Of a stretch of 41,068 bases of DNA, positions 1 to 41,068 are shown one piece after another. Origin of the DNA: Methylobacter sp. BlB1 (GTDB lineage: Bacteria > Pseudomonadota > Gammaproteobacteria > Methylococcales > Methylomonadaceae). The position numbers were made by a program, and so were the translations under genes. The notes under the pieces are model-generated. The model was not told the origin of the DNA and searched no databases. It was given only the letters and a program-made list of their open reading frames with translations. Positions within the stretch are counted from its first letter, which is position 1, and the number at the start of each line of letters is the position of its first letter. The stretch is taken from assembly GCF_015476545.1 (NCBI RefSeq), contig NZ_JADMKV010000006.1:1-41068 (forward strand), read 5' to 3'.

Positions 1-4
1 TTTG

Positions 5-71
5 GCACATCGTGATGCCGCAGGGAAGAGGAGGAGTCCATACCATTATCCTATGTGCTTATTCGTTATAT
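5..71 (-). repeat. Probable attC site, cut by the left window edge
   Basis: On the minus strand the stop codon of the membrane-protein cassette (TAA) lies inside ATATAAC, a near match to the RYYYAAC end of attC. The same stop-in-core arrangement is seen in the neighbouring cassette. About 50 bases further on, GCACAT (53-58) and its complement (5-10) could form the inner stem. The GTTRRRY end would lie beyond base 1. The match is imperfect, so this is an inference. Confidence 0.4.
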
Positions 72-452
72 TCCGGTTCCATGCAGCCCTCTCTGGAAGA
101 ACATCTCGAACAGCACAATATGTAATAGCATTGCTATTAGAATATAAGGGATCATTCGCCATGGACGAACGACGACCATTGCTACGATTCCTTGTAAGAA
201 ATTCAGTACCGCAAGGACGAGGGCAGATGCCATAACAATGCCGCTAGTTATGCCGGCCGCATATGGGAACGAAAGCAATGTGCTCGAAGTGCCATTCTTC
301 AGTATCAATATGCCGGTGTAGAAGAGAAACGCTGCTATTCCGTAGTTCCTTAGGTTGTCGAAAACGAACTTCAGGTTGACATCTTTTGGATAAACCCGGA
401 AAAATGACGGATACTTCTCCGGATCTACTGGTTTCTTTTTCTCTTCATTCAC
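66..452 (-). CDS. Integron cassette: small three-helix membrane protein, unknown function
   Basis: A 128-residue protein with a charged, proline-containing N-terminus (residues 1-30, many Lys/Glu/Asp) followed by three hydrophobic stretches at about 38-52, 65-95 and 99-118. It has no signal peptide and no motif I recognise; it is probably an inner-membrane protein. It fills one cassette: its start is about 20 bases past the attC at 472-534 and its stop is inside the next probable attC core. An AGGA stretch lies about ten bases before the ATG. Small membrane proteins of unknown function are common cargo of chromosomal integrons. The existence of the gene is well supported by its position; the function is not known. 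Confidence 0.75.
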   Translation of the reverse strand: MNEEKKKPVDPEKYPSFFRVYPKDVNLKFVFDNLRNYGIAAFLFYTGILILKNGTSSTLLSFPYAAGITSGIVMASALVLAVLNFLQGIVAMVVVRPWRMIPYILIAMLLHIVLFEMFFQRGLHGTGI

Positions 453-471
453 TGCTCATCCTCTCCTAGGA

Positions 472-534
472 ACTCAACGTAAAGCTAAGGGGCGGGCGCG
501 ATAGCGACCGTCCTGCTTGAGCGCAATGTTAGGC
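472..534 (-). repeat. attC recombination site (63 bp)
   Basis: Read on the minus strand the site opens with GCCTAAC (528-534) and closes with GTTGAGT (472-478), which fit RYYYAAC and GTTRRRY. Just inside, GCGCCCGCCCCTTAGC is typical of the L' side of classical 59-base elements. The short length is that of the sites in mobile integrons. It separates the ABM cassette from the membrane-protein cassette. Confidence 0.88.
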
Positions 535-828
535 TTTTTGTTCAAGTACCAACTCATAATGCTCAACGGTAGGGAACGGACTATAAAAATGATGGAGTAA
601 CCGCTTCCACTCCTAATATTGGGCTGAAGTACGAAAGCCAACTGTATGCGCCTCAAGGGACTGCCAATTTACCAACAAAATATAACGGTAGTTATTTTCA
701 ACGCAACGTTGGAGCTGGTGTGAAATATAACCATCCATACTGGAAATAATCGCCGATGCCTGACGAAACGCAGCTTCAAACTCAGCTTCTTTACCTGGGA
801 CTACATCAAGAACGGCAACTTCTAGCAT
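529..828 (-). pseudogene. Integron cassette: ABM-domain monooxygenase family, interrupted by an amber codon
   Basis: The open part (613-828, 71 residues) reads as an antibiotic biosynthesis monooxygenase (ABM, dimeric alpha-beta barrel) protein. It shows the N-terminal strand MLEVAVLDVVPGKE, then HQLQRCVEN, YRYILLVNWQSLEAHT and VGFRTSAQY. A TAG at 613-615 ends it. In the same frame the sequence goes on for 27 codons (EWKRLLHHFY..FPTVEHYELV) to a TAA at 529-531 that sits inside the attC core GCCTAAC. The expected C-terminus of the family is therefore still present, and full length would be 99 residues, the usual family size. The simplest reading is a CAG to TAG change at a Gln after QY. Without suppression the product lacks its last helix and strand. 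Members of this family act on quinones, haem or small aromatics; no substrate can be assigned. Confidence 0.8.
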
Positions 829-842
829 GATATTTCACGAAA

Positions 843-965
843 GCCTAACGTAAAAGTAAGGGGCGCGCCGGTTGGCTTGGTTTAGGGAAGCCGACGTACC
901 CAGATAAATAACCAACCTTCAAAAACACCTGCGTCCTGCGCGTCCCTTTGACTGCCATGTTAGAC
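843..965 (-). repeat. attC recombination site (123 bp)
   Basis: On the minus strand it runs from GTCTAAC (959-965) to GTTAGGC (843-849). Inner elements AAAGGGACGCGC and GCGCGCCCCTTACTTT are imperfect complements, as expected for the folded single-stranded site. The variable terminal structure between them makes it twice as long as the attC at 472-534. It closes the uracil-DNA glycosylase cassette. Confidence 0.88.
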
Positions 966-971
966 ATTACC

Positions 972-1649
972 TCACGTATGTTGTAATAGTTGTTTTTTAA
1001 GATGTAGCTTTGCGCGTTCTTGCAGCAACTTCCTCTCTGGTTTGTTAAGCCAGGTTGAAGCCCCAGATGTGTGTGCAAGTGGTATGACCTTACGGCCATT
1101 CCAATCGTAAACTTGACCCACGTGGTCTTCGAGTCGGACGTTCGTGCGTTGTCCTGTCTTGAGTTCTATGAATACTTCAAGTGCCATCTTTCCGAGCAGA
1201 ACGACAGTTTCAGGGCTAACTAAGTCGAGTTGTGAGAGAAGAAAAGGGCTACAGTTTCTGAGCATCTCCGGGCTAGGTTTGATGTCCTCTCGTCGCATTC
1301 CCGAGCCTCGTCGGCGTGGCACAAGTTTGCTACCAGGAAAACACTTAGCTATCGCTGAAGTGAAAACGAGACGTTCAAATTGGGCTTCATTGAAGCCGCA
1401 CTCTTCAAAGAGTGCTCGTATATCTCGTCCAGCTTGGCCTGAGAACGGAGTTCCCGTTCGATACTCAGTTAAGCCAGGAGCTTGTCCGATGAGCATGACA
1501 GGACAGCATCTAATGGGTCTGATGATGGGACGCGGAACTACAGGCTCATTTGAGGTTGCCGGGTCAACTTGATGTTTTAAAAGTAAATGCGCGCACTTTG
1601 TGCACTTACGCAGTTCAATTTCGTATGTATGTGGGTTGAGTGTGACCAT
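972..1649 (-). CDS. Integron cassette: uracil-DNA glycosylase superfamily protein, Fe-S type
   Basis: A 225-residue protein. The start at 1649 is chosen because an upstream ATG (1688) would place the N-terminus inside the attC. The motif LIGQAPGLTEYRTGTPFSG (about residues 53-71) is the uracil-binding loop of UDG families 4 and 5, and HTSGAS near residue 190 matches the second active-site loop, with Thr where Pro is usual in HPS. Four cysteines stand where a 4Fe-4S cluster is bound in these families: Cys16 and Cys19 (CTKC), Cys103 (AKCFPG) and Cys133 (RNCSPFL). It probably removes uracil from DNA, or is a relative with another base specificity. It is followed by its own attC and preceded by that of cassette 1. 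It is intact, unlike the next cassette. Confidence 0.85.
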   Translation of the reverse strand: MVTLNPHTYEIELRKCTKCAHLLLKHQVDPATSNEPVVPRPIIRPIRCCPVMLIGQAPGLTEYRTGTPFSGQAGRDIRALFEECGFNEAQFERLVFTSAIAKCFPGSKLVPRRRGSGMRREDIKPSPEMLRNCSPFLLSQLDLVSPETVVLLGKMALEVFIELKTGQRTNVRLEDHVGQVYDWNGRKVIPLAHTSGASTWLNKPERKLLQERAKLHLKKQLLQHT

Positions 1650-1663
1650 TATTGAAGTGTTAC

Positions 1664-1759
1664 GTCTAACGTTTGAATTAAAGGTCAAGTCAGGCCAAAT
1701 GATGTTGAATCATGAGATGAGCTTTCCCCTGACTTGTACCTTTGAATGAAGCGTTGAAC
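1664..1759 (-). repeat. attC recombination site (96 bp) with an extrahelical base
   Basis: On the minus strand it runs from GTTCAAC (1753-1759) to GTTAGAC (1664-1670). The arms AAAGG-T-A-CAAGTCAGG and CCTGACTTGACCTTT pair completely except for one extra A. Such an unpaired base is the feature that integrases use to choose the strand of the folded attC. This is the first attC of the array, closest to intI. Confidence 0.85.
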
Positions 1760-1879
1760 GACATACATGACGGCATTTTCAAGTGGTGCATTGGCGTTGA
1801 ACTCAGCGGTGAAATCTTTTATCTGGCTAAAACCGCCTTGCTGTTGTTCGTCATTAACGTTGTTATGCGACAACAGCAA
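1685..1879 (-). CDS. Small ORF of the first cassette, function unknown
   Basis: A 64-residue frame, opening with TTG (three possible TTG/CTG codons in a row) and running into the attC at 1664-1759. No ATG is available in frame: the frame is open back to 1898 but the only ATG there (1896) is in another frame. Its first third is encoded by the right arm and loop of the perfect inverted repeat at 1829-1888. The C-terminal part is polar (RYKSGESSSHDST). No family is recognised. It may be a genuine small cassette gene, a decayed one, or not coding at all; cassettes without an ORF are known. Confidence 0.3.
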   Translation of the reverse strand: MLLSHNNVNDEQQQGGFSQIKDFTAEFNANAPLENAVMYVVQRFIQRYKSGESSSHDSTSFGLT

Positions 1880-1888
1880 GGCGGTTTT
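1829..1888. repeat. Perfect 19-bp inverted repeat beside the attI region
   Basis: The arm AAAACCGCCTTGCTGTTGT (1829-1847) is repeated exactly as its reverse complement at 1870-1888, with a 22-base centre. The flanks are A/T rich on both sides (TTTT AATAGCATTTTTT on the plus strand after the right arm), so it could act as a transcription terminator in either direction, or extrude as a cruciform. It lies in the first cassette, between attC and the presumed attI. It does not have attC core sequences at its ends. Confidence 0.75.
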
Positions 1889-1950
1889 AATAGCATTTTT
1901 TCAGCGCTGCGTCAAAAATCCAGAAATGCAACCAATCTGTCGGGTATGTT

Positions 1951-2090
1951 GATCAACGTAATATATACGACATTACTTGTCCAATAATCCAGTCAATACG
2001 TCGTATAATCATACATAATTAAAATTATTTATTTGTTGATATTGACTAAAGTATAAGCAAATACGACAAACCATGTAAACAAATGCGACA
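1951..2090. other. Presumed attI region with ATRCGACA repeats
   Basis: In an integron attI lies between intI and the first cassette. Here that interval holds four same-direction copies of ATRCGACA at 1865-1872, 1965-1972, 2061-2068 and 2083-2090; the last two are 22 bp apart, directly at the intI start. On the minus strand TTACGTTGATC (around 1951-1960) resembles the TTTACGTTGAGT end of attC and could be the attI crossover point. By analogy with attI1, which has direct repeats bound by IntI, these may be integrase-binding sites. The repeats are seen; the role is inferred. Confidence 0.45.
1970..1996 (-). promoter_or_regulatory. Candidate cassette promoter (Pc)
   Basis: On the minus strand TTGACT (1991-1996) and TAATGT (1970-1975) are separated by 15 bases and point into the cassette array. 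The -35 match is good, but the spacing is two bases shorter than ideal, so this is weak evidence. Confidence 0.25.
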
Positions 2091-3077
2091 CTACCTCAGC
2101 CAAAGAAATTACTGGACCTGGTACGGGACAAGATTCGTTTCAAACACTATAGTCTAAGCACTGAAAATACCTATATTGCCTGGATTAAACAATTCATTAT
2201 CTTCCACGGCAAGCGACATCCAACTGAAATGGGCGCAGCTGAAGTGGAGGCATTTTTAACCTATCTTGCCACTGAACGCCATGTTTCCAGTTCAACTCAG
2301 AATCAGGCATTGTCGGCCATTTTGTTTCTCTATCGTGATGTGCTGGCAGTGGAACTCCCTTGGCTGGATGGATTTGAGCGCTCTAAAAAACCACGACGTT
2401 TGCCGGTAGTATTGACGGTTTTGGAAATGCAGGCATTGCTGAAGGAAGCCGAAATGGCTCCGCCGCCAATCGGTCTAATCATCAAGTTGCTGTACGGCAC
2501 CGGCATGCGCTTGATGGAGGCGGTGCGCCTGCGCGTGAAGGATGTGGAATTGACGCGCAGGGAAATTATTGTCCGCGATGGCAAGGGTGGCAAAGACAGA
2601 GTGACAATACTGCCGGATAGTTTGCTGGATGCGATGCGTGCTCAGTTGGCGTTGCGCCGGCAATGGCATGAGCAGGATTTAGCGCTGGGCAAGGTGGACG
2701 TCTGGCTGCCGGACGCGCTGGCAGTCAAGTATCCCAATGCCTCAAGGGAATGGGGCTGGCAGTACGTGTTTGCGGCAAAAAATTATTCGATTGATCCTCG
2801 CAGCAAGGCGGAGCGCCGCCATCATATCGAGGAAAAACAGATACAGCGGTATGTCAAAAAGGCGGCGTTGGCGGCCGGCATCGCCAAGCCGACTTCGCCG
2901 CACACGTTGCGCCACAGCTTTGCAACGCATATGCTGCAGGCCGGTTACGATATTCGCACCGTGCAAGAGCTGCTAGGCCACAGCGACGTGGCGACGACGA
3001 TGATTTACCCCCATGTGCTGAACAAGGGCGGCAAAGGTGTTATCAGCCCGCTGGATCAATTCTTGCAGGCGGATTGA
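2079..3077 (+). CDS. intI: Integron integrase IntI (tyrosine recombinase), normal start codon lost
   Basis: A site-specific recombinase that inserts and excises cassettes at attI and attC. The frame is open from 2079 and begins with IntI-like sequence (PQPKKLLDLVRDKIRFKHYS, then WIKQFIIFHGKRHP) in the SAM-like DNA-binding part. Counting from the internal ATG at 2229, the catalytic residues are Arg94 (GTGMRLMEAV), His225 and Arg228 (HTLRHS), His251 (LLGHSD) and Tyr260 (MIYPHVLN). The IntI-specific insertion is at 163-183 (ALAVKYPN..EWGWQYV). An ATG at 2073-2075 is exactly where the family start is expected, but the next codon is TAA. No ATG, GTG or TTG occurs in frame between 2079 and 2229; only CTG (2112, 2118) or ATT codons could serve. 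Starting at 2229 would remove about 50 conserved residues. So the gene is either inactivated by one nonsense change or uses a rare start. The catalytic domain is otherwise intact. Confidence 0.9.
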   Translation, partial: TNATLPQPKKLLDLVRDKIRFKHYSLSTENTYIAWIKQFIIFHGKRHPTEMGAAEVEAFLTYLATERHVSSSTQNQALSAILFLYRDVLAVELPWLDGFERSKKPRRLPVVLTVLEMQALLKEAEMAPPPIGLIIKLLYGTGMRLMEAVRLRVKDVELTRREIIVRDGKGGKDRVTILPDSLLDAMRAQLALRRQWHEQDLALGKVDVWLPDALAVKYPNASREWGWQYVFAAKNYSIDPRSKAERRHHIEEKQIQRYVKKAALAAGIAKPTSPHTLRHSFATHMLQAGYDIRTVQELLGHSDVATTMIYPHVLNKGGKGVISPLDQFLQAD

Positions 3078-3081
3078 AAAA

Positions 3082-3130
3082 GCTTGCGGAACCAGAGTTT
3101 CTCATACTCGATCTCTCATATCCCGCAAGC
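3082..3130. repeat. Inverted repeat after intI
   Basis: GCTTGCGG (3082-3089) and CCGCAAGC (3123-3130) form a perfect 8-bp stem with a 33-base loop just after the intI stop. There is no T-run, so it is at best a weak terminator. Confidence 0.35.
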
Positions 3131-3167
3131 CATGGAACATGCACAAAGTAACTTCCCAAGCTGCACA

Positions 3168-3190
3168 GTGCGAATGAATTCGCACCTACA
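3168..3190 (-). repeat. REP-like palindrome with a GTAG head
   Basis: GTGCGAAT-GA-ATTCGCAC (3168-3185) is a perfect 8-bp hairpin, and on the minus strand it is preceded by TGTAG. This is the layout of REP elements (GTAG or GGAG head plus short palindrome), like the GTAGGAGCGAG family of Pseudomonas, which are moved by RAYT (TnpA-REP) transposases. A single copy is visible between the convergent intI and prfC genes. Confidence 0.55.
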
Positions 3191-3215
3191 ACCTGTAGCT
3201 CATCACTATGTTGTT

Positions 3216-4796
3216 TTATAATTCCCTTGTCGCGCTGAATTTGATATCAGGCCAGCGCTCCTCAGTCAGTTGCAGGTTAACCCGGCTGGTAGCCAGATAA
3301 ACCAGATAGCCGCCACCATCTTCGGCCAGGTTGTCAAAAGCTTTATTCCTGAATTCCTCCAGTTTGCCGGGCTTGTCCGAGCTGACCCAGCGCACCGTCG
3401 AAACCGATACGGCGTCGTACACGCATTCGACGTTGTACTCGGCCTTCAAGCGGTAAGCGGTCACGTCAAACTGCAGCACACCCACGGCGCCCAGGATCAG
3501 GTCATTGTTTTTCAGCGGCCTGAACAACTGCGTCGCGCCTTCTTCGGTCAACTGCACAAGGCCTTTTTGCAGGGCCTTGGCTCTGAGCGGATCTTTCAGC
3601 ACCACGCGGCGGAACAATTCCGGCGCGAAATACGGTATGCCGCCGTATTTGAGGACTTCGCCCTGCGTAAAGGTGTCGCCGACCTGAATCGTGCCGTGGT
3701 TGTGCAAGCCTATGATGTCGCCTGGGTAGGCTTCCTCGACGCTTTTGCGGGTGTCGGCCTGGAACGTGATCGCGTTGGACACCTGAACGTTTTTGCCGAT
3801 GCGGACGTGATTGATCTTCATGCCTTTGTCGAACTTGCCCGAGCAGACGCGCAGGAAGGCCACGCGGTCGCGGTGGGCCGGGTCCATGTTGGCCTGGACT
3901 TTGAATACGAAGCCGCTGAATTTGTCTTCTTCAGGCGAAACGGTGCGTTGGATGGCTTCGCGCGATCTGGGCGGCGGCGCATACTCGGCGAATGCATCGA
4001 GCAGTTCCAGAATGCCGAAGTTGTTGATCGCGGAGCCGAAGAAAACAGGCGTCAGCCGGCCGGCCAGGTAGGCATCCAGATCGAACTCGTGGCTGGCGCC
4101 TTTCACCAGGTCGATTTCATCCCTTAATTCCTGCGCCTGATCGCCTAACAGTTCGTCCAGTTTGGGATTGTCCAGGCCTTTTATGATTTCGGCTTCGGCG
4201 ATTCTGCCGCCGTGCTGCGGGCTGAACAAGTGAATTTCATCCTTGTACAGATGATAAACCCCTTTGAAACGCTTGCCCATGCCGATAGGCCAGGTCATGG
4301 GCGCGCAATTGATTTTCAGGACATCCTCGACCTCGTCCATCAGTTCGATCGGCTCGCGCCCTTCCCGGTCCAGCTTGTTGATGAAGGTCAGGATAGGCGT
4401 CGTGCGCAGGCGGCAGACTTCCATCAGATTGATCGTTCTTTCCTCGACACCCTTGGCAACGTCTATGACCATGAGAGCCGAATCGACGGCCGTCAGGGTC
4501 CGGTAGGTGTCCTCGGAGAAGTCTTCATGGCCGGGCGTGTCTAACAGATTGATAATGCAGCCTTTGTGCTCGAACTGCATGACAGAGGTCGTGACCGAGA
4601 TCCCGCGCTCCTTTTCCATTTCCATCCAGTCTGAGGTGGCATGGCGTGCGGCTTTGCGCCCCTTTACGGAACCCGCCAGCTGAATGGCACCGCCGAACAG
4701 CAACAGTTTTTCAGTCAGTGTGGTTTTACCTGCGTCAGGGTGGGAAATAATAGCGAACGTGCGCCGACGCCGCAGCTCTGAAAGTAGTTCTGACAT
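3216..4796 (-). CDS. prfC: Peptide chain release factor 3 (RF3)
   Basis: A 526-residue translational GTPase that removes RF1/RF2 from the ribosome after peptide release. The GTP-binding domain is complete: P-loop SHPDAGKTT (18-26), G3 [14 protein letters not shown] and G4 NKLDR, and switch I with [14 protein letters not shown]. Domain II and the RF3 C-terminal domain ([11 protein letters not shown] and [13 protein letters not shown] near the end) follow, and the length matches the E. coli protein (529). The start [21 protein letters not shown] matches the family. The gene is convergent with intI and divergent from the lipoprotein gene at 4901, with a 104-bp AT-rich promoter region between. 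It is a core gene and marks the boundary of the integron. Confidence 0.97.
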
Positions 4797-4900
4797 GCCT
4801 TTGATTTAGTGGAATTTGCTAACGAAACCGCTAATTATAACTTATTATTCAAGGTGATGTATTTCCAATATAATGCATCAATCTGATAACAGGAGTTTTT

Positions 4901-5548
4901 ATGACTTTTTTACGGCGTTTTATTTTAATCGGCTCAATGTGCTCTTTGACTGCCTGCTCGAGCATGTATTACGGCGGCCTGGAAAAAATAGGCATCCCTA
5001 AACGCGAGGTCATGGTTTATCGCGTGGAAAAAGCTCGCGACACGCAGGAAGAAACCAAGGAGCAATTCAAGTCGGCGCTGGAACAGTTCACTGCCCTAAC
5101 CAATTTTAAAGGCGGAAATCTCGAAGCAACCTATAACAAACTGAACGGTGAATATGAAGACAGCGTCAGGAAAGCCGAGGAAGTCAGACAACGCATCAGC
5201 GACATCGAGGATGTCTCCGATGCCTTATTCCGCGAATGGGAAGATGAATTAAACCAATACAGCAATGCATCGCTGAAACGCAGCAGCCAGCAAAAACTGA
5301 CTGCTACCAGGGCGCATTACAAGCAGCTGATTGCCGCCATGAAACGCGCCGAATCCAAGATAGCGCCGGTGCTGAGCGTGTTCAAGGATCAGGTGTTATA
5401 TTTGAAGCACAATCTGAACGCTCAGGCGATCGCGTCCTTAAAAGGACAATTAGGGCTGGTGCAATCCGATGTATCGACCTTGATCACAGCCATGGAAAAA
5501 TCGATTCAAGAAGCCAATGCCTTTATCAGAACCATGGAAAAGCAATAG
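4901..5548 (+). CDS. DUF2959 family lipoprotein
   Basis: A 215-residue protein with a lipoprotein signal peptide: Arg5-Arg6, a short hydrophobic stretch and lipobox LTAC with Cys19, followed by Ser-Ser, which suggests outer-membrane sorting. The mature part is almost wholly alpha-helical and charged, with long coiled-coil-like stretches (EETKEQFKSALEQF, EYEDSVRKAEEVRQRI, and the C-terminal helix). The pattern IPKREVMVYRVEKARDTQEE is that of DUF2959 proteins, which are common in gammaproteobacteria and have no known function. The start is supported by AGGAG six bases upstream. It is a single gene, read away from prfC and followed by a long hairpin. Confidence 0.85.
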   Translation: MTFLRRFILIGSMCSLTACSSMYYGGLEKIGIPKREVMVYRVEKARDTQEETKEQFKSALEQFTALTNFKGGNLEATYNKLNGEYEDSVRKAEEVRQRISDIEDVSDALFREWEDELNQYSNASLKRSSQQKLTATRAHYKQLIAAMKRAESKIAPVLSVFKDQVLYLKHNLNAQAIASLKGQLGLVQSDVSTLITAMEKSIQEANAFIRTMEKQ

Positions 5549-5587
5549 TGCCGGGGCTAGGCAAGTACGCCAGAATGTTTGTAATTT

Positions 5588-5644
5588 GGGGCAAATCGCG
5601 CGTTTTCCGGGCTTAAATCCGGAAAACGTCTCTCCGATTGCCCC
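5588..5644 (+). terminator. Extended hairpin between convergent genes
   Basis: The inner arms CGTTTTCCGG (5601-5610) and CCGGAAAACG (5619-5628) are perfect complements around an 8-base loop. The outer arms GGGGCAA..TCG (5588-5598) and CGATTGCCCC (5635-5644) extend the stem. It lies after the lipoprotein stop and before the end of the gene on the other strand. No T-run follows, so it may be a Rho-assisted terminator or an RNA-stabilising structure. Confidence 0.5.
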
Positions 5645-5667
5645 GGACTCAGCTTCGTCTCATCAAG

Positions 5668-5973
5668 CTACTCGTTATAATCGAAATCTCCGGCCGGCCG
5701 CGCAAAAGTATATTTCGCCGGGTTGACAATCAAGGTGTCCGCCATCAGTTCAAATGCCTTATGCGGCGCTGGAATGGTCGCCAATGCGGTGCCCGGCAAT
5801 AAGGCAACAAATACTGCAGTTCCGACTATCATGCCGACAAATGATAGCGGCCTGACCACACCCACATCGGCCAGCACGTCATAACCGTCTATTGCCTGGG
5901 TTTCGGCGGAAGCCATGTTGGAAAATAACATCGCGATCACCAAGCAAAACACTTGAGTAAATTTCATAACCAT
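5668..5973 (-). CDS. Small secreted or membrane-anchored protein, unknown function
   Basis: A 101-residue protein with a signal peptide ending near SNMASA (about residue 23), then DVLADVGVVRPLSFVGMIVGTAVFVALLPGT, which contains one hydrophobic segment (about 42-63), and a C-terminal PAKYTFARPAGDFDY. I know this pattern (RPL..VGTAVFV...P..YTF.RP.GDF) only from uncharacterised proteins of gammaproteobacteria. It is probably an inner-membrane or periplasmic protein. The start may be Met1 or Met3 (MVMKF). It is transcribed alone, convergent with the DUF2959 gene; about 200 bp with no gene separate it from the upstream ATPase. Confidence 0.7.
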   Translation of the reverse strand: MVMKFTQVFCLVIAMLFSNMASAETQAIDGYDVLADVGVVRPLSFVGMIVGTAVFVALLPGTALATIPAPHKAFELMADTLIVNPAKYTFARPAGDFDYNE

Positions 5974-6174
5974 ACAATCTCGTCTTTAGGAAACAAAGCA
6001 ATCAAGTTTAGTCAACTTTTAACAACTCATCCAATAAATTGATTTATTCACGCAATGGCTAACCCCGGCTTTCAATCTTGGAGGCTGAAATAAGCCTATT
6101 TGGTTTCCGGCGCATGCCAAACGGCATTGCAGGAATAGATCGCCAAACTGCGCCATTTCCAAAAGATAGAAGTA

Positions 6175-7836
6175 TTATTTCCTATTCTGCGTGCGCCAGA
6201 AATTGACTATTTCATCGACATTCAGATCGGTCGGGCCTTCCCGCCAGCTGGTGAAATAATCGACGTCATTGCTTTTCGGTTCCGGACTGGGCCGATAAAT
6301 CTGTACGCGCGTCGGCAACGGCGCCGCCTCGCCCAGCACCAACGCTTCGCCTCTGCCCAGCGAAGTCAGAATATCGGTTAAGTCACCTTCGGCTTCAGGG
6401 ACAAGCCCTCTGATATAAGCCTGGTCGTCCGGGTTTGTGGTGCGCAGGCAGATAAATGAACTGCATTGCGACAGCATCGTTTCCGACAGTTCAGTGGGCC
6501 GCTGGCTGACAACGCCGATCGATACCCCGTATTTACGCCCTTCTTTGGCTATGCGCTCCATCATCCTTTTAGTGCCTTCGAACGGGCCGTTCTTTTCTCT
6601 CGGAATATAGGCATGCGCTTCCTCACAGATCAGCGTGATCGGAAAATCGCGCCGGCGCGGATTCCAGTAATTGAATTCATAAGCCAGACGGCCGACCTGG
6701 GCGGAAACGGCGGGCCTGACATCGGTCGGCACGGAACTTAAATCGACGACGGTAATGTTGGCTTTCTTATCGCCAAGACCAACAAACTGCCGCAACAAAT
6801 CGGACATGCTTTCGGAGGTGTTGCGTAATTTCGGTTTCAGCAGGAAATCATAGCGGACGTCGTTGAAACGGCTTTGCATCCGGATCAGGAATTCGTCGAA
6901 CTGGCCGAACAAGGCGCCCTGCACTTTGCCGAAGTCTTTTCGCTCCTCATTGGAGGCCTTGAATTGCATATACATTTCGGCCAGCGAAAAATAAATCGGC
7001 GTATCAATCGAAACCGTCGGCAGGCCGATCCTTCTGGCTTCCTTGCGCTTGAGTTGTTGCAATACTTCGCGCAGGAAAGACATTTGCAGCGTGGCGCCCT
7101 TGTCGTCCCGGTCTATGAATAAATCGACCAGTTCGGCATAGGTCATCATCCAGTACGGCATTTCCATTTCCATGGCATCGACATAGTTGACCAATTCGTT
7201 AGGAAACGCCGATTGAATCATACCGTCATTATCTTTCCAGCAATACTCGCCGTGCAGGTCCAGCATAATGATATGGCTTTTGGGCATCGCCTTGATCGTA
7301 TTTTGAATCAGACTCGTGACGGTCCATGATTTACCAGAGCCCGACTGCCCGACGATGGCGAAATGGCGGCCGAAAAGCGCGCGCGGATCCAAGCTTAAGT
7401 GATAATCTTTATGCGAAGCCAATTGGCCGATAAAAAATTTGTACTCGCGGAATTTCGAGAAAATGGCGTTGATTTCATTCAAGCCCACGGCATAGACTTT
7501 CGCACCCGGTGTCGGGTAGTGGCGCACGCCTCGAATGAAGGTTCCGTTATCCTGAATCTCTCCAACCGGAATCAGGGAAATAAACCGATCGGACTTGCGC
7601 CTGTCGTTATTGTCGAAACGATCCTGTTCCCACATCTTGAAGACCAGCGCCAGAACACCGATATTGGCCTGCCGGATAACGACATAAGATCCGATATGAC
7701 CGGCCAGTATTTCTTCATCGCCTACTTTGATGATAGGTGAATCATTTGAATGCTCTTCGGTTATTCTGGCATCCATGCCGTCGCCGCGGACTTCGGATAA
7801 ATAGCCGATCAGAATATCGGATTGTTGCTCGGACAT
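6175..7836 (-). CDS. HerA-like ATPase (DUF87/HAS-barrel), stand-alone
   Basis: A 553-residue P-loop ATPase of the HerA/FtsK superfamily. The N-terminal 100 residues resemble the HAS-barrel domain (ILIGYLSEVRGDG, GSYVVIRQ). Walker A is GQSGSGKS (163-170), the strand HIIMLDLHGEY follows, Walker B is ITLICEEAHAY, and an arginine-finger-like region RKYGVSIGVVSQRPTELS comes after it. HerA proteins form hexamers that translocate on double-stranded DNA; in archaea they work with the nuclease NurA, and in bacteria some work with SIR2 or other effectors in defence. No nuclease or effector gene is adjacent: downstream is the small secreted protein and upstream the feo operon, 250 bp away. It is therefore called only as an ATPase with a likely role in DNA processing. 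Confidence 0.85.
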   Translation of the reverse strand: MSEQQSDILIGYLSEVRGDGMDARITEEHSNDSPIIKVGDEEILAGHIGSYVVIRQANIGVLALVFKMWEQDRFDNNDRRKSDRFISLIPVGEIQDNGTFIRGVRHYPTPGAKVYAVGLNEINAIFSKFREYKFFIGQLASHKDYHLSLDPRALFGRHFAIVGQSGSGKSWTVTSLIQNTIKAMPKSHIIMLDLHGEYCWKDNDGMIQSAFPNELVNYVDAMEMEMPYWMMTYAELVDLFIDRDDKGATLQMSFLREVLQQLKRKEARRIGLPTVSIDTPIYFSLAEMYMQFKASNEERKDFGKVQGALFGQFDEFLIRMQSRFNDVRYDFLLKPKLRNTSESMSDLLRQFVGLGDKKANITVVDLSSVPTDVRPAVSAQVGRLAYEFNYWNPRRRDFPITLICEEAHAYIPREKNGPFEGTKRMMERIAKEGRKYGVSIGVVSQRPTELSETMLSQCSSFICLRTTNPDDQAYIRGLVPEAEGDLTDILTSLGRGEALVLGEAAPLPTRVQIYRPSPEPKSNDVDYFTSWREGPTDLNVDEIVNFWRTQNRK

Positions 7837-8027
7837 TGTTACGCTCGTCTATGAAGTAAATATAACAAGCTTAGTCCAGTTTCCGAAAGGCACAAGAGAC
7901 AGGGCATCAGTCTCCCCCTATAACCGGCGTATTTCGGCGCCTATCAAAAAAGTACTTTAGAATTAGCGACCCATGGAAAGTGAAGGTCATTTGATTAATA
8001 ACCGCGAAGAACCAACCAGAATAAAAT

Positions 8028-8056
8028 CTTCGTGCTCTCTGTGTCCTTCGTGGTTT
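8028..8056. repeat. CACGAAGGACAC-type intergenic repeat
   Basis: On the minus strand AACCACGAAGGACACAGAG followed by AGCACGAAG is made of near-repeats of a CACGAAGGA unit. Similar strings occur between genes in many unrelated bacteria. It lies between feoC and the herA-like gene. One copy is seen here; that it is a dispersed repeat in this genome is inferred. Confidence 0.35.
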
Positions 8057-8087
8057 TTCTGTTTTAATCGATAAGGATGGAAATTAG

Positions 8088-8315
8088 CTATTTTTCATCA
8101 ATCCATTCATAAAGCTCTGTCAAAGCCGGATCGCATTTGCAGCAACTGGTGCCGCAGGACGATTCCAGCGACGTTTTGCGCACTCTGCCTTTGCTGACCC
8201 ATTTGCTCAACATGCCGCGAAGCGCATCGGCATCGGTGCCGAAATGATTGACCAAGTCTACCAGGGCAGCCCGGCGCTGTTGCTGTAAATAGTTTCTTAA
8301 ATCAGACAGTATCAT
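8088..8315 (-). CDS. feoC: FeoC-like winged-helix protein with a cysteine cluster
   Basis: A 75-residue protein. Residues 1-50 read as a small winged helix (ILSDLRNYLQQQRRAALVDL, then ALRGMLSKWVSKGRVRK). A cysteine group follows: Cys54, Cys58, Cys59 and Cys61 (CGTSCCKC). FeoC of Klebsiella binds an Fe-S cluster through a comparable group and protects or regulates FeoB. The spacing here is tighter than in the enterobacterial protein. It overlaps the end of feoB by 14 bp and is the last gene of the feo operon, so it is translationally coupled to feoB. Confidence 0.85.
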   Translation of the reverse strand: MILSDLRNYLQQQRRAALVDLVNHFGTDADALRGMLSKWVSKGRVRKTSLESSCGTSCCKCDPALTELYEWIDEK

Positions 8316-10641
8316 GGTAAGACTCCCGGCTAATTCGCACGTCGCTGTTTCGTCCGACCAGCCACAATCCGATCAGGACAGACGAAAAAGCCAGCATCAG
8401 TCCCGCCACCCAGGCCAGGGAATATTCCGGATGCCGACTGTAAGTCATGGCCTGGTAAAACAGAGTGGCCGTCATATAGGCCATGCCGGTAGTCCAGAGC
8501 ACGACAAACACAGTCCAGCCCAGATTAGTTTCTCTGTAAATAGCGGCAGTTGCTGCTACGCACGGCGCATACAATAAAATAAACAATAGATAGGCAAAAG
8601 CGCCTTCCTGGCCGTCAAAACTGCTTTGCATGGCGGCAAAGGTAGCGGTTTTGACTTTCTGTTCATCGGCGGCAGTATCGATATTGTCGACCGTACCGAT
8701 ATTTAACCCCAAAGGATCTAAAAGATTATCGGCTACCGCCCGCAAGTTTTCAGGCACAGTCAGACAAGCAGCGATCAAAGCCTCTTTAAGGTCAAACTCT
8801 GACTTATCAGATGCATCCTGTTCAGGCGCTCCGAGTTGACTGTACAAAGCATCCAATGTGCCAACCACGGCTTCTTTCGCCAGTATGCCGGTAAAAATGC
8901 CGACTGTTGCCGGCCAGTTTTCATTCTCAATGCCCATCGGTTTAAAAGCGGGCGTCAGGCTTCGCCCGATTTCGCTTAACACCGATTTATTACTGTTTTC
9001 CTGGCCAAAACTGCCATCCGTACCCCAGGCATTAAGAAAATTGAGCACCAGCACCATCGGCACGATAACTTTGCCGGCATTGAATAAAAAGGATTTGAGC
9101 CGATCCCAAGTGCGGATAAAAACGCCGTTCAACGTCGGCATATGATAGGTCGGCAATTCCATGATAAATGGCGCTGACTCGCCTTTAAACAGCGTATGAC
9201 GCATGATCAGGCCGGTCATTACAGCCACAATGATGCCCAGCAGATACAAGCCGAAAACCAGATTCTGGCCGCCGACAGGAAAGAAAGCCGCCGCAAACAA
9301 GGCGTAGACAGGCAATCTCGCGCCACAGGACATGAACGGATTCATGAGATTGGTCAGGATTCTGTCCCGCTGATTTTCCAAAGTCCGTGTAGCCATAATC
9401 GCCGGCACATTACAGCCGAAGCCGACAATCATCGGCACGAAGGATTTGCCCGGCAGCCCGATCATGCGCATGAATCGGTCCATGACAAAAGCCGCCCTGG
9501 CCATGTAGCCGGAATCTTCCAGAGCCGACAGGAACATAAACAGAAAGCCGACGATAGGAATAAAGGTGGTAACGACCTGGATGCCTCCGCCGACACCGTT
9601 GGCCAGCATGACGATCAGCCATTCGGGCCAGTTCAGCCCTGCCAGCACCAGGCTCAGGCCATCGACCAGCAAAGCGCCCGCGGCCTGATCGAAAAAGTCA
9701 ACAAAAGCGCTGCCGATATTGATCGTAAACATGAACATCGCGTACATGACCAGCAAGAAAATCGGGATGCCTAAGAATCTGTTCAGGACAATATGGTCGA
9801 TTTTATCGGTCATGTGCCGGCTGACTTCATGCAGTTTACAGACTGCACCCTGAGTCAGCTGGTTAACAAATCCGTAACGGGCATCGGCGGCAAGAATGTC
9901 GATTTCATCGCCGGTCTCGTCCTCCACTCTCCGTTGCAATTCCGAAACTGTCGGCAATAATTTGTTTCCAGCCAACCTTATAGCCAGCGTATCATCTTCG
10001 AGTAACCGAACGGCCAGCCATCGGCGGTCGCACTGGTGCCGTTCGGCTGCATCGGCCAATAAAGGCGAAAGGTCGCTTATCGCTTGTTCCAATGCAGACG
10101 AATAGGTAACTTTTACCGTCGGTATCGGCTTCGCCATGGCCGAACTGTTGATGGCGGCTTTTAAAACCTTGATGCCGCTCTTGTTTGAAGCACTTATTGG
10201 AATGACTGGGCAGCCCAGCTGTTCGGCAAGAAAATCAACATCAATTTTAATCCCGCGCTGTTTTACGACGTCCATCATGTTGAGTACCAGAATCATCGGC
10301 ACTCGCATTTCAATCAGCTGCGATGTTAGATAAAGATTTCTTTCTATACTGGATGCATCGATGATATTGATGATCAAATCTGCTTCCTTGGAAGCAACGT
10401 AATCGCGCGCGACTTTTTCATCCAAAGAAACCTGATCATCGGCGGCTTCTAAAGAGTAAGTTCCCGGTAAATCAACCAATTCAATAACTTTGTTATCGAA
10501 TGTATATTGACCGGTTTTTTTCTCGACTGTAACGCCAGGCCAATTGCCTACGTACTGCTTGGCGCCGGTCAATGCATTGAAGAGCGTGGTCTTGCCGCAA
10601 TTGGGATTGCCGACCACGCCCACCGTGAAATCGGCACTCAT
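8302..10641 (-). CDS. feoB: Ferrous iron transport protein B
   Basis: A 779-residue inner-membrane Fe(II) transporter with an N-terminal G domain: G1 GNPNCGKT (11-18), G2 GVTVE, G3 DLPG (57-60) and G4 NMMD (121-124). The helical spacer domain follows, then two Gate regions, each with a conserved Cys-containing stretch (FGCNVPAIMATRTL and YAPCVAA), and several membrane segments. The length is normal for the family. The start ATG overlaps the feoA stop (ATGA) and its end overlaps feoC, so the three genes form one translationally coupled operon. Regulation by Fur is likely, see the site upstream of feoA. Confidence 0.97.
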   Translation of the reverse strand: MSADFTVGVVGNPNCGKTTLFNALTGAKQYVGNWPGVTVEKKTGQYTFDNKVIELVDLPGTYSLEAADDQVSLDEKVARDYVASKEADLIINIIDASSIERNLYLTSQLIEMRVPMILVLNMMDVVKQRGIKIDVDFLAEQLGCPVIPISASNKSGIKVLKAAINSSAMAKPIPTVKVTYSSALEQAISDLSPLLADAAERHQCDRRWLAVRLLEDDTLAIRLAGNKLLPTVSELQRRVEDETGDEIDILAADARYGFVNQLTQGAVCKLHEVSRHMTDKIDHIVLNRFLGIPIFLLVMYAMFMFTINIGSAFVDFFDQAAGALLVDGLSLVLAGLNWPEWLIVMLANGVGGGIQVVTTFIPIVGFLFMFLSALEDSGYMARAAFVMDRFMRMIGLPGKSFVPMIVGFGCNVPAIMATRTLENQRDRILTNLMNPFMSCGARLPVYALFAAAFFPVGGQNLVFGLYLLGIIVAVMTGLIMRHTLFKGESAPFIMELPTYHMPTLNGVFIRTWDRLKSFLFNAGKVIVPMVLVLNFLNAWGTDGSFGQENSNKSVLSEIGRSLTPAFKPMGIENENWPATVGIFTGILAKEAVVGTLDALYSQLGAPEQDASDKSEFDLKEALIAACLTVPENLRAVADNLLDPLGLNIGTVDNIDTAADEQKVKTATFAAMQSSFDGQEGAFAYLLFILLYAPCVAATAAIYRETNLGWTVFVVLWTTGMAYMTATLFYQAMTYSRHPEYSLAWVAGLMLAFSSVLIGLWLVGRNSDVRISRESYHDTV

Positions 10642-10874
10642 CAGATTTTCTCAATCAACAGAATTGCGGCTTCGTCCTTGCGCAGGGTCAATGAAAACCC
10701 GCGCAGCTTAATTTCAACCGGATCGCCCATAGGCGCGAAACGGGTAATGCTAAAATCAGTGCCTGGCGTTAACCCCATGGCCAGCAATCGTTTACGATAG
10801 GCTTTGCCTGATGCATCAAAGCCTATTATTTTCCCTGAGTCTCCAACAGCAAGATTTTTTAAGCGTAACCACAT
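10641..10874 (-). CDS. feoA: Ferrous iron transport protein A
   Basis: A 77-residue SH3-like cytoplasmic protein needed for FeoB activity, probably by acting on its G domain. The sequence LAVGDSGKIIGFD, RLLAMGLTPGTDFSI and GDPVEIKLRGFSLTLRKDEA is typical of FeoA. It is the first gene of the feo operon; AAGG lies upstream of the ATG, and the next gene overlaps by four bases. A promoter with a Fur-like site is about 60-110 bases upstream. Confidence 0.95.
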   Translation of the reverse strand: MWLRLKNLAVGDSGKIIGFDASGKAYRKRLLAMGLTPGTDFSITRFAPMGDPVEIKLRGFSLTLRKDEAAILLIEKI

Positions 10875-10931
10875 AATTGAGCCTTGGGTATTAGGAGTTG
10901 TTGAAATACATAAATGGAACAGACTCTAATC

Positions 10932-10950
10932 AATAATCGTTCTCATTAAG
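10932..10950 (-). promoter_or_regulatory. Fur box upstream of feoABC
   Basis: On the minus strand CTTAATGAGAACGATTATT matches the 19-bp Fur consensus at 13 positions. It starts five bases after the -10 element, over the probable transcription start, which is a normal place for iron-dependent repression. Confidence 0.7.
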
Positions 10951-10954
10951 AATG

Positions 10955-10983
10955 ACTATATCATAATAACCTAACACACTCAA
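10955..10983 (-). promoter_or_regulatory. Sigma-70 type promoter of feoABC
   Basis: On the minus strand TTGAGT (10978-10983) and TATAGT (10955-10960) are exactly 17 bases apart. The start point would fall inside the Fur box, giving a leader of about 70 bases before feoA. Confidence 0.65.
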
Positions 10984-11343
10984 AAACTCGTGTTCCATTG
11001 CTTTGAATAAATCAATTTTTATTGATTTGCGTAGTGGTCAGATTAAAGGCGAGAGAATAAAAAGAATGGCTTGCGGCACCACAAAGACATGCCTGAATTT
11101 TAGCAACTTTTTGCTTAAATAAAAGCAAATTGAGACTTCAGCTTAATCAAGAAGCCAGCAACACTATTGGCAAAAAGACCGAGAGTGTGTATCAGCATTG
11201 AAGAAATCAAAGAAGGCGGTGAAATTGCACCGAGTATGGGGGAAATTGGAAGAAGAAAAAATCAACGCAATGAAAAAGCATCAGAAAATATGCCCTAGGG
11301 GTTCTATTACAAATTCCGGCTTGGTTCCTTGCGTTGATGGTTA
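10984..11343. other. Intergenic region between feo promoter and ihfB, no firm gene
   Basis: I see no supported gene here. A plus-strand frame from a TTG near 11167 to TAG at 11297 would give about 43 residues rich in Lys and Glu. It is not recognised, and its start is weak. The region is AT-rich and may hold the end of the ihfB transcript. Confidence 0.4.
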
Positions 11344-11649
11344 TCAATCAATTATTTTGCATCTTGCGCGCGACTCATCAACTCTGTCACGGAGCTCTTT
11401 GCCCGGCTTGAAATGCGGTACATATTTTTTTGCCAATGCCACAGAATCACCCGTTTTAGGGTTGCGACCCATGCGCGGCGGGCGTAAATGCAGGGAAAAA
11501 CTGCCAAAACCTCTAATCTCAATGCGTTCACCGGAAGATAATGCCTGATTCATTTTCTCAATGATGCATTTTACTGCCAGCTCCACATCTTTTTGTGCAA
11601 GATGAGGTTGTTGTCTAGCAAGCGCTTCTATCAATTCAGATTTTGTCAC
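11344..11649 (-). CDS. ihfB: Integration host factor subunit beta
   Basis: A 101-residue DNA-bending protein of the HU/IHF family; it pairs with IhfA and bends specific sites by nearly 180 degrees. The sequence [24 protein letters not shown] and the arm [15 protein letters not shown] (with the intercalating Pro) are those of IhfB. The C-terminal extension after [13 protein letters not shown] is slightly longer than in E. coli (94 residues). It follows rpsA at the end of the supraoperon, as in many gammaproteobacteria, after a hairpin that may reduce read-through. Confidence 0.95.
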
Positions 11650-11681
11650 ATTCTATCCTGTGCAAATAAATAAAATCAAAG

Positions 11682-11705
11682 GGGGTATGCATGACTGCAT
11701 ACCCC
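11682..11705 (-). terminator. Hairpin between rpsA and ihfB
   Basis: GGGGTATGCA and TGCATACCCC form a perfect 10-bp stem closed by a 4-base loop. On the minus strand CTTTGATTTTATTT follows, so it looks like an intrinsic terminator or attenuator at the end of rpsA. Partial read-through would feed ihfB. Confidence 0.7.
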
Positions 11706-11714
11706 GGATGGTTT

Positions 11715-13376
11715 TTATTTTTCCATTTGTTTAAAGATATCACCTAAAGTCGGTGTACCAGCTTGTTGCTGGGAATAATCTTTAATAGCGTGCGACTCTT
11801 CTTCCTGATCTTTGGCTTTAATGGATAAAGAAATAGTTTTGCTTTTCTTATCCACACCAATGAATTTGGCTTCAACTGCATCGCCTTCCTTCAACAGAGT
11901 GCGTGCATCTTCAACGCGGTCACGTTGAATCTCGGAAGCGCGAATGTAGCCTTCAACATGATCCGCCAGGGTAACAACAGCACCTTTAGCGTCGACTTCT
12001 TTGATTGTGCCTGTAACCAGGCTGCCTTTCTCATGAGTTGCCAGGAAGTTCTGGAACGGATCCTGCTCAAGCTGTTTGACACCCAGTGAGATACGCTCGC
12101 GCTCGGAATCAACCGCTAAAATGACAGTTTCCAGTTCGTCGCCTTTCTTGAATTCACGAACCGCTGCTTCGCCGTCGTCCGCCCAAGAAATATCGGACAT
12201 ATGAACCAGACCATCAATGCCGCCTTCCAGACCGATAAAGATGCCGAAGTCGGTAATTGATTTGATTTTACCGGTGATCTTGTCGCCTTTGTTATGAGTC
12301 GCAGCGAATTCGTCCCAAGGATTGGTTTTGCATTGTTTCATGCCCAAAGAAATACGACGGCGTTCTTCGTCGATTTCCAGTACCATGACTTCAACTTCAT
12401 CGCCCAATTGCACAATCTTGGATGGGTTAACGTTTTTGTTAGTCCAATCCATTTCAGATACGTGCACCAGACCTTCCACGCCTTCTTCGATTTCAACGAA
12501 GCAGCCGTAATCGGTCAGATTGTTCACTTTACCGAATACGCGAGTGCCGGCTGGGTAGCGACGGTTGATGTTTTGCCATGGATCTTCACCCATTTGCTTC
12601 ATGCCTAATGAAACACGGTTTTTGTCTTTGTCGTATTTCAGCACTTTAACCTGGATTTCCTGGCCGATTTCAACGCACTCGGAAGGATGACGCACACGGC
12701 GCCATGCCATGTCAGTGATGTGCAACAGACCGTCAATGCCGCCCAGATCAATGAATGCGCCGTAATCGGTCAGGTTTTTAACCACACCGGTAACGATTGC
12801 ACCTTCTTCCAGCGTTTTCAGCAATTCTTCTCTTTCCGCGCTGTATTCTTTTTCTACAACTGCACGACGTGACAGAACAACGTTGTTACGTTTCTGGTCG
12901 ATCTTGATAACTTTGAAGTCCAGATCACGGTTTTCCAGGAAAGCCGTATCTCTGATTGGGCGCACATCAACCAGTGAACCTGGCAGGAACGCACGCAACG
13001 CGCCAACAGCAACGGTGAAACCGCCGCGTACTTTACCGGTGATGCGGCCTGTAACTGTAGCATCTTTTTCAAACGCGGTTTCCAGTTCAGACCAGGCTTT
13101 GTTTTTCTTCGCTTTATCTCGGGAAAGAAGTGTAGCGCCTAAACCATCTTCAAATAAATCAAGGGCAACTTCGATCTCGTCCCCGACTTTAACTTCCAGT
13201 TCGCCGTCATTGTTCAAAAACTGCCATTTAGGAATGACACCTTCTGATTTGGAATGAGTGCTGACGATGATCATATCGTTTTCGATATCGACCACAGTAC
13301 CCATTAACATGGCGCCAGGACGCATTTCTGTCTTGGTTAGACTTTCTTCAAATAATTCCGCAAAGCTTTCGCTCAT
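11715..13376 (-). CDS. rpsA: 30S ribosomal protein S1
   Basis: A 553-residue mRNA-binding protein of the small subunit with six S1 (OB-fold) repeats. Repeats 3-6 are easy to see by their recurring pattern [53 protein letters not shown] and [13 protein letters not shown]. The start is placed at [13 protein letters not shown], which matches the family, rather than 36 bases upstream. No clear Shine-Dalgarno sequence precedes it (GGGAAAATTGAAA), which is also true of E. coli rpsA, whose leader folds and is autoregulated by S1. It lies between cmk and ihfB in the usual order. Confidence 0.97.
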
Positions 13377-13474
13377 TTTCAATTTTCCCAAGCCTGATCG
13401 AGATTCGAACAAGCCTTCTCGTTGTCAAAGTTAAAAGAATACTGCATAGTCTGCATGCAGCTGTAAAAAAATCC

Positions 13475-14131
13475 TTAACGGATTAAATTCAGTACCTCTT
13501 CAATGACCTCATCAATCGTCATATTAGAGGAATCGATATAAAGCGCATCGCTAGCCATGGACAATGGAGCCGTTTTTCGCTCCGTGTCGCGGCGGTCGCG
13601 CTCTTCTATCTCATTTGTTAAGAGAGTTAGATTAGCATCAATTCCTTTTTCTATCAACTGTTTATATCGTCTTTGCGCCCTTTCGGCTGCGCTGGCCGTT
13701 AAAAATACCTTTATTTCGGCATCGGGAAAAACCACCGTCCCCATATCGCGGCCGTCAGCGACCAGCCCCGGCATCTTCTTGAAATCCTTCTGCTTCTGCA
13801 ACAGGACGTTGCGCACTTGCGGCAAGACAGCAATGATCGAAGCCGCATTACCCGTGCTTTCAAGGCCCAATTGTGAGGTAATATCCTCGCCATTGAGCTT
13901 TACCGCCAGCTCATCATTGCACTCAAACTCTAACGCCATGGATTGCGCCACTTTCACAATCTCAGGCACATCAGTCAGTTCGACCTTCTGTTTCAACACG
14001 GCTATCGCCAGTGAGCGATAGATAGAGCCGCTATCGAGATAATGCCAGCCCAGCCTTTTTGCCACAGCCCGGCTGACCGTGCCTTTGCCCGCTCCGCTAG
14101 GCCCATCGATCGCTAAAACCGGTATTGCCAT
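13475..14131 (-). CDS. cmk: Cytidylate kinase
   Basis: A 218-residue enzyme that phosphorylates CMP and dCMP with ATP. The P-loop GPSGAGKGT is at residues 10-18, with YLDSGSIYR next (the usual family form is YLDTGAMYR, so two residues differ). The CMP-binding part VADGRDMGTVVFPDA and the lid RAQRRYKQL and RDRRDTERKTAPL follow. The start MAIPVLAIDG is chosen because its ATG overlaps the aroA stop by one base (TAATG); another ATG 15 bases upstream would lie inside aroA. It is followed by rpsA. Confidence 0.96.
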   Translation of the reverse strand: MAIPVLAIDGPSGAGKGTVSRAVAKRLGWHYLDSGSIYRSLAIAVLKQKVELTDVPEIVKVAQSMALEFECNDELAVKLNGEDITSQLGLESTGNAASIIAVLPQVRNVLLQKQKDFKKMPGLVADGRDMGTVVFPDAEIKVFLTASAAERAQRRYKQLIEKGIDANLTLLTNEIEERDRRDTERKTAPLSMASDALYIDSSNMTIDEVIEEVLNLIR

Positions 14132-15450
14132 TACATCGCCTCGCAAGCCAAATCAAGCCCTAAATTCTTGGCCAGATCCTTGAATCCCGGAAAAGACGTA
14201 TTCACATTCTCGCAATCATGAACGGTAATAGGCGCGTTAGCGCGTAATCCGGCAATAGAAAATGACATCGCGATACGGTGATCGCCATGAGAAATTACTT
14301 CGCCGCCGCCTATCGGCCCACCCTGGATGATCATGCCGTCTGCCGTAGGCTGCGCATCGACGCCTAGAGATTGCAAACCATCGGCCATCACCTGAATACG
14401 GTCCGATTCCTTAACCCGGAGCTCTTCCGCGCCCGTCAGGCGCGTCTGCCCTTCCGCACAGGCGGCGGCTATAAACAGCACAGGGAACTCGTCAATGGCC
14501 AGCGGCACCAGCGCTTCCGGTATATCGATGCCTTTCAACGGGCCATAAACCACATGCAGATCGGCTACCGGCTCGCCGCCGACAATGCGCTCGTTGAGCA
14601 CTTCGATACGCGCACCCATCAGTTTTAGAATATCGATAATTCCGGTACGTGTCGGGTTGATGCCGACATGTCTCAGCAACAGGTCAGAGCCTGGCGCGAT
14701 GGAGGCGCCGACCAGGAAAAATGCCGCCGATGAAATATCGCTGGGCACATCGATTTCAGTCGCCTTTAAATACCCGTCGGAATTAATGCTGACTTTGTTT
14801 CCCTGTTGTTTTACAGGGTACGAAAAACCGGCCAGCATGCGCTCGGTATGATCGCGCGTCGGCGCAGGCTCAGTCACGCTGGTTTCGCCTTGCGCATACA
14901 TCCCGGCCAGCAGCAGGCACGATTTGACCTGGGCGCTGGCCATCGGCATGACATAATCGATGCCGGTCAATCGCCCGGCCTTGCCGGTAATGTGCAAAGG
15001 CGCCGTGCCCTTCTCTGTCGTTTTTATATCGGCGCCCATTGCCGCCAGTGGCTCGGTGACCCGCTTCATAGGCCTGCCGGATAGCGATTTGTCACCCGTC
15101 AGAACTGAGTTGAACGCCTGCCCTGCCAGCAAGCCGCTCAACAAACGCATGGATGTGCCGGAATTGCCCAGGTAAAGTTCTTTCGCGGGCGCTTTCAAGC
15201 CATGTTTGCCGACGCCGTGAATTGTCAGTTCACCGTTGACCGGCCCTTCAATCTGTACGCCCATATCGCGAAAGGCCTGCAGCGTTGCCAAAGCGTCTTC
15301 CGCTTCAAGGAAGCCTTTGACGTACGTTACGCCCTCAGCCAGCGCCCCCAGCATAATCGAGCGGTGCGAGACGGATTTATCGCCCGGCACGCGCGCCTCG
15401 CCCTGCAATTTTCCGCCCGGCTGAACTTTAAATGTTATTGTTTTCGACAT
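14131..15450 (-). CDS. aroA: 3-phosphoshikimate 1-carboxyvinyltransferase (EPSP synthase), class II type
   Basis: A 439-residue enzyme of the shikimate pathway that joins shikimate 3-phosphate and PEP. The start MSKTITFKVQPGGKL matches the family and overlaps the end of tyrA by 23 bp; an upstream in-frame ATG at 15531 is not needed. The four motifs used to define class II enzymes are present: GDKS (23-26), SAQVK (172-176), RDHTE (199-203) and NPTR (about 271). The PEP loop is LGNSGTSMR (94-102), with Gly where the strongly glyphosate-tolerant CP4 enzyme has Ala. The gene is separate from tyrA, whereas in Pseudomonas the two are fused. Confidence 0.95.
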   Translation of the reverse strand: MSKTITFKVQPGGKLQGEARVPGDKSVSHRSIMLGALAEGVTYVKGFLEAEDALATLQAFRDMGVQIEGPVNGELTIHGVGKHGLKAPAKELYLGNSGTSMRLLSGLLAGQAFNSVLTGDKSLSGRPMKRVTEPLAAMGADIKTTEKGTAPLHITGKAGRLTGIDYVMPMASAQVKSCLLLAGMYAQGETSVTEPAPTRDHTERMLAGFSYPVKQQGNKVSINSDGYLKATEIDVPSDISSAAFFLVGASIAPGSDLLLRHVGINPTRTGIIDILKLMGARIEVLNERIVGGEPVADLHVVYGPLKGIDIPEALVPLAIDEFPVLFIAAACAEGQTRLTGAEELRVKESDRIQVMADGLQSLGVDAQPTADGMIIQGGPIGGGEVISHGDHRIAMSFSIAGLRANAPITVHDCENVNTSFPGFKDLAKNLGLDLACEAM

Positions 15451-16327
15451 TATTACCTTCAAACTGATCAAGAAAGCGTTGCCGCGCATTTCGGGCATAC
15501 GTGAAAGTTTCAAAAAGCTGCCGGCGGTCATCGTTTGCCAGCATTTGTTCTATTTTATCCAGTTCACTCTTTAATTGTTGGATTAACGGGATAATTTGTT
15601 CCTTATTGGCCGAGCAGATATCCAGCCACATGGTCGGATCACTGGAGGCGATACGGGTAAAATCCCTGAAGCCGCCGGCGGCATACTTGAAGATTTCGCT
15701 TTGCTCATCCTTGCGCCCGAGCATGTCCACTAATGAATACGCAAGGATATGGGGCAGATGGCTGGTCGCCGCCAAGATCGCATCATGATGGTCAACATCC
15801 ATGATGGATACTAAAGACCCCAGACTTTCCCAAAAACGCTGGATTTTCTGTAACGCATCCGGCCGGGTATTTTCCATCGGCGTGATTATCAGGCGCTTGT
15901 TCAGAAACAAATCATCCAAGGCAGCCTCTACGCCGCTTTTCTCCGCCCCGGCAATAGGATGAGCCGGCACCAGATTATCCGGCACGGCGCCGAAAACCTG
16001 TTTTGCCGCCTCGATGACGCTGCTCTTGGTGCTGCCTACGTCCGTATAAATGGCGTTTTCCGTCCAGAACGGCTTCAACAAAGCCAATATGCCGGCCATG
16101 GAACCAACCGGCGCGGCAATCACCACGCAATCGGCGTTTTCCAGCGCCTGCCCGATATTCAGATAGTAATCATCGATAACCTGCAGCCGTTTTGCCGTCT
16201 GCAGATTTTCCAAATCCTGCTCACGCCCATAGCCGACAATCTGCCTGCTTAATCCGCATCGCCTTGCGGCCCGCGCCATCGAGCCGCCGATCAGGCCGAC
16301 GCCAATAATACAGAGCCGGTCAAACAT
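15428..16327 (-). CDS. tyrA: Prephenate dehydrogenase
   Basis: A 299-residue NAD(P)-dependent enzyme that oxidises and decarboxylates prephenate to 4-hydroxyphenylpyruvate in tyrosine synthesis. The Rossmann motif GVGLIGGS is at 9-16. The catalytic region includes HPIAGAEKSGVEAA and the helical dimerisation part starts near LAATSHLPHILAYSLVD. There is no chorismate mutase or ACT domain. It overlaps hisC by 8 bp and aroA by 23 bp, so translation is coupled along the operon. Confidence 0.95.
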   Translation of the reverse strand: MFDRLCIIGVGLIGGSMARAARRCGLSRQIVGYGREQDLENLQTAKRLQVIDDYYLNIGQALENADCVVIAAPVGSMAGILALLKPFWTENAIYTDVGSTKSSVIEAAKQVFGAVPDNLVPAHPIAGAEKSGVEAALDDLFLNKRLIITPMENTRPDALQKIQRFWESLGSLVSIMDVDHHDAILAATSHLPHILAYSLVDMLGRKDEQSEIFKYAAGGFRDFTRIASSDPTMWLDICSANKEQIIPLIQQLKSELDKIEQMLANDDRRQLFETFTYARNARQRFLDQFEGNNVENNNI

Positions 16328-17432
16328 TGCTCAGCACATCTGTTAATGCATCAAGAAAAATTCGGTTTTCCTCTTCTGTGCCTATGCTGATACGTAAATG
16401 GTTGGGCATTTCGTAATTGGCTACGGGCCTGACAATCACGCCTTTTCTCAGCAGGTTTTCATAAACTGGCTGGCCCGGCTGTTTTAAATCAACCGAAACG
16501 AAGTTGCCGTGCGAAGGAATCCACTCCAGGCCGAGGGCTTTGAAGCCATCCGTCAACTGCCGCATGCCCTGCGCATTGACGGCAATCGTCCTCTGCAGAT
16601 GCTCGGCATCGGATAAAGCGGCTTCTGCGGCCGCCAAAGCCAGCATGTTGTTGTTGAAAGGCTGACGGACCCGATTCAGTATATCGGCAAGCTCTGGATT
16701 CGACAGTCCGTACCCCACACGCAATCCGGCCAATCCGTAAGCTTTCGAGAAAGTACGGGTAATCAGCAGGTTGGGATATTTTTTCAGCCAGCTTATCGAA
16801 TCGACAGGATCTGTGCTATCGACAAACTCATAATAGGCCTCATCGAGCACGCACAGACAGGTTTCAGGCAAAGCCTTGATGAAACGCTCCAGGCTAGCCT
16901 GATCGACCAATGTTCCGGTTGGATTGTTGGGATTGGCAACAAAAACGAGCCGCGTTTTTTCGGTAACGGCCTGCAGCATGGCATCCAGGTCATGGCCGTA
17001 ATTTACGGCCGGCACGACCACAGCCTTGGCGCCGACTGCTTGCGTCACGATCGGATAGACCGCGAAAGCATGCTGCGAGAACACCACTTCCAGTTCCGGC
17101 GTTAAAAACGCGCGAGCAACCAGTTCCAGAATCTCATTGGAGCCATTGCCCAGCGTGATCTGAGTGGCCTGGACGTCATATTTGCGGGCCAGTGCCTGTT
17201 TTAAGTTGAAGCCATTGCCATCGGGATACAGCGCCAATTGCGGCAAAGTAGCCTCAATAGCCTCCAACGCCTTTTTTCCCGGACCCAAGGGATTTTCATT
17301 GGAAGCCAGCTTGATAATCCGGCTCAGTCCCAGTTCCCGTTCCAGTTCTTCAATGGGTTTACCGGGCACGTAAGGAACAAGTTGTTGCACGCCGGGTACG
17401 GCAAGGTTGTAAATACTGTTAGTGTTGTTCAT
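16320..17432 (-). CDS. hisC: Histidinol-phosphate aminotransferase (aromatic-cluster paralog)
   Basis: A 370-residue PLP enzyme of fold type I. It shows LASNENPLGP, the substrate loop NPNNPTGT, VLDEAYYEF and the PLP lysine in TRTFSKAYGLAGLRVGYGL. Members of this branch transaminate histidinol phosphate and often also aromatic keto acids. Its place between pheA and tyrA suggests that it serves phenylalanine and tyrosine synthesis, as proposed for the Pseudomonas supraoperon. It overlaps tyrA by 8 bp and is 43 bp after pheA. Confidence 0.93.
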   Translation of the reverse strand: MNNTNSIYNLAVPGVQQLVPYVPGKPIEELERELGLSRIIKLASNENPLGPGKKALEAIEATLPQLALYPDGNGFNLKQALARKYDVQATQITLGNGSNEILELVARAFLTPELEVVFSQHAFAVYPIVTQAVGAKAVVVPAVNYGHDLDAMLQAVTEKTRLVFVANPNNPTGTLVDQASLERFIKALPETCLCVLDEAYYEFVDSTDPVDSISWLKKYPNLLITRTFSKAYGLAGLRVGYGLSNPELADILNRVRQPFNNNMLALAAAEAALSDAEHLQRTIAVNAQGMRQLTDGFKALGLEWIPSHGNFVSVDLKQPGQPVYENLLRKGVIVRPVANYEMPNHLRISIGTEEENRIFLDALTDVLSNV

Positions 17433-17475
17433 TGGTTTTGCTTAAAAGGATGCGCCATGTCATAGGAATAAAAAA

Positions 17476-18561
17476 TTAAAGAACGGCTTTAGGATAAGAG
17501 CCCAGAATATTGAGCATATGCACATTGCCTTTCAGCAACTCCAGGGCTTGCGCCACACACTTATCCTCGCAATGGCCTTCAATATCAATAAAAAAGACAT
17601 AATCCCACAAGCCCTGCCTTGAAGGCCGGGACTCGATATGCATCATGCCGATGCCGAATCTTGCGAAAGGCTCGAGAATTTTATGCAAAGCGCCGGGCTG
17701 ATTGCCTGTAGAGACTACCAGCGAGGTTTTGTCGTTGCCCGTGGAAGCCGACGTTTGCTGGCCTATGATAATAAAGCGCGTTGTATTGTTGGATTCATCT
17801 TCAATGTTCTTTTCCAGAATATTGAGTCCATACAACTCGGCAGCCACCTGACCGGCAATGGCGGCCGCCTGTATCTTGGTCGACACCAGCCTTGCCGCCT
17901 CGGCATTGCTGTTGACGGCAATCCGCTGAGCATGCGGCAAATGCCTGTCCAGCCACTGCCGGCATTGGGCCAGCGATTGCTGATGGGAAAAGACCTCGGT
18001 AATATCGGCCAGGCTCTCCACATTCCCCATCAGGTTATGATGCACCCTGATTTCAACCTCGCCGCAGATTTTCAACGGTGACGACAGAAACCGGTCCAGC
18101 GTATGACTGATAACGCCTTCGGTAGAATTCTCGACCGGCACGACGCCGAACTGGCAATTGCCGCTCTCGACCGAACTAAAAATCTCATTAATAGTGGCGG
18201 AAGGCACGGTTTTAACGGCATGCCCAAAATGCTTGAAAGCCGCCTGCTGGGTAAACGTGCCTTCAGGCCCTAAAAAAGCCACATCCAGCGGCTTTTCCAG
18301 CGCCAGACATGCCGACATCAATTCCCTGAAGAAGCGCACGGCGGTGTCATCGGACAAGGGCCCTTCATTTAATTCCTTGATGCGCCGTAAAACCAAGGAT
18401 TCGCGATCAGGTCGGTAAAAAGTGCCGTTCTCGCCTTGAGCAATTTTGGTTTTGGCGACTTCCATCGCACAGCACGCGCGTTGATTGATCAATTGCAGAA
18501 TCTGCTTGTCGATCGCATCGATTTTGTCTCTTAATTCGGAAAGTGGGGTGACTGAAGTCAT
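17476..18561 (-). CDS. pheA: Bifunctional chorismate mutase / prephenate dehydratase
   Basis: A 361-residue P-protein that makes phenylpyruvate from chorismate. An AroQ chorismate mutase domain (about 1-90) has LRDKIDAIDKQILQLINQR. The prephenate dehydratase domain starts at FLGPEGTFTQQAAFKHFG and contains the TRFIIIG motif. The C-terminal ACT domain has GALHKILEPF and ESRPSR, the phenylalanine-binding motif, so feedback inhibition by Phe is likely. It is 15 bp from serC, in the same transcript. Confidence 0.96.
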   Translation of the reverse strand: MTSVTPLSELRDKIDAIDKQILQLINQRACCAMEVAKTKIAQGENGTFYRPDRESLVLRRIKELNEGPLSDDTAVRFFRELMSACLALEKPLDVAFLGPEGTFTQQAAFKHFGHAVKTVPSATINEIFSSVESGNCQFGVVPVENSTEGVISHTLDRFLSSPLKICGEVEIRVHHNLMGNVESLADITEVFSHQQSLAQCRQWLDRHLPHAQRIAVNSNAEAARLVSTKIQAAAIAGQVAAELYGLNILEKNIEDESNNTTRFIIIGQQTSASTGNDKTSLVVSTGNQPGALHKILEPFARFGIGMMHIESRPSRQGLWDYVFFIDIEGHCEDKCVAQALELLKGNVHMLNILGSYPKAVL

Positions 18562-18576
18562 CAGGGCGGCTCTCGT

Positions 18577-19656
18577 TTAATGGGTTCTCTCAAATTCTGC
18601 CATAAAATCGCACAGCGCCCGCACGCCTTCCTCGGGCATGGCATTATAGATACTGGCGCGCATGCCGCCGACTGAACGATGTCCCTTCAATTCAAACAGC
18701 CCATTCGCCTCGGCTTCGGCAAGAAACGCCTTATCCAGATTCTGGTCAGCCAGAATGAACGGCACATTCATTCTTGATCGACAGGAAGGCTCCACCGGAT
18801 TCCGGTACAAGGAAGATTGGTCGATAGCCTGATACAGCAGTTCGGCTTTGGCAATATTGCGCTGCTCGATAGCCTCAACGCCGCCCTGCTTTATCAGCCA
18901 TTTCAGCACCAGCCCGACCAGATACCAGTTATAAGTCGCCGGCGTATTCAGCATGGAATGATTTTTCGCCTGTTCGGCATAACTGAAGACCGGCGGCACT
19001 CGTTTGTCGACATTGCCTATCAGCTCGTCCCTGACGATCACGACCGTGACGCCGGAAGGCCCCATGTTTTTCTGAGCCCCGGCATAAATCAAACCGTATC
19101 GGCTCAGATCGAATTTGCGCGACAGAATATTGGAGGACATATCCGAAACCAGCGGCAAGCCGTGGCTTTCCGGGATGCCGGAAAATTCCACGCCGTGAAT
19201 GGTTTCATTGGACGTATAGTGCAGATAAGCCGCCTGCTCGTCCAGAACCCAGCCAACAGGATCGGGAATAGTCGTAAAGTTTGACGCCTCCGAACTCGCG
19301 CTGACGACGACTTCGCAATAGTTTTTCGCATCCTGTATGGCTTTTTCCGACCAGGCGCCGGTATTGACATAACAGGCCTTGGTCTTGCCGCGCAGGATAT
19401 TCTGTGGAATGAACGAAAACTGGGCCGTTGCGCCGCCCTGCATAAACAGAACCTTGTAATTGTCGGGAATCGCCAGCAGGGCTCTAAGATCGCTTTCCAG
19501 CTCTTCCGCGATGATGGAAAAAAACTTGCCGCGATGGCTCATTTCCATCACGGACATGCCGCTGTCGCGCCATTCCATTAATTCTGCCTGAGCCTGATGC
19601 AATACCTGCTCAGGAAGCGTCGATGGACCTGCACTGAAATTATATACTCTGGACAT
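18577..19656 (-). CDS. serC: Phosphoserine aminotransferase
   Basis: A 359-residue PLP enzyme that makes 3-phosphoserine, and in many bacteria also acts in pyridoxal phosphate synthesis. The start [19 protein letters not shown] is exactly that of the family. The PLP lysine is in YGLIYAGAQKNMGPSG. The ATG overlaps the gyrA stop by one base (TAATG), the same junction as aroA/cmk. Confidence 0.96.
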   Translation of the reverse strand: MSRVYNFSAGPSTLPEQVLHQAQAELMEWRDSGMSVMEMSHRGKFFSIIAEELESDLRALLAIPDNYKVLFMQGGATAQFSFIPQNILRGKTKACYVNTGAWSEKAIQDAKNYCEVVVSASSEASNFTTIPDPVGWVLDEQAAYLHYTSNETIHGVEFSGIPESHGLPLVSDMSSNILSRKFDLSRYGLIYAGAQKNMGPSGVTVVIVRDELIGNVDKRVPPVFSYAEQAKNHSMLNTPATYNWYLVGLVLKWLIKQGGVEAIEQRNIAKAELLYQAIDQSSLYRNPVEPSCRSRMNVPFILADQNLDKAFLAEAEANGLFELKGHRSVGGMRASIYNAMPEEGVRALCDFMAEFERTH

Positions 19657-22259
19657 TAGGATTCTTCTCCGGATTCAACTTCATCAAGTGCTCCCGTTTC
19701 CGATTCCATCACATCTTCGTCTTCTTCGCCAGCCAGTCCGCCTTCAATGCGATCGACTCCGACGACTTTCTCTTTTTTATCCAGACGAATGACTGTGACA
19801 CCTTGGGTGTTTCTGCCGACGACCGAAATGCCGTCAACGGGTGTACGCACCAGTGTGCCGGCATCGGTAATCAGCATAATTTCATCATGATCGTTGACCA
19901 ATACAGCCCCGATCACCGCACCGTTGCGTTTCGACGTTTGAATGGCGATCAGGCCTTGGCCGCCGCGTCTGTGGCAGGTGAACTCCTCAAGCCGGGTCCG
20001 CTTGCCGAAACCGTTCTCGGTAATGTTCAGCACCGTGCCTTCGGTTCCGATAATCAGGGAAATGACTTTCTGCCCTTCCTGCAGCCGGATGCCGCGCACA
20101 CCGGACGCCGTTCTGCCCATAGAGCGCACATCGGTTTCGTTGAAGCAGACCGCTTTGCCGTCACTGCTGAACAACAGCACGTTTTGCTGACCGTCGGTCA
20201 CATCCACGCCGACCAGCGCATCGTTTTCCTTCAATTCAATCGCAATCTTGCCGCTGGTGCGCTGGCGCTCGAACTCCATTAACGGCGTCTTTTTGACTGT
20301 GCCGCTGGCCGTTGCCATAAAGATGAATTTATTGTCGGAAAATTCCCGGATCGGCAACATCGCATTGATTTTCTCGCCCTGTTCCAGCGGCAATAAATTC
20401 ACAAACGGCTTGCCGCGCGAGGCGCGACTGGCTACCGGCAACTGGTAGACTTTAAGCCAGTAAACCTTGCCTGACGAGGAGAAACACAAAATCGTGTCGT
20501 GCGTATTGGCAACGATCAGCTTATCTATAAAATCGGTTTCCTTGGTTGCCGTTGCCGATTTACCGCGACCGCCGCGCCGCTGGGCCTTGTAATCGCTCAG
20601 CGGCTGGGCCTTGACATAGCCTTCGTGCGACATGGTCACGACCATGTCTTCCTCGGTAATCAGATCTTCATCGGACAGATCCAGCTGCGTTTGAATGATT
20701 TCAGTGCGCCGCTCGTCCGCATATTGCTCCTTGATGGCGACCAGTTCTTCCCTGATGACTTCCATCAACCGCGCATCGTTGCCGAGGATCGCCAAGTATT
20801 CGTCAATCTGTTCCAGCAGCTGTTTGTATTCATTGACGATCTTGTCCTGCTCAAGCCCCGTCAAGCGATGCAGGCGCAAGTCGAGAATAGCTTGAGCCTG
20901 TGCTTCGGAAAGCCGGTAAGCGCCATTGACCAGGCCAAATTCGGGAAGCAGATCCTCAGGCCGTGAACGGTCGGCATCGGCCCGCTCGAGCAATGATGAA
21001 ACCAATCCTGCATTCCAGGTTCTGGCCAACAGCCCTTCTTTGGCGACAGTCGGATTGCTGGCAGCCTTGATCAGATCGATCATCTCATCGATATTGGCCA
21101 AAGCGACAGCCAGACCTTCTAAAATATGCGCCCGCTCGCGTGCTTTGCGCAGATTGTAAATCGTTCTTCGCGTGACGATTTCGCGGCGGTGATCAATGAA
21201 AGCATTGAGCACCTCTTTCAGATTCAGGCAGTGCGGGCGGCCGTCCAGCAGCGCCACCATGTTGATGCCGAAAACAGTCTGGAACTGCGTCTGTTTGTAG
21301 AGATTGTTCAAGATGACTTCCGGCACTTCGCCGCGGCGCAGCTCGATCACCATGCGCATGCCGTCCTTGTCGGACTCATCGCGCAGGCCGGAGATGCCTT
21401 CGAGCTTGCCTTCCTTGACCAGCTCGGCGATTTTCTCCAGCAAACGCGCCTTGTTGACCTGATAGGGCAATTCAGTTGCGATAATCGCCTGCCGGCTACT
21501 GTCGCCTATGTCTTCGAAATGGCACCGCGCGCGCAGATAAATTTTGCCGCGTCCGGTCGTATAGGCGCTGTAAATGCCGGAAGCGCCGTTGATGATGCCC
21601 GCGGTAGGGAAATCAGGCCCCGGAATATACTGCATCAATTCGTGAATCGTGGTTTCAGGCTGGTCGATCAAGGCCAGACAGGCAGTGATCACTTCGGACA
21701 GATTATGCGGCGGGATATTCGTCGCCATACCAACGGCGATACCGGATGAACCGTTGACCAGCAATGTCGGAATACGGGTCGGCAGTACAGTAGGCTCGGA
21801 TTCGGATTCGTCATAGTTGGGCGCAAAATCGACGGTTTCCTTATCGAGGTCGGCCAGCAGGTCATGGGCAATTTTCGACATGCGTACTTCGGTATACCGC
21901 ATCGCGGCGGGTGAATCGCCATCGACAGAGCCGAAGTTGCCCTGCCCGTCGATTAACATATAGCGTAAGGAAAAAGGCTGCGCCATGCGGACGATGGTGT
22001 CATATACGGCCGTATCGCCGTGCGGATGATATTTACCGATGACGTCCCCGACCACACGCGCTGATTTTTTATAAGGCTTGTTCCAATCGTTGCCCAGTTC
22101 GCTCATCGCATATAAAACACGACGGTGAACCGGCTTAAGGCCGTCTCTGGCATCTGGAAGGGCTCGACCTATAATCACGCTCATCGCGTAATCAAGGTAC
22201 GACTGTTTCATCTCGTCTTCGAGATTGACCGGGATAATTTCTTTAGCGAAGTCTGACAT
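19656..22259 (-). CDS. gyrA: DNA gyrase subunit A
   Basis: An 867-residue DNA breakage-rejoining subunit of gyrase. The start [18 protein letters not shown] is chosen over an upstream ATG at 22301 because it matches the family. The quinolone region reads [12 protein letters not shown], with Thr83 and Asp87 in E. coli numbering; Thr83 is the native state in Pseudomonas. The active-site Tyr is in AAMRYTE. The C-terminal beta-pinwheel carries the GyrA box as QRRGGRG, and the tail is acidic ([12 protein letters not shown]..). It is the first gene of the supraoperon and is one base from serC. Confidence 0.97.
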
Positions 22260-22353
22260 TGATCCGTATATATACGTAAATGCCGCGCACGGCGCGGGCA
22301 TGATTTTCCTTCATAAAGCAACCGCGCCGCGTTCAAAATTCCTTTTAGCCAGC

Positions 22354-22380
22354 ACCGGTTACATGAGATTAATAACCGGT
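22354..22380. repeat. Inverted repeat upstream of gyrA
   Basis: ACCGGTTA (22354-22361) and TAACCGGT (22373-22380) are perfect complements 11 bases apart, about 95-120 bases before the gyrA start. It could be an operator or the foot of the promoter; nothing more can be said. Confidence 0.3.
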
Positions 22381-22428
22381 CGATTATAACAAATTATCGC
22401 TGTAGAGTCGAAGTGTTGCGGCTATTAG

Positions 22429-23148
22429 TTAAAGGAACAACTCCGCCAAAAAATTTTGCATCGCCTGCCAGGAGCGCCGGTCGGCAACAGGTTGATAAAC
22501 CATGCCGTAATCAGGATTGTTGGCGACCGGATTGGTGAACGCATGCATGGTATGACCATAGGCATGCAGTTGCCAGTCCGCGCCGGCCACGGTCATTTCC
22601 TGTTCAAACGCCAGCACCTGCTCGGGCGGAGCCAATGGATCGTCATGGCCGTGCAGTGCAAGCACCTTTGCTTTGATGGCATTGCCCTGGGTATTGCCCG
22701 GCGCGCTCAGCAGACCATGAAAGCTGACCACGCCGTTTATGTCGGCGCCGGTTCTGGCCAGATCCAGCACGCACAAGCCGCCGAAGCAAAAGCCGATCGC
22801 GGCTATCTTAGCATCATCAACCCAGGGCAGCAGTTTGACGGCATACAGCGCCGCCTGCATGCGTTTTTGCAACATGGCCCGATCGTCCATGAGAGGCTGC
22901 ATCAGCCTGGCGTTTTCCTCAGGCCCGGAGCCTAAAATCCCCTTGCCATACATATCAACGGCAAAGCCGACATAACCCAATCCTGCGAGCTTGCGCGCTT
23001 TCTCGGCAACAAATTCATCCCGGCCGACCCAAGTGTGATTAATTAAAACCGCCGGGCGACGGCCTGACACAGAATCGTCAAAAGCGAAAAATGCTTCCAG
23101 CTGTACATCGCCATCCATGTAACCTACGGTATTCGATATGATTGCCAT
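22429..23148 (-). CDS. Dienelactone hydrolase family protein
   Basis: A 239-residue alpha/beta hydrolase. The nucleophile elbow is GFCFGG with Cys121, as in true dienelactone hydrolases. The Asp is in HGHDDPLAPPEQ and the His in YGHTMHAFTNP. There is no signal peptide, so it is cytoplasmic. No aromatic degradation genes are nearby, so the substrate is unknown. It stands between gyrA and the phosphatase gene, all on the minus strand. Confidence 0.9.
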   Translation of the reverse strand: MAIISNTVGYMDGDVQLEAFFAFDDSVSGRRPAVLINHTWVGRDEFVAEKARKLAGLGYVGFAVDMYGKGILGSGPEENARLMQPLMDDRAMLQKRMQAALYAVKLLPWVDDAKIAAIGFCFGGLCVLDLARTGADINGVVSFHGLLSAPGNTQGNAIKAKVLALHGHDDPLAPPEQVLAFEQEMTVAGADWQLHAYGHTMHAFTNPVANNPDYGMVYQPVADRRSWQAMQNFLAELFL

Positions 23149-23194
23149 CGTACTGTCGTCCTATTCAATGAGTTGTTATTATGTGTTGATGTGG

Positions 23195-23677
23195 CTACAG
23201 ATGTCCCGCTTCCCGAAGACTCTTCAGAAAGCCTTCCGACGCGTCTTCCACCATATCCAGCACCCGCTCAAAACCATAGTCCCCGCCATAATAGGGATCC
23301 GGCACTTCGCGCGTTCCCAGATGCGGCGCGTATTCCAGAAAATATCTGATTTTATCTTTATACTGTTCGGGACAGGCGTTGAGCAATATCGAATAATTAT
23401 CGTCATCCATAGCCAGCAGAAAATCGAAATCCTCGAAATCGCCCATCACGACTTTCCTGCCCCGTAAATGAGCCAATTCCACGCCGCGACCGCGGGCCGC
23501 CTTTTGCGCGCGCAAATCAGGCGCTTCGCCGACATGATAAGCATGCGTGCCGGCGGAATCGATCAGAAAATGCCGTTCCAGATCACGCTCCTTCAGCAGT
23601 TTTGCAAAAACGCCTTCAGCAGTCGGCGAACGACAGATATTGCCCATGCAGACAAAGAGAACTTTTATTTTCTTCAT
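23195..23677 (-). CDS. Low-molecular-weight protein-tyrosine phosphatase
   Basis: A 160-residue phosphatase. The signature CMGNICRS (10-17) fits C-x5-R-S, and the general acid is in VPDPYYGGDYGFERV. The start MKKIKVLFVCMGN is preferred over the ATG 24 bases upstream because it fits the family. In bacteria such enzymes often dephosphorylate tyrosine kinases of capsule export, but no such kinase gene is seen in this window. It precedes the NdvB gene on the minus strand, with a 187-bp gap. Confidence 0.93.
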   Translation of the reverse strand: MKKIKVLFVCMGNICRSPTAEGVFAKLLKERDLERHFLIDSAGTHAYHVGEAPDLRAQKAARGRGVELAHLRGRKVVMGDFEDFDFLLAMDDDNYSILLNACPEQYKDKIRYFLEYAPHLGTREVPDPYYGGDYGFERVLDMVEDASEGFLKSLREAGHL

Positions 23678-23864
23678 AGTTTTACCGGTTAAAAAAATCA
23701 ACTGAATATTATATTACGTACTATTCGGGGAAGATACGGCCAAACTAATCAGCTGAAATCTTGCAGAGCACGAAGATAAACCCGGCCAATCCATAACCGC
23801 CGGCCATAAAAAGCCTCATTCGAAGGAATGATCAAACTCGCCGGAATCCGGCCGCTGTTGAGGT

Positions 23865-26800
23865 CTAACGCCGACCCAACTCCACATCGACATCATGCGG
23901 CTGCCGATCGTCGATCAGCGATATGGCGCCCGGCTCTTCAGACTCAGCGCCGTCGATCAGAACACGAATCACCTGCTCCGGCTTTTCGCCTATGCGTTTG
24001 ACGGTGATGCGATATAGCGTGTCGCGGTATCGGTAGTGAATCTTGTAAGACGGCCAATGGTCGGGCATGTACGGAGTGATGTGCAGCTTGTCAACTTTCA
24101 GCTGCAGACCCAGCAGGGTTTCCACCGATAGCCGATACAGCCATCCGGCGGCGCCGGTGTACCAGGTCCAGCCGCCGCGGCCGGTATGCGGCGGTGCGCC
24201 GTAAATATCGGCCGCTATGACGTACGGCTCGACCTTGTAGAGTTCTCTCTGTTGCGCCTGACCTGTGCGATTAATGGGATTGAGCATGGTAAACAGTTCC
24301 CAGGCCCGCTTCTTGTCGCCCATCATGGCGAAGGCCATTGCGGTCCAGATGGCAGCGTGCGTGTATTGCCCGCCGTTCTCGCGTACGCCAGGTACATAAC
24401 CCTTGATATAGCCAGGCTCGAGATCGGACTTGTCAAAAGGCGGCGTCAGCAGCTGGACGATCTGCACCTCCCGCCTTACCAGCCGTTCATCAACCGCTTC
24501 CATGGCCTGGCGGGCGCGCTCCGGATTGCCGCCGCCCGAAATAATAGCCCAGCTCTGGCTGATTGAGTCGATCTGGCATTCGTCATTGCTGGCCGAGCCC
24601 AGCGGCGTGCCATCGTCAAAATAGGCCCGGCGGTACCAGGCGCCATCCCAGGCATTGGCTTCAATGTTGAGGAGCAGCTGCCCTGCCCGTTCCCGGCAAA
24701 TTTCGGCAAAGCCCTCGTCGCTCCGGCTTCGAGCCAGATCGGCAAAAAGCCTGAGATTGTCATACAGGAACCAGGCCAGCCAGACGCTTTCGCCCTTGCC
24801 TTCGCGTCCGATCAGATTCATGCCGTCATTCCAGTCGCCGCAGCCGATCAGCGGCAGATCATGATCACCGAAGCGCAAGCCATACTTGATGGCGCGCACA
24901 CAATGCTCATAAAGACTGGCGCCTTCGGACGATTGCAGCGGCTGGTCGTAATAAGCCTCTTCTTCCGGCCCCAGCTCCCTGCCTTCCAGAAAGTGCACGA
25001 ACTCGTCGAGCACGCCGGTATCGCCGGTCGCGGTGACATAGCGGCACGTCGCATAGGGCAACCATAAATAATCATCGGAAAAGTGTGTGCGCACACCCTG
25101 CCCGCCCGGCGGATGCCACCAGTGCTGCACGTCGCCCTGGATGAACTGGCGACCGGCGCAGCGGAGCAGCTGCTCGCGCGCCAACCGCGGCGTCGCATGG
25201 ATCAGCGCCATCGTATCCTGTAACTGATCACGGAAACCGTAAGCGCCGCCCGACTGGTAATAACCGCTGCGCCCCCAGACCCGACAGGACAGGGTCTGAT
25301 AGATCAGCCAGCCGTTGGCCATCACATCGAACGCGCGGTCGGGCGTTTCAACATAGACCGCGCCCAGTGTCCGGTTCCAGTGAGCCCAGACGGCCTCCAG
25401 CGCCTGCCGAGCGCTGATTGGCTCGCCGAACCGCCGGGTCAGACGCTGGGCGCCTTCGGTATCGTGGCTGGCGCCGATCACGAACACGATCTCACGCTCC
25501 TGTCCGTTCTCCAGCTCGATAGGGGTCTGCATGGCGGCGCAGGGATCCAGGCCCGCCCCGATTTTGCCCGACAAATGCGTGCGGTACAACGCCGCCGGTC
25601 TGGCCAGCGATCCGTTGCGACCGATGAATTCCGCGCGGTTGCCGGTCACCGTGTGCACGAGCTCGCTGATCTGCACAAATACGACCCGATGCGCGCTTTC
25701 GCGGCCATAGGCATTGCGCGCCAACAGCGCCCCGCTGTGATGATCCGTTTCAGTGACAATATGCATCTGGTTGGCGTGCCGCCATTCGCCCATGACCAGT
25801 TCCCAATAACCTGTCAGCGACAAGTGACGGGGGCGGCCGGAGTCATTGCGCAGCTTGACGACGACAAATTTCACCGGCTCATCCATCGCCACATAAGTCG
25901 TCAACTCAGAATAAATGCCCGCTTCGAAGTGCTCGAATGTGCTGTAACCGAAACCATGCCGGCAAACATAACCGGACCGGCCGCGCGCCGGCAGCGGCGT
26001 CGGCGACCAGAACTCGCCGGTTTCTTCATCGCGAACGTAGAAGGCTTCACCGCTGATGTCGCTGAGCGGATCGTTGTGAAACGGCGTCAGGCGGAACTCG
26101 TGGGCATTCCCCACCCAAGTATAGGCGCCGCCGCTCTCGCTGACGACGGTGCCGATATAAGGGCTTGCGATGACGTTGGCCCACGGCGCCGGCGTATTCT
26201 GCCCCGGCTCCAGGGTAATGACATATTCGCGCCCGTCCGGCGTGAACCCGCCCAGCCCGTTGAAAAAAATGCGTTCGCGCGCCGGCAAAGGATTGATGAC
26301 CTCGGCTGCCGGTTGCCGTATAGGCACCAGCGCTTCCGGAAAATGCTCGGTCAGTATGCGGCGTTGTATCGAACCCTGACGCCAGCGTTTTCTGCGTTCC
26401 GCGACACGCTCCGCCGCGACGCGCTGTTCCACCTGTTCGGCCAATGTCCCGGCGGTATCGGTCAGTACGACGCGGGCAACGGTCTGAAACAGGACCCTAT
26501 CCTCTTCAGTCAGGTCTTCGGCGCGACGCACGAAAACTCCGCCGGGCTTGTCAAGCATCTGGGCTTCATTACTGATAATATTGATCAACCCCATGATCTG
26601 GTCATGCAGCACGGCGCGATAGCCCGAGAAATCCTCGTTCAGAATCACCAGATCCGTAGCCAGGCCTTTCACGCGCCAGTAGGCATGCGCTTGCAGCATC
26701 TGTCTGACCAGATCGATGCGGCTGACATCGCCTATGCGTACCAGCACGATGGGCCAGTCGCCGGAAACGGCAAACGGCCAGAGCCCCGGCTGACCCAGCT

Positions 26801-29800
26801 GATTGCGCGCAATAACACTGGGCGGCGCGCGGCGCAAGGCATTGCTGTAGATCACTGACGTCGCCAGCCGGCCGAAAATCTGGGCATCGGATTCGCTGGC
26901 GTTAAGATGACGCAGTACCTCCTGGCTGTGAAACCAGGCCATTTCAAAAGCCCGCTCGATAAAATGCCGGTCGCGATACTTGTCAATCAACTCAAGAACC
27001 GCTTCGCGCGTATCGGCCGCGCCGGTAATGATTTTCACGACCGCCGAGCTATCAGGCTCTATAAGCAGAGCCTGGCGAATCGCGATGATAGGATCGAGTA
27101 CGGGACCTTCGGTATTGGATAATGCCAATGGCCGGTCACTATCATCAAATACGGCCGGGTTGGCGGCCGTTCGCCCCCGGCCGATGAATTGGGTGCGGTC
27201 GGTCTCGTATGACGGCTCGTCGGCAGCAGTGCCCGTGACCGTGATCAGATGGAACATCCAAGGAGTGTGCTCCTCCGGCGTGCGGCGGCGGCGCGAGCAA
27301 AGTATCGCTTGCCGTTCGGGCAGGATTTCGGTTTGCACGAACAGGTTGCTGAAGACGCGATGCGCCAGATCGGCATTCAGCGGCGCCAGCACGACCTCGG
27401 CATAGCTGGTGACTTCGATACGGCGCATCTGGAGAGACAAATTAGTCAGCGTCACACGGCGGATCTCGACATCGTCCTCGGGTGAAACGCTGATTTCGGT
27501 ATGCGCTTCAATGTTCCGATCCCGGCGGCGGTATTCGGCGCGCGACTGCACGAAAATCGATTCATAATGGTCAGCTTTGCGCAGGGTTGGGTGATAGGCG
27601 CTGGACCAGTATTCGCGCGTATCGAGATCGCGCAGATAAATGAATGCCCCCCAGTTGTCGGCCGTGGTGTCTTCACGCCAGCGCGTAACGGCCAGATCGT
27701 GCCAGCGGCTGTAGCCGCCTCCGGCCTGAGTCGCCATGACATGGTAGCGGCCGTTCGATAACAGATGGACTTCGGGTATGGGCGTATTGGGATCGATGAA
27801 TACGCGCAGGATCTCGCCTTCCTCGGCGACGGGCGGACGCGCGGCAGCGCTGACTTCAGCCGCATGCGGATGCAAGGTATAGCCTTTCTTCGGTACGCGC
27901 TCCTGAAGCAGCAAATCGGTCGCCCGAACCAGCGGATCCGACATAAACCGGCGCTGCATCGGCCGGTCCAGCAGCACATGCTCGAACGCCAGAAGGCTCA
28001 TGCCTTGATGATGCGCCATGAAATTGCGCACGATCGCGCAGTTCTTGCCGCGCATGACCCGCGCCGGCGTATAGTCGATGGCCTCATAAAGCCCGTAGCG
28101 GCCGAGAAAACCGTTGGCCACCAGTGTTTGCAGATTACGGCAGGCCGATTGGGGTGTAACGGTCAACGCCAGCGCCGTAGCGTAGGGCGCGATGACCAGA
28201 TCGTCGCCCAGGCCGCGCTTGAAGCCCAATCCGGGCACGCCGAACGCGCGGTACTGATAGGTCTGATGCATATCGGTCAGGTTGTAGCACGACTCGGAAA
28301 TGCCCCATGGCACGTTGCGCTGCCGGCCGTATTCTATCTGCCGCGATACGGCGGCCCGGCAGGTCTGCTCCAGCAGCGTGTTCTGGTAACTGGGCATGAT
28401 CAGCTGGGGCATCAGATATTCGAACATCGAGCCGCTCCATGAAATCAGGCTGACGTCGCTACCCTGGCTGGTCAGCAAACGGCCGAGCGTGAACCAGTGC
28501 TGCTGCGGCAGTTGTCCCTGCGCGATCAGCAGAAAACTGACCAGGCGCGCTTCCGATGCCAGCAGATCGTAACAGGCCGGATCGCGGCGCCGCTCGCCGA
28601 CATCGTAGCCGATGGCCAGCAGATCCGCCTTGGTGTCATAGAGAAATTTGAAGTCCATATCGGCCAGCTTGCGGCAGCGCTCGATCAGTTCATCAATGAA
28701 CCTGATACGCTCTTTCGCCAGTTTATGCTGTATGCCTGTTGCAGGCTCAGCATCTGTCTCGCCTGTTTCAGCCAATTCCTGCAGAGTCGGGATTGCGCTG
28801 AAACGCCGCAGATCGGGTACTAAGGTATTAACGTCCTCCCGCAACGAGCTGACCTGATGGTCCAGCGTTTGCGCCCAATAGTGGAGTTCGCTTTCGGCAT
28901 CGGCCGACAACGCGGCAAACAGTTCTGCTGCGGCGTGCTGTATTTTTTCCAGCTGAGCATCGACCTCGACCAAGGTCTGAATTTCGCTATCCGGCTTGCG
29001 CGCAGCCAATAAATGCTGCAGCGTTTGAATGGGACTGGTCAGCGCCTGTGTTGGCGGCAGACGATCGTATTCAGCCAGCAGCACTTGAAACGTATCGTCC
29101 AGTCCTTGAATGGCATTGGCGGACAATACCGGCTGGGATTTCAGCTCGGCCATTCCCGTTTGCAATGTCAATAAACTGCCGACCAGATTGCCGCTGTCGA
29201 CTGACGACACATACTGCGGGTGCAGCGGTTGCAGCGTGCGCGTGTCGTACCAGTTGTAAAAATGGCCGTATTTGTAATTGCAGCCTTTGCCGTGCTGGTA
29301 GCGTTCCAATTTTTCCATGGTCGCCACAGTTTTCTCAGTGCGGTACAACAGCTCACCGGCTGAAATATAGCCGAAATCATAGGCAGCCAGATTGGCCGCC
29401 AACGCCATGCCCATGTTTGTAGGCGATGTACGCGAAGCAATAACCGGATCCGGATATTCCTGGAAATTGTCGGGCGGCAGCCAGTTATCGAGCGGCGCGA
29501 CAAATTCCGCGAAATACCGCCAGGTCCGCCGGGCCAGCGAGCGCAGAAAAATCCGCTCGTCAGCCGTTAAATCAGCGGCTGGCGGCGCCAATGGTTTACT
29601 GATCCACCAGCCTATGGCTGGTGATACCAGCCAAATCAACAGCACTGGCGCCGTAAGCAGCCATTCCGTCCATCGGCTGTCGCCCCATGCGAATGCCAGC
29701 GCTACGGCTAATCCTGACGCCATAACCGGCGCTATCCACATTTCCAGGAAAAAGTCACCCAGCGTTCTGCGGGTATTGCGGCGCACATAGGAGTTCGTGT

Positions 29801-32585
29801 GCCAGAGCAGCAATCCCCGCCGGGTAAACAGCATGCGTCCTGCCGAAGACAGAATGGCATCCAGGCAAATCAGTGTGTCATAAGGCAAAAGCACCAGAGC
29901 CAGCACCGCGAGCAATACCGAGCGCGTAGCGGATTTATTGACCAGAATGAAATGCTCCAGCCACTCACGATCTTCCGGCTTGCGGATCAGTTCAATCCCG
30001 GCCTCCAGCAGTGGTTGAAAAAACAGGATAATAATCACCAGCAATGTCCATGACCATGCTGGCATGGGACCGAACAGCCACCCACCCACCAGCAGGGCAA
30101 GCAGAGCCGGCGGCACCAGGCTGCGCCTTAGATTATCGAAAATTTTCCAGATCGACAAAGGCGCAAGCGGGTTCGGCTGCCGCTCGCCGTCCGGTCCCGG
30201 CACCTTCGGCAGCAGCCAACTGACCAACTGCCAATCGCCGCGTATCCAGCGGTGCCTCCTGCTGGCTTCCATCGCGTAACTGGCCGGATGTTCTTCTATC
30301 AGATCGACATCGCTCACCAGACCGGATCGCGCATGCCCGCTTTCCAGCAGATCATGGCTGAGAATGAGGTTTTCAGGAAAGCGTCCTTCCAGGGTCAGGC
30401 GAAAGGCATCGACGTCATAAATGCCTTTACCGATAAACGAGCCTTCGCCAAAAATATCCTGATAGACATCCGATACTTCACGGGTATAAGGATCAATGCC
30501 GGCTTCACCTGCGAACAGGCGAGTAAACCTTGACTGGCTCGCACTGAACAGGCTGATCGACGCACGGGGTTGCAGGATGGCGTAGCCGTCCGTTATGCGC
30601 CGCTTCGCATGGTCGTAAATCGGCCGGTTAAGAGGATGGGCAATATTGCCGACGAGCCTATGCGCCGCGTCCCGCGGCAGTTGCGTATCAGTGTCCAGGG
30701 TAATGACATATTTGATCGAAGGGAGAATGGACGGATCGCCGACCAGTTCCGAAAAGGCGGCTTCGCCATCGCCTCTCAGCACGGCATTGAACTGTTCCAG
30801 TTTGCCTCGCTTGCGCTCGTAACCCATCCAGACGCGTTCATGCGGATTCCATACCCGCGGCCGATGAAATAAATAAAAAATACACGGTCTATCGTTCCGG
30901 TATGTTGCATTGAGCGCCTCAACGGCTGTGCGCGCCAGCGTGAGCAGTTCTTCATCGCCTGGCTGCGTCTGTTCGGGCGCGTCGCTGAAATCGGTCAATA
31001 ACGCAAAGAACAGATTGGGATCCCGATTGCCGAGATAGCGGATCTCCATAGCTTCAACAAGCTCATCCACATCCTGCGGCTTGCTCAGCAAAGTCGGAAC
31101 CACCACCATCGTACGATGTTCGGCCGGAATGCCCCTTGAAAAATCCAGCCGAGGCGGCATGCGAGGCGGAACGATCATCATCGCGAATTGATTGACCAGC
31201 GGCACAGCCAGCGCCATGCCGCCGATCATGCTGCAGATGGCAAAGAACCAGAATTGCCAGTTACCTGGATCTATACCATCCAGCGACATCAGTACAATCG
31301 ACGCCGTTACGGCGGTAAGCAACAGAATGGAGCCGATATAAATACTCAGTCTAAAACGCCGGAAGACACGGACGGCGCGAACCATCCAGCTCATGTGATA
31401 GTCGACCTTGCGCTCCAGAGGATACCGCCCCTTATCGATCAGATAAAAACCAACATGCGCGGAACGGTCGGCGGTCGTCAAGCGCTCGGCAGCGGCCTGC
31501 GCGAACGCAACCGCTTCGCGGGCCACGTCTGATTCACTGTGCACGCTGCCCTTCGCTATTTTTTCAATGATGTGCCGATACAGGTCACGCGTGGCGAAAT
31601 TCTGCCTGCCGTACACACCAGCCGGATCTTTTCGCAGGATTTGCTCCACGGCGCTATGCGCTTCGACAAAATCCCGCCAATCCATAGAACTGATAAACCG
31701 CAAACTGCCAATACTGTTGGCGATGGAGATCTGGTTGGCTGCCGCCGTGTGGCTGGCGTCCTGGATTAACTGCGTCGAATTGACGCCCTGTTCGAGCAAC
31801 TGGTTATCGATCCAGGTCTGCACGAAGGCCAGCGACGTGCCCTGAATCTGGAGCCTTGCATTGAATTCTTCCACAATCGCCGCCGTTAATGGCACATCAG
31901 CAGCCGCAAACTCGGCGAGTAATTGCGCGAGCTGTTTTGGGTCCTTTTCGGCCATGTCCAGCATGCGATCAGCCCACATGACTGCTGTATTGTACTCTTC
32001 GCGCCCGCGCGCTATGCGCGATCCAACCCGTCGAAGATTCTCCAGTAAAGCCAGACGCAGCATGATCGGAAATGCCCATAATTCACCCAGCTTCAATGGC
32101 TCGACAGTCTGGTAGGCGGCGATGAAATGGGTCGCGTTTTCGCTGTCGACCCTGCCGTCCTGATGTGAAATCAGTTCCAGAGCCAGCTCATAAATACGAG
32201 GAAAACCAGCTGACTGACCGGTGGCCAGTTGTGGCAGTTCCCGACTATATGTGCGAGGGAGATGACGGCGCGCCAGATGAATCTGCTGCTCGATTAAATA
32301 AAAATTATCGAGCAGCCAAGCCTCAGCCGAGGAAATATGCTGCTCCTCATTGACTGCCGCTGTGACCACATCATAGGCTGCCAGCAGAACCTGTTCATTA
32401 TCGGCCAACCGAGGCAGCAAACGGTCCGGTCCGGGCCTAGGATTGATTCGATGCCGGCCGGCCAGCGCGACCGCATACCGCTTCAATTGCTCGACGCTGA
32501 ACAGTTCCGAGCGCAATAGCTCAGTATCCCTGCCATCCTGATGGTTGTGCCGCTCAAGTGTAGAAAACCCAAACTCTTTGAACAC
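23865..32585 (-). CDS. ndvB: Cyclic beta-1,2-glucan synthase (NdvB/Cgs type)
   Basis: A giant inner-membrane protein of 2,906 residues, comparable to Brucella Cgs and Rhizobium NdvB (about 2,830-2,870). It starts glucan chains on itself, extends them from UDP-glucose, closes the ring and trims the length. The N-terminal part is helical, with membrane segments near residue 420-480. A GT84 glycosyltransferase follows, with DTDTQLPRD near residue 640 and HRWIRGDWQ further on; further membrane segments lie around 820-1000. A glycoamylase-like domain and two carbohydrate-binding/GH94 regions come next, with CGDWNDGMNLIG near residue 2,590, the phosphorylase-type catalytic Asp. The start is placed at the GTG at 32585, which has AAGGAG nine bases upstream. 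The longest frame begins at another GTG at 32615 without a close Shine-Dalgarno sequence. The product is expected in the periplasm in osmotic adaptation. galU in this window could supply UDP-glucose. Confidence 0.93.
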   Translation of the reverse strand: MFKEFGFSTLERHNHQDGRDTELLRSELFSVEQLKRYAVALAGRHRINPRPGPDRLLPRLADNEQVLLAAYDVVTAAVNEEQHISSAEAWLLDNFYLIEQQIHLARRHLPRTYSRELPQLATGQSAGFPRIYELALELISHQDGRVDSENATHFIAAYQTVEPLKLGELWAFPIMLRLALLENLRRVGSRIARGREEYNTAVMWADRMLDMAEKDPKQLAQLLAEFAAADVPLTAAIVEEFNARLQIQGTSLAFVQTWIDNQLLEQGVNSTQLIQDASHTAAANQISIANSIGSLRFISSMDWRDFVEAHSAVEQILRKDPAGVYGRQNFATRDLYRHIIEKIAKGSVHSESDVAREAVAFAQAAAERLTTADRSAHVGFYLIDKGRYPLERKVDYHMSWMVRAVRVFRRFRLSIYIGSILLLTAVTASIVLMSLDGIDPGNWQFWFFAICSMIGGMALAVPLVNQFAMMIVPPRMPPRLDFSRGIPAEHRTMVVVPTLLSKPQDVDELVEAMEIRYLGNRDPNLFFALLTDFSDAPEQTQPGDEELLTLARTAVEALNATYRNDRPCIFYLFHRPRVWNPHERVWMGYERKRGKLEQFNAVLRGDGEAAFSELVGDPSILPSIKYVITLDTDTQLPRDAAHRLVGNIAHPLNRPIYDHAKRRITDGYAILQPRASISLFSASQSRFTRLFAGEAGIDPYTREVSDVYQDIFGEGSFIGKGIYDVDAFRLTLEGRFPENLILSHDLLESGHARSGLVSDVDLIEEHPASYAMEASRRHRWIRGDWQLVSWLLPKVPGPDGERQPNPLAPLSIWKIFDNLRRSLVPPALLALLVGGWLFGPMPAWSWTLLVIIILFFQPLLEAGIELIRKPEDREWLEHFILVNKSATRSVLLAVLALVLLPYDTLICLDAILSSAGRMLFTRRGLLLWHTNSYVRRNTRRTLGDFFLEMWIAPVMASGLAVALAFAWGDSRWTEWLLTAPVLLIWLVSPAIGWWISKPLAPPAADLTADERIFLRSLARRTWRYFAEFVAPLDNWLPPDNFQEYPDPVIASRTSPTNMGMALAANLAAYDFGYISAGELLYRTEKTVATMEKLERYQHGKGCNYKYGHFYNWYDTRTLQPLHPQYVSSVDSGNLVGSLLTLQTGMAELKSQPVLSANAIQGLDDTFQVLLAEYDRLPPTQALTSPIQTLQHLLAARKPDSEIQTLVEVDAQLEKIQHAAAELFAALSADAESELHYWAQTLDHQVSSLREDVNTLVPDLRRFSAIPTLQELAETGETDAEPATGIQHKLAKERIRFIDELIERCRKLADMDFKFLYDTKADLLAIGYDVGERRRDPACYDLLASEARLVSFLLIAQGQLPQQHWFTLGRLLTSQGSDVSLISWSGSMFEYLMPQLIMPSYQNTLLEQTCRAAVSRQIEYGRQRNVPWGISESCYNLTDMHQTYQYRAFGVPGLGFKRGLGDDLVIAPYATALALTVTPQSACRNLQTLVANGFLGRYGLYEAIDYTPARVMRGKNCAIVRNFMAHHQGMSLLAFEHVLLDRPMQRRFMSDPLVRATDLLLQERVPKKGYTLHPHAAEVSAAARPPVAEEGEILRVFIDPNTPIPEVHLLSNGRYHVMATQAGGGYSRWHDLAVTRWREDTTADNWGAFIYLRDLDTREYWSSAYHPTLRKADHYESIFVQSRAEYRRRDRNIEAHTEISVSPEDDVEIRRVTLTNLSLQMRRIEVTSYAEVVLAPLNADLAHRVFSNLFVQTEILPERQAILCSRRRRTPEEHTPWMFHLITVTGTAADEPSYETDRTQFIGRGRTAANPAVFDDSDRPLALSNTEGPVLDPIIAIRQALLIEPDSSAVVKIITGAADTREAVLELIDKYRDRHFIERAFEMAWFHSQEVLRHLNASESDAQIFGRLATSVIYSNALRRAPPSVIARNQLGQPGLWPFAVSGDWPIVLVRIGDVSRIDLVRQMLQAHAYWRVKGLATDLVILNEDFSGYRAVLHDQIMGLINIISNEAQMLDKPGGVFVRRAEDLTEEDRVLFQTVARVVLTDTAGTLAEQVEQRVAAERVAERRKRWRQGSIQRRILTEHFPEALVPIRQPAAEVINPLPARERIFFNGLGGFTPDGREYVITLEPGQNTPAPWANVIASPYIGTVVSESGGAYTWVGNAHEFRLTPFHNDPLSDISGEAFYVRDEETGEFWSPTPLPARGRSGYVCRHGFGYSTFEHFEAGIYSELTTYVAMDEPVKFVVVKLRNDSGRPRHLSLTGYWELVMGEWRHANQMHIVTETDHHSGALLARNAYGRESAHRVVFVQISELVHTVTGNRAEFIGRNGSLARPAALYRTHLSGKIGAGLDPCAAMQTPIELENGQEREIVFVIGASHDTEGAQRLTRRFGEPISARQALEAVWAHWNRTLGAVYVETPDRAFDVMANGWLIYQTLSCRVWGRSGYYQSGGAYGFRDQLQDTMALIHATPRLAREQLLRCAGRQFIQGDVQHWWHPPGGQGVRTHFSDDYLWLPYATCRYVTATGDTGVLDEFVHFLEGRELGPEEEAYYDQPLQSSEGASLYEHCVRAIKYGLRFGDHDLPLIGCGDWNDGMNLIGREGKGESVWLAWFLYDNLRLFADLARSRSDEGFAEICRERAGQLLLNIEANAWDGAWYRRAYFDDGTPLGSASNDECQIDSISQSWAIISGGGNPERARQAMEAVDERLVRREVQIVQLLTPPFDKSDLEPGYIKGYVPGVRENGGQYTHAAIWTAMAFAMMGDKKRAWELFTMLNPINRTGQAQQRELYKVEPYVIAADIYGAPPHTGRGGWTWYTGAAGWLYRLSVETLLGLQLKVDKLHITPYMPDHWPSYKIHYRYRDTLYRITVKRIGEKPEQVIRVLIDGAESEEPGAISLIDDRQPHDVDVELGRR

Positions 32586-32615
32586 TATGCTATTCTCCTT
32601 GCTCGAGTTCGACAC

Positions 32616-33061
32616 TGATTGGTCTGTAATTCCGCTCCTTTAGAACTGACTCGTACTATCCCGATACCGGCATTATCTATCTATCGGCCAGGCAAGAAAA
32701 CTGACTGATTCCTGTGCAATGGGCTGTAAGGAAGTATGAACTGTTTAATAGAGCTTTTCCTGAACTCAAGCCTAAATTAATGGCCCGGACTTTTCATTCA
32801 ATGCTCAAATAGAAAAATTCCGGATTAATTTTAAAGACATAAAAGCGAACATTTAATAAAAACCACTGATTAATCCATACGGAACAAATCTGATAAATCT
32901 TGTCATCAGCCGAGAAATAGCAAAGTTGATTCTAAATTTCTTTTCTCAAGTGTTCTTGGCAAGTTTATTGATCGTTTTAATCAAATTTTAGACTCATTAA
33001 TCCTGTTGTTTTCTCCAGCTCATTAAAACTTACGCGCCCAATGCAAAAAATATTGAAGGGC
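32616..33061. other. Non-coding region upstream of ndvB
   Basis: About 450 bases, AT-rich, with no supported frame on either strand. It should hold the ndvB promoter and leader. I see no strong hairpin or clear sigma-70 promoter. Confidence 0.5.
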
Positions 33062-33211
33062 TTAAATCGGTCTTCGACCTTGAATAACGCGTATCACGAT
33101 CACTATCAGCGCGAGAACCAAAAGAAGATGAATAAAACCGCCCAGCGTGTATGAGGAAACCAAGCCAAGCAACCAAAGAATAATCAGGACGACCGCTATA
33201 GTTTCAAGCAT
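33062..33211 (-). CDS. Lmo0937-type small membrane protein (DUF5670)
   Basis: A 49-residue protein, read from an ATG with GGAG eight bases upstream. It has two hydrophobic segments (MLETIAVVLIILWLLGLV and GFIHLLLVLALIVIVI) linked by SSYTLGG, and ends with a basic tail RVIQGRRP. This is the full pattern of the DUF5670/lmo0937 family, small membrane proteins often found near stress genes. The function is not known. It lies between the ndvB upstream region and the DUF1207 gene, on the same strand. Confidence 0.85.
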   Translation of the reverse strand: MLETIAVVLIILWLLGLVSSYTLGGFIHLLLVLALIVIVIRVIQGRRPI

Positions 33212-33394
33212 TTCTACTTCTCCTCTAAAAAGCCATCAATGGATGACGTTTTTTAACTCAAGCGAGCAAAATGGCTGCCGCGAAGGCCAGCCAAAGATGG
33301 TTAAAAATATTGCTGTAAATTTACTATCCTTGACCGAAAAGGCTTCAGGATAAAAATACCTTGCCTCGAGCACTTCATTTCAAACGCTTGCCCG

Positions 33395-34522
33395 TCAAAA
33401 ATGGAAATGAGCGCCGAGACCTACATATTCCATTTTATTGACATAGAATTGGCCGCTTGGGGAGTGGCCGTTAAAATATTCCAGAAGAATCTGAAAATGC
33501 CGCCCCATCACGTCCAGGTTTTCGAATTGAACGCCAGCGCGCGCCGACACGTCAGTTTGCCAGTCATTCTCTTCGTAGTTTTTGAGATCCACCGCTGCGA
33601 TTGGCCGCATGGCTCCAAATTCCAGGCGCCATGGGCTTCTATACTCAATCCCGTATTGTAACGACCAGGGTTTGAGCGATGCAGGGTCCGTATTGAACAG
33701 GCCGCCGCCGCCGCCATACAATCGAATCCCGTAAGGAAACTCATAAGAGAGTTTCAGATCCACCCCTTCGAAACTCAGATTCACACGTTGCAATTGGGTA
33801 CGCAGCAGAAACTCGTCACCGATATGGGAACTCTGATGGAAAATCCGGCCAAAGGCCGAGAAGTCACCTATGCGCACGCTCGAATACACTGCCCCGAAAA
33901 AATCGGTATTGATTAAATCCGATGAAGGAGCGTCGAGATTGAAATCGCTAAAAACGCCGCCCTGAAGCCCCGCCTCCCACTGTCCCGCAAATCGTCGCCC
34001 GAAACCTAGGTTTCCACGGTAAAACGGTATGGTTTCGCCAAAACTGACTGTCGCTATATTGTTGGCATTCTCAAAATCGCCAGTGGCACTGGTATAATGA
34101 TAAGCAGCTGAAAAATGAGGCCAACGCGGATCGGCCAGTAAACGCTTGAACAGATGCCCTTCCGGCAAAAATCCGGTCTGCAGTGCCAATTGCCCGCTCG
34201 GTTGAGCAGTCTCACGAACCCATGGTGACGGGACTGATGCCAACTGTTTTTCACTTGCCACCGTCTCAACGCCGGCAACTCCCGGAATGCTCGACAATGC
34301 GTCCATGACCTTGGCACGATCTGTTCCCATTAAGTCATCGGTGCGAATCTTAATAACGCCGTTTCTTACGTTCAATTCCGGATTAGCGAGCTTGAACTCG
34401 CGCTGAAGTATACTGGCAGCATATCCGGCGATATAAGCATCTTCTACCGGCGCCGCTTTGACGCCGGGAAGATACAGAAAAAAAATGATGGCCATTACTA
34501 AGTAGTAACGCACGTAACTCAT
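33395..34522 (-). CDS. DUF1207 outer-membrane protein with a BON-like N-terminal region
   Basis: A 375-residue protein with a signal peptide (about 1-23, ending VKAAP). Residues 50-88 (NGVIKIRTDDL, then AKVMDALSSIPGVAGVETV) resemble a BON domain. From about 115 the sequence is that of DUF1207: FLPEGHLFKRLLADPRWPHF, LDAPSSDLINTDFFG, HQSSHIGDEFLLR, RLYGGGGGLF, EYFNGHSPSGQFY. It ends in Phe after alternating hydrophobic residues, as outer-membrane beta-barrels do. The ATG is one base after the stop of the BON lipoprotein gene and has no Shine-Dalgarno sequence of its own, so the two are probably translated together. Confidence 0.88.
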   Translation of the reverse strand: MSYVRYYLVMAIIFFLYLPGVKAAPVEDAYIAGYAASILQREFKLANPELNVRNGVIKIRTDDLMGTDRAKVMDALSSIPGVAGVETVASEKQLASVPSPWVRETAQPSGQLALQTGFLPEGHLFKRLLADPRWPHFSAAYHYTSATGDFENANNIATVSFGETIPFYRGNLGFGRRFAGQWEAGLQGGVFSDFNLDAPSSDLINTDFFGAVYSSVRIGDFSAFGRIFHQSSHIGDEFLLRTQLQRVNLSFEGVDLKLSYEFPYGIRLYGGGGGLFNTDPASLKPWSLQYGIEYRSPWRLEFGAMRPIAAVDLKNYEENDWQTDVSARAGVQFENLDVMGRHFQILLEYFNGHSPSGQFYVNKMEYVGLGAHFHF

Positions 34523-34523
34523 C

Positions 34524-34991
34524 TTATTTCGCTACAGGACTAACGACCAGATTGCTCTCTACCGATTTCACTCCCTTAACGCCGCGGGCTATCTCTAAAG
34601 CTCTGTCTGCGCTTTGCTGGGAGTTAAGAACACCGCTCAGCTTGACGACGCCTTTATCGGTCACTACATCAATCTTAGTTGCACTCAATAAGGGATCGGC
34701 TACCATTTCCCCTTTAATTTTGGCGGTTATAGCGGAATCGTCCAGATATTCTTCGACAGATCCGGATTTTTGTCCCATCGCCTCATCCCGCTTTTCCATG
34801 CTTTCCTGTCTCTGCTCAGTGCCCTCTTCGAGTCTCTCCTGCGTTCTTTCAGTAGCCTCATCGACTTTTTTACCTGCCTCTTCGGCCGGCCCTTCCTGTT
34901 TACAGCCGGTCAGGCCGATTACTGCGGCTAATAAGAGTGTTACAAACAGGTTATTTGAAAAAATCACTGGTTGATCGTTTTTTATCTTCAT
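34524..34991 (-). CDS. BON-domain lipoprotein
   Basis: A 155-residue protein. The start MKIKNDQ (with AAGGA upstream) is used rather than an ATG 48 bases earlier. The signal peptide ends in lipobox LTGC with Cys30. A highly charged helical linker follows (about 36-75, Glu/Gln/Arg rich). The BON domain runs from about 80 to the end: DSAITAKIKGEMVADPLL, DKGVVKLSGVL, GVKGVKSVESNLVV. BON proteins such as OsmY protect the envelope under osmotic stress. It forms a two-gene unit with the DUF1207 gene. Confidence 0.9.
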   Translation of the reverse strand: MKIKNDQPVIFSNNLFVTLLLAAVIGLTGCKQEGPAEEAGKKVDEATERTQERLEEGTEQRQESMEKRDEAMGQKSGSVEEYLDDSAITAKIKGEMVADPLLSATKIDVVTDKGVVKLSGVLNSQQSADRALEIARGVKGVKSVESNLVVSPVAK

Positions 34992-35536
34992 GGGATATTC
35001 CTTAATAAAGTGGTTGTTAAAAGTCTTGGCTATTTGCAACTTATGATTGCCAATTGGTCAAGGTTACTCCTAATTCCCAAGTTCCTATTCATGACTAAGT
35101 TCTGTTCATAAAGATCAGAATCTTAAAAATGACCGGCATCAATCCGATTTTACCGACGTGATTTGCAACCCTGCGGCCGGCATACGTCGGGCTGAAGTTA
35201 CACTTTAAAGAAATTGCAGCCATTCCTGGCCTTTAAGTTACTGCTTAAGTCAGTGTTGGCTCTAGAACTCAAACTCTATCGCCGACAAATATCGGCTATT
35301 TCATTTCATGGCTCAAAATAGTCAGCGCCAGTCCGATATTTAACATTTAGAGGGTAATTCCATACACGGCGATACGAGCTGGCCAAGTCAGAATTACATT
35401 TATCTTTCACATCAGAAGATTAGAGTTCCAATAGGGGTTATATCTATTGGCCTGCTCATGCTCCTGAAGCTATATGCTCAAACTTATCCATTCATGGCTG
35501 GGTTTCAGCCAAAGATTCAATCATGATGTCTTTAGT
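34992..35536. other. Non-coding region upstream of the BON lipoprotein gene
   Basis: About 545 bases without a supported frame. It should contain the promoter of the BON/DUF1207 unit near its left end. Several short inverted words (for example CCGAC..GTCGG) occur but no clear element. Confidence 0.45.
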
Positions 35537-35618
35537 AAAGGGGATGCTTTGATGTAATGCCGTCCATGTTTTGGCATTGCAATCAAAATGTGTAATACAT
35601 CAGAAAACCATCCCCTTT
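35537..35618. repeat. Nested 82-bp inverted repeat after csbD
   Basis: The outer arms AAAGGGGATG (35537-35546) and CATCCCCTTT (35609-35618) are perfect. The next arms GATGTA (35551-35556) and TACATC (35596-35601) continue the terminal repeat after a small difference. An inner hairpin TTTGAT..AATGCC / GGCATT..ATCAAA closes the centre. The ends thus behave like terminal inverted repeats of about 20 bp around a folded core. It lies 20 bases past the csbD stop. It could be a terminator, a small structured RNA or a miniature repeat element. Confidence 0.55.
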
Positions 35619-35637
35619 CTTTCCAAGAATCTATTGA

Positions 35638-35838
35638 TTAATGGATTCTATCTTCAAAATCCCGAAGCCTTCGTTCGGCTTCGTCTTTTTGAATACCATA
35701 GCGTTCCTGGATTTTGCCCAGCAACACGTCACGTTTGCCTGCAATTTGATCGATTTCGTCATCGGTCAAATCGCCCCAGGCTTCTTTTACTTTACCTTTC
35801 AATTGTTTCCAATTACCTTCTATTTGGTCCCAAGCCAT
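35638..35838 (-). CDS. CsbD family stress protein
   Basis: A 66-residue cytoplasmic protein with the CsbD pattern MAWDQIEGNWKQLKGKVKEA, then WGDLTDDEIDQIAGKRDVLLGKIQ and ending ERRLRDFEDRIH. Families of this kind are induced by general stress; the mechanism is unknown. The start is fixed by GGAG seven bases upstream; longer frames run into the upstream region. It is a single gene followed by the nested inverted repeat. Confidence 0.93.
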   Translation of the reverse strand: MAWDQIEGNWKQLKGKVKEAWGDLTDDEIDQIAGKRDVLLGKIQERYGIQKDEAERRLRDFEDRIH

Positions 35839-36112
35839 TTCTATTCTCCTCATTGTTTGTGAAAGAACAAATTTCCTATACCACAGGAAACTCAGCTTAG
35901 CGGCGAACAATTGTGCATTTCGCCTTACGTTTAAGGTTAAAATATAGTCAAAGAAACCCAGATGGTCTGTGCGGTGGCACACATAAGCATTCTGTCCTTA
36001 ATATGACCTTGAAGCTTATAAGTATGCGAAGGTGAAGGCGAAGCCGGTCTGTTATTTAGGTATTCATAGATTAAAAAATTTCCAATTCTATGAATTACAT
36101 GTATTAGTTAAG

Positions 36113-36161
36113 AATTAACCTGATAGATACTGATTTATTAGCAGTATCTATCAGGCTAATT
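36113..36161. terminator. 20-bp near-perfect inverted repeat
   Basis: CCTGATAGATACTG (36119-36132) and CAGTATCTATCAGG (36142-36155) are perfect complements, and outer AATTA/TAATT extend the stem to 20 bp with one mismatch. The loop is nine bases. It lies between csbD and the cupin gene. The stem is AT-rich with no long T-run, so it may serve as a bidirectional terminator or be a repeat element. Confidence 0.5.
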
Positions 36162-36191
36162 CAGCCCGTCAGTTTTATTCCAAACGGCTTT

Positions 36192-36233
36192 GCCTGCAAA
36201 TGAAATGGGCTTCGAAAAGCTTCATTTGCCGGC
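36192..36233 (-). terminator. Hairpin at the end of the cupin gene
   Basis: GCCTGCAAATGAA (36192-36204) and TTCATTTGCCGGC (36221-36233) pair at 12 of 13 positions and begin at the stop codon of the cupin gene. No T-run follows closely. It is a likely end-of-transcript structure. Confidence 0.45.
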
Positions 36234-36523
36234 TAAATGCCATTAGGATAGTCGTAGCTATAATGCTTGCGCAATGGCTTGACGACTTCCCATTGGCTAT
36301 CCAATCCGGCGTGGAACGACACCAGATCACCAGGTAGAATCCGTACGGGTTCCCCTTCTGCGGGAGTTACTAAAATTTCGCCTTCCAAGATATAGGCACA
36401 TTCAGTCTCATCAAAATTTATTGGGAATTTTGAAATTTCTTTTTCCCAGATTTCCCAATTAGAAACTCCCAACTGTTTTAATCGTTCTTCGCTGGGATTG
36501 TGTTCGATGGTGATTTTGCTCAT
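36233..36523 (-). CDS. Small cupin-domain protein
   Basis: A 96-residue single-domain cupin of the type called cupin_3 (DUF861). It shows ISKFPINFDETECAYILEGEILVTP and GEPVRILPGDLVSFHAGLDSQWEV, the two strands of the barrel. The metal-binding His residues of classical cupins are largely replaced (ETECAYILEGE), as in many DUF861 proteins. The substrate is unknown. It is transcribed alone. Confidence 0.85.
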   Translation of the reverse strand: MSKITIEHNPSEERLKQLGVSNWEIWEKEISKFPINFDETECAYILEGEILVTPAEGEPVRILPGDLVSFHAGLDSQWEVVKPLRKHYSYDYPNGI

Positions 36524-36685
36524 ATTCTTCCTAAAAAATTACACTTATTAAAAATAATTATTTTAACATTTCATATATTATTGCTGGGACCTTTTTAATC
36601 AGTTTATCTATCAGGGTGGACTGCTATTTGATTGATTAACAATTTTTGCAAATTTTACATTCTTAAAAATGCTTAGATCACATCG

Positions 36686-37612
36686 TTATAAGCATGTCGA
36701 GATGTCAAAACCCGTTTTTTCCAAAACCGCTCTATGAAATTTTTCCGCTTCGGCTATGCGCTCGCTCAAACCCAAATCAGGCGAGACTGTTTCTGTGAAT
36801 TGATGAATGCCGCTTGTTTTTCTCTCATTCACTACTTCCAGAATGGTTTTCCAGCCAATTTCATGCGTATCGGTAGCAAAAGCAAAAACCATTGCTAAAT
36901 CACAAATATTGTTAATTAGCCGAGGCACGCCTTCCGTATAATAAAATACAGCTGCACAAGCTGATTCATTAAACACCGACGCGCTTCCACCGGCAGCCTC
37001 AATACGATGCGCTATGTAATTTTTTGTTTCGTCATAATTAAGGGGCTTTAAATGGTATTCGATGGAAACGCGCTGTGCGAATTGAGCAAGTTCAGGCAAA
37101 TTGAGTTTATCGATCAGCTCCGGCTGCCCTACCAGTACGAGTTGCAACATCACGTTATTGCTTAAATTGATGTTAGACAGCAGCCTTAGTTCTTCTAGGG
37201 TTTCAATGTCCATATTTTGAGCTTCATCAACAATCAGGACGACGCGCCGTTTTTTTTGATTTTGCTCGGCTATAAATTTAACAAAGATTTGATAGCGATC
37301 GGATTTATTCTTAGCATCATGCTGGATATTAAATGAGGCCAATACCCATGTAAGCAGATCGCCAAAGCTGCTGTGTGTGTTAGTGATCAGCCCTACAGCA
37401 CATTGATCCTTAATTTTGCCTAACATGCATCTGATCAATGTTGTTTTGCCTGAACCTATCTCGCCGGTAATCACGGTGATACCAGCCTGGCTCACTAACC
37501 CGTAATGGAGCGTAGTCAACGCTTTTTTATGCTTAGAGCTCAAATACAGGAATCCTGGATCAGGTAGAAGAGCGAATGGTTTTTTTTTGAGTCCAAAGAA
37601 TTTTTTATACAT
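36686..37612 (-). CDS. ExeA/GspA-like AAA ATPase
   Basis: A 308-residue AAA+ protein. The N-terminus MYKKFFGLKKKPFALLPDPGFLYLSSKHKKAL is the ExeA/GspA signature. Walker A is GEIGSGKT (50-57) and Walker B VVLIVDEAQN (124-133). The sensor region VLVGQPEL and the lid with GVPRLINNICDLA follow. There is no membrane segment or peptidoglycan-binding domain after residue 270, so it is the short form found in exopolysaccharide clusters (XrtA-associated ATPase) rather than full-length ExeA. Its position near galU and manC agrees with such a role. It is separated from galU by 400 bp and a terminator, so it is a separate transcript. Confidence 0.88.
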   Translation of the reverse strand: MYKKFFGLKKKPFALLPDPGFLYLSSKHKKALTTLHYGLVSQAGITVITGEIGSGKTTLIRCMLGKIKDQCAVGLITNTHSSFGDLLTWVLASFNIQHDAKNKSDRYQIFVKFIAEQNQKKRRVVLIVDEAQNMDIETLEELRLLSNINLSNNVMLQLVLVGQPELIDKLNLPELAQFAQRVSIEYHLKPLNYDETKNYIAHRIEAAGGSASVFNESACAAVFYYTEGVPRLINNICDLAMVFAFATDTHEIGWKTILEVVNERKTSGIHQFTETVSPDLGLSERIAEAEKFHRAVLEKTGFDISTCL

Positions 37613-37921
37613 ATTACGTAATAAGTTCGTTAGTAGGAGCTTATCAGGAAGACCTTACGAAAGCGTGGCTCAGATGATCTTGTTACTCTGCGCTTATTGA
37701 ATAAGCTGGTTTTATAAAGTAAAGGCTAGACATTAAAAAATCCTGCCAAGCTCAAGCAGTTCTAAATCAAGGAATAAAATACACTTTATACATGGCTTTC
37801 TTTGCTTTTTTATAACACATCTCTAGTAATTAAAATAATTCTCTTGGATTAAAATTTCCGAGCTCGCTATAACATCATATTACGGTGTGTAAGACTTATG
37901 ATTTATGCAAAAATTGTCACT
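37613..37921. other. Non-coding region upstream of the ExeA-like gene
   Basis: About 310 AT-rich bases with no supported frame on either strand. It should carry the promoter of the ExeA-like gene. No clear operator or hairpin is seen. Confidence 0.45.
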
Positions 37922-37951
37922 AAAAAGGCCACCGTTAATGTGGCCTTTTTT
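37922..37951 (-). terminator. Intrinsic terminator of galU
   Basis: AAAAAGGCCAC and GTGGCCTTTTT form a strong stem with a 7-base loop, with T-runs on both strands. It is about 70 bases past the galU stop. It would also stop transcription coming from the other side. Confidence 0.85.
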
Positions 37952-38021
37952 GCTTTATACTAAGGAATGGATAATAAATTATCCAAGACTCTACTGCTAT
38001 CTATAACTAAGAGAAATTGAT

Positions 38022-38909
38022 TTAAATTTTATGCGTTTTAGTCAAATTTCTCAGGTAAGCCAAGAAGTCATCTTTTAGCTCTTTGTGCAGCAAACCATGT
38101 TCTACTGTAGCGATTAAAAATCCCAGTTTAGAACCGCAATCGTAGCGTTTTCCTTCAAATTCATAGGCCAATACTTGCTCGTCGGCCAATAAGTCGGCAA
38201 TCGCATCGGTTAACTGAATTTCACCTCCTGCGCCTCTGCCTGTTTTTTTAATTTTGTCAAAAATGGCTGGAGTCAAAATATAACGACCTACAACCGCCAA
38301 ATTTGATGGCGCTTCCTCGGGTTTAGGCTTTTCAACGATAAGTTCAACAGGGGCTGATGCACCTGATGATTCCCGGGTTTTCACAATACCGTAACTGCCG
38401 GTCTCGGAGGGATCCACTCTCTCGACGCCGAGAATAGAAGTATGTTTTTGTTCATAGAGGCGCACCATCTGCGCCATGCAGCCTCTGCCCGCATCTTCAA
38501 TCAGGTCATCCGCCAATATAACGGCAAAAGGCTCATTGCCGACCACAGCTCTGGCACAATATACGGCATGACCTAGGCCCAGCGCTTCAGATTGACGAAT
38601 AAAAACGCATGAAACATGTGACGGTAAAATGTCTCGAATCATATTCAGCGTTTCAAATTTACCTTTTGCTTCAAGCTCTTTTTCAAGCTCGTAAGCTTTA
38701 TCGAAATGATCCGGTATAGCTCTTTTGTTACGGCCAGTAACAAAAATCATGGTATCAATGCCAGCTGCGACAGCTTCTTCTACAGCATATTGAATCAGCG
38801 GTTTATCAACGATCGGCAGCATCTCTTTCGGGCTGGCCTTGGTTGCCGGTAAAAAACGCGTACCTAACCCTGCAACAGGGAAAACCGCTTTAGTAATCTT
38901 TTTATTCAT
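38022..38909 (-). CDS. galU: UTP-glucose-1-phosphate uridylyltransferase
   Basis: A 295-residue enzyme that makes UDP-glucose from UTP and glucose 1-phosphate. The nucleotide loop [21 protein letters not shown] is complete, with [11 protein letters not shown], the uridine-binding ILADD and [11 protein letters not shown]. The start is the ATG at 38909 (MNKKITKA) with AAGGA eight bases upstream; the codon before it is TTG, so the longer form is unlikely. UDP-glucose feeds LPS, exopolysaccharide and the cyclic glucan synthase coded in this window. It is 108 bp after manC on the same strand. Confidence 0.96.
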
Positions 38910-39017
38910 CAATTTTTTCCTTCAATTTAGTATAACAAATCGATAATTTCAGTTGTGGCATTGCAAATTTATTGAACCCTACAACCACGCAACAACATGG
39001 CGTTGTAATATAGAATA

Positions 39018-40418
39018 TTAATTACGCCCATAGGAATCTTCAAAGCGTACAATATCGTCCTCACCCAGATAACTGCCCGATTGAACTTCAACCATTTCCA
39101 GCGGAATGATGCCAGGGTTTTCAAGGCAATGTACCGTCCCCAAAGGAATATAGGTGGACTGATTTTCGGAGAGTAAGATTGTTTCATCATCCTTGGTTAC
39201 TAAAGCCGTGCCTTTTACCACAACCCAGTGTTCGGCGCGATGATGATGCTTCTGTAAAGATAGTCTGGCTCCAGGCTTGACTACAATACGTTTCGTTTGA
39301 TAGCGCTCACCGCTATCCACGGAGTCGTAATGGCCCCAGGGCCTATAAACTTTACGATGCAATTCCGCTTCGCTGCGCTTATGTTGTTTTAGCTGTGCGA
39401 CTACATCTTTTACTTCCTGCACTCTGTCTTTTGGCGCAACCATCAATGCATCAGCAGTTTCTACAATAACCAGGTCGCGTACTCCGATAATAGCCACCAA
39501 TTTATTTTCAGCATGTACAAAGGAATTTTCGCTGTCAACCGCCAGTACATCACCACTGATGGCATTGCCAAACTGATCTTTATCGGCCACATCCCATAAT
39601 GCCGACCACGACCCCACATCATTCCATCCTGCGTCCAGCGGAATCACTACAGCTTTATCGGTTTTTTCCATCACCGCATAATCAATGGAATCCGAAGGAC
39701 ACGCGGAAAAGAGCGTTTTATCCAAGCGGATAAAATCCAGATCCACTTTAGCGGCTTCAAGTGCACGCCTGCAAGCCAATAACATATCAGGGTTGAATTT
39801 ATTGAGCTCTTGTAGAAAGCTACCCGCTTTGAAGGCAAACATTCCGCTGTTCCAGAAATAATCTCCGCTTTCTAAATAATATTTTGCCGTGTCTAAATCC
39901 GGTTTTTCAACAAAAGCCGCAACATTGAAAGCGCCTCCCTGTTGTAGCGCATTCCGTTTGATATAGCCGTATCCGGTTTCGGGCTCCGTAGGTACGATAC
40001 CGAACGTAACCAATTTCCCCTGCTCTGCCAGGACCTTTGCTTGTGCAATAGCATGATGAAAGACTTCCAAGTCCGATATGACATGGTCCGCAGGCAGCAC
40101 TAATAAAACATCATCTTCAGATTCCGCTGTCAAGGCCGCAATAGCAACAGCCGGCGCGGTATTTTTGCCCATAGGCTCCAAAATTATTGCGGAGGGCTTG
40201 ATGCCAATTTCCCATAATTGCTCAGCCATCATGAAGCGATGATCTTCATTACAAATAGCGATCGGGGCTTTCATTCCTTCGACGCCGTTGAGTCTAAGCA
40301 CTGTTTCCTGCAACATAGTATGATTAGAAATCAACGGCAGAAATTGTTTAGGAAACTGCCCTCGAGATAATGGCCAAAGTCTTGTACCGGAACCGCCGGA
40401 TAAGATAACGGGAATCAT
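39018..40418 (-). CDS. manC: Bifunctional mannose-1-phosphate guanylyltransferase / mannose-6-phosphate isomerase
   Basis: A 466-residue two-domain enzyme of GDP-mannose synthesis. The N-terminal nucleotidyltransferase has LSGGSGTRLWPLSRGQFPKQF and VLPADHVI, and FVEKPD further on. The C-terminal cupin (type II PMI) has RPWGHYDSVDSGERY, VKPGARLSLQKHHHRAEHW and the final LGEDDIVRFEDSYGR. All regions are intact. GDP-mannose supplies mannose and fucose for exopolysaccharide or O-antigen. It is likely transcribed with, or just ahead of, galU. Confidence 0.95.
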   Translation of the reverse strand: MIPVILSGGSGTRLWPLSRGQFPKQFLPLISNHTMLQETVLRLNGVEGMKAPIAICNEDHRFMMAEQLWEIGIKPSAIILEPMGKNTAPAVAIAALTAESEDDVLLVLPADHVISDLEVFHHAIAQAKVLAEQGKLVTFGIVPTEPETGYGYIKRNALQQGGAFNVAAFVEKPDLDTAKYYLESGDYFWNSGMFAFKAGSFLQELNKFNPDMLLACRRALEAAKVDLDFIRLDKTLFSACPSDSIDYAVMEKTDKAVVIPLDAGWNDVGSWSALWDVADKDQFGNAISGDVLAVDSENSFVHAENKLVAIIGVRDLVIVETADALMVAPKDRVQEVKDVVAQLKQHKRSEAELHRKVYRPWGHYDSVDSGERYQTKRIVVKPGARLSLQKHHHRAEHWVVVKGTALVTKDDETILLSENQSTYIPLGTVHCLENPGIIPLEMVEVQSGSYLGEDDIVRFEDSYGRN

Positions 40419-40949
40419 ATCTTTTTTCTCTTCCTTTGCTTTGTTAAAAGTTATAAGTCCTAACTATAATGATTTTAACACTTCTTTATTAAGACAAAAT
40501 TGTTTTCAATCAACCGTTGAATATCAGATCAATTTAGAATAATTTTCAGGATAAGTAACTTCTACTTGGCAAAGTTACTGACGCGGTATGACAGCTACTG
40601 ATCAGCGGCAATTGGTTGAAGTTACTCTGAGGACTGGTCTCGCATAGATTCCAACTCAGCGAAACTTGACGGAAACCTTGAACCATCGGCATCGTACGGT
40701 TTATATCGATGTAAGCTGCACAATAAAGCGGATGAAGATTATGCAATACATTTTTTGAATTTGAACAATTTTCGCCGTACAACGCGTTCAACATGAACTA
40801 GCGCTTAGCATGAAGCTTTTGCCAAATCGCTCTTGATTTAATGGCTTGCAATTGAATTGTTATGATTGGGCTTCAAATGATAAAGAAGCAGGATATGCGG
40901 CAGAAGTTTTATTCTGTATGGAACAATAAAACAAGAAGTTGATGAAATA
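40419..40949. other. Intergenic region between manC and tRNA-Gly, no firm gene
   Basis: About 530 bases. A minus-strand frame at 40546-40794 (82 residues) is not recognised, has no good ribosome site and has an unusual composition; I do not call it. The part next to manC should carry its promoter. Confidence 0.4.
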
Positions 40950-40977
40950 AAAAAGCCGCATATATTCGCGGCTTTTT
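40950..40977 (-). terminator. Intrinsic terminator after tRNA-Gly
   Basis: AAAAAGCCGC (40950-40959) and GCGGCTTTTT (40968-40977) form a perfect stem with an 8-base loop and a T-run on the minus strand, ten bases past the tRNA 3' end. Confidence 0.88.
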
Positions 40978-40986
40978 ATAAAACAT

Positions 40987-41061
40987 TGGAGCGGGAAACG
41001 AGATTCGAACTCGCGACCCCAACCTTGGCAAGGTTGTGCTCTACCACTGAGCTATTCCCGC
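40987..41061 (-). tRNA. tRNA-Gly (anticodon GCC)
   Basis: On the minus strand the acceptor arm GCGGGAA pairs with TTCCCGC, followed by T and an encoded CCA. The D arm TAGCTCAGTGGTAGAGC, the anticodon loop CTTGCCAAG (anticodon GCC) and the T arm GTTCGAATC are all present. Length is 75 bases with CCA. It reads glycine codons GGC and GGU. Confidence 0.97.
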
Positions 41062-41068
41062 GTTTCAA

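Follow-up and report, generated by a model that had tools for sequence, protein, structure and literature searches.

Chromosomal integrons of Xanthomonas carry intI genes inactivated by stops, frameshifts, or deletions, and their cassette arrays persist, as described in PMC12444791. A small RNA, sRNA-Xcc1, is located on a Xanthomonas integron cassette (PMC12444791; reviewed in PMC8876359). Gene-less promoter cassettes, which have an attC site and no open reading frame (ORF) longer than 70 aa, are described for Vibrionaceae (PMC11014356). Methylococcus, a member of the order to which the present genome belongs, has integrons and separate attC clusters (PMC8527097). Precedents are known for an inactivated intI beside stable arrays, for promoter cassettes without a gene, and for a small RNA borne by an integron (PMC11014356; PMC12444791; PMC8876359; PMC11551772; PMC8527097). 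In the open-licence literature, we found neither the hairpin cassette described below nor, for methanotrophs, any account of attI sites that recur without an integrase; the search for solitary attI sites was a weak one.

The window, that is, the whole stretch of 41,068 bases analysed here, comprises bases 1-41068 of contig C194 in a 4.87-Mb genome of 227 contigs. By kind, it holds a real, ordinary integron. Overall, this locus of a Methylococcales methanotroph is probably a sedentary chromosomal integron whose integrase is now off and whose array is frozen. The features are as follows.

1-477, minus strand: cassette 4, with a gene at 66-452 (128 aa); its own attC would lie at or beyond base 1.
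472-534, minus strand: attC of cassette 3, 63 nt (covariance model R1, 38.2 bits).
478-848, minus strand: cassette 3, with a gene at 613-828 (71 aa) of the ABM (antibiotic biosynthesis monooxygenase) family (PF03992, E 8.6e-13) and attC 472-534 at its end.
843-965, minus strand: attC of cassette 2, 123 nt (model R1, 53.1 bits, E 2.2e-12).
849-1669, minus strand: cassette 2, with a gene at 972-1649 (ATG, 225 aa) or 972-1688 (TTG, 238 aa) (PF03167, E 1.8e-22).
1664-1759, minus strand: attC of cassette 1, 96 nt (model R1, 20.8 bits, rough E 0.0012; also seen in the strict motif scan).
1670-1956, minus strand: cassette 1, 287 bp, no gene, between attI and the glycosylase cassette.
1752-1960, no strand assigned: imperfect inverted repeat of ~210 nt, the body of cassette 1 (from the fold and the consensus structure).
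1828-1889, no strand assigned: terminal hairpin; its arms, 20 nt each, are perfectly complementary, and its bulged core is conserved.
1957-2072, plus strand: attI region, crossover near 1956/1957; the boundary comes from a relative with one extra cassette inserted here.
2073-3077, plus strand: intI, with ATG at 2073-2075 followed directly by TAA at 2076-2078 and then by 332 open codons (frame 2079-3077).

An attC covariance model and the placement of the integrase among IntI proteins had been named in advance as tests that could refute the original prediction of a chromosomal integron, and both came out in its favour. The strict motif scan found three attC sites in the 41,068 bases, each of them on the minus strand; 40 Markov shuffles of the window gave a mean of 0.125 matches (maximum 1). 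The same scan was applied to 19 of a set of 20 loci (L049, the own locus with its broken intI, was excluded) and returned 58 sites on the expected strand versus 4 on the opposite one. Covariance model R1 was built from 35 of these 58 sites, all from other genomes and with no window sequence. It ranked the three predicted sites at the top, on the minus strand, and its next-best match in the window (9.4 bits) was on the opposite strand of one of the three. Two candidates from a looser scan, 11870-11930 (minus) and 31764-31891 (plus), were discarded because neither the strict scan nor the model supported them. The crossover in attC sites follows the rule G|TT. The cassette boundaries (1670-1956, 849-1669, and 478-848, plus one cassette cut at the contig end) were set by this rule. 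The site at 1664-1759, the weakest of the three, has a homologue in another genus. As a correction to the earlier description, this attI-nearest site closes a cassette that has no gene. That description also lacked the stop behind the intI start codon, the hairpin in the gene-less cassette, and the further attI platforms.

The predicted layout also held, with cassette ORFs (66-452, 613-828, and 972-1688) on the minus strand and intI on the plus strand. From attI (~1957), the cassettes follow in the order hairpin cassette without a gene, uracil-DNA glycosylase-like gene, ABM gene, and cut-off 128-aa gene, all read away from attI. The product of cassette 2 is a predicted divergent member of the uracil-DNA glycosylase superfamily; it scored under the NCBIfam type-4 cut-offs (66.9 of 250 and 54.7 of 125.3 bits), and its best relative among 237 family genomes was 40% identical. 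At E 0.001, the gene of cassette 4 had no match in NCBIfam or Pfam; searches against PADLOC at 0.01 and against plasmids at 1e-5 were likewise negative.

The 63-nt attC shares 91-96% identity over 56-60 nt with sites of G001, G002, G046, and G062. Arrays in several genomes of this bacterial family contain close relatives of the 63-nt type and of the 123-nt type; for the 96-nt type, such a relative was seen in G135. The proposal that mixed attC types mark several sources was not sustained, since a local stock accounts for the three types; they are usual for the family, so their diversity fits a local pool and is no proof of distant sources. The array had also been expected to continue past the left edge. 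The window starts where the contig starts, which means that the assembly itself truncates the array and that anything "past the window" would lie off the contig. Cassette 4 is indeed cut there. The continuation itself was not recovered: the left end shared no 18-mer with eight other contig ends (nine ends compared, 300 bases each), and three other arrays of the genome have their own attI. Linking the window to other contigs was therefore dropped. Further attC sites were located elsewhere in the genome.

The identity of the integrase gene was confirmed with models of protein families. The part of intI from 2229 onward scored 403 bits with TIGR02249 (cut-off 265), and the longer frame scored 455.7 bits. 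The same part gave 150.7 bits with XerC, 151.5 with XerD, and 163.2 with the archaeal XerA model, each far below its own cut-off (335 bits for XerC and 330 for XerD). Residues 13-327 of the open frame align with 2A3V, an integron integrase whose structure has been solved. A tree of 35 rows separated the 28 IntI rows from the genome's own two Xer proteins with support of 97/98 and placed the window integrase with the proteins of G135 and G062 (100/100); the deep part of the tree is unsure because the outgroup branches are very long. An XerC/XerD identity was rejected on these scores and on the tree split. IntI was found above cut-off in 75 of 151 family genomes.

Cassette 1 resembles the promoter cassettes of Vibrionaceae (PMC11014356) in having an attC site and no ORF longer than 70 aa; its longest start-to-stop ORF is 64 aa. 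It differs from those described there in being one conserved family with a ~210-nt inverted repeat, and its promoter role is putative. A coding reading was excluded by the short ORFs together with indels that, across five members, are mostly not multiples of three. The whole-cassette fold had a z of -6.65, equalled by none of 200 shuffles. In the consensus structure of the five members, 92.9% of pair cells are paired; the stem of the terminal hairpin (helix 6) varies in sequence between members and is paired in 86.7% of cells. Changes on both sides were found in 8 of 94 pairs (shuffle mean 3.2; reached by 0 of 500 shuffles). Further pair types were less striking (20 versus 17.3 in shuffles; reached by 40 of 500). 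The consensus was derived from the same five sequences on which it was tested, and palindromes can be symmetric without selection; the structure is thus supported and its function unproven.

The cassette is narrowly distributed. A body model with stricter filters, which may miss weak relatives, found the cassette in 8 genomes, the own one included, among 311 of the order. An earlier search had named 17 genomes; nine of them had only short matches, were not counted as carriers, and are absent from the eight. The versions in G176 and G178 have no terminal hairpin, and the G120 carrier is cut by a contig end. Of six hits, four lie in records titled Methylococcales, Methylococcaceae, or Methylobacter and contain this cassette. 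Two matches to the hairpin core outside Methylococcales (L096 and L098) showed no stem and were set down to chance. The cassette stands first at attI in the window, G051, G125, and G178, and also in G176, as judged by eye from a short attI resemblance; it stands one position further out in G135 and G205. It had no match in phage and plasmid collections at 1e-5. An Rfam search of bases 1-2100 gave no family near its gathering score, and an Rfam identity of the hairpin was dropped. A promoter scan of bases 1-3300 gave 7 candidates, no excess over chance (shuffle mean 4.4, sd 2.1).

The reading most favoured for cassette 1, with a likelihood somewhat short of even, is a predicted structured leader or promoter that would set the expression of the cassettes behind it. 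Palindromes can stay symmetric through template switching between their arms. Cassette 1 might by this general route be a selfish folding element, its symmetry owed to such switching and not to selection on an RNA, and the absence of the hairpin from G176 and G178 is consistent with that. So is the lack of a clear strand preference: among wobble pairs chosen neutrally (Watson-Crick in most members), 9 cells stood against 6, and the 28 versus 6 cells obtained otherwise were a product of a structure folded on the plus strand, so an RNA strand preference was rejected. Against a selfish element, the bulged core and the outer arms are almost invariant though the stems differ between members, and we consider this origin unlikely. 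Slightly less likely still is a structured small RNA with a target elsewhere, as in sRNA-Xcc1. Like that RNA (PMC12444791; PMC8876359), cassette 1 would be a non-coding RNA on an integron cassette, in this case known from sequence alone and with no Rfam match. The both-side changes argue for it, as does the retention of the cassette in G125 and G205, where no intI was found beside it. The restriction to eight genomes, the hairpin missing from two members, the Rfam result, and the balanced wobble pairs argue against it.

Whichever role the putative leader or promoter has, the attI site beside it recurs widely. That attI adjoins intI in the window is indicated by the insertion boundary and by recurrence. 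A 35-base attI pattern, searched with up to 3 mismatches, gave 82 matches, mostly without individual inspection, in 47 of 237 family genomes, the own genome included; 19 of the 47 have two or more matches, and up to four were seen. No reversed pattern was present among the matches listed for these 237 genomes. In the window genome, attI anchors four arrays, on C194, C172, C227, and C174. On the last three contigs, no PF00589 (tyrosine-recombinase) match was found at E 0.001, and their arrays agree with the definition of CALIN (attC clusters without intI); beyond that definition, each keeps an attI-like site at the expected array end. When 150 of 1,428 candidates over the whole genome were scored, the attC model gave at least 27 matches at E up to 10; these form clusters on C172, C227, C174, and C145, and further contigs, among them C197 and C168, have weaker or single sites.

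The integrase-less attI platforms take more than one form. The intI breakpoints differ among most copies examined. In one form, attI is followed by conserved non-coding DNA with no intI; among its 12 copies (two from the window genome), seven share ~260-300 bases and five share less (~85 to 230). Two platform copies with truncated intI in G106 share 1,648 bases at 98%. This pair looks like a segmental duplication, its right-hand boundary being judged by eye, and mobility of the platforms was discarded as a reading of it. Between different platforms of G106, attC sites reach 99% identity over 89 bases, with no further flanking similarity at E 1e-8, which fits one cassette pool that the platforms may share. 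Of 16 platform loci searched, 8 had attC sites at E up to 0.05 and the other eight had none. A tentative interpretation, for which the chances are rather low, is that Methylococcales have satellite integrons: dispersed integrase-less attI elements, several per genome and with their own arrays, one conserved form being non-coding and at most ~300 bp long; they would be loaded in trans by one integrase encoded elsewhere in the cell. Compared with the Xanthomonas integrons described in PMC12444791, the likeness lies in a probably inactivated intI and lasting arrays; the difference lies in several dispersed attI-anchored arrays in one genome, most of those examined having no full intI. Integrons and attC clusters occur likewise in Methylococcus, and the available text of PMC8527097 mentions neither a repeated attI nor a hairpin cassette.

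The integrase of the window is probably disabled and its array frozen. This conclusion follows from the stop directly after the start codon and from the absence of any in-frame ATG, GTG, or TTG until codon 51 of the open frame (2229). The two nearest relatives, G135 and G062, have an ATG corresponding to 2073-2075 (matched by eye) and no stop behind it, and intact intI copies are present in relatives. An identical ATG-stop occurs in a copy of the congeneric genome G003, whose gene middle is deleted; the ATG-stop is thus no plain sequencing error. That the two copies have it in common could also mean that another start codon is in use. At E 1e-60, the genome has only one other IntI match, on C168, and five stops interrupt it. 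The genome survey therefore shows four or more arrays anchored by attI, and no intact integron integrase turned up in it. By known integron biology, IntI would once have recombined folded single-stranded attC sites with attI and so captured cassettes there; at present, it would be off and the window array frozen.

A still functional integrase, translated from a rare start codon or by re-initiation after the ATG-stop and acting on a mobile array, is improbable. The remainder of the frame is intact, with no further stop in 332 codons, and the alignment with 2A3V spans residues 13-327. Against four full copies (G135, G062, G083, and G152; G184 has a stop and was excluded), 18 of 26 window-specific changes in 325 codons are silent and 8 are not. 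The intact frame and the mostly silent changes imply selection until recently or still ongoing, so the loss of function, if real, is recent. Since the split from the G003 copy, there have been two window-specific changes in 87 codons, both non-silent, too few for a judgement. The missing start codons and the stop-free ATG of the two nearest relatives count against a working integrase. So does the rarity of a full intI beside attI of this type. In a sample of one attI locus per genome, drawn from 67 listed places and omitting some attI sites beside full intI (G044:C4, G128:C8, and G135:C1:1028535), 25 loci including the window were compared: besides the window, only two have a full stop-free intI and one a full intI interrupted by a stop, a contig end cuts one more, and the other 20 have a truncated intI or none.

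This base rate also bears on the idea that cassette 1 locks integrons by selecting for intI loss, which we consider very improbable and have abandoned: intI is damaged or missing in 6 of 7 carriers with known surroundings (the window, G051, G178, G125, G176, and G205; intact in G135, with G120 contig-cut), but 20 of 23 assessable non-window attI loci have no full intI either, and only two of those 20 (G051 and G125) carry the cassette. With G044:C4 and G128:C8 added, both with full intI, 18 of 23 non-carriers are damaged. Damage to intI is common with or without cassette 1, so the association is not special.

By kind, the integron is ordinary, with a probably disabled integrase and a probably frozen array. 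What is unusual beyond an ordinary integron is the pair formed by the integrase-less attI platforms and the hairpin cassette, whose functions are putative. If the platforms are loaded in trans, one integrase could serve several cassette arrays per genome, and attC clusters that are now classed as remnants would belong to a single distributed system. The hairpin cassette without a gene offers a defined, conserved object for asking what role gene-less cassettes may have.

The integron integrase gene (intI) of the window begins with an ATG-stop, as does a deleted intI copy (L207) in the congeneric genome G003. A second intI of the BlB1 genome is degenerate, and one attC site lies approximately 2.5 kb upstream of it. 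Three further cassette arrays were found in this genome; no match to PF00589, the tyrosine recombinase profile, was detected on the contig of any of them (C172, C227, and C174).

C168:36807-37601, second intI, degenerate, with five stops
C172:3528-9012, cassette array, attI-like site at array end
C227:85548-90983, cassette array, attI-like site at array end
C174:29767-33919, cassette array, attI-like site at array end
Window 972-1649, minus strand, cassette gene, uracil-DNA glycosylase superfamily, score far under the type-4 cut-off
G106, near 2.50 and 1.83 Mb, attI platforms L238 and L239

The closest relative of the glycosylase-like product within the bacterial family is on G051:C163 (40% identity). 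The prfC (release factor 3) and DUF2959 protein genes (3216-4796 and 4901-5548) adjoin the window integron.

The two platforms of genome G106 share 1,648 bases at 98%, truncated intI included; no similarity between their arrays was seen outside attC-sized stretches. A conserved non-coding element, at most ~300 bp long, that carries a terminal attI but no intI was also observed (loci L127, L128, L194, L195, L198, L199, L201, L202, L203, L204, and L163); some genomes hold more than one copy.
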